DNA from: an uncultured Lachnospiraceae bacterium
GTDB lineage: Bacteria; Bacillota; Clostridia; Lachnospirales; Lachnospiraceae
Direction of reading: 5' to 3'
DNA length: 43,355 bases
Assembly: GCA_947174185.1 (NCBI GenBank)
Contig: CAMWHY010000006.1
Span: 1-43,355 of the forward strand
Shown: one piece after another, positions 1-43,355 of the stretch
Position numbering within the stretch: position 1 is the stretch's first letter
How the letters are laid out: each line of letters opens with the position of its first letter
Notes under the pieces: generated by a model
What the model was told of the DNA's origin: nothing
Database searches by the model: none
The model's input: only the letters and a program-made list of their open reading frames with translations
Made by a program: the position numbers and the translations under genes

Positions 1-3
1 TAG

Positions 4-222
4 GAATATGCAACAGATTTTCTGCGGTCGATCTTTGATCAGGATAAAGAGAAAGCGATCCGCCGGAATATGGTTTATATAGGCCGGGATTATCAGAAAA
101 AGCTAAAAGATGACAAGCAGATTGAAGAAGTTCTGAATGTAGTAAAAAAACCGATGCATCTTTATCATAAAAAGGTTGCACAGTGGAAGTCGGTAAGAAA
201 CCGAAAAAAGGAAGACAGATAG
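4..222 (+). CDS. C-terminal coding-like fragment at window edge, unidentified
   Basis: The first reading frame is open from base 4 to a TAG at 220-222. It encodes about 72 lysine- and glutamate-rich residues ending in a basic tail (RNRKKEDR). The other two plus frames are closed within about 100 bases, so this frame is the most coding-like. Bases 1-3 are themselves an in-frame TAG and there is no good start near base 4. The only ATG is at 70, with no convincing ribosome-binding site. It could be the tail of a gene broken by a nonsense or frameshift change, or a short ORF from 70. I do not recognise a family. It precedes the glycosyltransferase at 253 by 30 bases. Confidence 0.3.
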   Translation, partial: EYATDFLRSIFDQDKEKAIRRNMVYIGRDYQKKLKDDKQIEEVLNVVKKPMHLYHKKVAQWKSVRNRKKEDR

Positions 223-252
223 GATAAGGTAAAATAAAACCGGAGAAAGGAC

Positions 253-1638
253 ATGGTTGCTAAGATGGCAGAAAGTGGATACCAACAGGAAAAAAACTGG
301 TATAGAATTATGATGATCATGAATGCTGTTTTCTTTTTCCTGCTGCATCTGACCTTTGTGGGATTTACAAATGATGATGCGTATTTTGTTGTTGTCAGAA
401 GCCAGTGGGATTCTCTCTTTGAGCTTCTGGTAGACCGATATCTGACGGATTCTTCCAGAGTGCTTTCCGAAGCATTGCTTTTTACGTTGGTTAAGATGCC
501 GTTTTTCGTATGGCAGGTGCTGGATACCTTGATTTGTATTCTGGTATATCACTGTCTGACAGTATTGCTGGTAAATGATAAACAGAATAGGGGAAATATC
601 ATTGTATTTCTTGCATTTGCATCTTACCCTTATATGCATATGGGTTCTGCCGGATGGATATGTACTTCGTTAAATTATATGTGGCCTCTGGCGACGCTGT
701 TATATGCGTTGAGCGGCGCTTTCCGCAGATACCGCGGCGAGAAGATTCCTGCTTGGAAATATCCGCTTTATCTTGCGGCTATGATCTTTACTGCAAATTG
801 TGAGCAGTCAGCGGTGATGCTGGTTATGACATTTGCAATGGCATTCGTTTTTGCTGTCATGGATAAAAAAGGTAAATGGTATGAACTGGCAGCAGTTTTG
901 ATCGGCGTTGCGGGGGTCTTGTTTGCTATGCTTGCTCCCGGCAACGATGAACGGACGATCATGGAGGCGGAGAATTGGATGCCGGAATTTTTTGACCTGA
1001 ATTTGCTGGAAAAAGCCCGGCTTTGTTCGGTTTTTGTGTTTGAACATTTTGTAATGATCCCGGATGTGATATTTTTTCTGTTTGCGTTGCTTTTGGCACT
1101 TTGCGGGGCAGGCAGGGGAGAGGGCACTGACGGTAGTAAAAGCAACGGTTTTGATCGTGTGATGGCTTTCCTTCCGCTTGCTGTGGATGTTATCTTTACC
1201 GGTTGTTATTTCATAAAAGATTTTATCATTGGCCATAAGACCAGATATGATTTTACAACTCCGGCGATTTATATGGAAGATTTTCAGACGGCATTCCTAC
1301 AGATTTCAGAAGTATTGGGGCTGATCCTGTTTATTGTGGCGTCCGTTTATACGATATGGAGAGTGATTCCAGAACTTCGGAAAAAACTGATTATGATCTG
1401 GGCGCTTGGGTGCGGTTTTGCGGTGCGGATGGCGCTGATGCTTTCTCCTACGATGTTTGCTTCCTGGCACAGGACGCTGATTTTTATGTATTTTGCATTT
1501 ATTTATTGTATTGTTATTCTTATAGGCATGTGCAGGAAGCAGTGGAAAAGGCGGTTAATATATGGTATTCTGGTTATTGGTGTGCTCGTAAATCTGATCC
1601 TGACGGTGGGACTGCAGATACGTAAGTACGCGGGGTGA
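253..1638 (+). CDS. GtrII-like / DUF6056-like polytopic membrane glycosyltransferase
   Basis: A 461-residue polytopic membrane protein with roughly ten hydrophobic segments from residue 17 onward. An acidic motif, NDDAYF, lies just after the first membrane segment, as in GT-C type enzymes that use polyprenyl-phosphate sugars. DSSRVLSEALLF and NYMWPL follow, a pattern I associate with GtrII/DUF6056-like proteins. The start is supported by GGAGAAAGG at 242-250, two bases before the ATG. The next gene, 21 bases downstream, is a GtrB-like glycosyltransferase, so the pair probably makes a lipid-linked sugar and then adds it to a glycan outside the membrane. The sugar and acceptor cannot be read from sequence, and no GtrA-type flippase is visible. 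Confidence 0.7.
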   Translation: MVAKMAESGYQQEKNWYRIMMIMNAVFFFLLHLTFVGFTNDDAYFVVVRSQWDSLFELLVDRYLTDSSRVLSEALLFTLVKMPFFVWQVLDTLICILVYHCLTVLLVNDKQNRGNIIVFLAFASYPYMHMGSAGWICTSLNYMWPLATLLYALSGAFRRYRGEKIPAWKYPLYLAAMIFTANCEQSAVMLVMTFAMAFVFAVMDKKGKWYELAAVLIGVAGVLFAMLAPGNDERTIMEAENWMPEFFDLNLLEKARLCSVFVFEHFVMIPDVIFFLFALLLALCGAGRGEGTDGSKSNGFDRVMAFLPLAVDVIFTGCYFIKDFIIGHKTRYDFTTPAIYMEDFQTAFLQISEVLGLILFIVASVYTIWRVIPELRKKLIMIWALGCGFAVRMALMLSPTMFASWHRTLIFMYFAFIYCIVILIGMCRKQWKRRLIYGILVIGVLVNLILTVGLQIRKYAG

Positions 1639-1659
1639 TTGGGAAAGAGGAGGTCAAGG

Positions 1660-2574
1660 ATGAGTTTATTATCAATTATTGTGCCCTGTTATAATGAAGA
1701 AGAATCTCTGGAGATCTTTTATCATACCGTACAGGAGACACTAAAACCTCTAAAGATGGACATAGAATATATTTTTGTGGATGATGGTTCTATAGACGGT
1801 ACGCTTTCCAAGCTAAAAAACCTTCATAAAGCGAAAGGGCATGTTCATTATGTTTCTTTTTCCCGTAACTTTGGAAAAGAGGCGGCGGTTTTTGCCGGCC
1901 TTCGGGAATCCCGTGGGGATGCGGTTGTAGTGCTGGACGCAGATCTACAGCATCCGCCTTCGGTGATTTTAGAGATGGCTGCGTTATGGGAGGATGGCTA
2001 TGAGGTGATCGAAGGAAAAAAGAGTAACCGCGGCAGGGAATCTTTTCTCCATAAGCTGATGGCAGCTACTTTTTATAAGATGATCAGTGGATTTATGAAG
2101 ATGGATATGAACGACTCCTCGGATTATAAATTTATGGACAGGAAGGTAGTGGACGTACTGTGCAGTTTAAAAGAGAGAAATACTTTTTTCAGGGCGCTCT
2201 CTTTCTGGACAGGCTTTAAGACCGTTGGCGTAACATATGCAGTGCAGGAACGGACGGTGGGAAAGACAAAATGGTCGCCGACTGCTCTTGTAAAGTATGC
2301 CTGTAACAATTTGATCTCATTTACTGTTGCCCCATTATATATGATCGTGACTGTGGGATTGTTGTTTTTTGTGATTGGACTGGCCCTTGCGATTGATGCT
2401 GTTGTGGATCATTATATGGGAATTGCCGTAGAGGGATATCCCACGCTGGTTATATTATTGGTTATTGCAACTGGATGTATTTTGTTTTCCATTGGGATCA
2501 CCGGAGTTTATATTGCAAAGATCTATGATGAGATCAAAGAAAGACCGCAGTATATTATTAGGGAAAGAGAATAA
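1660..2574 (+). CDS. GtrB-like polyprenyl-phosphate glycosyltransferase (GT2)
   Basis: A 304-residue GT2 enzyme of the GtrB/DPM1 group, which moves a sugar from a nucleotide donor to undecaprenyl phosphate at the inner face of the membrane. The GT-A domain shows IIVPCYNEE at the N-terminus, DDGSIDGT at about 41-48 and DADLQHPP at 93-100. RTVGKTKWS and two C-terminal membrane segments (about 225-248 and 260-283) follow, as in GtrB. Start choice: a TTG at 1639 is in frame, but the ATG at 1660 has AGAGGAGGT seven bases upstream and begins directly with the conserved strand. It sits between the GtrII-like protein and the MBOAT gene, consistent with one decoration operon. Confidence 0.88.
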   Translation: MSLLSIIVPCYNEEESLEIFYHTVQETLKPLKMDIEYIFVDDGSIDGTLSKLKNLHKAKGHVHYVSFSRNFGKEAAVFAGLRESRGDAVVVLDADLQHPPSVILEMAALWEDGYEVIEGKKSNRGRESFLHKLMAATFYKMISGFMKMDMNDSSDYKFMDRKVVDVLCSLKERNTFFRALSFWTGFKTVGVTYAVQERTVGKTKWSPTALVKYACNNLISFTVAPLYMIVTVGLLFFVIGLALAIDAVVDHYMGIAVEGYPTLVILLVIATGCILFSIGITGVYIAKIYDEIKERPQYIIRERE

Positions 2575-2581
2575 TTTTGTG

Positions 2582-2629
2582 CCTGCGGCAGTATGAATCC
2601 GCAGGTTACGGAAAGGCATAGTTAAAAAT
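2582..2629 (+). repeat. Hairpin plus GGAAAGG leader repeat, copy 1
   Basis: CCTGCGG (2582-2588) and CCGCAGG (2599-2605) form a perfect 7-bp hairpin. GTTACGGAAAGGCATAGTTA follows, leading to the ATG at 2630 with exactly 13 bases after GGAAAGG (2610-2616). Closely related sequence precedes the genes at 34766 and 42246 with the same spacing, and an orphan copy lies near 27087. Confidence 0.7.
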
Positions 2630-4060
2630 ATGACTTTTACAACGATAGAATTTGCCGTATTTATGGCAGTTACATTTGTCATATATTATTTGACCCCCGG
2701 AAAGTTCCAATGGATCATTCTTCTTCTTGCCAATGGATATTTTTATTATCAGACAGGTTGGAAAAGTGCGTTTTTTCTGCTGGCGGTGGTCTTGGTTTCC
2801 TATGCCTTTGGTCTTTTGATTGAAAAGACCGGGCAAAAACAGTATGCTATTGCAGCGGCAGTGATCTTGTTTGTGCTGTTGTTATTTGTGATGCGTATGC
2901 CGTTTGCCAGTATGATTATGCCGCTGGGACTTTCTTTTTACACACTGCAATGCATCGGGTATTGTATTGAGGTACATCGGCAGACGGTTCCGGCAGAGAA
3001 AAATCTTTTGAAATATGCGTTATATATTTCGTTTTTTCCCCATGTTTTGCAGGGACCGTTTGCGGATTACAAGGAGTTAAGAGATCAGTTGCTTTCGCCG
3101 CATCGTTTCGATTATGATATGGCGCTTAGGGGATGTTATCGGATTGCCTTCGGACTGATGAAGAAACTGGTCATCGCTGACCGGATCGGATATGTAGTAG
3201 ATCAGGTATATGAGACGGGAGAAGGGTATTATGGAGTTACCGTCCTGATCGTTATGATTTTATACGCAATCCAGCTTTATACGGATTTCTCGGGTTATAT
3301 GGACATGGCGGTGGGTAGTGCGCTGTTGCTTGGCATCAAGATCCGGGAGAATTTTAATGTTCCCTACGGTTCCAAATCTATGTCGGAGTTTTGGCGCAGA
3401 TGGCATATCAGTCTGGGTCTGTGGTTTAAGAATTATGTCTTTTATCCGGTACAGAGAACAAAATTATGTGATAAGATCCGCAAAACCATGAAGAAAAAAA
3501 AGAACCGCTATGGAATGAATGTATTCCCTACGGTCATTTCATTGACTGCTGTATGGACACTGATCGGTTTGTGGCACGGATTTGATTGGAACTATCTTTG
3601 TTATGACTGGTTCTGCGGACTGATCATTATTTCTGCGGAACTGTTAAAACCGGTTTATGATAAGGTGAATCAGAGTGCGCCGAAGATATTTGCCTCCAGA
3701 TGGATGGATATGCTTCGTACTCTCAGGACATTTTTGCTGGTTTCTTTCAGTTTTCTATTTTTTCGCCCGGATACCATGGAAGTGACCATGAGAATGATGC
3801 GGAATCTGTTTACGCAGCCTTATGTATATCAGGCGGCGGAATTTATCTATTGGAATGTTTATGATCTGTTTTTGATTGCTGTTCCACTGCTGATCCTTGG
3901 TGTGGTGGATGGTATGAAATACAAAGGAATCGATGTTTATGAAAGATTTCACAGGTTTCCGGCGGTGGTGCGCTACGCAGCCTATGTGGGAGGCGTATTG
4001 CTGATCTATATTACAAAAGGAGATATGTCCAGCGGGGGATTTGCATACTACGTATTTTAA
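2630..4060 (+). CDS. MBOAT family O-acyltransferase (DltB/AlgI-like)
   Basis: A 476-residue membrane-bound O-acyltransferase with many hydrophobic segments. Family marks are LSFYTLQCIGY near 103-113, PHVLQGPFADY near 138, FWRRWHISLGLWF near 260, and the invariant histidine in GLWHGFDWN at about residue 316. DltB and AlgI relatives move acyl groups across the membrane and transfer them to an exported glycan with help from an SGNH-like partner. That partner is the next gene (32 bases downstream). The start follows the repeat leader at 2582-2629. The ACP-based gene set from 5264 is a plausible acyl supplier, but this link is inference; acetyl-CoA is the more usual donor in AlgI-like systems. Confidence 0.9.
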   Translation: MTFTTIEFAVFMAVTFVIYYLTPGKFQWIILLLANGYFYYQTGWKSAFFLLAVVLVSYAFGLLIEKTGQKQYAIAAAVILFVLLLFVMRMPFASMIMPLGLSFYTLQCIGYCIEVHRQTVPAEKNLLKYALYISFFPHVLQGPFADYKELRDQLLSPHRFDYDMALRGCYRIAFGLMKKLVIADRIGYVVDQVYETGEGYYGVTVLIVMILYAIQLYTDFSGYMDMAVGSALLLGIKIRENFNVPYGSKSMSEFWRRWHISLGLWFKNYVFYPVQRTKLCDKIRKTMKKKKNRYGMNVFPTVISLTAVWTLIGLWHGFDWNYLCYDWFCGLIIISAELLKPVYDKVNQSAPKIFASRWMDMLRTLRTFLLVSFSFLFFRPDTMEVTMRMMRNLFTQPYVYQAAEFIYWNVYDLFLIAVPLLILGVVDGMKYKGIDVYERFHRFPAVVRYAAYVGGVLLIYITKGDMSSGGFAYYVF

Positions 4061-4092
4061 GTAGGCTGTGAAGTTTTGAAAGAGGTTATGAA

Positions 4093-5070
4093 TTGAAAAA
4101 ATTTTCATTGTTTATTATAAAGTTTATAATCGTGCTGGGATTGGCGTATGGTGCATATTATGGGCTATTCTGGTTTTTATGGCAGTCTGAGATCTGCCCT
4201 GATGCCTATGATCATGCGTATCAAAAGGCATTGCTTTTACAGTATCAGGCATTGGCGGAGGAAGGCAGGGAGCCGGAAGTGATTGTATTTGGCTCCTCTT
4301 ATGTACCCTTTGGCATTGACGTATCCGTGATGGAGGAGGAGCTGGACAGACCTGTTCAGATCCTTGGCATCGAGGCGGGAATCGGAATCCCGGTTTTGGT
4401 AGATATCTTATACGAGACGGCAAAGCCGGGGGATACGATCGTCTATATGCTTGGAAAGTCTAATTGGTATAACGAGGACTTTATGGTAATTTCCGCTGCC
4501 CTGGAAAGCGATAAGGAACGGCTGGCGCACTATTGGAGCCTGCGGGAAGGAACACTGGACGACTATCGCAATAAAATGATCTGGCGAAAGCTGTACACTT
4601 TATTTGCCGGTGATCTGGTGGAGATTGTCCGTTCCGGGATATCTAAAAATGAACAGGTGTATTCTCTGGATTCCTTTGATGAGAGAGGTAATATGACAGC
4701 TCTTAGGGAGGGTAACCTGATTGGAACCGAGGTATCTCCCACAGATACTTTGTGCTTTGAGGATATGGAACTGGAAACGATGGATATGCTGAATGAATTT
4801 GCACTCTGGTGTCAGAAACGGGATGTAACCTTTGTGATAGCATATTCGATGACCATCGACGGTTCTTTGATTGAAACGGAGGAAGAACTGGCGCAGTACC
4901 ATGAACAGATGACGGATTATATGTGGCCGGATATTCTGGGTGTGCCGCAGGATTATTTCCTGCCGGTAGAATATTTTTATAATCACACAGCCCATTTGAA
5001 TTCTGAGGGTGCGGCAGCATATTCCAGAATCTTGTCGGAGAAGCTGTTGGAATATGAAGGAATCCGTTGA
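4093..5070 (+). CDS. SGNH-like membrane-anchored partner of MBOAT (DltD/AlgJ-like)
   Basis: A 325-residue protein with one N-terminal membrane segment (about 6-28) and an external domain of SGNH-hydrolase style. VIVFGSSYVPFGID (about 64-76) supplies a candidate serine in block I, and NHTAHLNSEGA near 297-307 carries the histidine expected at the C-terminal block. Such proteins accompany MBOAT enzymes in D-alanylation, alginate acetylation and related pathways. The start is a TTG at 4093 with GAAAGAGG (4078-4085) seven bases upstream; the nearby ATG at 4088 is followed at once by a stop. The usual D-x-x-H is not exact here (N-x-x-x-H), so catalysis is not certain. It lies directly behind the MBOAT gene. 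Confidence 0.75.
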   Translation: MKKFSLFIIKFIIVLGLAYGAYYGLFWFLWQSEICPDAYDHAYQKALLLQYQALAEEGREPEVIVFGSSYVPFGIDVSVMEEELDRPVQILGIEAGIGIPVLVDILYETAKPGDTIVYMLGKSNWYNEDFMVISAALESDKERLAHYWSLREGTLDDYRNKMIWRKLYTLFAGDLVEIVRSGISKNEQVYSLDSFDERGNMTALREGNLIGTEVSPTDTLCFEDMELETMDMLNEFALWCQKRDVTFVIAYSMTIDGSLIETEEELAQYHEQMTDYMWPDILGVPQDYFLPVEYFYNHTAHLNSEGAAAYSRILSEKLLEYEGIR

Positions 5071-5113
5071 TTTTAGAAGTATAATGATTTGTTCTCTAGA
5101 CCTGCCTATGAGG

Positions 5114-5208
5114 TTTGCATAACTCGAAGTTTGAACATATATGTTTCAAAAATGATTGCATTTATGCTGTTTTTGAAACATATATGTTCAAACAAAGAGT
5201 TATGTAAA
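5114..5208. repeat. Long imperfect inverted repeat (39-nt arms, 17-nt loop)
   Basis: The left arm (5114-5152) and right arm (5170-5208) are reverse complements at 35 of 39 positions, with a 17-base loop. The shared core, TTTGAACATATATGTTTCAAA, is itself nearly palindromic. There is no T-run after it, so it is not a standard terminator. It separates the MBOAT module from the FkbH gene. A TATAAT at 5239-5244 lies just downstream, but I see no good -35 at 17 bases. Confidence 0.85.
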
Positions 5209-5263
5209 TCGGACTAAACTGTTTTGTAATTACCTAAATATAATAAGTAGTAGAGGAATTGTA

Positions 5264-7006
5264 ATGATACCATCATTTTTACAGTTGAAGAAGAATAGCA
5301 AAAAAGATAAAAGTGGTCTGCCCGGATATCGTATGGTTCTTGTGGGGGACTGTGCGACGCAGCATATCGCGCAGGCAGTTTCCGGATATGCTTACGAGGA
5401 AGGAATCGGTCTGGAGCTTCTGGATACGGATTATGATCAGATCTTTGCACAGGTGATGGATCCGGATTCAGAGCTTTATCAATATCAGGCGGATGCAATC
5501 CTGATCGTGATGTGCACAGAAAAGCTGTATGAAGCATATTGTGGGGCGCCGGTGGGCGACAGGGACAGATTTGCGGCGGAGAAATATGAGGAGATATGCA
5601 GGATCTGGAAAAGGCTGCAGGAATACAGCCATCCGGAAACAGGCAGAAAAATGAAGATCCTGCAGTTTAATTTTGCGGAAGCAGACGACAGATGCTTTGG
5701 TAATTATGCAAACCGTGTGGAATCTTCCTTCCTTTGGCAGCTTAGAAAATTAAATACTCTTTTGATGCAGGGAGCCCAGAGCGAGGAAATATATCTTGTA
5801 GATATTTCTTATGTGCAGAACCTGCTTGGAAGAAAACAGTTCCATGATGAAAAACTTTATTATCTGGCTAAGATGCCTTTTTCTACGGAGGCGCTTCCGG
5901 CGGTCGCAAGGGAAGTAATCGGCATCGTAAAAGCGGTTATGGCCAGAATCAAAAAATGCGTGATTCTTGATCTTGACCAGACATTATGGGGCGGTGTGAT
6001 CGGGGACGACGGTCTGGAAGGCATCCAGATCGGGGAACTTGGTATAGGACATGCATTTCAGGAATTCCAACTCTGGCTGAAGGAATTGACGAAACGCGGC
6101 ATTATATTGGCAGTGTGCAGTAAAAATGATGAGGAGAAAGCAAAGGAGCCATTTTTAAAGCATCCGGAGATGGTGCTGCGGCTGGAGGATATCGCGGTTT
6201 TTATTGCAAATTGGGAAGATAAAGCGGGTAATATCAGGAAAATCATAGAGACACTGAATCTTGGCATTGACAGCTTTGTATTTCTTGATGATAATCCATT
6301 TGAACGGAATCTGGTAAGAAGCATGCTGCCGGAGATTACCGTACCGGAGCTGCCGGAGGATCCGGCGCTGTATCTGTCTTATTTAAAGGAACTAAATCTG
6401 TTTGAGACAATTTCTTACAGTGAGGCGGATCAGGACAGGACAAGACAGTACCGTGAGGAAGCAGGAAGGACCTCTTTAAAACAGCAGTTTGCAACATATA
6501 CGGAATATCTTGAACATCTTGGTATGGTGGCAGAAGCGAAGCCCTTTGATGCATTTCATATCCCAAGGATCGCGCAGCTATCCCAGCGCTCCAATCAGTT
6601 TAATCTGCGCACGGTGCGGTACACGGAGGAGGAGGCAGCCAGACTTGCAGAGGACGATCGGTATATTACTTTGTATTTTACCCTGAGGGATAAGTTTGGC
6701 GATCATGGATTGATCAGCATAGTAGTCATGAAGAAAGAAGAAGATACGTTGTTTATTGAAAACTGGCTGATGAGCTGCAGGGTATTGAAGCGGACGATGG
6801 AAGCCTTTGTGGTCAATATAATGCTGGAAGAAGCCAAAAAGGCGGATGCGGTACGGGTTGTGGGAGAATATATCAAGACTCCTAAAAATGCAATGGTGGA
6901 GCATCTTTATGAAGAGATGGGATTTCAGCCGCTGGGAGAAGGAAAATATGAAATCATGACGGCTGCTTATCAGAAGCATGAAACATGGATAGAGCGTGGG
7001 GAATAA
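5264..7006 (+). CDS. FkbH-like HAD-IIIC family protein with SGNH-like N-domain and GNAT-like C-domain
   Basis: A 580-residue three-part protein. Residues 1-220 resemble the N-terminal SGNH-like part (VLVGDCATQHIAQ near 26-38). Residues 230-350 are the HAD phosphatase core with DLDQTLWGG (236-244), SKND (286-289), K320 and LDDNPFER (341-348). The C-terminal 150 residues look like an acyltransferase-type GNAT fold, with LSQRSNQFNLRT and a GDHGLIS motif. FkbH relatives load a glyceryl group from 1,3-bisphosphoglycerate onto an acyl carrier protein, releasing phosphate. An ACP gene follows 67 bases later, which supports that role. The start has AGAGGA seven bases upstream. The long inverted repeat at 5114-5208 precedes it. 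Confidence 0.88.
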   Translation: MIPSFLQLKKNSKKDKSGLPGYRMVLVGDCATQHIAQAVSGYAYEEGIGLELLDTDYDQIFAQVMDPDSELYQYQADAILIVMCTEKLYEAYCGAPVGDRDRFAAEKYEEICRIWKRLQEYSHPETGRKMKILQFNFAEADDRCFGNYANRVESSFLWQLRKLNTLLMQGAQSEEIYLVDISYVQNLLGRKQFHDEKLYYLAKMPFSTEALPAVAREVIGIVKAVMARIKKCVILDLDQTLWGGVIGDDGLEGIQIGELGIGHAFQEFQLWLKELTKRGIILAVCSKNDEEKAKEPFLKHPEMVLRLEDIAVFIANWEDKAGNIRKIIETLNLGIDSFVFLDDNPFERNLVRSMLPEITVPELPEDPALYLSYLKELNLFETISYSEADQDRTRQYREEAGRTSLKQQFATYTEYLEHLGMVAEAKPFDAFHIPRIAQLSQRSNQFNLRTVRYTEEEAARLAEDDRYITLYFTLRDKFGDHGLISIVVMKKEEDTLFIENWLMSCRVLKRTMEAFVVNIMLEEAKKADAVRVVGEYIKTPKNAMVEHLYEEMGFQPLGEGKYEIMTAAYQKHETWIERGE

Positions 7007-7016
7007 CAGTGGATGC

Positions 7017-7045
7017 TTGTGGTATACTAAAATATATGCTACACT
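7017..7045 (+). promoter_or_regulatory. Possible sigma-A promoter for ACP gene
   Basis: TTGTGG (7017-7022), a 17-base spacer, then TACACT (7040-7045), about 28 bases before the ACP start. Each box matches the consensus at four of six positions, so this is only a candidate. It could let the ACP be expressed apart from the FkbH gene. Confidence 0.4.
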
Positions 7046-7073
7046 ATAGAGGGTTATTGCAGGGAGGAGAATG

Positions 7074-7310
7074 ATGAGCAGAGAAGAGATTTTAAAAAAA
7101 GTAAATGATATTTTTCATGATGTATTTGATGATGATTCGATTGTTGTTGTAGAAGAGACCACGGCGGATGATGTGGAGGACTGGGACAGTCTGATGCATA
7201 TTACACTAATCTCTGAGGTGGAGTCGGCTTTTGGATTTAAGTTTCAGATGAAGGACGTTGTGGGGATGAAGAATGTGGGGGAAATGATCGATATTATACA
7301 AAGTCACTGA
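7074..7310 (+). CDS. Acyl carrier protein
   Basis: A 78-residue acidic protein of normal ACP length. The phosphopantetheine attachment motif is WDSL (DWDSLMHITL, serine near residue 40), followed by an acidic helix (ISEVESAFGFKF), as expected for docking to partner enzymes. Two ATG codons lie at 7071 and 7074; the ribosome-binding site AGGGAGGAG (7061-7069) gives better spacing to 7074. It is flanked by FkbH, MaoC and SDR genes, so it is more likely a dedicated ACP for this locus than the fatty-acid AcpP. A 4'-phosphopantetheinyl transferase must act on it from elsewhere in the genome. Confidence 0.92.
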   Translation: MSREEILKKVNDIFHDVFDDDSIVVVEETTADDVEDWDSLMHITLISEVESAFGFKFQMKDVVGMKNVGEMIDIIQSH

Positions 7311-7381
7311 AATTATGTCTTTAGGCAGCTTAGGGATCGTTTAGGTAGATGATCCTGAAAAAGAAAGGCTGGTTTTAATAG

Positions 7382-7798
7382 ATGAATCATTTTTTGCTGG
7401 AAGAATTGACTATGGGGATGACAGAATCCTTTCAGGTAACTGTCACAAGAGAAATGCAGGAACAGTTTACCGTTCTTTCGGGGGATGTCAATCCGATGCA
7501 TCTGACGGAAGCGTATGCCAGGGAACACGGATATGAACACAGGCTTGTTTATGGGATGCTTACGGCATCCTTTTATTCGACTTTGGTAGGCGTATATCTG
7601 CCCGGAGAACATTGTATTTTTCACGAGATCCATACAACGTTTAATGCGCCTGTCTATGAGGGTGACGAACTGACGGTGACGGGAGAGATCGTGGAGATTC
7701 ATGAGGGATTTCAAAGAGTAAAAATAAAGGCATATATTAAAAATGCGAAAGGAAAGAAAGTATCGAGAGCAACGATTGTTGTTGGGTGTAAAGCATGA
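7382..7798 (+). CDS. MaoC-like (R)-enoyl-ACP/CoA hydratase
   Basis: A 138-residue hot-dog fold protein. SGDVNPMH (33-40) is the hydratase motif with the catalytic aspartate and histidine. It is followed by the typical YGMLTASFYSTLVGVYLPG segment and the strand pattern VYEGDELTVTGEIVE. Single-domain MaoC proteins reversibly hydrate trans-2-enoyl thioesters to (R)-3-hydroxyacyl thioesters. The ribosome-binding site is weak (AGAAAGG, 13 bases before the ATG); an in-frame ATG at 7412 would leave the motif intact, so the exact start is uncertain. It lies between the ACP and SDR genes, suggesting that it acts on an ACP-bound acyl group. Confidence 0.88.
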   Translation: MNHFLLEELTMGMTESFQVTVTREMQEQFTVLSGDVNPMHLTEAYAREHGYEHRLVYGMLTASFYSTLVGVYLPGEHCIFHEIHTTFNAPVYEGDELTVTGEIVEIHEGFQRVKIKAYIKNAKGKKVSRATIVVGCKA

Positions 7799-7918
7799 TC
7801 CTGTAAGGGTTGGCGATTTTATAGCAGAACAGTTAAAAATGGGTATTATGAGATAGGGTCTCTAAACATATGGTTAAAAGAAGTCATGTGGAATATGACA
7901 GAAAGGTAGCTATAAGGT

Positions 7919-8713
7919 ATGGAGAAGGAACGCAGAGATTTCGGTAAAACGTATTTGATAATTGGAGCGTCTTCTGATGTTGCTGTAGAATATATCAGAA
8001 GCCTTGCAAAACGTACTCGTAAAAATGCTAAAAATCCTATTTTAATATTTGCGCATTATTATAAAAATAAGGACAAGCTGGAGGAGATCGCCAGGGAATA
8101 TTCCGGGATCGAGTTAAAACTTCTGCAGGCTGACCTGTCGGATGAGGATCAGGCATTGAAACTTGTCAACCAGGTGATGCGGTATGTGAAATATCCCAAT
8201 TATATACTTCATTTCCCGGCTGTTACATTTGATTATATGCGCTATCGGGAGATCGATACGGATTATTTAAGGCAGGAGATGAATGTTCAGCTATATTCTT
8301 TTTTGATCATTACAAGGGAGTTTCTTCCGCTGATGAAAAAAGAATATGGCAACAGGGTACTGGTAATGATTTCCTCTTATGTGGAGGATGAACTTCCGCC
8401 GAAGTTTATGGCAGATTATATCGTAGCCAAGTATGCTCTGTTGGGAGCTATGAAGGCGGCAGCCTCAGAGTATGGAGGAAAAAATCTTAAAATCAATGGC
8501 ATCTCTCCGATCATGATGGACACCAAGTTTCTGTCCAAGATGGATCCCAGAATTAAGGAAATGACCGCAATGAAAAGTCCGATCAATAGAGTGCCGAAAC
8601 CGGAGGAGCTGATTCCCTATATTGATGAACTGTTGGATTCCGGTTGTACGAAGAATGGCTATAATCTGGTAGTAGATGAATCATATTTTGAAGCAAAGGA
8701 GCCAGAGGAATGA
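7919..8713 (+). CDS. Short-chain dehydrogenase/reductase
   Basis: A 264-residue SDR. The nucleotide motif is a variant, LIIGASSDVA (13-22), rather than TGxxxGxG. The catalytic tetrad is visible as S152/S153, Y167 and K171 (YIVAK), with NVQ near 122-124 in the asparagine region. The closing segment GYNLVVDESYF resembles the VDGG region of 3-oxoacyl-ACP reductases. Next to ACP and MaoC genes the simplest role is reduction or oxidation of an acyl-ACP, but a nucleotide-sugar substrate is not excluded. The ribosome-binding site GAAAGG lies 12 bases upstream. The next gene starts inside its stop codon (ATGA overlap), so the acyl genes are transcriptionally tied to the glycosyltransferases. Confidence 0.85.
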   Translation: MEKERRDFGKTYLIIGASSDVAVEYIRSLAKRTRKNAKNPILIFAHYYKNKDKLEEIAREYSGIELKLLQADLSDEDQALKLVNQVMRYVKYPNYILHFPAVTFDYMRYREIDTDYLRQEMNVQLYSFLIITREFLPLMKKEYGNRVLVMISSYVEDELPPKFMADYIVAKYALLGAMKAAASEYGGKNLKINGISPIMMDTKFLSKMDPRIKEMTAMKSPINRVPKPEELIPYIDELLDSGCTKNGYNLVVDESYFEAKEPEE

Positions 8714-9957
8714 TTAAGCTGGCAATACTATTTCAGGAGGATGAGATGGAGCATAAGGATCTTTCCCATCCGGAATCCGGCAATCCCGGCGTCGGCGGAA
8801 CTGCTTTTTGTTTTCTGCTTCTGATGAAATACTTGAATGATTATGGAGATCAGATTGACTATACTGCATATCAGATAAAAGAAAATATCCTTCCGGCGAA
8901 AAAGGCAGAGAAAGTGGCTTCTATTCGGGAAGCGCTGGAACAGGCTGTTTCAGATGGCAATGAGATGATCCTGATTAGAAATCATCAGACGAAAGAAGTT
9001 TATGATCTTATGGCGGATTATCCGCTAAAATTTATTGTCTGGATGCACAATAAGCTGACCATTGAGGAGATCCGTCTGCTGGACCGGTGGGAAGCCGTCA
9101 GTCGTATTATCTGCGTCGGTCGGGAGATGTATGATTATTATCTGGATGATCATATCATTCGTAAGATGGATGTAATCAGGAATATGTTCGTGCCTCCTAA
9201 GGGAGAGATGATCAGGGGGGATCAGTATCCGCTGTATGTAACTTATACCGGAAGTCTGACATATGATAAAAACTTTCATCTGCTGGCGGCGGTCTGGAAA
9301 GAGATCATCAGGCAGGTGCCGGATGCCCAGCTCCACGTCATCGGTTCCGGAAGGCTGTATGATCAGAACAGCGCCATGGGCGCCATGGGGATCGCAGATA
9401 AGGAATATGAGGAATTGTTTCTTCCCCATCTTTGCGATCAGGAGGGAAAGCTGCTGCCTTCTGTAATCTTTCACGGGATCATGGGAGAAGAAAAGTATGA
9501 AGTTTACAGACAGTCTGCAGTGGGAGTTGTCAATCCCATGGCGACGGAAACCTTCTGCTTATCGGCAATTGAAAAAGGAGCCTGCGGCATGCCCGTGGTA
9601 TCACGGCGTAAAAACGGTCTGCTGGACACCGTACAGGATGGAAAAACAGGGATTCTTTATAAAGATATAAAACAACTTGCACCAGTGATTGTTGATCTTC
9701 TTGTGGATCAGGAAAAAAATATCCGTATGGGGCAGGCTGCGGCAGCATTTGCCAGAACAGAGTTTCTACCGGAAAAGATCCTGCCGGAGTGGATCAGGGT
9801 ATTGACGGAAGTGCATACCGGAAAACCCGTCAGGTATCGGAAACCCACAGCCAATCTGGATAATAACGGCAAGTGGATACGCAGGATCTGGCATGGACTG
9901 CACAGCGTTCCTTTTCTAAAGGGGTTGCCATCCATCCATGATATCCAGAAAAAATAA
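8710..9957 (+). CDS. Family 4 glycosyltransferase
   Basis: A 415-residue GT-B retaining glycosyltransferase. GNPGVGG near residues 24-30 fits the N-terminal glycine-rich loop. YTGSLTYDKNFHLLAAVW marks the start of the C-terminal domain, and TETFCLSAIEKGACGMPVV contains the E-x7-E motif of GT4 enzymes. The donor is not predictable. It overlaps the SDR gene by four bases, so translation is probably coupled, and the next GT2 gene is 12 bases downstream. It acts in the cytoplasm on the lipid-linked repeat unit. Confidence 0.87.
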   Translation: MIKLAILFQEDEMEHKDLSHPESGNPGVGGTAFCFLLLMKYLNDYGDQIDYTAYQIKENILPAKKAEKVASIREALEQAVSDGNEMILIRNHQTKEVYDLMADYPLKFIVWMHNKLTIEEIRLLDRWEAVSRIICVGREMYDYYLDDHIIRKMDVIRNMFVPPKGEMIRGDQYPLYVTYTGSLTYDKNFHLLAAVWKEIIRQVPDAQLHVIGSGRLYDQNSAMGAMGIADKEYEELFLPHLCDQEGKLLPSVIFHGIMGEEKYEVYRQSAVGVVNPMATETFCLSAIEKGACGMPVVSRRKNGLLDTVQDGKTGILYKDIKQLAPVIVDLLVDQEKNIRMGQAAAAFARTEFLPEKILPEWIRVLTEVHTGKPVRYRKPTANLDNNGKWIRRIWHGLHSVPFLKGLPSIHDIQKK

Positions 9958-9969
9958 AGAGGGACTGTT

Positions 9970-10971
9970 TTGGAAGTCAGTGTATTAATAACAACTTATA
10001 ATATAAAAGAATATATTGTGCAGACAATGGAATCTGTATTAAGCCAGAAGATGGAGTCTTCCTATGAGGTATTGGTAGGCGATGACGGATCTGATGACGG
10101 GACGCGGGAGATACTCTCGGAATATGAAAGGAAGTATCCGGATCAGGTCAAAGTCTATTCAATGGAGAGAGAGGCAGGCAGGGAATATAACAGGGTAGAA
10201 CGTTCCGCAGCTAACCGGTTGAATCTTCTGCAAAAGGCGGAAGGAAAATACTGCACTTTTTTGGATGGAGACGATTATTATATGACGGATAACCGTCTGC
10301 AGCGCATGGTAGAAGTATTGGAGCGCCCAGAGAATAAGGATTGTATCATGTGCGCGCATAATCTGATGATGGTATATCCGGACGGAGGACAGACGCCTTT
10401 GCTGAGGGCAAAAAAGGAACGAAAGATATCTATGAAACAGTACTGGAAATTGATGTTTGTGCAGTCGAATGCCATTCTGTTCCGCAACCGGTTTCATGAG
10501 GTTCCGCCGCCGCCGCATTGCGCCAGATATTTTGACGATAATAATATTACCTATTGGCTGTTTCAAATGGGAAAGATGTATTATCTCCCGGAGTGTATGG
10601 GAGCTTACCGGCAGGTGGCAGGCTCCTCATGGAATGGAATCGACCGCTTAAAAAAAGCTGCTTCCAATATGATCGGTTATTCAGTGGAGCTGGAGCTGAA
10701 TCCAAAAGGAAGGGGACTTAGCAATATCAGGCATTATCCGGATTATGCCTATTTGTTCCGTCATAGAAAAGAGATCGATCAGAAAAGCTGCGATCCGTTT
10801 TACAGTACTGCCGTGCAGAATCAACTGCCGGAAGCCATAAAGGTATATCAGATGAAAGAATGCAGCGGGATGCAATATTTAGGATTTGGCCTGCGTTATC
10901 TTACCAGCATGTGCGGCTACGGATTTGCAAGACTGGAGCGGACATTGCGGAAAATAACCGGAAGATACTAA
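9970..10971 (+). CDS. Family 2 glycosyltransferase
   Basis: A 333-residue GT-A enzyme. It opens with VSVLITTYNIKEYI, has GDDGSDDGT near residues 37-45 and the metal-binding LDGDDYY near 98-104. The start is a TTG at 9970, with AGAGGGA about six bases upstream; no ATG is available without losing the first conserved strand. It lies 12 bases after the GT4 gene. The acceptor and sugar are unknown. The C-terminal third is basic and not obviously membrane-spanning. Confidence 0.87.
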   Translation: MEVSVLITTYNIKEYIVQTMESVLSQKMESSYEVLVGDDGSDDGTREILSEYERKYPDQVKVYSMEREAGREYNRVERSAANRLNLLQKAEGKYCTFLDGDDYYMTDNRLQRMVEVLERPENKDCIMCAHNLMMVYPDGGQTPLLRAKKERKISMKQYWKLMFVQSNAILFRNRFHEVPPPPHCARYFDDNNITYWLFQMGKMYYLPECMGAYRQVAGSSWNGIDRLKKAASNMIGYSVELELNPKGRGLSNIRHYPDYAYLFRHRKEIDQKSCDPFYSTAVQNQLPEAIKVYQMKECSGMQYLGFGLRYLTSMCGYGFARLERTLRKITGRY

Positions 10972-11046
10972 GGAAGCACTGATTAAATTACTATTTGCCT
11001 AAGAATGATAAACCACAGATTGCGGGCATAATGTAAGAAAGAACAG

Positions 11047-11065
11047 AAGGGATATAGTATCCCTT
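11047..11065 (+). other. Small perfect hairpin upstream of CgeB-like gene
   Basis: AAGGGATA (11047-11054) and TATCCCTT (11058-11065) form an 8-bp stem with a three-base loop, about 20 bases before the start at 11087. There is no T-run. It may affect translation or be a weak processing site; function unknown. Confidence 0.5.
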
Positions 11066-11086
11066 AGGAAAAAATCAGGGGATCTC

Positions 11087-12070
11087 ATGAAGACGATTTT
11101 GTATTTAAATCATGATTTTTTTATCTATGACAGGGCAATCGCGGAGGAACTGCGTAAGAGGGGATATGAGGTCCTGTTCCGTAAGTTTGTCCGGCAGGCG
11201 GGGTTTCTGGACCGCAGATTATGTAAAAAGCATGGGATCACTGCCAGGCAGTATGCTGCGGACCGTTGTCAGGCATCGATTTTATCGGAATTAACGAAAA
11301 AAAATCAGCATGTAGATGTTGTTCTGGTAACTTCCGGGCAGGCGATGACGGAGGATACCTTACAAAAGCTTCATCAGATGTACCCACAGGCAAAATTTAT
11401 CTGGAATTTATGGGACAGTATCAACCAGAACGATCATTTTAAACTAATTCAAAAATATTTTGATATTCTGATTTCTTTTGATAAAATAGAGGCGGAACAG
11501 TACGGATTTTTGTATAGTCCCGATTTTTATATTAAGGAAGTGGCTGGGCAACAGAAAAAATATGATTATTGTTTTGTGGCCACCTATACGGAATATCGGA
11601 ACAATGTTTTACAGGATATGCTATCAAAGGTTGGCGGGAAACATGATTTCATCTATCTGAAAGAGACGCCAAATAACAGATGGCTTCCGATGATCCGGCG
11701 GATCTGTTCCGGAGAAGAAAAAAAGCTTGCGGAAAGAAATATTTATTATAAGGCGTTAGAATATGATGCTATGCTGGAAGTTTTTGCACAGAGCAGATGT
11801 ATTATTGATATTGCGCATCCTGGGCAGACCGGGCTGTCCATGCGGCCCTTTGAAGCTATGGCTGTAAAAAGCAAGCTGCTGACTACGAATGAAATGATCT
11901 GCAGATATGATTTTTATGATAAGGATAACATTTATATAGCAGATCCTGAGAATATTCAAATGCCGCCAGACGATTTTCTGGAGACTCCTTATAAGGATAT
12001 ACCGGAAGAAATCTACCGCAGATACAGCGTTGGAAGCTGGTGTGATAATATACAGAGGTTGATCGAGTGA
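11087..12070 (+). CDS. Putative GT-B glycosyltransferase (CgeB-like)
   Basis: A 327-residue soluble protein starting MKTILYLNHDFF. The clearest signature is near the C-terminus, QTGLSMRPFEAMAVKSKLLTTN, which resembles the donor-site helix of CgeB/Glyco_trans_1_2 proteins. An earlier KFIWNLWDSI and FDILISFDK pattern fits a first Rossmann domain. I assign it as a glycosyltransferase by this pattern and by context, not by a diagnostic motif. The ribosome-binding site AGGGGAT lies about five bases before the ATG. The next gene, the initiating transferase, starts with a GTG overlapping its stop by four bases. Confidence 0.62.
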   Translation: MKTILYLNHDFFIYDRAIAEELRKRGYEVLFRKFVRQAGFLDRRLCKKHGITARQYAADRCQASILSELTKKNQHVDVVLVTSGQAMTEDTLQKLHQMYPQAKFIWNLWDSINQNDHFKLIQKYFDILISFDKIEAEQYGFLYSPDFYIKEVAGQQKKYDYCFVATYTEYRNNVLQDMLSKVGGKHDFIYLKETPNNRWLPMIRRICSGEEKKLAERNIYYKALEYDAMLEVFAQSRCIIDIAHPGQTGLSMRPFEAMAVKSKLLTTNEMICRYDFYDKDNIYIADPENIQMPPDDFLETPYKDIPEEIYRRYSVGSWCDNIQRLIE

Positions 12071-13488
12071 ATAATATCTACCGAAAAAGCAATGTGATAA
12101 AAACATATGGTTTGGCTATGATCGAGCTGATCAGTGTGGTGCTGGCATTTCTGGCAGCATTACTGCTGCGTTTTGGCAATTTCCAATTGGATGACCATCA
12201 GGAGATGTATTTTGCTTATGGTATCTTTCTGATGGTATTGACGCTGCTCTATTCTGTTATGACGGATTGGAACAGGGATTTTTTTGAACGGGGGTATTTT
12301 AAGGAGCTTGTAGCTGATGGAAAATATAATATCATTCTGGTTTTGCTGAGCAGCACATTTCTTGTTTTCACAAAAAATGCGGATATCTTTGCCAGACTGG
12401 TTATGATCTATTTTGCCTGCTTCAATCTCCTGCTGACGTATCTGTTTCATATCAGTTTTAAGGAGTATATGTTGAAGCGTTACAAAAAAAGCGTCAACAG
12501 TGATAAACTTATGGTGATTACCGATGCGAAGGATGCAGAGCGGATCGTTACGCAGATCCTTGAAAAACCGCACTGGAATTACGAGCTGACATCGATAGCG
12601 GTCATGGATGAGGATATGATGGGGAAGGAGATCTGCGGTATACCGGTCATTGCAAACAGAAAGAATCTGATTGAGATTGCTACGCAGAATATTCTTGACA
12701 GAGTATTTATTTCCCTGCCAAGGACGGAGCTGGAGATTGTGAAGGAGATGATCATGGAGTTTGAGGCTATGGGAATTCTCTGTCATTATAGTATTGAGAT
12801 CGATGAATTGAATCTGGAAGGGAAAGAGGCCGGAAATTTCGCGGGATTTTCCGTTATTTCCTTCTCTTTGCAGAATATGGATTACCGCCGCCTGATGATC
12901 AAGAGGTTTATGGATATTGTGGGAAGTATCATTGGACTGCTGTTTACGGCAGTCATCTTTCCCTTTGTGGCGCTTGCAATTAAGATGGAATCCAGAGGAC
13001 CTGTAATCTTCAGGCAGGAACGTATTGGAAAGAATGGCAGGAGATTTAAGATGTACAAGTTCCGTTCCATGTATCAGGATGCGGAGAAGCGTTTTGCGGA
13101 ACTTCAGGAGCAGAATGAAGTACAGGGATTGATGTTTAAGCTGGAAAATGATCCCAGGATCACAAAGGTTGGAAAGTTTATTAGAAAGACAAGCATTGAC
13201 GAGCTGCCGCAGTTCTGGAATGTATTAAAAGGTGATATGAGTCTGGTGGGGACGAGACCGCCGACAAACAATGAATTTGAGCGTTATAGTCCTTATTATC
13301 GCAGACGTTTAAGCATCACGCCTGGACTGACAGGCATGTGGCAGGTAAACGGCCGCAGCGATATTAAGGATTTTGAGGAAGTGGTAAAACTGGATCTGCA
13401 ATATATCGACCGGTGGTCCCTGTGGCTGGATTGTAAACTTCTGCTACAGACCTTTGGAGTGGTGCTGTTTGGCAGGGGATCAAGATGA
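12067..13488 (+). CDS. Polyprenyl glycosylphosphotransferase, initiating enzyme (WbaP/CpsE-like)
   Basis: A 473-residue enzyme that transfers a sugar-1-phosphate to undecaprenyl phosphate, the first step of repeat-unit synthesis. The N-terminal part has about four membrane segments (12-130), then a CoA-binding-like soluble domain, then the catalytic domain from about residue 278. That domain shows KRFMDIVGS, GPVIFRQERIGKNG, MYKFRSM, TSIDELPQFWNVLKGDMSL, VGTRPP and PGLTGMWQVNGRS, all typical of the family. The start is a GTG overlapping the previous stop (GTGA). The first sugar could be glucose, galactose or an N-acetylated sugar; sequence alone does not decide. It confirms that this is a lipid-linked polysaccharide locus. 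Confidence 0.95.
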   Translation: MNNIYRKSNVIKTYGLAMIELISVVLAFLAALLLRFGNFQLDDHQEMYFAYGIFLMVLTLLYSVMTDWNRDFFERGYFKELVADGKYNIILVLLSSTFLVFTKNADIFARLVMIYFACFNLLLTYLFHISFKEYMLKRYKKSVNSDKLMVITDAKDAERIVTQILEKPHWNYELTSIAVMDEDMMGKEICGIPVIANRKNLIEIATQNILDRVFISLPRTELEIVKEMIMEFEAMGILCHYSIEIDELNLEGKEAGNFAGFSVISFSLQNMDYRRLMIKRFMDIVGSIIGLLFTAVIFPFVALAIKMESRGPVIFRQERIGKNGRRFKMYKFRSMYQDAEKRFAELQEQNEVQGLMFKLENDPRITKVGKFIRKTSIDELPQFWNVLKGDMSLVGTRPPTNNEFERYSPYYRRRLSITPGLTGMWQVNGRSDIKDFEEVVKLDLQYIDRWSLWLDCKLLLQTFGVVLFGRGSR

Positions 13489-13529
13489 TCGGTCGGAAAC
13501 AGAATAAGCATAGAGGAGAATTGAAAAAG

Positions 13530-14435
13530 ATGGAAAATTTTAAGCTGACAACGCCGGTGGCATTTTTGATCTTTAACCGGCCGGATACGACAAAAGAGGT
13601 ATTTGAGAGGATTCGGGAGGCGAAGCCGGAAAAATTGTATCTGATCAGCGATGCTCCGCGGGAGGGCAGAGAAGATGATATGGAGAAGGTTGCGGAGACA
13701 AGACGGTATGTGGAGATGCATATTGATTGGGACTGCAAGGTATATAAAAATTATGCGGAGAAGAACATGGGATGCCGGGACAGGGTATCCTCCGGTATCA
13801 CATGGGTATTATCTCAGGAAACGAGAGCGATCTTCTTAGAGGATGATATTGTTCCGCTGCCGGAATTTTTCCGGTTTTGTCAAGAGATGCTGGATGCCTA
13901 TGAAGATAATCCGCGGGTCATGATGGTGTCAGGACTGAATCTTGTCAGGAAGCATAAGATGGATACGCCTTATACCTTTTCCTGTTTTTCCAGTATCTGG
14001 GGCTGGGCAACCTGGCGCCGCGCTTGGGAAAAATATGATGTGAATGTGGCGGACTGGCCGGAGTTGAAAAAAGCGGGAACCCTGAAAAAAGTGCAGAGCG
14101 GATTTTCTTATCTGTTTATGAAACGGAATGTTGAAAGGGTATATACGAAAAAGCTGGATACCTGGGATATTCAGTGGGATTATTGCCGGCATAAGCATAG
14201 GGGACTTGGGATCGTACCGCGTGAGAATCTGATCTGTAATATTGGTTTTAACAGGGAGGATGCAACCCATACCAAGGAAGGCTCAGACGAGGATTTTTCC
14301 TATGGGACGATGCATTTTCCCATGGAAAAGAATGTACCGGTACGCCGGGATGTGGAGTATGATAAGGCATATATCAGAAAATATTTCGGAATAAAAAAAG
14401 TCGTAAACATTATCAAGAAAGCAGTAAAGAAATAA
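13530..14435 (+). CDS. Nucleotide-diphospho-sugar transferase (HlpA/GNT-I-like glycosyltransferase)
   Basis: A GT-A glycosyltransferase of about 301 residues. TPVAFLIFNRPDTT at the N-terminus and LEDDIVPLPEFF near residue 110 are the marks of this group. SIWGWATWRRAW in the middle is also characteristic. Two starts are possible: ATG 13485, which overlaps the previous stop, and ATG 13530 with GAGGAG 11 bases upstream. I chose 13530 because the extra 15 residues are basic and precede the conserved core. It probably adds one sugar of the repeat unit. Confidence 0.8.
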   Translation: MENFKLTTPVAFLIFNRPDTTKEVFERIREAKPEKLYLISDAPREGREDDMEKVAETRRYVEMHIDWDCKVYKNYAEKNMGCRDRVSSGITWVLSQETRAIFLEDDIVPLPEFFRFCQEMLDAYEDNPRVMMVSGLNLVRKHKMDTPYTFSCFSSIWGWATWRRAWEKYDVNVADWPELKKAGTLKKVQSGFSYLFMKRNVERVYTKKLDTWDIQWDYCRHKHRGLGIVPRENLICNIGFNREDATHTKEGSDEDFSYGTMHFPMEKNVPVRRDVEYDKAYIRKYFGIKKVVNIIKKAVKK

Positions 14436-14479
14436 GAATTTTGCAGTTATTGTGATGTGAAATGATTGAAAGGCTTATT

Positions 14480-15238
14480 ATGTTAAAGAGAAAAAAACTG
14501 TTTGGCATTAAAATCGTGGTATCTGATCCGGAAGAAGCAGTCAGCCATGTCGTAAAGGCAGTGGAAGAACTCAGAGGCGGCTATATCAGTTTTGCCAATG
14601 CGCATACGACGGTTCTGGCGCATGAAGACAGGGATTTTCATCAGGTACAGATGGAAGCGTCCTATGTCATGCCGGATGGGCGACCCTTATCAAAGCTATT
14701 AAGGCTTAGGGGATACTCTCAGGCAAAACAGATCGCCGGACCGGATTTTATGGGCAGACTCTGGGAGGCGACAAAGGACGGGACATTATCGCATTATTTC
14801 TATGGCGGCAGTAAAAAGACCATCGAAGCATTGAGAAAGAGGCTTGCGAAGGATTATCCGGAATTAAAGATCGTGGGGATGGAATCACCGCCATATCGTC
14901 CGCTGACAGACGAGGAAGATCGGGAGATGATAGAACGAATCAATGCTTCCGGTGCTGATTTTATCTGGATCGGACTGGGTGCGCCGAAGCAGGAGTATTT
15001 TATGAGGGCGCATAAGGATATGTTGTGCGGCGTCATGCTCGGCGTCGGAGCCGGATTTGATTTTCAGGCAGGGACGGTGAAGCGTGCCCCGGAGTGGATG
15101 CAGAAGCATTATCTGGAATGGCTGTATCGTTTCTGGCAGGAACCGGGAAGATTATGGAGACGGTATGTGGTGACGAATCTTAAGTTTATCGGTATGGTGA
15201 TGCAGTATCATAGGTGCAGAAGAAAAGCAGGCATGTGA
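14480..15238 (+). CDS. WecG/TagA/CpsF family glycosyltransferase (GT26)
   Basis: A 252-residue GT26 enzyme. The expected order is present: ISFANAHTTVLAHEDRDF, the catalytic aspartate in MPDGRPL (near residue 66), AGPDFMGRLWE, WIGLGAPKQEYFM, and the C-terminal LEWLYRFWQEPGRLWRRY that tethers the protein to the membrane. Family members transfer ManNAc, ManNAcA or glucose-type sugars to the lipid-linked acceptor. The start at 14480 has GAAAGG six bases upstream; the earlier ATG at 14462 lacks one. The C-terminal domain of the protein at 18464 is a relative, and that protein also carries a decayed copy. Confidence 0.93.
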   Translation: MLKRKKLFGIKIVVSDPEEAVSHVVKAVEELRGGYISFANAHTTVLAHEDRDFHQVQMEASYVMPDGRPLSKLLRLRGYSQAKQIAGPDFMGRLWEATKDGTLSHYFYGGSKKTIEALRKRLAKDYPELKIVGMESPPYRPLTDEEDREMIERINASGADFIWIGLGAPKQEYFMRAHKDMLCGVMLGVGAGFDFQAGTVKRAPEWMQKHYLEWLYRFWQEPGRLWRRYVVTNLKFIGMVMQYHRCRRKAGM

Positions 15239-15255
15239 TCTGAAAGGGAGACTTT

Positions 15256-15756
15256 ATGATAGAGATCAGAGAGCGGATGAAGAAACTAAAACTTATTGTT
15301 TATGATTTTGACGGAGTGATGACGGATAACCGTGTGATTGTGGGACAGGACGGAACGGAAAGCGTCGTTGTACACAGGGGGGATGGTTACGGGGTTTCCC
15401 AGATCAAAAGGCTTCCGCTGGAACAGGTGATCATCTCCACAGAGACCAATCCTGTGGTTGAGAGGCGTGCCGAAAAGCTGAAGATCGATATTATCCACGG
15501 TGTTTCAGATAAAAGGAGCACGTTGATGCAGTATTGCCAGGATAAGGGATTTGCCATGGAGGAAGTAATGTTCATCGGTAATGATCTGAATGACTACGAG
15601 GCCATGATGGCGGTAGGGATCAAGGGCGCCCCTGCAGATGCGGAAGAAGAGATTCTTGCCATCGCCGACTGGGTTTCTCAGGCAAAGGGCGGTCATGGCG
15701 TCATCCGTGAGTTGTATAGAGTACTTCAAACGAATATGGAGCAGTCAGGTGAATAA
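15256..15756 (+). CDS. KdsC-like HAD phosphatase
   Basis: A 166-residue HAD hydrolase of the small C0 type. Motif I is DFDGVMTDN (D17, D19), motif II ST (61-62), motif III K86 in GVSDKRSTL, and motif IV GNDLND (108-113). RGDGYGV (41-47) matches the signature loop of KdsC and of the C-terminal domain of N-acylneuraminate cytidylyltransferases. KdsC removes phosphate from KDO-8-phosphate; relatives serve nonulosonic acids. No KDO or nonulosonate synthase is in this window, so the real substrate is open. The ribosome-binding site AGGGAG is five bases upstream. The next gene overlaps its end by eight bases. Confidence 0.83.
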   Translation: MIEIRERMKKLKLIVYDFDGVMTDNRVIVGQDGTESVVVHRGDGYGVSQIKRLPLEQVIISTETNPVVERRAEKLKIDIIHGVSDKRSTLMQYCQDKGFAMEEVMFIGNDLNDYEAMMAVGIKGAPADAEEEILAIADWVSQAKGGHGVIRELYRVLQTNMEQSGE

Positions 15757-16567
15757 GATAACAGTAATCACGCCTACCTGGAATCAGGCGGAATTTATCA
15801 GGGATACAATTGAATCTGTCATCCATCAGACCTATCGGGAGATAGAATATTTTATCATAGATAACTGTTCTGACGATGGGACGCAGGAGATCGTAGAAGA
15901 GTATTGCTCCAGGGATCCCAGGATCACCTATATCAGGGAGCGTGACCATGGACAGGCACAGGCGATCAATAAGGGATTGCAGCGCGCATCAGGAGATATT
16001 GTATGCTGGTTAAATTCGGATGATTATTATTATGATACCCATGTTTTGGAACGGGTTGCGGATCAGTTTGACAAAAATCCGGATGTGGGCTTACTGGTAG
16101 GGGACGGCTGGTACTGCAATAAGGAAAAGGAACTGACGGAGTATAATGCTTCCGACCGGCATGTCAGCCCATGGGTGATCCAAAGATGGTACTATATCAT
16201 GCAGCCTTCCGTCTTTTGGCGCAATCATCATAAACTTCTGGATGAACGGTATCATTATGTGTTTGACTGGAAATTCTTTATAGAAATGTATGCAGAGCAG
16301 AAAGTAAGCTATACCCATGAAGCGTATGCCGTCTATCGGATGTATGGGGATAATAAGACGGGACAGGATAATGCCGGGAGAAAAAAAGAGATCTATCTTC
16401 TGCAAAAAGAACTGGATGTAAGCAGATGCAATATCCTCTGGTGCAGGCATGTTTACAAAGTGTATCTGCGGGCGGAGAAGACAGGAAGGTTATCGGCAAA
16501 GAAGCGTGTGGATTTTGTCAGCCGGGTATTATTTCATTTGAGCGGCAGACGGATCTGCAGCTTTTAA
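15749..16567 (+). CDS. Family 2 glycosyltransferase
   Basis: A 272-residue GT-A enzyme. It opens ITVITPTWNQAEFI, then has NCSDDGTQEIVEEY near 36-49 and the metal site WLNSDDYYYD near 87-96. The reading frame stays open back to 15638, but the GTG at 15749 has GGAG six bases upstream and leads straight into the conserved strand, so I take it as the start. It overlaps the phosphatase gene by eight bases. The GQAQAINKGL segment is typical of GT2 enzymes of polysaccharide loci. The sugar is unknown. Confidence 0.87.
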   Translation: MNKITVITPTWNQAEFIRDTIESVIHQTYREIEYFIIDNCSDDGTQEIVEEYCSRDPRITYIRERDHGQAQAINKGLQRASGDIVCWLNSDDYYYDTHVLERVADQFDKNPDVGLLVGDGWYCNKEKELTEYNASDRHVSPWVIQRWYYIMQPSVFWRNHHKLLDERYHYVFDWKFFIEMYAEQKVSYTHEAYAVYRMYGDNKTGQDNAGRKKEIYLLQKELDVSRCNILWCRHVYKVYLRAEKTGRLSAKKRVDFVSRVLFHLSGRRICSF

Positions 16568-16591
16568 AAGATTAAGATCAGGAGTTGGGAA

Positions 16592-17464
16592 GTGGAACAG
16601 CATGGGCAGACCGGACAACAGAAGATAGCAGTTCTTTTAACCTGTTATAACAGGAAGGAAAAGACAAAGGCGTGTATCTCTTCTTTGGCGATTGCAAAAG
16701 AGCGGATGCAGCAGGAAATGCCGGATTGGAATTATGAGCTGGAGTTTATCGTGACAGATGACCAGAGTACAGACGGGACACCGGAAGCGCTGCAGCACCT
16801 GCCATATCAGATCAGGCTTTTGCAGGGAACCGGTCAATTGTTCTGGTGCGGCGGGATGAACCGCAGTATGGACTATGTGTTGTTGCAGCCAAAACCTTAT
16901 CAGTATGTAATGCTGGTCAATGATGACGTCCGTTTTTATCCGGAAGCGTTACAGCTACTGATGAGACGGCTGGAGAATTCCGGCGCAGATATTGTGGTGG
17001 GTTCCACGGTGGATGGCGCTGGAAAGATGAGCTATGGCGGCATCAAGATGACATCAAGACGTTTTGCCAGATATCAGATGATCGAGCCTTCGGAGGAACC
17101 GATAGCCTGCGATACTTTTAACTGTAACTGCATCATCATGGCAACAGATACTTTTTGTGCGTTAGGCAGGCTGGATCCGGCTTATATCCATAGTATGGGT
17201 GATTTTGATTATGGGATGAGGGCAATAAAGAAGGGATTTAAGATTGTTAATTGCGACGCGCATATTGGAGAATGTGATGACAATAGGATAGAAGGGACCT
17301 GGAAGGATGCTTCCCTGTCTAGAAGGAAGCGTCTTGCGTTGAAGGAGGGACCGAAAGGACTGCCGAAACATGACTGGTATCACTTTATCAGAAAGAACTA
17401 TGGATTGCTGCCGGCATGGTATCACAGCATTACGCCGTATATCCGTATTTTGTTATCCAAATAG
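16592..17464 (+). CDS. Family 2 glycosyltransferase, rhamnosyltransferase-like
   Basis: A 290-residue GT2 enzyme. AVLLTCYNRKEKT opens the fold, TDDQSTDGT gives the first acidic motif, and LVNDDVRFYP the metal site. GTGQLFWCGGMN is the tryptophan-glycine segment seen in rhamnosyltransferase-like GT2 proteins. The start is a GTG with AGGAG about eight bases upstream. The resemblance, with GDP-rhamnose genes at 21120-23281, makes a rhamnosyl donor attractive, but most of these relatives use dTDP-L-rhamnose, so this is only a suggestion. Confidence 0.85.
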   Translation: MEQHGQTGQQKIAVLLTCYNRKEKTKACISSLAIAKERMQQEMPDWNYELEFIVTDDQSTDGTPEALQHLPYQIRLLQGTGQLFWCGGMNRSMDYVLLQPKPYQYVMLVNDDVRFYPEALQLLMRRLENSGADIVVGSTVDGAGKMSYGGIKMTSRRFARYQMIEPSEEPIACDTFNCNCIIMATDTFCALGRLDPAYIHSMGDFDYGMRAIKKGFKIVNCDAHIGECDDNRIEGTWKDASLSRRKRLALKEGPKGLPKHDWYHFIRKNYGLLPAWYHSITPYIRILLSK

Positions 17465-17507
17465 GATTCCAGAGGTCTGAATGATTAAATGAGAGGAGAA
17501 TAAAAGA

Positions 17508-18443
17508 ATGGGAAAGAGGATTTTGGTGACCGGAGGAGCAGGGTTTTTAGGAGCCCATCTTTGTGAACGGCTGATCAGAGAGGGAAATGATGTCATTTGT
17601 CTGGATAACCTGTTTACCGGAAATAAAGATAATATTCGTCATCTGCTGGGAAATCAGTATTTTGAATTTATCCGGCATGATATTATCCAGCCGATTATTT
17701 TAGAAGTGGATCAGATTTATAATCTTGCGTGTCCCGCCAGTCCGATCCATTATCAGTATAATCCGATCAAGACGACGAAGACCAGTGTCCTGGGAGCTAT
17801 GAATATGCTGGGATTAGCCAAAAGAGTGCATGCAAGGATACTGCAGGCGTCTACCTCTGAGGTGTATGGCGATCCGGAGGTACATCCGCAGCCGGAGAGT
17901 TACCGGGGATGCGTCAATCCTATCGGAATCCGTTCCTGTTATGATGAGGGAAAGCGTGTGGCAGAGACCTTGTTTTTCGATTATCACCGTATGCATGGGG
18001 TGGAGATCAAGGTGATGCGTATCTTCAATACCTATGGACCAAAGATGCATCCTGCTGATGGTCGTGTAGTGTCCAATTTTATCGTGCAGGCGCTGAGAGG
18101 GGACGATATTACGATCTATGGCGATGGAAGCCAGACGAGGAGCTTCTGCTATGTAGATGACCTGATTGAAGGAATGGTCCGTTTGATGAATTCCAGAGCG
18201 GATTTTACTGGCCCGGTGAATATCGGGAATCCCAGCGAATTTACTATCGGACAGCTGGCAGAGCTGGTGATAAAGCTTACCGGCAGCAGTTCAAAGCTGG
18301 TATATCAGCCGCTTCCTTCGGATGATCCGTTGCAGCGCAAGCCGGTTATTGATCTTGCTAAGAAGGAACTGGATTGGGAACCGACCATACCATTGGAGGA
18401 AGGTCTGCTGAAAACAATAGAGTATTTTAAAACAATACAATGA
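17508..18443 (+). CDS. UDP-glucuronate decarboxylase (UDP-xylose synthase)
   Basis: A 311-residue extended SDR. It converts UDP-glucuronate to UDP-xylose with bound NAD. The nucleotide loop is GGAGFLG (9-15). The substrate-specific stretch [20 protein letters not shown] (74-93) and [20 protein letters not shown] (120-139), with the catalytic Y145-x3-K149, are strongly typical of this enzyme rather than of other epimerases. Length is normal for the bacterial form. A UDP-glucose dehydrogenase to make the substrate is not in the window. It predicts xylose, or a sugar made from it, in the polysaccharide. The fusion protein follows 20 bases later. Confidence 0.93.
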
Positions 18444-18463
18444 GCATAAGAGAATAACGAGCT

Positions 18464-20536
18464 ATGTTAAATGATCTGAGATGTCAAATCTTAAATACGG
18501 AGATTTCCGTGGTCACTGTGGAAGATGCAGTGGCTTTTTTGGCTGGAAACGATCAAGTAAAAAAAGGACAGTATGTATGTAATGTCAGCGTGGATGATGT
18601 GATGTACGCGAGAAAGGATGCAAAATATCAGCGGCTGGTCAATCAGGCCGTCCTTACGCTGCCTAACAGCCGCCAGATCTCATCGGAGATACGTCTTCAG
18701 GGATATCCAAGGGCGGAGAAGATCGATGTGGTGGATCTGATGGAGCGGGTGTTGGCGTCGAGTGAAGAAAAGCCGGAATGCAGACATTATTTTGTGTGGT
18801 ATTCCGGTTATGGAAGCCCGGAAGACGGCAGTTTTATGCCAGAATGTCTTTTTGATAAATTGAAAGTGGAATATCCCCATGCTGTCATAGCCGGCGGATG
18901 GGAATATTCTGAAGAAGATCATTCGGAAGAAGATTATTCTTCTGACGACAAATCTGTTGATAGTAAAGATATCATATCGGAATATATCAAAGATTCCGGG
19001 GCAGATATCATATGGGTTGCAATGCCGTCGCCAATGCAGGAGGAGTGGATGGCAGCGCATCGGGGAATGTTTGACGGTATTATGGTTGGGGTGGACTATG
19101 GACTGAATGTTTATTGCGGCACCAGAAAAAAACCTCAGGAGGAAAGAAAAAGAGGATTGCTTTATTGGCCCCGTTATGTCGTCAGCCGATGTAGGCAGCT
19201 TCCCAAAGGATATATCGGGATGAATCTGCGCTACATAGGTCTGACCGGGAAAAAATTTATTTTAAGGACATTAAGCTGGGCTCCCGCACTTGCGACGATG
19301 CTTATTATCTTTATTTTGTCGTCGCAGAATGGTGTGGCGTCGGGGGATACCAGTAGAGAATTGACGATGGGGCTGCTTCATCTGACGGCAGAGGAAAGCC
19401 CCTATGTTGCCGCATCAAATCAGGCTGCAATTGAAGCTTTGGATGCACTGATTCGGATGATTGCCCATATAGGGGAATATGCATTCCTATCGCTTATGAT
19501 CGGTTTTGCTGTTAGCGTGAACGGATTCGGTGGTAAGATTCGGATGTTTTATATGTGTTTTCTTGGGATGATTGTGGCTGTTGCGGATGAATTTTTTCAA
19601 ATTTTTGTTCCGGGGCGTTATGGCGATCTGAAGGATGTGGTGTTTGACTTGGTTGGCGTCATTGCGGTGGCGACACTGTTATACATCTGGAGCAGACATT
19701 TTGAAAAGCGAAAAACAGCCCACAGGACAGAAGAAAAGATCCCGTCCGTTGCGCGTCGTAAGTTTATGAATCTCTGTTTGGACGATATTACCTTTGAGGA
19801 GGCGGTCTGTCAGATCGGCGTTCTGGCATGTGAAGAAGGAAAACATTATGTAGTAACGCCCAATGTGGATCATGTGGTAAAGATCGAGAAGGATCTGGAA
19901 TTTAGAAAAATCTATGAGGAAGCGGATCTGATTTTAACAGATGGAACGCCTCTTATGTGGATTGCAGAATCTCTGGGATGTCCGATCAAGGAGAAGATCC
20001 CGGGAGCGGATATGCTTCCTAAGGTCTGTGAGATGGCGGCAAAGGAAGGACATACCATGTTTTTGTTTGGGGCGGCGGAAGGCGTGGCAGAGACGGCGAG
20101 ACGTAAGCTGATCCAAAAATATCCCGGACTTCAGATCGTGGGCGCATATTCTCCGCCGATGGGTTTTGAACGGGATGAAAAGGAAGTGGAAAAAGCAATC
20201 CGGATCATCAATCAGAAGAAACCACAGATCCTGGTAGTCGGACTGGGCGCTCCGAAACAGGAGAAATTTATCTATCAGTACAGGGAGAAGATAGATTTTC
20301 ATGTGGCGCTTCCCTTTGGCGCAGCAATTGATTTTGAAGCCGGGATGGTAAAACGTGCTCCGCTTTGGATGCGAAGGTTTGGATTGGAGTGGCTTTTCCG
20401 TTTTTTTCAGGAACCGGGAAGGTTATTTAGAAGATATTTTATAGATGATATGAAGATTTTTTGGCTGGCATGGAAATATCGATATGAGATTATCCGTCTC
20501 TGGGATGATTCGACAGAAAAAAAGGAAGGATTATAG
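18464..20536 (+). CDS. Tripartite fusion: degenerate WecG/TagA - VanZ-like - WecG/TagA glycosyltransferase
   Basis: A 690-residue protein with three parts. Residues 1-265 follow the WecG/TagA pattern but are decayed: NSRQ (68-71) stands where the catalytic DGTP should be, and MPSPMQE (187-193) replaces GAPKQE. An acidic insert, EDHSEEDYSSDD, lies at 151-162. Residues 268-412 are a VanZ-like membrane domain (FILSSQNG, AHIGEYAFLSL, ADEFFQIFVPGRYGDLKDVV). Residues 432-680 form an intact GT26 domain with TPNVDHVV, LTDGTPLMW (D493), GAPKQE (595-600) and LEWLFRFFQEPGRLFRRY. The frame is continuous with no sign of a frameshift. The active half likely adds a sugar to a lipid-linked intermediate; the roles of the VanZ part and the dead half are unknown. 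Confidence 0.9.
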   Translation: MLNDLRCQILNTEISVVTVEDAVAFLAGNDQVKKGQYVCNVSVDDVMYARKDAKYQRLVNQAVLTLPNSRQISSEIRLQGYPRAEKIDVVDLMERVLASSEEKPECRHYFVWYSGYGSPEDGSFMPECLFDKLKVEYPHAVIAGGWEYSEEDHSEEDYSSDDKSVDSKDIISEYIKDSGADIIWVAMPSPMQEEWMAAHRGMFDGIMVGVDYGLNVYCGTRKKPQEERKRGLLYWPRYVVSRCRQLPKGYIGMNLRYIGLTGKKFILRTLSWAPALATMLIIFILSSQNGVASGDTSRELTMGLLHLTAEESPYVAASNQAAIEALDALIRMIAHIGEYAFLSLMIGFAVSVNGFGGKIRMFYMCFLGMIVAVADEFFQIFVPGRYGDLKDVVFDLVGVIAVATLLYIWSRHFEKRKTAHRTEEKIPSVARRKFMNLCLDDITFEEAVCQIGVLACEEGKHYVVTPNVDHVVKIEKDLEFRKIYEEADLILTDGTPLMWIAESLGCPIKEKIPGADMLPKVCEMAAKEGHTMFLFGAAEGVAETARRKLIQKYPGLQIVGAYSPPMGFERDEKEVEKAIRIINQKKPQILVVGLGAPKQEKFIYQYREKIDFHVALPFGAAIDFEAGMVKRAPLWMRRFGLEWLFRFFQEPGRLFRRYFIDDMKIFWLAWKYRYEIIRLWDDSTEKKEGL

Positions 20537-20728
20537 CTGGTAAAGTCAGTTATTGTCAGATGATATCATTTTCTGTAGACAAAAGAAAGAAGGATTTGTG
20601 CGGAATTGATTGCAAAATGTAGTCGTTTTTTGTAATCTATATATTGACACTCAAAAAATAAAATGAAGCAGCGTGAATTTGGGCACAAATGAGATATGCT
20701 ACATGCAGAGAAGGGAGTAATACTGGAA

Positions 20729-20983
20729 ATGATATACATGCATTATTGCAAAAACTGTAATTTCTTACACATGTTGAGCGGACATCGGACAATCTGTCCG
20801 GGTTGTGGAGAATCTCTGACAGAGTTAAAGATCGATTATCTGGAATATTATCAGATGGATCAGGCGGACAGGCATATGCTGTTAAAACGGTGCAATGATC
20901 CCACCGAATTGAAGGAACTGACGTTTGTGTATAAAAAGCATAAATTTAGTAAATGGTATAAAGAAGGAAGAAGTCGGAGATAG
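20729..20983 (+). CDS. Small zinc-ribbon protein, function unknown
   Basis: An 84-residue protein with two cysteine knuckles, CKNC near 8-11 and CPGC near 24-27, which should bind one zinc ion. The rest is charged and helical (KIDYLEYYQMDQADRHMLLK) with a basic tail. The frame opens at 20696, but the ATG at 20729 has AAGGGAG about 11 bases upstream and starts close to the first knuckle. It stands alone between the fusion gene and the gmd promoter. I do not recognise a named family. It could bind nucleic acid or a protein partner. Confidence 0.65.
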   Translation: MIYMHYCKNCNFLHMLSGHRTICPGCGESLTELKIDYLEYYQMDQADRHMLLKRCNDPTELKELTFVYKKHKFSKWYKEGRSRR

Positions 20984-20991
20984 TTTGGGTG

Positions 20992-21020
20992 TTTACATTA
21001 TGATAGTTTATGGATATAAT
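20992..21020 (+). promoter_or_regulatory. Sigma-A type promoter of gmd operon
   Basis: TTTACA (20992-20997), 17-base spacer, TATAAT (21015-21020), about 100 bases before the gmd start. This is a near-consensus promoter and separates gmd-rmd-araC from the upstream polysaccharide genes. Confidence 0.75.
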
Positions 21021-21101
21021 AATTGAAGCATCATAAGTTTAGAAGAATATTCGGAAATAAGGTTATTTCGACAGGAGCGAAAGATAATCAATTATAAGTG
21101 A

Positions 21102-22151
<1,050 letters not shown>

Positions 22152-22190
22152 TCAATGAAGGAGAGAGCTTAAAGGGTAGATATCATAATC

Positions 22191-22270
22191 ACACAGAAAA
22201 ATGCCTGGAAAGAGGCATTTTTCATTAGGATTTGAATTGCGACCAAGCTGCGACATGGAGGATAGTAGGT
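22191..22270 (+). repeat. Terminator hairpin plus GACATGGAGGAT leader repeat
   Basis: A hairpin AAAAATGCC/GGCATTTTT (22197-22222) is followed by AAGCTGCGACATGGAGGAT (ending 22263). The hairpin arms recur at 39477-39505 and 40575-40617, and the second part recurs at 40795-40816 in front of birA. At both leaders a start codon follows the GGAGGA box. Confidence 0.65.
22197..22222 (+). terminator. Rho-independent terminator-like hairpin between gmd and rmd
   Basis: AAAAATGCC (22197-22205) pairs with GGCATTTTT (22214-22222) around an eight-base loop; the T-rich arm doubles as the U-run. It could lower read-through from gmd into rmd. The A-rich left arm makes it potentially bidirectional. Confidence 0.65.
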
Positions 22271-22330
22271 ATGATTTGGCAATGCTGCTTTGAATGGGCA
22301 TTGTCTGATCCCTTGGAAAGGAAACGATTG

Positions 22331-23281
22331 ATGAAGAAAGCATTGATCATAGGCGCTGCAGGATTTGCAGGACGGTATTTGATACGTCATCTGCATGAAG
22401 ACTGTCATATGGAGGTTGCGGCTACAAAGCTTGCGAATGAACAGTTAGATGGTTTGCCTGTAGAAGTACACAATCTTGATATTTTAAATAAAGATGATAT
22501 TATAGAACTTTTGTTTGCGGTCAGACCGGACTATATCTTTCATCTGGCAGCGCAAAGTTCCGTCAGTGTTGCGTGGAACAATCCCCAACTGACGATCGAT
22601 ATCAATATCAAGGGCGGCGTCAATGTTCTGGATGCCGTCAGGGAATTGTATTATAAACCGCGGATCCTGATGATCGGTTCCGGAGAGGAGTATGGACATA
22701 TTCTTCCCGGAGAAACGCCGATTTTGGAGATCAACCGTTTGAATCCCGGCAATATCTATGCTGCAACAAAGGCATGCCAGAATATGATCGGCAGCATTTA
22801 CTCCAAAGCATATGATATGGAAGTCGTATTGGTCAGGGCATTTAATCATATCGGACCGGGACAGTCTTCTATCTTTGTGGTATCGGATTTCTGTAGACAG
22901 GTGGCGGAGATCGAGAAGGGACTGCGGGAACCGGTGATGTATGTGGGCAATCTTTCAGCAAAGCGTGATTTTACGGATGTACGCGATGTGGTAAGGGCCT
23001 ATGTACTTCTTGCGCAGTATGGCGAAACAGGGGAAACCTATAATGTCGGACGCGGCAAAGCCGTGGAGATCAGGGAGATCTTAGATAAGATCATTGCACT
23101 TTCAGATTGTGATATCAAGGTGGAGATCGATCCTGCTAAGATACGACCCGTGGATGTCCCTATTATTGAAGCGGATATTACGAAGCTGCGGCAGGCTACA
23201 GGGTGGCAGGCAGAGATATCATTGGAAGAGACGATTGAAGAAGTATTGAATTATTGGAGAGAAAGGACGGACAAAGGATGA
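22331..23281 (+). CDS. rmd: GDP-6-deoxy-D-mannose reductase (GDP-D-rhamnose forming)
   Basis: A 316-residue extended SDR. MKKALIIGAAGFAGRYL gives the nucleotide loop; HLAAQSSVSVAWNNP and the YAATKACQ active-site tyrosine and lysine follow. RAFNHIGPGQ and RPVDVPIIEADITKLRQATG fit GDP-4-keto-6-deoxymannose reductases of the Rmd type, which give GDP-D-rhamnose. GDP-6-deoxytalose cannot be excluded. The ATG at 22331 has GGAAAGG nine bases upstream. An in-frame ATG at 22271 has a stronger site, GGAGGA at 22257-22262, and would add 20 residues not seen in relatives. The regulator gene overlaps its stop by four bases. Confidence 0.87.
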   Translation: MKKALIIGAAGFAGRYLIRHLHEDCHMEVAATKLANEQLDGLPVEVHNLDILNKDDIIELLFAVRPDYIFHLAAQSSVSVAWNNPQLTIDINIKGGVNVLDAVRELYYKPRILMIGSGEEYGHILPGETPILEINRLNPGNIYAATKACQNMIGSIYSKAYDMEVVLVRAFNHIGPGQSSIFVVSDFCRQVAEIEKGLREPVMYVGNLSAKRDFTDVRDVVRAYVLLAQYGETGETYNVGRGKAVEIREILDKIIALSDCDIKVEIDPAKIRPVDVPIIEADITKLRQATGWQAEISLEETIEEVLNYWRERTDKG

Positions 23282-24204
23282 GTACGAGTCTTTTTGACAC
23301 AGAGGGTATTACAAAATCGGAACGTATGCTGCATACGCCGTCAGGATTTGCAAAAAAGAATCTTTCCTATATACAGGAGGTCGGAAGGCTCAAAAGCTTA
23401 AAAGCTCACAGCTCGATCCGGGAAAATCTGGAGTCCTATCTTTTGTTTTTGATCTTAGATGGAGAGGGCAGCGTGGTATATCAGGATAACACATATCAGG
23501 TCAAAAAAGGAGAGCTGGTCTTTTTAGACTGTAGGATGCATTATGAACATAAGAGCAGCGAAGAACATCCTTGGGAATTGCTGTGGGTTCACTTTAACGG
23601 CAGTCTGCCTCAGGCATGTTATCCTGTTTTTTATGAAAAAAATGACAGGTCACCCGTATTGTGTCCCCAGACGGGACTGGCTCCATATCAGAACATCATG
23701 GAGCGCTTGATGGAACAGCAGAAGGAACGGGAACTTCTTGCCGAGTTGAAATCTTCACATGAATTATCAGCGCTTATGGTTGCGTGTATCGGTGAGGTGA
23801 TCCACAACACTGCTGTAAATGCGTCTACAGGAGAAGCCGATACGGAGGCTGATGGGGATATTCTTAGAAAGGAAGATTACGAGGGAATCAGAGAATATAT
23901 CAATGAACATTTCGGCGATGCGGGATTGGAATCAGCACTGGCGATCCAATTCGGGATCGGACAGCAGGAATTAAGTCAGGCGTTTGAGAAGAAATATGGG
24001 ATTACTTTGGATGCTTATATTGCCAACCGTAAATTTAACAAAGCAAAAGAGCTTCTCCGCTTTACGATCAAGCCGGTAGAGGAGATTATAATCGAATCAG
24101 GCATCGGCAATGAAGATACCTTCCGGCGGCTATTTATGGATAACGAGGAAATGACGCCGGAAGAGTATCGGAGAAAATGGGCGCAGTGGATCAAAAGCGA
24201 ATAG
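23278..24204 (+). CDS. AraC family transcriptional regulator
   Basis: A 308-residue regulator. Residues 40-110 look like the AraC-type cupin sensor (LESYLLFLILDGEG, YQVKKGELVFLDCRMHYEH, WELLWVHFNG). The C-terminal 100 residues carry two helix-turn-helix units, with ITLDAYIANRKFNKAKELL joining them and VEEIIIESGIGNEDTFRRLF before MTPEEYRRKW. Its start codon overlaps the rmd stop (ATGA), so it is made with the GDP-rhamnose enzymes. AraC proteins with this architecture usually respond to sugars, so feedback on the glycan genes is plausible. Its target sites cannot be identified here. Confidence 0.9.
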   Translation: MSTSLFDTEGITKSERMLHTPSGFAKKNLSYIQEVGRLKSLKAHSSIRENLESYLLFLILDGEGSVVYQDNTYQVKKGELVFLDCRMHYEHKSSEEHPWELLWVHFNGSLPQACYPVFYEKNDRSPVLCPQTGLAPYQNIMERLMEQQKERELLAELKSSHELSALMVACIGEVIHNTAVNASTGEADTEADGDILRKEDYEGIREYINEHFGDAGLESALAIQFGIGQQELSQAFEKKYGITLDAYIANRKFNKAKELLRFTIKPVEEIIIESGIGNEDTFRRLFMDNEEMTPEEYRRKWAQWIKSE

Positions 24205-24273
24205 AGTTTATGATCCATTGAGCAAAAGTGCATGTTTGCCAGTCGATAAAGCGCGGGAACCTTATATGGCGCA

Positions 24274-25029
24274 TTATAATTTGGACGTTTCTTTTGCAAG
24301 TCTTTCAGGACTCCAGCGGACGAGCTGCATATTGTCACCGCGATTGGCGGCATGAATTGACAAATGGAAAACCTGTTTCAGATACTGCAGGGTAACCTTT
24401 GTGGAAAGCTTAGATTCACCCGCTTCCCGATCCTGAAATACATAAGGTGTCTCTAAAATTTTCTTGATCGGACACATGGCGATGACTTCGATCATGATCT
24501 TCCATCCGATGGGATTTAAAGTTGCCCCTTCTAATAATTCACGACGTACCATAAACAAACCACTGGTGGGATCGCTGACTTTTCTGAGGCAGCGTAGCAG
24601 GATTTTACCAATGTATCTGGCTGTCCAGGAAACGAATTTTCTCCATAAATTAAGTCCTCCGTCGCTTCCACCGGGGATAAAACGGCTTGGGATCGCCATG
24701 TCTGCGTGGGCAAGCATGGCAGCGTACATATCCACAAGGACTTCGGGAGGATGCTGCAGATCTGCATCCATGACGGCGACATAATCACCCTTGGCAAGAG
24801 AAAAACCTTTTACAACAGCGGTTGCAAGTCCCTTTTCGTCGATCCGGTGGTGAAAGCGCACGTGCAGATCCTGTTTTGCAGCCTTTTCCAGAACCTCCGG
24901 AGTTTCATCGGTGCTGTCATCTACAAAGATCACTTCGTAATCAATGCCGGAAAGTGCGGCGTTGATTCTGGAAAGTAATGGAAAGATATTGTCTTTTTCG
25001 TTGTATGTGGGAACAACAATAGAAATCAT
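24274..25029 (-). CDS. DPM1-like polyprenyl-phosphate mannosyl/glycosyltransferase (GT2)
   Basis: A 251-residue GT2 enzyme on the minus strand. ISIVVPTYNEKDNI opens the fold, VDDSTDET and DADLQHPPEVL give the acidic motifs, and SDPTSGLFMVRRELL is typical of dolichol-phosphate-mannose synthase relatives. No C-terminal membrane segment is present, unlike the GtrB-like protein at 1660. On the minus strand AGAGGAG lies about seven bases before the ATG. It converges with the AraC gene (69-base gap, no clear terminator) and diverges from the peptidase gene at 25268. It probably makes a lipid-phosphate sugar for a GT-C enzyme. Confidence 0.9.
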   Translation of the reverse strand: MISIVVPTYNEKDNIFPLLSRINAALSGIDYEVIFVDDSTDETPEVLEKAAKQDLHVRFHHRIDEKGLATAVVKGFSLAKGDYVAVMDADLQHPPEVLVDMYAAMLAHADMAIPSRFIPGGSDGGLNLWRKFVSWTARYIGKILLRCLRKVSDPTSGLFMVRRELLEGATLNPIGWKIMIEVIAMCPIKKILETPYVFQDREAGESKLSTKVTLQYLKQVFHLSIHAANRGDNMQLVRWSPERLAKETSKL

Positions 25030-25185
25030 TGTGGGTCTCCTCTTTTAAGAACATACTATCATAGGTGATTATGGAACTATAATAACATATGATTTTGTTC
25101 CTTACTTTTATAGACAGTATACTATAGAATTCATAATAAATAAAGTGGTTTTTAGGAACTGCAGACAGGCAGGATGCGGAGAAAC

Positions 25186-25214
25186 TTTACAGAAAAGGAA
25201 ATTATTGATACAAT
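25186..25214 (+). promoter_or_regulatory. Sigma-A type promoter of LysM/M23 peptidase gene
   Basis: TTTACA (25186-25191), 17-base spacer, TACAAT (25209-25214), about 54 bases before the start at 25268. It lies in the 238-base divergent gap. I could not resolve a matching promoter for the minus-strand gene. Confidence 0.7.
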
Positions 25215-25267
25215 AAAAGCTGCTTTTATCGTCAGGATGGAGCATAACCATTGTTTTTAGGAATATT

Positions 25268-26875
25268 ATGGCAGAGAAGAATATAAAAAGAAAAATTAAT
25301 ACGTCCCATTCCCGCTATCATAAATTATGCCTTCTGGCATATATCAGGACTATGATGGTTTGTTTTGCGTTCTACTGTATTTTTTTTATGGTCTTCCCCA
25401 GATATGAAGTTCAGGGAAACAACCGTTTTACTATCTATCTGAATGGAACACAAGTGGGTACGACGGATGATCTTGCAAAGATCGATCTGCTTTACATGGA
25501 GGCAAGAAGGGAGATCGCTTTACAGGAGTCGGAGCCGGTTTTTATCGAAGTTCCCAACCTGACCTATATCGGAGAAGAGGTTATTATGGAGTCCGTGGAT
25601 GCGGATGAGGCAATCATAGAACGTATGAAGGAGATTCTGTCAGGCAGCAGGGTTGAGACGATGGAGCACGCATATTCCGTGAAGGTGAACGGTACTGTGG
25701 TCAACCTGCAGAGTGCAGAGGCGGTTACACGTATGTTTCAGGATGCAGTCAATGTGTATGATACTGAGAATCATTACACAGTGGAACTAGTGCAGGATTA
25801 TAGCAGAGAATTGGGTGTCCTGACAGCAAAGATTGTCAGTGAGGATCAGGAGACGACAGAAAACGGGAATACATTGTTTCCCACAGCTGGAGCGGCAGTA
25901 GTTCTTGCTGAGAATGAGACGTTCGATCTGGTACAGGCGGGACAAGGGTTTGAGGCATTTGAGTACGGAATCAACAGTATGGAATTTTCTGAGCCGATTG
26001 AAGTGGTAGAAGCGTATCTGCCGGCATGGGAGATTATGCAGGTAGACCAGGCGGGCGCGCTGCTGACACAGAAGCAGGAGATGCAGCAGATCTATACGGT
26101 GCAGTCCGGTGATACGCTTTCTGAGATTTCTCTGACGGTGGGTCTTCCGTTGGATGAGATCATAGCGCTCAATGACGAGCTGGAAAATGAAAATACACTG
26201 ATCCGTGTAAATCAGGAACTTATCATTACAGTGCCGGAGCCGGAACTGTCTGTTATGTGGACGGAGACGGCACGTTATGAGGAGGCGTATGACCTTCCGA
26301 TAGAGTACATATATAATGACGAATGGTATACCAATCAGTCAGTGACCAGACAGCAGCCGTCAGCCGGTTATCATGAAGCGGCGGTGCTGGTAACAAGAAG
26401 AAATGACTCAGAATTGGAAAGGGAAACGTTGTATGAGGAGATTCTGTTTGAACCGGTAGCCAAAGTGATAGAGGTCGGTACGATCATTCCGCCAAGCTAT
26501 ATCAAGCCCATCTCAGGCGGAAGATTAACTTCGTCCTTTGGCAGAAGGAATGCACCGACAGCAGGGGCCTCTACAAATCATAGGGGGGTAGACTGGGCGA
26601 CGCCGGTAGGTACGGCAGTCTGTGCGTCTTCAGCAGGAACGGTGGTGAGAGCTGGCTGGGGAAGCGGTTATGGATATGTAGTTTATATCAATCATCCGAA
26701 TGGCACACAGACCAGATATGGTCATCTGAGTAAAATATATGTTTCGGTAGGACAATATGTAAATCAAGGCGATATCATTGCCGCCAGCGGCAATACGGGA
26801 AGAAGCACAGGTCCGCACCTTCATTTTGAAATTCTGGTCAATGGGGTACAGGTAAATCCTTTTAGTTATCTGTGA
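25268..26875 (+). CDS. Membrane-anchored LysM / G5-like / M23 peptidase
   Basis: A 535-residue surface protein. One membrane segment (about 24-44) anchors it. A long external region follows, then a LysM domain at about 276-322 (YTVQSGDTLSEIS), a G5-like stretch at about 328-405, and a C-terminal M23 metallopeptidase at about 415-535. Zinc and catalytic residues are visible: H438 and D442 in NHRGVD, H486 in RYGHL, and H517/H519 in HLHFE. It should cleave peptide cross-bridges in peptidoglycan or activate other wall enzymes at division or sporulation. The set of zinc ligands is intact, so it is probably active. The ATG is preceded by a weak AGGA site. Confidence 0.92.
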   Translation: MAEKNIKRKINTSHSRYHKLCLLAYIRTMMVCFAFYCIFFMVFPRYEVQGNNRFTIYLNGTQVGTTDDLAKIDLLYMEARREIALQESEPVFIEVPNLTYIGEEVIMESVDADEAIIERMKEILSGSRVETMEHAYSVKVNGTVVNLQSAEAVTRMFQDAVNVYDTENHYTVELVQDYSRELGVLTAKIVSEDQETTENGNTLFPTAGAAVVLAENETFDLVQAGQGFEAFEYGINSMEFSEPIEVVEAYLPAWEIMQVDQAGALLTQKQEMQQIYTVQSGDTLSEISLTVGLPLDEIIALNDELENENTLIRVNQELIITVPEPELSVMWTETARYEEAYDLPIEYIYNDEWYTNQSVTRQQPSAGYHEAAVLVTRRNDSELERETLYEEILFEPVAKVIEVGTIIPPSYIKPISGGRLTSSFGRRNAPTAGASTNHRGVDWATPVGTAVCASSAGTVVRAGWGSGYGYVVYINHPNGTQTRYGHLSKIYVSVGQYVNQGDIIAASGNTGRSTGPHLHFEILVNGVQVNPFSYL

Positions 26876-26890
26876 CGGAATGAGTTTATT

Positions 26891-26919
26891 TTGACTTTTA
26901 CAGATGATTGTTATATAAT
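26891..26919 (+). promoter_or_regulatory. Sigma-A type promoter upstream of murA
   Basis: TTGACT (26891-26896), 17-base spacer, TATAAT (26914-26919). It lies just after the peptidase stop and would give murA a leader of about 230 bases that includes the hairpin repeat at 26983-27115. Confidence 0.75.
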
Positions 26920-26982
26920 ACGATGGAATTGACATATTATTGACAAAGATAAGAATACCTGTTTAGGGTGTTACATAAAATG

Positions 26983-27115
26983 ACCTGTGGGCAGATTGAA
27001 AAATCAAAGATTTTTCAAAAACGAATAAATTCGTTTTGCGAATATTGTGCCTGCGGCATAGCACTAAAGTGCATTAAAGTTCACAGGTTATGGAAAAGGT
27101 ATGGTTATTAAAAAT
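26983..27115 (+). repeat. Multi-hairpin GGAAAGG leader repeat, orphan copy
   Basis: ACCTGTG (26983-26989) can pair with CACAGGT (27082-27088). Inside are TTGAAAAATC/GATTTTTCAA (26996-27018) and AAAACGAAT/ATTCGTTTT (27018-27037), then GTGCCTGCGGCATAGCAC. GTTATGGAAAAGGTATGGTT follows. Here no start codon lies 13 bases after the purine box; murA uses its own site about 50 bases later. Confidence 0.7.
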
Positions 27116-27156
27116 TTAAAATAAGATTTCTATGAGATAGATTATAGGAGCGCGTT

Positions 27157-28452
27157 ATGGAAAAATACGCAATTATCGGCGGTCATCCCCTGCATGGCGA
27201 GGTTGAGATCGGCGGAGCTAAAAATGCCGCTCTGGCAATTCTTGCAGCTGCGGTTATGACAGATGAGCCGGTTACGATAGAAAATGTTCCGGATGTTATG
27301 GATACCAATGTTCTTCTTCAGGCGATGGAGAGAATCGGTGTAAAGATCGAGAGACCGGCACGCCATGTTGTCAAGATGGACAGTTCGGATATCTATGATT
27401 GTATTATCAAGGATGAATATATGAAGAAAATCCGCGCATCTTACTATATGGTAGGTGCGCTCCTTGGGAAATATAAGCGTGCGGAGGTTCCCCTTCCGGG
27501 AGGCTGTAATATCGGCATCCGTGCGATTGACCAGCACCTTAAGGGGTTCAAAGCCCTTGGAGCAAAAGTCAGCGTGGAGCACGGTAGTATTATAGCGGAA
27601 GCAAAAGAACTTCGTGGTACCCATATCTTTATGGATAAGGTATCGGTGGGAGCGACCATCAATATCATGATGGCGGCGACCATGGCAACAGGGAAGACGA
27701 TTATCGAGAATGTTGCCAAGGAACCGCACGTAGTTGACCTTGCTAACTTTTTAAACAGTATGGGAGCCAATATCAAAGGGGCGGGAACGGATGTGATCCG
27801 TATCAAAGGCGTAGAGAGATTACATAGTACGGCTTATACCATTATTCCGGACCAGATAGAAGCAGGAACCTTTATGATGGCGGCGGCAGCCACCAGAGGA
27901 GATATTACAGTTAAGAATGTCATCCCCAAGCATTTGGAATGTATCACAGCAAAGCTTCAGGAGATTGGATGTCGTATCTATGAATATGATGATGCGGTAA
28001 GGATCGTTGCGAAAGATCCTCTTTCCAGTACACAGGTGAAGACGCTGCCATATCCGGGATTTCCCACAGATATGCAGCCACAGATGACTGTGGTCTTGGG
28101 GCTTGCCCAGGGAACGAGTATCGTAACAGAGAGTATCTTTGATAACCGTTTTAAATATGCAGATGAACTGGTGCGTATGGGTGCTCAGGTGAAAGTAGAA
28201 AGCAATACGGCGATTATCACAGGTGTGGAGCAGTATTCAGGAGCAACGATCAGCGCTCCGGATCTTAGGGCGGGTGCAGCGCTTGCACTTGCAGCCATGG
28301 CGGCGGAGGGTGAGACGCTGATTGAGGATATCCATTATATTGAGCGTGGATATGAGGATTTTGATAGTAAACTGCGCGGACTGGGCGCAAAGATTTTCAG
28401 AGTAAAGACAGAGAGAGATCTGATAAAGTTCCGGTTCCAGATAGCAAATTAA
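27157..28452 (+). CDS. murA: UDP-N-acetylglucosamine 1-carboxyvinyltransferase
   Basis: A 431-residue cytoplasmic enzyme that adds enolpyruvate from PEP to UDP-GlcNAc, the first committed step of peptidoglycan synthesis. GGAKNAAL (19-26) has the conserved lysine and asparagine, and PLPGGCNIG (113-120) the catalytic cysteine C117, the residue attacked by fosfomycin. PGFPTDMQPQM is a further family mark. The length is normal. The ribosome-binding site TAGGAG is well placed. It sits apart from any mur operon. Many Clostridia have two MurA proteins and I cannot say which this is. Confidence 0.97.
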   Translation: MEKYAIIGGHPLHGEVEIGGAKNAALAILAAAVMTDEPVTIENVPDVMDTNVLLQAMERIGVKIERPARHVVKMDSSDIYDCIIKDEYMKKIRASYYMVGALLGKYKRAEVPLPGGCNIGIRAIDQHLKGFKALGAKVSVEHGSIIAEAKELRGTHIFMDKVSVGATINIMMAATMATGKTIIENVAKEPHVVDLANFLNSMGANIKGAGTDVIRIKGVERLHSTAYTIIPDQIEAGTFMMAAAATRGDITVKNVIPKHLECITAKLQEIGCRIYEYDDAVRIVAKDPLSSTQVKTLPYPGFPTDMQPQMTVVLGLAQGTSIVTESIFDNRFKYADELVRMGAQVKVESNTAIITGVEQYSGATISAPDLRAGAALALAAMAAEGETLIEDIHYIERGYEDFDSKLRGLGAKIFRVKTERDLIKFRFQIAN

Positions 28453-28462
28453 TAAATATGCA

Positions 28463-28491
28463 TTGACAGAAACAAGATGATGGTGTATTGT
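28463..28491 (+). promoter_or_regulatory. Promoter of SAM riboswitch-metK unit
   Basis: TTGACA (28463-28468), 17-base spacer, TATTGT (28486-28491). Transcription would begin about 25 bases before the riboswitch. Confidence 0.65.
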
Positions 28492-28522
28492 GATAATGTC
28501 AATTAAATAAACAAGGAATATC

Positions 28523-28637
28523 TCTTATTCAGAGTGGCGGAGGTAGAAGGGACCAAAGAAGCCACGGCAACCCCTCAAAATGAGGAAGGTGCCTCCCTGA
28601 GCAAGACGGTGGATAGACACCAGCTTGAACAATAAGA
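28523..28637 (+). promoter_or_regulatory. SAM-I (S-box) riboswitch
   Basis: The leader shows the S-box order: closing stem TCTTATT (28523-28529) with AATAAGA (28631-28637), GTGGC/GCCAC stem, the conserved GAAGCCACGGCAACC, a CCTC/GAGG arm, GGTGCCTCCCTGAGCAAG, and a final arm ending in AGCTTGAAC. A terminator hairpin follows at 28655. High SAM should stabilise the aptamer and stop transcription before metK. Confidence 0.88.
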
Positions 28638-28654
28638 ATGTTGAATAAGACGAT

Positions 28655-28678
28655 AATCCGCCAACAGGCGGATTTTTC
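28655..28678 (+). terminator. Riboswitch-controlled terminator before metK
   Basis: AATCCGCC (28655-28662) and GGCGGATT (28667-28674) form a perfect stem with a four-base loop, followed by a short T-run. It is the expression platform of the SAM riboswitch. Confidence 0.85.
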
Positions 28679-28715
28679 AATTCCAAAAGAATATAAAAAA
28701 ATTAGGAGGCAGATG

Positions 28716-29903
28716 ATGGAAAAGTTATTATTTACGTCAGAATCAGTTACCGAGGGACATCCCGATAAAATCTGCGACAATATCTCTGATGCAGTGCTGG
28801 ATGCGATGGTAGCACAGGATCCGATGAGCCGTGTAGCTTGCGAGACTGCAATTACCACAGGACTTGTACTTGTTATGGGTGAGATCACTACGAAGGCACA
28901 GGTGGATATCCAGAAGATCGTACGTGAGACGATTGCAGAGATCGGTTATGACGATTCCTCCAAGGGATTTGACGCCAATACCTGCGGCGTGATCGTTGCG
29001 CTGGATAAACAGTCTGCGGATATTGCCATGGGTGTGGATAAGGCGTTGGAAGCAAAAGAGAATAAGATGTCTGATGCAGAGATTGAGGCCATCGGTGCAG
29101 GCGATCAGGGTATGATGTTTGGCTATGCAACGAATGAGACAGAGGAGTATATGCCGTATCCGATTTCTTTGGCGCATAAGCTGACACGTCAGCTGACCAA
29201 GGTCCGTAAGGATAACACACTGCCCTATCTTCGTGCAGATGGAAAAAGTCAGGTATCCGTGGAATACGATGAGAACGGCAAGCCTTCCAGATTAGAGGCG
29301 GTCGTTATTTCCACACAGCATGCGGAGGATGTGACGCAGGAGCAGATCCATGCCGATATCAGGAAGTATGTGCTGGATCCGATACTTCCAAAAGAATTGC
29401 TGGATGACGATACTAAGTATTTTATCAATCCGACGGGACGTTTTGTTATCGGCGGACCAAACGGCGATTCCGGACTGACGGGACGTAAGATCATCGTAGA
29501 TACTTACGGCGGATATGCGCGTCATGGCGGCGGTGCGTTTTCAGGTAAGGATTGTACTAAAGTAGACAGAAGCGCGGCTTATGCGGCAAGATATGTGGCG
29601 AAGAATATTGTAGCGGCAGGATTGGCAGAAAAATGCGAGATTCAGCTTTCTTATGCAATCGGTGTAGCGCAGCCGACTTCCATCATGGTGGATACCTTTG
29701 GAACAGGAAAAGTTTCAGAGGATAAGCTGGTAGAGATCATTCGTGAGAACTTTGATCTTAGACCGGCAGGCATTATAAAGATGCTTGATCTGAGAAGACC
29801 GATCTATAAGCAGACAGCGGCTTACGGACATTTTGGACGTAATGATCTGGATCTGCCTTGGGAAAAGTTGGATAAGACGGATGTGCTGAAGAAGTATTTA
29901 TAA
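28716..29903 (+). CDS. metK: S-adenosylmethionine synthase
   Basis: A 395-residue enzyme that makes SAM from methionine and ATP. The N-terminus [14 protein letters not shown] is diagnostic; [36 protein letters not shown] and [16 protein letters not shown] are the other conserved loops. The open frame extends upstream through the terminator, but AGGAGG at 28704-28709 gives six-base spacing to the ATG at 28716 and the usual length. It is controlled by the SAM-I riboswitch just upstream. A terminator follows at 29944. Confidence 0.98.
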
Positions 29904-29943
29904 GACAATGAGCTGACGGAAGAGATCCGTTGATTACAGAAAA

Positions 29944-29971
29944 GTGTTCCTGGAGACAGGAGCACTTTTTT
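29944..29971 (+). terminator. Rho-independent terminator after metK
   Basis: GTGTTCCTG (29944-29952) pairs with CAGGAGCAC (29957-29965, one G-T pair) around a four-base loop, followed by six Ts. Confidence 0.85.
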
Positions 29972-30007
29972 ATGGATTATGCTTCTCGTCCATCCGTGAA
30001 AAGAGAC

Positions 30008-30036
30008 TTTTGTCTTTTGATTTTATATAGTATAAT
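30008..30036 (+). promoter_or_regulatory. Possible promoter of dnaE
   Basis: A perfect TATAAT at 30031-30036 lies about 40 bases before the dnaE start. The -35 at 17 bases (TTTTGT) is weak. Confidence 0.45.
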
Positions 30037-30078
30037 AGATAAAAGTCGAAAATGAAAGAAAGAGAAAAGAGAGATACT

Positions 30079-33000
30079 ATGTCGTTTGTACACCTTCACG
30101 TTCATACGGAATACAGCCTGTTGGATGGTTCTAATAAGATCAAAGAATATGTAAAACGGATAAAAGAGCTTGGTATGAACGCGGCAGCCATCACGGATCA
30201 TGGCGTGATGTATGGAGCGATTGATTTTTATGAGGCGGCGAAGGCGGAGGGAATTAAGCCGATCATCGGCTGCGAGGTCTATGTGGCGCCCGGCTCCCGG
30301 TTTGATAAGGAACTGACGGGCGGCGAGGATCGTTATCACCACCTGATCCTGCTTGCAGAAAATAATCAGGGATATGCCAATCTGATGAAGATTGTATCCA
30401 GAGGATTTACAGAAGGCTATTATTATAAGCCCCGCGTGGACAAGGAAGTTCTCGAAAAATATCATGAGGGGATCATTGCGCTTTCTGCCTGTCTGGCAGG
30501 GGAAGTGCCGCGTTACATAGAGAAAGGAATGCTGGAGGAGGCAAAGGAATGTATCTTAGAGCATGAGCGCATTTTTGGGAAAGGCAACTATTATCTGGAA
30601 TTACAGGACCATGGAATCCCGATGCAGGCGACGGTGAATACCGAATTGCTAAAATTCAGCAAAGAGCTTGGGATTCCGCTGGCCGCCACCAATGATGTGC
30701 ATTATACCTACGCGGAGGATGTGGAGGCGCATGATGTCCTTCTCTGTATCCAGACCGGAAAGAAGGTAGCGGATGAAGACCGCATGCGTTATGAAGGCGG
30801 GCAGTATTATGTCAAGAGCGAAGATGAAATGCGGATATTGTTCCCGTATGCTACGGAGGCTATAGAGAATACCGCCGTAATAGCAGAACGCTGTAATGTG
30901 GAGATTGAATTTGGAAAGACGAAACTGCCGCATTTTGACGTTCCGGAAGGGTACGATCCCTTCAGTTATCTGACACATCTGTGTGAGGAAGGATTAAAGG
31001 AACGGTATCCGGAAGCTTCTGAGTCCGACGTAACGGAAATAGGGACGGAACAGTTAAACGAGCGCCTTACATATGAATTAAATACGATCCGTACCATGGG
31101 GTTTGTGGATTATTTCCTCATCGTATGGGATTTTATCAATTTTGCCAGAAACAATGGGATCATGGTGGGACCGGGCAGGGGAAGCGCAGCCGGGAGTCTT
31201 GTAGCGTATTGTTTGAAAATTACGAATATCGACCCCATCAGATATCAGCTTCTGTTTGAGCGTTTTCTTAATCCTGAGCGCGTATCCATGCCGGATATCG
31301 ATATTGACTTCTGCTTTGAACGCAGGCAGGAGGTCATAGATTATGTAGGCAGGAAATATGGGGCGGAGAAGGTGGTGCAGATCGTTGCCTTCGGTACGCT
31401 GCAGGCAAGAAACGTCATCCGCGATGTTGCAAGGGTGATGGATATCCCTTACGCGCGGGCGGATGCCATTGCAAAGATGATCCCCAAAGAACTGGGGATC
31501 ACGATCAATAAAGCACTGGAAATGAACCCGGAATTTAGGGAAGCCTATGAGGGGGATGAAGAAATTCACAGGCTGGTGGAAATGAGCAGGCGTCTGGAAG
31601 GTCTTCCGAGGCATACGACGATCCATGCGGCGGGAGTATTGATCGCGCCAAGCGATGTGGATGATTTTGTGCCGTTGAGCAGAGGAAGCGATGCCGCAAT
31701 CACAACACAGTATCCGGCGCCGACCCTGGAGCATCTTGGTCTGTTAAAAATGGACTTTCTGGGACTGCGGACGCTGACAGTCATCCGCGATGCCGTGAAG
31801 AATGTGGAAGATATGCAGGGCATTCATCTGGATATGGACCATGTGGATTTGGAAGATAAGGGTGTGTTGGATTCTTTAGGAACCGGAAAGACGGAAGGCA
31901 TATTCCAGTTGGAAAGCGGCGGCATGAAAAACTTTATGAAGGAATTGAAGCCGCATAATCTGGAGGATATCATTGCCGGTGTCTCTCTGTACCGCCCGGG
32001 ACCGATGGATTTCATTCCGAAATATATTGACGGAAAAAATCATCCGGAGCATATCAGTTATGCCTGTAAGGAGTTGGAACCGATCCTGCAGCCGACGTAT
32101 GGCTGTATTGTTTATCAGGAGCAGGTGATGCAGATCGTGCGTGAACTTGGCGGCTATACCATGGGCAGAAGCGATAATGTGCGCCGCGCCATGAGTAAAA
32201 AGAAGCTTGCGGTCATGCAGAAGGAACGGGATATCTTTATCAATGGAAATGAACGTGAGATACAGGAAGAACGGGACAATGGCACGCCGGAAGAAAAGCT
32301 GCCAAAGCCAGTGCCGGGATGTGTGAAAAACGGCATTGCGGCAAAGGTGGCGGACGGTATCTATGATACCATGATGGATTTTGCAAAATATGCTTTTAAT
32401 AAGTCCCATGCGGCTTGTTATGCTGTTGTTGCATATCAGACAGCTTATTTAAAGTATTATTATCCACAGGAATTCATGGCGGCGCTGCTGACGTCGGTGA
32501 TCGATCATCCCACCAAAGTGTCGGGGTATATTATGACCTGTAGAAATATGGGAATTGCTATTCTGCCGCCGGATATCAACGAAAGCGGTATCGGTTTTAC
32601 GGTGACGGAACAGGGCATCCGGTATGCGTTGACGGCGATCAAAAGCGTGGGCTACAATGTGATAGAAGAGATCACCAAAGAGAGGGAACGGCATGGAAAT
32701 TACAGAAGTCTGAAGGATTTTGTTGAAAGGACTTCGCATATTGAGTTGAATAAACGTGCTGTGGAGAGTCTGATCAAGGCGGGTGCTATGGATAGCTTTG
32801 AGGGGACAAGAAAACAGATGCTGAGTGTGTACGTTCAGGTGATGGATAATGTGCGTAATGATAAGAAAAAGGGTTATACCGGTCAGATATCCTTATTTGA
32901 TATTGCGCAGGAAGAGGAAAAGCAGTCTTTTGATATCACATTACCCAAAGGAATGGGAGAATATCCCAAGGAGATGATCCTTGCTTTTGAAAAAGAGGTG

Positions 33001-33627
33001 CTTGGTTTTTATGTCAGCGGCCATCCGTTGGAGAGTTATGCAAGCATGTGGGATAAAATGATTCCTACCCAGACCACGGATTTTTATCTGGATGATGAGG
33101 ACACTCTGGACGGGGGAACCGGTACGACTAAAGTGGAGGACAATGCCAAGACAACGATCGGAGGAATCATCACATCCAAGAGGATGCAGTATACAAAACG
33201 GAATGAGGCAATGGCCTTCCTGATGGTTGAGGATCTGGTGGGAAGTGTGGAAGTCATTGTATTTCCTAAGGCTTACCGGACGTATTCCCAGAAGCTGGTG
33301 GAGGATGCAAAGGTACTCATCAAGGGACGGGTATCTCTGGAAGAAGATAAGGACGGAAAACTGATCTGCGAGACGGTGATACCATTTGAGGAGATCTCCA
33401 GGACTCTCTGGCTGCAGTTTGCCTGTGAAGCGGGCTATGAGGAGGCATTTGGGAAAGTGAAAGATCTTTTAGATGTCTCCGATGGCAAGGACGCTGTGAA
33501 GCTTTATTTTGCTGATACTAAAAAGGTATTGACATTGCCGGCGAATCGTTCGGTCAATGCGGATCGGGAACTGCAGGGGCAGCTGGAGGGCATCCTTGGA
33601 AAAGAAAATGTTAGGGTGGTTTATTAA
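30079..33627 (+). CDS. dnaE: DNA polymerase III subunit alpha
   Basis: A 1182-residue DnaE-type replicative polymerase. The PHP domain starts at once with FVHLHVHTEYSLLDG. The palm shows GPGRGSAAGSLVAYC and PDIDIDF with catalytic aspartates at about 406 and 408. AAGVLIAPSDVDDFVPL, DFLGLRTLTVI and YRPGPMDFIPKYIDGK are further family blocks. The C-terminus has helix-hairpin-helix and OB-fold segments (TIGGIITSKRMQYTKRNEAMAFL). The frame opens at 30052, but the ATG at 30079 matches the usual N-terminus. In Clostridia PolC is normally the main polymerase and DnaE helps with lagging-strand primers. The pfkA gene follows, an arrangement common in this group. Confidence 0.97.
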   Translation: MSFVHLHVHTEYSLLDGSNKIKEYVKRIKELGMNAAAITDHGVMYGAIDFYEAAKAEGIKPIIGCEVYVAPGSRFDKELTGGEDRYHHLILLAENNQGYANLMKIVSRGFTEGYYYKPRVDKEVLEKYHEGIIALSACLAGEVPRYIEKGMLEEAKECILEHERIFGKGNYYLELQDHGIPMQATVNTELLKFSKELGIPLAATNDVHYTYAEDVEAHDVLLCIQTGKKVADEDRMRYEGGQYYVKSEDEMRILFPYATEAIENTAVIAERCNVEIEFGKTKLPHFDVPEGYDPFSYLTHLCEEGLKERYPEASESDVTEIGTEQLNERLTYELNTIRTMGFVDYFLIVWDFINFARNNGIMVGPGRGSAAGSLVAYCLKITNIDPIRYQLLFERFLNPERVSMPDIDIDFCFERRQEVIDYVGRKYGAEKVVQIVAFGTLQARNVIRDVARVMDIPYARADAIAKMIPKELGITINKALEMNPEFREAYEGDEEIHRLVEMSRRLEGLPRHTTIHAAGVLIAPSDVDDFVPLSRGSDAAITTQYPAPTLEHLGLLKMDFLGLRTLTVIRDAVKNVEDMQGIHLDMDHVDLEDKGVLDSLGTGKTEGIFQLESGGMKNFMKELKPHNLEDIIAGVSLYRPGPMDFIPKYIDGKNHPEHISYACKELEPILQPTYGCIVYQEQVMQIVRELGGYTMGRSDNVRRAMSKKKLAVMQKERDIFINGNEREIQEERDNGTPEEKLPKPVPGCVKNGIAAKVADGIYDTMMDFAKYAFNKSHAACYAVVAYQTAYLKYYYPQEFMAALLTSVIDHPTKVSGYIMTCRNMGIAILPPDINESGIGFTVTEQGIRYALTAIKSVGYNVIEEITKERERHGNYRSLKDFVERTSHIELNKRAVESLIKAGAMDSFEGTRKQMLSVYVQVMDNVRNDKKKGYTGQISLFDIAQEEEKQSFDITLPKGMGEYPKEMILAFEKEVLGFYVSGHPLESYASMWDKMIPTQTTDFYLDDEDTLDGGTGTTKVEDNAKTTIGGIITSKRMQYTKRNEAMAFLMVEDLVGSVEVIVFPKAYRTYSQKLVEDAKVLIKGRVSLEEDKDGKLICETVIPFEEISRTLWLQFACEAGYEEAFGKVKDLLDVSDGKDAVKLYFADTKKVLTLPANRSVNADRELQGQLEGILGKENVRVVY

Positions 33628-33632
33628 AATGA

Positions 33633-33661
33633 TTGCGAAATGCATCAAAATATTTTAGAAT
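33633..33661 (+). promoter_or_regulatory. Possible promoter of pfkA
   Basis: TTGCGA (33633-33638), 17-base spacer, TAGAAT (33656-33661), 36 bases before the ATG at 33698. Confidence 0.55.
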
Positions 33662-33697
33662 AGTTTATTGATAACAAATAAGGAGGAGGGACTTCTG

Positions 33698-34678
33698 ATG
33701 CCAAAAGCAAAAAAGAAAGAGATCAAGACGATAGGCGTGCTGACCAGCGGCGGTGATTCGCCGGGGATGAATGCGGCGATCCGGGCGGTAGTCAGGAAAG
33801 CGCTTGCCAATGGAATGAATGTTAAAGGAATCAAAAAGGGATATCAGGGACTTCTGAACGAAGAGATCATAGATATGGACAGAAAAAGCGTTTCCGAGAC
33901 GATCGCACTGGGCGGAACGATTTTAGGTACAGCAAGATGTGCGGAGTTTAGGACAGAGGAAGGCGTGAGGAAGGCGGCGGAGATCTGCAGGAAGCATGGG
34001 ATCGACGGCATTGTCGTGATCGGCGGCGACGGTTCTTACCGTGGGGCGCAGAAGCTTTCCCATGAGGGGATTAATACGATCGGACTTCCTGGGACGATCG
34101 ATCTGGATATTGCATGTACGGATTATACGATTGGATTTGATACGGCAGTGAATACAGCCATGGCGGCCATCGATAAGGTCAGGGATACTTCGTCTTCCCA
34201 TGAACGTTGCAGTATTATCGAAGTTATGGGACGGAATGCCGGATTTATCGCTCTTTGGTGCGGTGTTGCCAATGGCGCTGAGGATATCCTGCTTCCGGAG
34301 AAATATGATTATAATGAGCAGTCCATTATCAATCATATTATAGAGAATAAGAAAGCGGGAAAGAAGCATCATATTATTATCAATGCAGAGGGAATCGGAC
34401 ACTCCACTTCCATGGCAAGGCGTATCGAGGCGGCGACCGGCGTAGAGACGCGCGCTACCATCTTAGGCTATATGCAGCGGGGCGGCTCCCCTACCTGTAA
34501 GGACCGTTATTATGCGTCCATCATGGGTGCGATTGCAGCTGACCTGTTGATGGAAGGAAAGACGAACCGTGTGGTAGCATTTAAAAATGGGGAGTTTGTT
34601 GATTTTGACATTGATGAGGCGCTGGCTATGGAGAAACAGATACCGGAGTATGAGTATGCGGTAAGCAAGATCTTATAG
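33698..34678 (+). CDS. pfkA: 6-phosphofructokinase, atypical active site
   Basis: A 326-residue PfkA-type enzyme. GVLTSGGDSPGMNAAIR (13-29) and GGDGSYRGA (109-117) form the ATP site, and glycine at 112 argues for ATP rather than pyrophosphate. IEVMGRNAGFIALW and NAEGIGHS follow. Two normally strict positions differ: the TIDND loop reads TIDLD (133-137), and the fructose-6-phosphate histidine in GHxQRGG is tyrosine (GYMQRGG). The catalytic aspartate D135 is kept. It may have altered kinetics or substrate; a second, canonical Pfk elsewhere is likely. The ATG at 33698 has AAGGAGGAGG about nine bases upstream; the earlier TTG at 33668 does not. Confidence 0.9.
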   Translation: MPKAKKKEIKTIGVLTSGGDSPGMNAAIRAVVRKALANGMNVKGIKKGYQGLLNEEIIDMDRKSVSETIALGGTILGTARCAEFRTEEGVRKAAEICRKHGIDGIVVIGGDGSYRGAQKLSHEGINTIGLPGTIDLDIACTDYTIGFDTAVNTAMAAIDKVRDTSSSHERCSIIEVMGRNAGFIALWCGVANGAEDILLPEKYDYNEQSIINHIIENKKAGKKHHIIINAEGIGHSTSMARRIEAATGVETRATILGYMQRGGSPTCKDRYYASIMGAIAADLLMEGKTNRVVAFKNGEFVDFDIDEALAMEKQIPEYEYAVSKIL

Positions 34679-34681
34679 GAG

Positions 34682-34765
34682 CTAGATTGAAAAATCAAAG
34701 ATTTTTCAATCGCGATTTGTGCCTGCGGCCCAAATCGCGGGCTATGGAAAGGCATGGTTATTAGT
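34682..34765 (+). repeat. Multi-hairpin GGAAAGG leader repeat, copy before rRNA methyltransferase
   Basis: GATTGAAAAATC/GATTTTTCAATC (34685-34711) and CGCGATTTG/CAAATCGCG (34711-34739) are perfect stems of 12 and 9 bp. GCTATGGAAAGGCATGGTTA follows. The GTG at 34766 lies exactly 13 bases after GGAAAGG, as in the copies at 2582 and 42221. Confidence 0.75.
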
Positions 34766-35563
34766 GTGATCACATCTTTAACTAATCCTAAGATAAAGAG
34801 GCTGATTCAATTAAAGAATAAAGCAAGGCTCCGTAACAGGGAAGGCGTGTTTATCGTAGAGGGCAGCAGAATGTTTCTGGAACTGCCCAGAGAGGAAACA
34901 GCAGAACTTTATGTTACGGAAGCCTTTCTGCATTTTATAAAGGATAAAAAAAGGCTGACGGAACAGCTGGGTCTTTTTCAGAATCAATATGAAATTGTAT
35001 CTGATGATGTCTTTGCACGGATATCAGATACGGTTACGCCGCAGGGGGTTCTGGCGGTTGTAAAGCAGAAGAAGTATGAGGCGGAGGAACTTTTGTCCGG
35101 TCAGACAGCCCCGTTGCTGCTGGTGATAGAGGATCTGCAGGATCCGGGGAATCTTGGGACAATGTTTCGGACAGCGGAAGCAGCCGGAGTCAGCGGAATC
35201 ATCATGAGCAGGGAAACAGTGGATATTTACAATCCTAAGGCAGTCCGTTCGACTATGGGTTCTATTTTCCGGGTTCCATTTTTATATACAGACTCCCTGA
35301 CGAAGATCATAGAGGATATGAGACGGCGGGACATTGCGGTCTATGCGGCGGCGCTGCATCGCAGTGTGTATTATACAGAAGCGGATTATAAAAAGGATTG
35401 TGCGATACTGATCGGCAATGAAGGGAAAGGGCTGCGGCAGGAGACGGTGGAAGCTGCTACCCAGGCGATTTCGATCCCCATGCAAGGCAAAGTGGAATCA
35501 CTAAATGCTTCGGTCAGCGCGGCAGTGCTTTTGTATGAGGCCGCAAGGCAGAGGAAACCATGA
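34766..35563 (+). CDS. TrmH/SpoU family RNA 2'-O-methyltransferase
   Basis: A 265-residue SPOUT methyltransferase that methylates a ribose in rRNA or tRNA with SAM. The N-terminal substrate-binding domain has NPKIKRLIQLKNKARLR and GVFIVEGSRMFLE; the SPOUT knot has QDPGNLGTMFRTAEAAG, IGNEGKGL and IPMQGKVESLNASVSAAVLLYE. An upstream ATG at 34754 is in frame but lies inside the repeat, two bases after its purine box. The GTG at 34766 keeps the 13-base spacing seen at the other repeat copies, so I prefer it. The exact target nucleotide is unknown. Confidence 0.9.
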   Translation: MITSLTNPKIKRLIQLKNKARLRNREGVFIVEGSRMFLELPREETAELYVTEAFLHFIKDKKRLTEQLGLFQNQYEIVSDDVFARISDTVTPQGVLAVVKQKKYEAEELLSGQTAPLLLVIEDLQDPGNLGTMFRTAEAAGVSGIIMSRETVDIYNPKAVRSTMGSIFRVPFLYTDSLTKIIEDMRRRDIAVYAAALHRSVYYTEADYKKDCAILIGNEGKGLRQETVEAATQAISIPMQGKVESLNASVSAAVLLYEAARQRKP

Positions 35564-35622
35564 AATTAAAATATGAAATGTCTAAGACAAGATAAATAGA
35601 ACTGGCGGGAGGTTGACCGAAT

Positions 35623-36417
35623 ATGAAGATTGGCGTGATTGGATTGGGAAATATGGCAGGCGCGATGATTGGCGGACTGCTTGAGAAGGGATTTGCGAAG
35701 CCGGAGGAAATCTGCGGTTCAGATGCGAATGCGGAGATGGCGAAAAAACGCGCGGAGGAATTTGGCATCCACATTACGAAGAACAACAAAGAAACGGCAA
35801 AAGAGGCGGATTACCTGATCCTTGCTGTCAAGCCACAGTTTGCGGTCGGTGTCATCGATGAGATCAAAGACGCCGGGAAAGAAGGACAGGTGGTGATCTC
35901 CATCATGGCGGGAAAGAGCCTTGCATGGATCGCGGAAAAGTTTGGGCATGAGATGAAACTGGTCAGATGTATGCCCAATACGGCAGCTATGGTCGGAGAA
36001 GCGATCACAGCGCTTAGCCCCAACGAAAATGTTGAGAAAGAAGAATTGGATATCGTAAAGAGTATTCTGGAGAGTTTTGGCAAGGCAGAGATTGTGTCGG
36101 AGCATCTGATGGACAGTGTTGTCGGTGTCAGTGGCAGCGCGCCGGCTTATGTGTTTATGATGATTGAATCCATGGCGGATGCGGCTGTGGAGGGCGGTAT
36201 GCCAAGACAACAGGCTTATACCTTTGCGGCGCAGGCGGTGCTTGGCAGTGCGAAACTGATGTTAGAAACAGGAATGCACCCGGGAGAGTTGAAAGATATG
36301 GTGTGTTCTCCGGCAGGTACTACCATCGCGGCAGTCAGGGTCTTGGAAGAACGAGGACTGCGAGGAGCTGTGATGGATGCGGTGGGTGCAGCGATCCAAA
36401 GGTCTAAAGAACTGTAA
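35623..36417 (+). CDS. proC: Pyrroline-5-carboxylate reductase
   Basis: A 264-residue enzyme for the last step of proline synthesis, NAD(P)H-dependent reduction of pyrroline-5-carboxylate. IGVIGLGNMAGAMIGG is the dinucleotide loop, AVKPQ and RCMPNTAAMVGEA the central blocks. GVSGSAPAYVFMMIESMADAAVEGG and CSPAGTTIAAVRVLEE are the family signature near the C-terminus. The ribosome-binding site GGGAGG is about nine bases upstream. A strong terminator follows. Confidence 0.96.
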   Translation: MKIGVIGLGNMAGAMIGGLLEKGFAKPEEICGSDANAEMAKKRAEEFGIHITKNNKETAKEADYLILAVKPQFAVGVIDEIKDAGKEGQVVISIMAGKSLAWIAEKFGHEMKLVRCMPNTAAMVGEAITALSPNENVEKEELDIVKSILESFGKAEIVSEHLMDSVVGVSGSAPAYVFMMIESMADAAVEGGMPRQQAYTFAAQAVLGSAKLMLETGMHPGELKDMVCSPAGTTIAAVRVLEERGLRGAVMDAVGAAIQRSKEL

Positions 36418-36436
36418 TATAGATTAAGTTATTTAT

Positions 36437-36472
36437 AGAACGCCACAATATCTTGTGGCGTTCTTGTTTTTA
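36437..36472 (+). terminator. Rho-independent terminator after proC
   Basis: AGAACGCCACAA (36437-36448) and TTGTGGCGTTCT (36453-36464) form a perfect 12-bp stem with a four-base loop, followed by a T-rich run. Confidence 0.92.
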
Positions 36473-36515
36473 TACACAAAATTTAACTGTATATATTATG
36501 AAAATTAGTAAAAAT

Positions 36516-36544
36516 TTGACAAAAATAAAAATAGATGTTAAGAT
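36516..36544 (+). promoter_or_regulatory. Sigma-A type promoter upstream of SleB-like hydrolase
   Basis: TTGACA (36516-36521), 17-base spacer, TAAGAT (36539-36544), in an AT-rich gap. A second candidate, TTGTAT (36624-36629) with TATATT (36647-36652), is nearer the gene. The rest of the 272-base gap is AT-rich with partly repeated AATATTGTAATATT-like stretches and no other feature I can name. Confidence 0.6.
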
Positions 36545-36689
36545 AAATGACTGAATATGTAATAATATTGTAATATTTTTAATGACATTGCAATATTATA
36601 ATTATTAGGAAGAAAAATTTACATTGTATCTTCCGAAAAGTTCTACTATATTTTTATGACAAATTATCGTTCATGTATAGGAGATCAGT

Positions 36690-37793
36690 ATGAAGTCTAA
36701 ACTAAGGGCAGATACTCTTGTGATGATGATTATTTCGATCATGACCATTGCAATCATCACAGTAGTTTTTCTGATCGGACAAACAGGACTGACAGTACAG
36801 GGTTACGCACAGGAAACGGTAAGTGATGCCAACTTAGTGCAGTTTATATATGCAGGAGCGGCAGAGGTATTGGAAGTCAATATCGAACCTACGGAGGAAG
36901 AGATCCGGGCGATCATGAACTCCTGGAAGAATCCTGGAAGCATCGTTATGGCAAATGTCAACGATTCTGTTAATGTCCGGCTGGAACCCAGCGAAGATTC
37001 AGAGAGAATAGGAAAATTATACAAAGATTGCGGCGGCTATATTATTGAATACACTGACGAATGGACAAAGATCGAGTCCGGTGATTTGGTGGGATGGGTC
37101 AGAAATGATTATCTTATGTTCGGCGATGAGGCGGAAGCGGAAGCGGAAAGTGTAGGAACATTTCAGGCAACAGTGGTTGCAGACAGTCTGAGGGTTCGTA
37201 AGGAAGCATCTACGGAGTCAGGGATTTACGGTCTGGTTGCTCAGGGTGAAGTGTATGAAGTTATAGAGGAAGAAGGCGAGTGGATCGTCATTGATTTTGA
37301 GGATGCCAATGGATATGTCAACAGCAATTATGTAGAGATCAATTATCATATCGACAGTGGCGAGACGATGGAACAGATCGAGGAAAGAGAAGCGGCAGAA
37401 CGGGCGGCGGCGCGTGAAGCCAACAGGATACAGCTATATGAGACTTATGTGGCATCTGATGTATCGGAAGTACAGCTCTTAGGCGCCTTGATCCAATGTG
37501 AAGCCGGAAATCAGCCTTATGAGGGCAAGGTGGCTGTGGGAGCGGTTGTGATGAATCGTGTCAGGAGCGGTGCGTATCCGGATACGATCTATGGTGTGAT
37601 CAGCGCTTCGGGGCAGTTTTCACCTGCGAGCAATGGCGCATTGGCCAGAAGACTGCAGAATGGCATATCAGAATCATGTCTTCAGGCAGCGCAGGAGGCG
37701 ATAGGCGGATATTCTAATGTAGGAGATGCAACACATTTTAGACGCGTGGGCGCCCATGAGGGCATCGAGATAGGCAGTCATGTTTTCTGGTAA
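36690..37793 (+). CDS. SH3-domain cell wall hydrolase (SleB/Hydrolase_2-like)
   Basis: A 367-residue exported or anchored protein with a hydrophobic segment at about 11-31. Two bacterial SH3-like domains follow (about 88-143, NVRLEPSEDSERIGKL; about 158-216, SLRVRKEASTESGIYG). A charged helical linker (224-247) leads to a SleB-type catalytic domain (260-367). That domain shows LLGALIQCEAGNQPYEGKVA with the probable catalytic E271, then AVVMNRV and SGQFSP. Such domains act as lytic transglycosylases or amidases on peptidoglycan, in spores or vegetative walls. It has its own promoter region. The site GGAG lies six bases before the ATG. Confidence 0.9.
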   Translation: MKSKLRADTLVMMIISIMTIAIITVVFLIGQTGLTVQGYAQETVSDANLVQFIYAGAAEVLEVNIEPTEEEIRAIMNSWKNPGSIVMANVNDSVNVRLEPSEDSERIGKLYKDCGGYIIEYTDEWTKIESGDLVGWVRNDYLMFGDEAEAEAESVGTFQATVVADSLRVRKEASTESGIYGLVAQGEVYEVIEEEGEWIVIDFEDANGYVNSNYVEINYHIDSGETMEQIEEREAAERAAAREANRIQLYETYVASDVSEVQLLGALIQCEAGNQPYEGKVAVGAVVMNRVRSGAYPDTIYGVISASGQFSPASNGALARRLQNGISESCLQAAQEAIGGYSNVGDATHFRRVGAHEGIEIGSHVFW

Positions 37794-37847
37794 GATTATC
37801 GTGCATCTGAATGTACATTAGGGAGATATTACGTGGTGTTCTGATAG

Positions 37848-37876
37848 TTGCATATTTTGCTGAAATATAGTATGAT
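37848..37876 (+). promoter_or_regulatory. Sigma-A type promoter of nfeD-SPFH operon
   Basis: TTGCAT (37848-37853), 17-base spacer, TATGAT (37871-37876), 56 bases before the nfeD start. Confidence 0.7.
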
Positions 37877-37932
37877 AAGCACAAAGATAAAGTATCAATG
37901 TTCTTTAATATGGGAAGAAAGGAGATGATACG

Positions 37933-38361
37933 ATGGAAACAATTGTATGGCTGGCAATATTTATTGTAATGCTGGGGATAGAGATTGCAACGTTAGGTCT
38001 GACTACAATATGGTTTGCAGGCGGTGCCCTTCTGGCAACGCTCGTTGCGGCAATAGGACTTCCGGTATATGTTCAGATTCCTGTATTTCTGGTGGTTTCT
38101 GTGGTATTGCTGTTATTCACGAGACCGATTGCGCAGAAGTATTTTAACAAAGAAAGAATTAGGACAAATGCAGAAGGTCTGGTGGGTCAGACGGCAGTTG
38201 TAACTGAGAATATCAATAATCTCAAAGGAATGGGAAAGGCCGTCATTAACGGTCAGGAATGGACGGCAAGGTCTGCTGAGGATGCCATAGAACTGGAAAA
38301 AGAGACTAAGGCTACGATTGTAGCGATTGAAGGCGTTAAACTTGTTTTGCGTGTACAATAA
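37933..38361 (+). CDS. NfeD-like membrane protein
   Basis: A 142-residue protein with two or three membrane segments in the first 65 residues (WLAIFIVMLGIEIATLGLTTIWF; VYVQIPVFLVVSVVLLLF) and a C-terminal OB-fold (about 80-142, GLVGQTAVVTENINNLKGMG). This is the short NfeD form without the protease domain. NfeD proteins work with stomatin-like SPFH proteins in membrane microdomains, and such a gene follows 25 bases later. AAAGGAG lies eight bases before the ATG. Confidence 0.9.
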   Translation: METIVWLAIFIVMLGIEIATLGLTTIWFAGGALLATLVAAIGLPVYVQIPVFLVVSVVLLLFTRPIAQKYFNKERIRTNAEGLVGQTAVVTENINNLKGMGKAVINGQEWTARSAEDAIELEKETKATIVAIEGVKLVLRVQ

Positions 38362-38386
38362 TAATAAAATGAAATGAGGTAGAATT

Positions 38387-39334
38387 ATGTTTTTATTAGC
38401 AGGAAGTGGTGGAGTAGCAGTTGTATCAATTATTGTAATCATCGTTGTCTTGATATTGGTTTTTGCATCCTGCATCAAGATCGTTCCACAGGCCAATGCC
38501 TACATTCTGGAACGACTTGGCGGATATCAGGATACATGGCATGTAGGTATGCATATTAAGGTTCCTATCATTGATAAAGTTGCAAAGAGGGTTATTTTGA
38601 AGGAGCAGGTAATTGATTTTGCACCGCAGCCTGTAATCACAAAAGATAATGTTACGATGCGTATTGATACGGTCGTATTCTTCCAGATTACAGACCCGAA
38701 ACTTTTCACATACGGTGTTGAAAACCCGATCATGGCGATTGAGAACTTAACAGCAACAACGCTTCGTAATATTATCGGTGAGTTGGAACTTGACCAGACA
38801 TTGACATCCAGAGAGATCATCAATACTAAGATGAGATCGTCTCTTGATATTGCGACGGACCCTTGGGGTATCAAAGTAAATCGTGTAGAGCTTAAGAATA
38901 TTATTCCTCCAGCAGCGATTCAGGATGCTATGGAGAAACAGATGAAGGCAGAACGAGAGAAACGAGAAGCTGTTACAATAGCAGAAGGTGAGAAGAGATC
39001 TGCCATCCTTGTTGCGGAAGGTAAGAAGGAATCTGCCATCCTGAATGCACAGGCAGAGAGAGAGGCGGCTATCCTTAGAGCAGATGCTCAGAAACAGAAG
39101 ATGATCCTTGAAGCAGAAGGTCAGGCAGAAGCAATCTTGAAGGTACAGCAGGCTTCCGCAGACGGTATTAAGATGATCAAGGAGGCCGGCGCTGACAATG
39201 CAGTTCTTCAGTTGAAGAGTCTGGAAGCGCTTGGAAAGGTTGCAGATGGTCAGTCAACAAAGATCATTATTCCTTCCAATCTTCAGGGGATTGCAGGTCT
39301 GGCAACGACGTTTGCAGAGGTTGTAAAAAACTGA
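38387..39334 (+). CDS. SPFH/stomatin-like protein (QmcA type)
   Basis: A 315-residue membrane scaffold protein. One N-terminal membrane segment (about 9-29) is followed by the band-7 domain (IVPQANAYILERLGGYQDTW; DVATDP-like region SSLDIATDPWGIKVNRVELKNI). An alanine- and glutamate-rich coiled coil (about 185-265, EREKREAVTIAEGEKRSAIL) drives oligomer formation. Proteins of this type form large rings and organise membrane lipids and proteases. It is paired with the NfeD-like gene, as in many bacteria. A hairpin-rich gap follows. Confidence 0.95.
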   Translation: MFLLAGSGGVAVVSIIVIIVVLILVFASCIKIVPQANAYILERLGGYQDTWHVGMHIKVPIIDKVAKRVILKEQVIDFAPQPVITKDNVTMRIDTVVFFQITDPKLFTYGVENPIMAIENLTATTLRNIIGELELDQTLTSREIINTKMRSSLDIATDPWGIKVNRVELKNIIPPAAIQDAMEKQMKAEREKREAVTIAEGEKRSAILVAEGKKESAILNAQAEREAAILRADAQKQKMILEAEGQAEAILKVQQASADGIKMIKEAGADNAVLQLKSLEALGKVADGQSTKIIIPSNLQGIAGLATTFAEVVKN

Positions 39335-39374
39335 TCCTACAAATGGGTTACAACAATAAGATAAGATCAATTTG

Positions 39375-39399
39375 GAGCCGCACGTTAGCTGTGTGGCTC
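39375..39399 (+). terminator. Possible terminator hairpin after SPFH gene
   Basis: GAGCCGCAC (39375-39383) pairs with GTGTGGCTC (39391-39399) around a seven-base loop, with one wobble pair. There is no clear T-run, so termination strength is uncertain. Confidence 0.5.
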
Positions 39400-39409
39400 T
39401 AAGTCATTA

Positions 39410-39537
39410 GTGTGAGAAGAACTTCTAGCTGCTCGCAGCATAGGCTGCTTCGCAGAGAAGTTCTAAGTCTCACACCGAAAAATGCCAAAAAGTATGGCAT
39501 TTTTCATGTTGAATAGAGTTGCAGCATAGGCTGCGAC
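39410..39537 (+). repeat. Composite hairpin repeat before argF
   Basis: Outer arms GTGTGAGA (39410-39417) and TCTCACAC (39468-39475) plus AGAACTTCT (39418-39426) and AGAAGTTCT (39456-39464) enclose two small CTGC/GCAG hairpins. A terminator-type hairpin follows at 39477-39505, then GTTGCAGC/GCTGCGAC (39518-39537). Parts recur at 22191-22270 and 40557-40825. Confidence 0.75.
39477..39505 (+). terminator. Bidirectional terminator-like hairpin
   Basis: GAAAAATGCCA (39477-39487) pairs with TGGCATTTTTC (39495-39505), a perfect 11-bp stem with a seven-base loop. The same arms appear at 22197 and 40575. Confidence 0.7.
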
Positions 39538-39569
39538 TTATTATTTAGATTTAAAGAGAGGATGCATGT

Positions 39570-40556
39570 ATGGATTTAAAGGGAAGAGATTTTTTGACAT
39601 TAAAAGATTATTCGCCGGAGGAGATTACATATTTGTTGGATCTGGCAGCGGAATATAAAAAGAAAAAAAAGGAAGGCATTCTGGTAGATCATTTTCGCGG
39701 AAAAAATATCGTTCTGATATTTGAGAAGACAAGCACCAGAACCCGCAGTTCTTTTGAGGTGGCGGCTCATGATCTTGGTCTTGGAACGACGTATCTGGAT
39801 CCCAAGAGCTCCCAGATCGGTAAAAAGGAAAGCATTGCCGATACGGCGAGAGTGTTGGGAAGCATGTATGAAGGAATCGAATATCGCGGTTTTGGACAGG
39901 AGATCGTAGAGGAACTGGCAAAATATGCGAAGGTTCCGGTGTGGAACGGTCTGACCAATGAGTATCACCCGACGCAGATGCTGGCAGATCTGCTGACCAT
40001 CCGGGAACATTTTGGTACGCTGAAGGGATTGAAGCTTGCCTATATGGGGGATGCGAGATACAATATGGGTAATTCCCTGATGATTGCCTGCACTAAGATG
40101 GGGATGCATTTTGCTGCAGGTGCGCCCACAAAATATTTTCCGAATGATGAGTTGACTGCTTTGTGCCGGGAATATGCTGAGGTTTCCGGAGGATCGATCC
40201 TTTTGACAGAGGATCCTGCCGAGGCGGCAAAGGATGCGGATATCATTTATACGGACGTCTGGGTATCTATGGGAGAACCGTATGAGATCTGGGAGGAACG
40301 TATCCGTGATCTTATGCCATATCAGGTCAATACTGCTCTGATGGGACACGCTAAGAAAACGGCGATCTTTTTGCATTGTCTTCCGGCATTCCATGATCTT
40401 AAGACAGAGATTGGCAGGGAGATGGGAGAACGTTTTCAGTTAACGGAATTGGAAGTGACGGATGAAGTATTTGAAGGAAACCGGTCCAAGGTATTTGAAG
40501 AGGCTGAGAATAGGATGCATACGATCAAAGCCGTGATTGCTGCAACTTTATTGTAA
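39570..40556 (+). CDS. argF: Ornithine carbamoyltransferase
   Basis: A 328-residue enzyme joining ornithine and carbamoyl phosphate to give citrulline. STRTR (55-59) binds carbamoyl phosphate, HPTQ (133-136) and DVWVSMGEP (229-237) bind substrate and ornithine, and HCLPAFHD (269-276) holds the catalytic cysteine. The length is normal. AGAGAGGA lies seven bases upstream of the ATG. It stands alone, bracketed by two related hairpin repeats, so it is probably its own transcript. A catabolic (ArcB) role cannot be excluded, though no arc genes are next to it. Confidence 0.96.
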   Translation: MDLKGRDFLTLKDYSPEEITYLLDLAAEYKKKKKEGILVDHFRGKNIVLIFEKTSTRTRSSFEVAAHDLGLGTTYLDPKSSQIGKKESIADTARVLGSMYEGIEYRGFGQEIVEELAKYAKVPVWNGLTNEYHPTQMLADLLTIREHFGTLKGLKLAYMGDARYNMGNSLMIACTKMGMHFAAGAPTKYFPNDELTALCREYAEVSGGSILLTEDPAEAAKDADIIYTDVWVSMGEPYEIWEERIRDLMPYQVNTALMGHAKKTAIFLHCLPAFHDLKTEIGREMGERFQLTELEVTDEVFEGNRSKVFEEAENRMHTIKAVIAATLL

Positions 40557-40825
40557 GTGTGAAAGTCTCACACCGAAAAATGCCAAGCGAACTCGTTCGA
40601 TTTTAAGTATGGCATTTCTCATCTTGGTGTGATAGATGCCATGTAAGATAGTGTAAGAGACGGCATGGGAGATAGATTGAAAAATAAGCTTGATAGCTTA
40701 TTTTTCAATCGGCAATTTGAGTCAGAGCCTCAAATTGCTTTGAGCGCAGATGAGAAACCGCCTACGCGGATTTCTCATTGCGTGTCATCGCAGCAAGCTG
40801 CTCTGACATGGAGGATTAGGATCGA
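40557..40825 (+). repeat. Array of hairpin modules between argF and birA
   Basis: The whole 269-base gap is made of hairpins. They are GTGTGA/TCACAC (40557-40573), GAAAAATGCC with GGCATTT (40575-40617) around a CGAAC/GTTCG stem, and a perfect 16-bp stem (40675-40690 with 40695-40710). Then come GCAATTTGA/TCAAATTGC (40712-40738), ATGAGAAACCGC with GCGGATTTCTCAT (40750-40778), and GTCATCGCAGC with GCTGCTCTGAC (40784-40807). GACATGGAGGAT then supplies the birA ribosome-binding site. Confidence 0.8.
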
Positions 40826-41806
40826 ATGAAGATAAAGATATTGCGGATCATAAGAGAACGTATGGGGACTGTCACATTGGGAGAGCTTTGCCGGGAGTGC
40901 GGCGCTTCTAAGGAGACAGTAATAAGGCTGATCAGGCAACTGGTCAGCGAAGGATATGATATAGAACTGGAACCGGGAAAGGGATATCGTTTGAACAGTT
41001 ATCCGGAGACCCTTTCTTCCTGTGAATTGATGAGCAGGATCAATACACAGTGGGCAGGAAAAAGGGTTTATTATCGTGAGGAAACGGAATCCACGAATGA
41101 GGACGCCAGATTTCTTGCAGAGGAGGGAAGGGACCACGGTTCTTTGGTGATCGCGGAGACCCAGACGGCAGGAAAGGGAAGAAGAGGCAGAAGCTGGTGC
41201 TCCCCGAAAGGCAGCAGCATTTATATGAGTATAATGTTAAGGCCAGATTTCCCGGTGAATAAAGCTTCCATGCTGACACTGGTGATGGCAGTCAGCGTTG
41301 CTGATGCGCTCAGCCAGCTTTATGATCTGGAAGTCAAGATTAAGTGGCCGAATGATATCCTGATCAATAAGAAAAAGGTCTGTGGAATCCTGACAGAATT
41401 GCATAATCAACCGGATCATACGTACTCTGTTGTAGTTGGGGTTGGCATCAATGTAAATCAGAAAGGTTTTCCGAAAGAAATTGCAGAAATTGCGACTTCT
41501 GTACTGATAGAAAAGGGCGACAGCTGTAACCGTGCGGATATTGTCCTTGCCGTGATGGAATATTTTGAATATTATTATGATCTGTTTGCGGAGGGAGGAG
41601 ATCTGTCCGCTTTGGTAGATATCTATGACACTTATTTGATCAACAGGAATGAGCGGGTTAAGATACTGGACCCGGCTGGAGAATATGAAGGACTGGCCAA
41701 GGGGATCAATGATCAGGGAGAGTTGATCGTTGAACTGGCGGACGGAACAATTACAAGGGTATATTCCGGAGAGGTGTCTGTGAGAGGAATCTATGGATAT
41801 ACTTAA
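40826..41806 (+). CDS. birA: Bifunctional biotin ligase / biotin operon repressor
   Basis: A 326-residue protein. Residues 1-60 are a winged helix (LRIIRERMGTVTLGELCREC; KETVIRLIRQLVSEGY). The ligase core has TESTNEDAR, GKGRRGRSW (116-124, biotinyl-AMP loop), KWPNDI (173-178), GILTEL and VVGVGINVN, and a small C-terminal domain follows. It attaches biotin to carrier proteins such as acetyl-CoA carboxylase and represses biotin genes. GGAGGA (40810-40815) lies 10 bases upstream, within the repeat array. It likely starts an operon with the next three genes. Confidence 0.95.
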   Translation: MKIKILRIIRERMGTVTLGELCRECGASKETVIRLIRQLVSEGYDIELEPGKGYRLNSYPETLSSCELMSRINTQWAGKRVYYREETESTNEDARFLAEEGRDHGSLVIAETQTAGKGRRGRSWCSPKGSSIYMSIMLRPDFPVNKASMLTLVMAVSVADALSQLYDLEVKIKWPNDILINKKKVCGILTELHNQPDHTYSVVVGVGINVNQKGFPKEIAEIATSVLIEKGDSCNRADIVLAVMEYFEYYYDLFAEGGDLSALVDIYDTYLINRNERVKILDPAGEYEGLAKGINDQGELIVELADGTITRVYSGEVSVRGIYGYT

Positions 41807-41864
41807 AACTGTTGTATGCATACAGAATACGCTGTAGCGTAAACGCTTCGGCAGGAGGATTTTA

Positions 41865-42212
41865 ATGGAGGATCATCGCAAGGTGCTCTGCGCAGCCAAT
41901 GCTTATGAGCAGAAATACTATTTTAATGAACAGGAGTTTTCCAATCTCCCGGAATCGATCAAGGAGGAGCTGCATATTATCTGTGTCCTGTTTACAGAGG
42001 AGGTAGGCGGGATCTTTATGATCGTGATGGAAGAAGACGGCAGTGTATCTATGGAGACCCAGGCGGCAGAGGACGATTTTTATTATGATGAGGTAAGCAG
42101 CGGATTATTGATCGGTCAGATCAGAACAAAGCGTGCAGATCTCTTTGAGGCGCTGAGCCTGTATTATAGAGTATTCTTCCTGCATGAAGATATTGCGGGG
42201 CAGACAGATTAA
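41865..42212 (+). CDS. Conserved hypothetical protein (DUF6145-like)
   Basis: A 115-residue acidic protein with no membrane segment. I recognise it only as the small protein often found beside coaX and birA in Lachnospiraceae, which I believe is called DUF6145. Visible features are NAYEQKYYFN near the N-terminus, LPESIKEELHIICVLFTEEVGGIF in the middle, and a helical LFEALSLYYRVFFLHE end. AGGAGG lies seven bases before the ATG. Its conserved place between birA and coaX hints at a link to cofactor metabolism, but no function can be read. Confidence 0.75.
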   Translation: MEDHRKVLCAANAYEQKYYFNEQEFSNLPESIKEELHIICVLFTEEVGGIFMIVMEEDGSVSMETQAAEDDFYYDEVSSGLLIGQIRTKRADLFEALSLYYRVFFLHEDIAGQTD

Positions 42213-42220
42213 TCAAGCAG

Positions 42221-42245
42221 GTTATGGAAAGGCAGGGTTACTAAT
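42221..42245 (+). repeat. GGAAAGG leader repeat before coaX
   Basis: GTTATGGAAAGGCAGGGTTA followed by CTAAT leads to the ATG at 42246, with 13 bases after GGAAAGG (42226-42232). This copy has no upstream hairpin, only GCAG before it. Confidence 0.65.
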
Positions 42246-43016
42246 ATGTTATTAACAATTGACGTAGGCAATACCAATATTACGTATGGAGTATATCAGG
42301 ACGCGGAGCTAAAGGCAACGTTTCGGATGATGTCTAAGCAGCTGCGTACCTCGGATGAATACGGCGTATCTATTGTTTCGCTGTTAAAGTATAATCGCGT
42401 GTCGGCGGAGGAGATCAGCGGGATCATCGTAGCCAGCGTCGTGCCGAATATCATGCACTCCCTGCTTGGCGGAATTGAACGGTATCTGGGAAAGAAGCCG
42501 CTGATTGTGGGACCTGGCATTAAGAGTGGTATTAAGATCGTAACAGAGAATCCCAAGGAGATCGGACCGGACCGGATCGTGGATGCAGTCGCCGCTTATG
42601 AAAAATATGGCGGACCCGTACTGGTAATTGACTTCGGAACAGCGACTACGTATGATCTGGTCAATGATAAGGGAGAATTTTGTGCGGGCATAACGGCACC
42701 CGGTATCCGTATCAGCGCCAAGGCGTTGTGGGAGGGTACGGCGAGACTGCCAGAGGTGGAGATCAAAAAACCGGCTTCTATCTTAGCACAGAATACCGTT
42801 ACCAGTATGCAGGCGGGATTGGTCTATGGACAGATCGGGCAGACGGAATATATTGTCAATCAGGTTAAGAAAGAGACAGGATATGATACAATGCGGGTGA
42901 TCGCCACCGGAGGATTGGGAAGTATCATAGCGGACGAGACAGACTGTATCGAGATCTATGACCGTACATTGACGCTGGATGGATTGAGATACATCTATCA
43001 GAGAAACGGCCGCTGA
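42246..43016 (+). CDS. coaX: Type III pantothenate kinase
   Basis: A 256-residue enzyme for the first step of coenzyme A synthesis. [16 protein letters not shown] (2-17) is the phosphate-1 motif of the ASKHA fold. [16 protein letters not shown] and [13 protein letters not shown] are the next family blocks, and [20 protein letters not shown] and [11 protein letters not shown] complete them. The type III form is typical of many Clostridia. It should supply the CoA that also provides the ACP prosthetic group. Translation begins from the repeat leader. Confidence 0.96.
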
Positions 43017-43062
43017 GAGAGTCATTTTGCCCAAAAACTTTGGGAGTAGGTGATATAGCACG

Positions 43063-43355
43063 ATGAGTCAGTTGACAATAGGAGATGTGACCATAGAAAA
43101 CAATGTAATTTTAGCGCCTATGGCGGGAGTGACGGATCTGCCGTTTCGCCTGTTGTGCAAGGAACAGGGGGCTGGTCTTCTTTGTATGGAAATGGTCAGC
43201 GCCAAAGCGATCCTGTACCATAATAAAAATACGGAGAAGCTGATGGACATCGATCCGAGGGAAATGCCGGTGTCCTTGCAGTTATTTGGTTCAGATCCGG
43301 ATATCATCGCTAAGATAGCTGCTGAGATAGAAGACCGCCCGTTTGCCATATTGGA
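43063..43355 (+). CDS. tRNA-dihydrouridine synthase, 5' part
   Basis: The first 97 codons of a Dus enzyme, which reduces uridine to dihydrouridine in tRNA using FMN. NNVILAPMAGVTDLPFRLLC is the FMN-binding start of the family, and VSLQLFGSDPDIIAKIA follows as expected. The gene runs off the window at 43355. GGGAGTAGG lies about 12 bases upstream, partly in a CCCAAA/TTTGGG hairpin (43030-43044). It looks DusB-like, but subtype is not settled. Confidence 0.92.
   Translation, partial: MSQLTIGDVTIENNVILAPMAGVTDLPFRLLCKEQGAGLLCMEMVSAKAILYHNKNTEKLMDIDPREMPVSLQLFGSDPDIIAKIAAEIEDRPFAIL

Follow-up and report, generated by a model that had tools for sequence, protein, structure and literature searches.

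A GT26–VanZ–GT26 fusion protein with a predicted pseudoenzyme domain in a genus of uncultured Lachnospiraceae

A single open reading frame in a draft genome of an uncultured Lachnospiraceae bacterium was found to encode a VanZ membrane domain between two glycosyltransferase domains of family GT26 (WecG/TagA). The protein is tentatively read, at a little under even confidence, as a glycosyltransferase that is integral to the membrane, serves an undecaprenyl-linked surface-glycan pathway, has functional parts at either membrane face and carries a pseudoenzyme as its N-terminal partner. What is new is the combination of domains, not the families themselves.

The fusion gene and its relatives

The analysed DNA (hereafter the window; 43,355 nucleotides) was the entire contig 6 (CAMWHY010000006.1, 43 kb) of a 2.96 Mb draft in 200 contigs (GCA_947174185.1). 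The following features were used:

12067..13488, + strand: polyprenyl glycosylphosphotransferase (PF02397; TIGR03025 409 bits, cut-off 295.55)
14462..15238, + strand: stand-alone GT26 of the N copy's subfamily, catalytic Asp kept (PF03808 4e-60; tree; motif table)
17508..18443, + strand: UDP-glucuronate decarboxylase (UXS), immediately upstream of the fusion (PDB 4gll/2b69, E ~1e-125)
18464..20536, + strand: GT26-VanZ-GT26 fusion gene, 690 aa (ORF and translation, Pfam, NCBIfam, orthologues)
18464..19249, + strand: N-terminal GT26 (N copy), predicted catalytically dead (residues 1-262; Pfam core 64-224 = 18653-19135)
18905..18967, + strand: acidic insert within the N copy, variable in length (about residues 148-168; gapped in orthologues)
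19250..19738, + strand: VanZ (lipocone) membrane domain (residues 263-425; Pfam 273-409 = 19280-19690)
19739..20533, + strand: C-terminal GT26 (C copy) with C-terminal appendage, predicted active (Pfam 487-658 = 19922-20437)

The arrangement GT26-VanZ-GT26 in one frame, described earlier from the sequence alone, was confirmed by the ORF, Pfam and NCBIfam analyses. The frame ran uninterrupted from the ATG at 18464 to the stop at 20536 (690 codons). PF03808 (WecG/TagA) matched in two stretches (whole protein 3.4e-77), as did the NCBIfam model wecG_tagA_cpsF, and the membrane domain was recognized by PF04892 (VanZ; 49.3 bits, cut-off 30.1) and vanZ_1 (NF037970; 74.2 bits, cut-off 20). The best PF03808 stretch, above the cut-off, was that of the C copy (residues 487-658); when the N-terminal part was cut out and searched alone, it matched at residues 64-224 (60.7 bits, E 2e-16). 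Three GT26 domains were found in the source draft genome, all on the window contig, and G+C and GC3 were even across the three parts of the fusion.

Whole-length relatives (81-86% identity) were present in four other Lachnospiraceae MAGs, intact in three of them (84-86%); in the fourth (L007/G305) the frame was broken within the C domain and was left unmended. The UXS gene directly preceded the fusion in all four, and the longer gene order, compared for G323 only, matched that of the window apart from some extra genes. The fusion is genuine because relatives in other MAGs carry its whole length with UXS upstream and the order in G323 agrees. The ratio dN/dS, calculated for six pairs of four sequences, was 0.06–0.11 in the C domain and 0.12–0.19 in VanZ; in the N copy it was 0.14–0.17 outside residues 96-180 and 0.13–0.31 within them, near that of VanZ and above that of the C domain. 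An assembly artefact or pseudogene would be in keeping with a draft in 200 contigs, of which one of 43 kb makes up the entire window, and with the frame shift in one of the five close copies, but the identical join in other MAGs and dN/dS far below 1 in all three parts reduce its probability to nearly nothing. Misassembly at the join, a concern raised by the sequence-only reading, was rejected on the strength of the orthologous MAGs that share it.

The C-terminal GT26 domain

Active-site residues were compared in a table of 92 GT26 rows in TagA numbering, with the residues taken from PMC6493773. TagA/TarA, a GT26 enzyme that transfers ManNAc in wall teichoic acid synthesis (PDB 5WB4, 7MPK, 7N41), is homologous to both GT26 domains of the fusion, and the C copy matched TagA 7mpk with E 1e-39. 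The C copy keeps the equivalents of TagA Thr37, Asn39, Asp65, Gln167, Glu168, Arg214, Arg221 and Arg224, and has Lys for Arg83, like other aligned members. The Asp65 equivalent was Asp in 32/32 C rows, both tandem rows and 48 of the 49 stand-alone rows, the single exception being a frame-shifted fragment; the Asn39 equivalent was Asn in all C rows and in all 47 stand-alone rows covering the position. In TagA, Asp65Ala and Thr37Ala caused the largest losses of activity, and removal of the appendage left the enzyme inactive (PMC6493773). By these residues, the C copy has an intact TagA-like active site and is predicted to be active.

TagA differs in that it stands alone and is membrane-bound via its C-terminal appendage, whereas the C copy sits behind four membrane helices and, in the clade of the window, behind a second, dead GT26. 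The Gln167 equivalent was Ser in the VanZ-GT26 C copies of a subgroup (L054-L059, L061, L063-L065), which may mark a changed substrate.

The N-terminal GT26 domain

The catalytic residues are replaced in the N copies. The Asp65 equivalent was Asn in six and Val in two of the eight N rows, and the Asn39 equivalent was Ser in all eight. The Thr37 equivalent was Asn in 8/8, a loss that is not diagnostic because most stand-alone rows replace Thr37 too. The equivalents of Gln167 and Glu168 were kept in 6/8 rows. The appendage arginines were lost in the N copies of the window clade; the G324 N copy keeps Arg214 and Arg221 and has Lys for Arg224. The two rows with Val at the Asp65 column (G302 and G327) are shortened domains with weak profile matches (52–54 bits) and an uncertain alignment.

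An AlphaFold2 model of the N domain (14 alignment rows) had a pLDDT of 77, with low confidence at the acidic insert (below 50 at residues 153-167) and the former appendage; with ten of the 14 rows coming from other GT26 domains, the model draws on these. In a Foldseek search with this model, all 14 matches with E up to 0.001 were TagA/TarA chains, with TM up to 0.89 by TagA (target) length and 0.66 by query length. Since the catalytic Asp is lost, yet purifying selection and the modelled TagA fold are retained, the N copy is a maintained pseudo-glycosyltransferase, at least in the window clade, and was classed as a pseudoenzyme of GT26 fold rather than among the GT26 enzymes. The pseudoenzyme described in PMC10249906 is an RNase.

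The relationships of the domains were studied in a GT26 tree of 77 domains, for which 15 of the 92 rows (near copies, frame-shifted pieces and a fragment) had been dropped; the tree was made with a quick method and SH-aLRT support only. Seven N copies formed one clade (support 100) within a different subfamily from the C copies, together with the stand-alone GT26 of 14462; the N copy of G302 was a very long branch. The N and C copies of the same protein shared 22% identity, and the N copy shared 27–29% with the stand-alone GT26 of L005, L006 and L007. Internal duplication of one GT26 was thus rejected by the separate subfamilies and by these identities. The sequence-only reading had proposed two copies of the same GT26, one active and the other a non-catalytic scaffold: the tree places the copies in two subfamilies and so does not support the first part, the motif table points to one intact site, in the C copy, and the missing catalytic Asp in 8/8 N rows fits the non-catalytic role.

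Conservation on the surface by which TagA dimerises was compared between N copies; the published list of surface residues prints 'Gly65' although residue 65 is Asp, and residue 66 was used here. For the window and G324, 11/17 surface positions were conserved against 76/201 others (p 0.039, uncorrected, one of six comparisons), and the two comparisons that involved the N copy of G302 showed no appreciable excess (p 0.55 and 0.37). This is weak evidence for a partner role of the N copy.

Distribution and origin

The VanZ-GT26(C) core was encoded by one gene in 31 of the 35 genomes sampled from the genus. No fusion was found in three (G309, G314, G330), and in G311 the gene was cut by a contig end and left unjudged. 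The extra N-terminal GT26 was carried by eight of the 31 fusions (G000, G331, G323, G304, G305, G324, G302, G327; that of G305 is broken); L004, L005 and L006 are apparently the same as G331, G323 and G304 and were not counted as extra cases. The N domain appears dispensable because 23/31 fusions are without it.

Beyond the genus, the matches listed for samples from the family (299 genomes), the order (392) and the phylum (398) included no other one-frame VanZ-GT26. The samples overlap and contain one or two genomes of the fusion's genus; since the lists stopped short of the weakest matches, and scoring usually covered the top three or four places in each genome, a weak or divergent fusion could escape. 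In the viral contigs scanned, GT26 was found at 3 loci of 32 pattern matches and VanZ at 0 of 41. The fusion was undescribed in the literature searched, which lay outside domain-architecture databases and the source data of PMC12419801.

In the GT26 tree, 25 C copies formed one clade (support 100 in this quick tree) beside stand-alone enzymes of other genera, and a single origin of the VanZ-GT26 fusion fits this clade. In a tree of the fusions, from which the frame-shifted G305 was left out as it was from the topology test, the triples (with the N domain) lay near the root and 22 doubles formed one clade (97/94). Neither a clade of the triples with G306 (AU p 0.27) nor one of the triples alone (p 0.15) was rejected; G306 has 89 residues before VanZ, with no match to the GT26 profile. 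A late gain of the N domain was therefore not accepted as settled, gain and loss both being compatible with the tree tests.

Other GT26 fusions were seen in related genera: GT26-GT4 (L021, L024, L032), Bac_transf-GT26 (L027) and CoA_binding_3-GT26 (L022). Members of the N-copy subfamily are elsewhere fused to initiating sugar-phosphate transferases or GT4 enzymes. In G500, from another genus, a 518-aa tandem GT26-GT26 (L068, ORF 754-2310, minus strand) joins the same two subfamilies as the fusion in the opposite order, both with the catalytic Asp; given this direct tandem, the two subfamilies look like natural partners. The fusions of L027, L021/L024/L032 and L068 resemble the present one in that GT26 is joined to neighbouring steps of glycan assembly, but they are without VanZ and their GT26 domains keep the catalytic Asp.

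The VanZ domain and its sidedness

Hydropathy indicated four hydrophobic helices, read as N-in/C-in, and the charges agree with this orientation: Lys plus Arg numbered 5, 2 and 9 in the segments taken as cytoplasmic, compared with 1 and 2 in the outer loops. A full-length AlphaFold2 model from four sequences (pLDDT 38) was set aside except for its four VanZ helices, and a profile search for a solved VanZ-like chain found none. Nine polar residues (R331, H335, E338, D375, E376, Q379, R385, D391 and D395) were invariant in 29/29 fusions, G317 and the frame-shifted G305 having been left out of the 31; by hydropathy, these conserved residues lie at the outer helix ends. A GT26 enzyme with a nucleotide-sugar donor has to work on the cytoplasmic side. 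Because the GT26 is cytoplasmic and the conserved VanZ residues are at the opposite ends of the helices, the VanZ site should open outward, a prediction resting on hydropathy, loop charges and the donor of the GT26; VanZ is then probably not presenting lipid to the transferase. The earlier proposal that VanZ binds the transferase's lipid substrate is thus not supported, and an anchoring role of VanZ may still apply.

The motifs RKxxH in helix H2 and DxxxD in H4 are given for VanZ-2 in PMC12419801, and the window has R331-M-I-A-H335 (M for K) and D391-xxx-D395, with the R, H, D and D in 29/29 fusions. By the H2 and H4 motifs alone, and with its four hydrophobic helices, the domain appears VanZ-2-like. 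It departs from that family in E..Q of H3 (E376/Q379, invariant) and in D388 of the window, which lies three residues ahead of the H4 Asp and is not among the positions conserved in 90%; PMC12419801 gives both features for VanZ-1 and Skillet. VanZ-2 is linked mainly to peptidoglycan genes in the same source, whereas the cluster of the fusion is of exopolysaccharide type. No Van protein was named among the 36 other window proteins scanned, and thus no neighbours of a Van resistance operon; those named by Pfam were of polysaccharide, cell-wall, regulatory and housekeeping types.

For membrane lipocones, PMC12419801 infers an active site in the outer leaflet and proposes chemistry on lipid head groups, with lipid-linked sugars as substrates of phosphoester cleavage or transfer; the enzymatic nature of VanZ is a prediction from this one paper, which also notes frequent fusion of VanZ families to domains of polysaccharide pathways. 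Its main text contains neither WecG nor GT26, and 'TagA' solely inside an author's name.

Proposed function

In the proposed mechanism, the C-terminal GT26 would work on the cytoplasmic face and extend a polyprenyl-diphosphate-linked glycan by one sugar, VanZ would make the anchoring of this domain permanent, and the fusion would couple building inside with release or recycling outside. The N-terminal GT26, without a catalytic base, would most likely act, tethered, as a partner for either the C copy or the active GT26 of 14462, possibly through the surface by which TagA dimerises. The active site of the C copy, the selection on the N copy, the invariant VanZ residues with their outward reading, and the initiating transferase, UXS and PglK-like transporters of the clusters favour this mechanism; the 23 fusions without the N domain, the three genomes without a fusion and the distant PglK-like gene of G323 weigh against it.

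The N copy might instead be a binding domain for the nucleotide sugar or the polyprenyl-linked acceptor, which it would pass on to either the C copy or the stand-alone GT26 (14462). The Gln167 and Glu168 equivalents retained in most N rows, and the working partnership suggested by the G500 fusion of the same two subfamilies with both catalytic Asp residues, speak for such a role; the Ser in 8/8 N rows at a position that is Asn in the covering C and stand-alone rows, and the loss of the appendage arginines in the window clade, speak against it and make it less likely than not. That the N copy is an active transferase of altered chemistry, with Asn in place of the Asp base, agrees with its purifying selection and modelled fold, but TagA Asp65Ala retains only ~3% of activity (0.052 vs 1.5 uM per min; PMC6493773), and the shortened, uncertainly aligned domains of G302 and G327 have Val there; we regard this as highly improbable.

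A comparable question concerns VanZ, which could serve the C-terminal GT26 solely as a membrane anchor or as a platform that presents lipid, with the N copy as a scaffold. TagA binds the membrane only peripherally (PMC6493773), so that anchoring would be a plain gain, and the core is present in most of the genus (31/35 genomes). A mere anchor, however, would not hold nine polar residues invariant across 29 fusions, and these lie by hydropathy at the outer helix ends, away from the cytoplasmic transferase site; the anchor is accordingly a possible, though less probable, explanation than the membrane-integral transferase with parts on both faces. A more specific form of the latter, which we consider unlikely, is a glycan machine in which the C-terminal GT26 extends the glycan inside, VanZ cleaves or transfers the flipped product outside, and the pseudo-GT26, which would come from a neighbouring pathway step, acts as a gate. 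If this were true, VanZ would act as a phosphoesterase or a transferase for polyprenyl glycans.

According to PMC12419801, what VanZ does in glycopeptide resistance has remained unknown. The fusion, kept in most of the genus, joins VanZ to a class of enzymes whose type of substrate is known (polyprenyl-PP-sugar); it ties VanZ to that lipid and offers a single-protein assay system that could help to reveal the function of VanZ. The N domain is of interest as a maintained pseudo-glycosyltransferase from another subfamily than the adjacent live copy.

Gene neighbourhood

UXS lay directly upstream of 29/31 fusion genes in the genus, with gaps of -38 to 40 nt (exceptions G306 and G301). With UXS next door, a pentose-containing glycan is likely, the pentose not necessarily being the donor of the GT26. 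The glycosylphosphotransferase of 12067 would start the lipid-linked glycan, and the cluster also has GT2 and GT4-type enzymes, a GDP-mannose dehydratase, MBOAT and FkbH-like genes. ABC transporters whose best NCBIfam model was PglK, below its cut-off, followed the fusion at 1–4 kb in G004 and G324 and preceded it by ~27 kb in G323; in G308, an ABC transporter of PglK-like Pfam make-up lay 2 kb after the fusion, and G325 had a Wzx-type transporter. Judged by its gene content, the cluster looks like an undecaprenyl-linked oligosaccharide pathway.

Several other genes were recorded. A 325-aa protein beside MBOAT (4093-5070) has an N-terminal hydrophobic stretch, an FGSS motif and no Pfam match; it looks like an SGNH-type acyl-transfer partner. 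In G323, a 482-aa gene (L099, 3263-4711) lies between the 325-aa protein and FkbH, with no counterpart there in the window. A 316-aa protein (13485-14435), with no Pfam or NCBIfam match and with relatives (57–91%) in 13 of the 15 genus clusters compared, has an EDDI stretch that reads like that of a GT-A-type transferase. Between the fusion and the GDP-mannose dehydratase, a 95-aa frame (20696-20983) has zinc-ribbon-like cysteine pairs and no Pfam match. Further downstream, a SAM riboswitch (28522-28638; Rfam RF00162, 69.5 bits) was located upstream of an S-adenosylmethionine synthetase gene.
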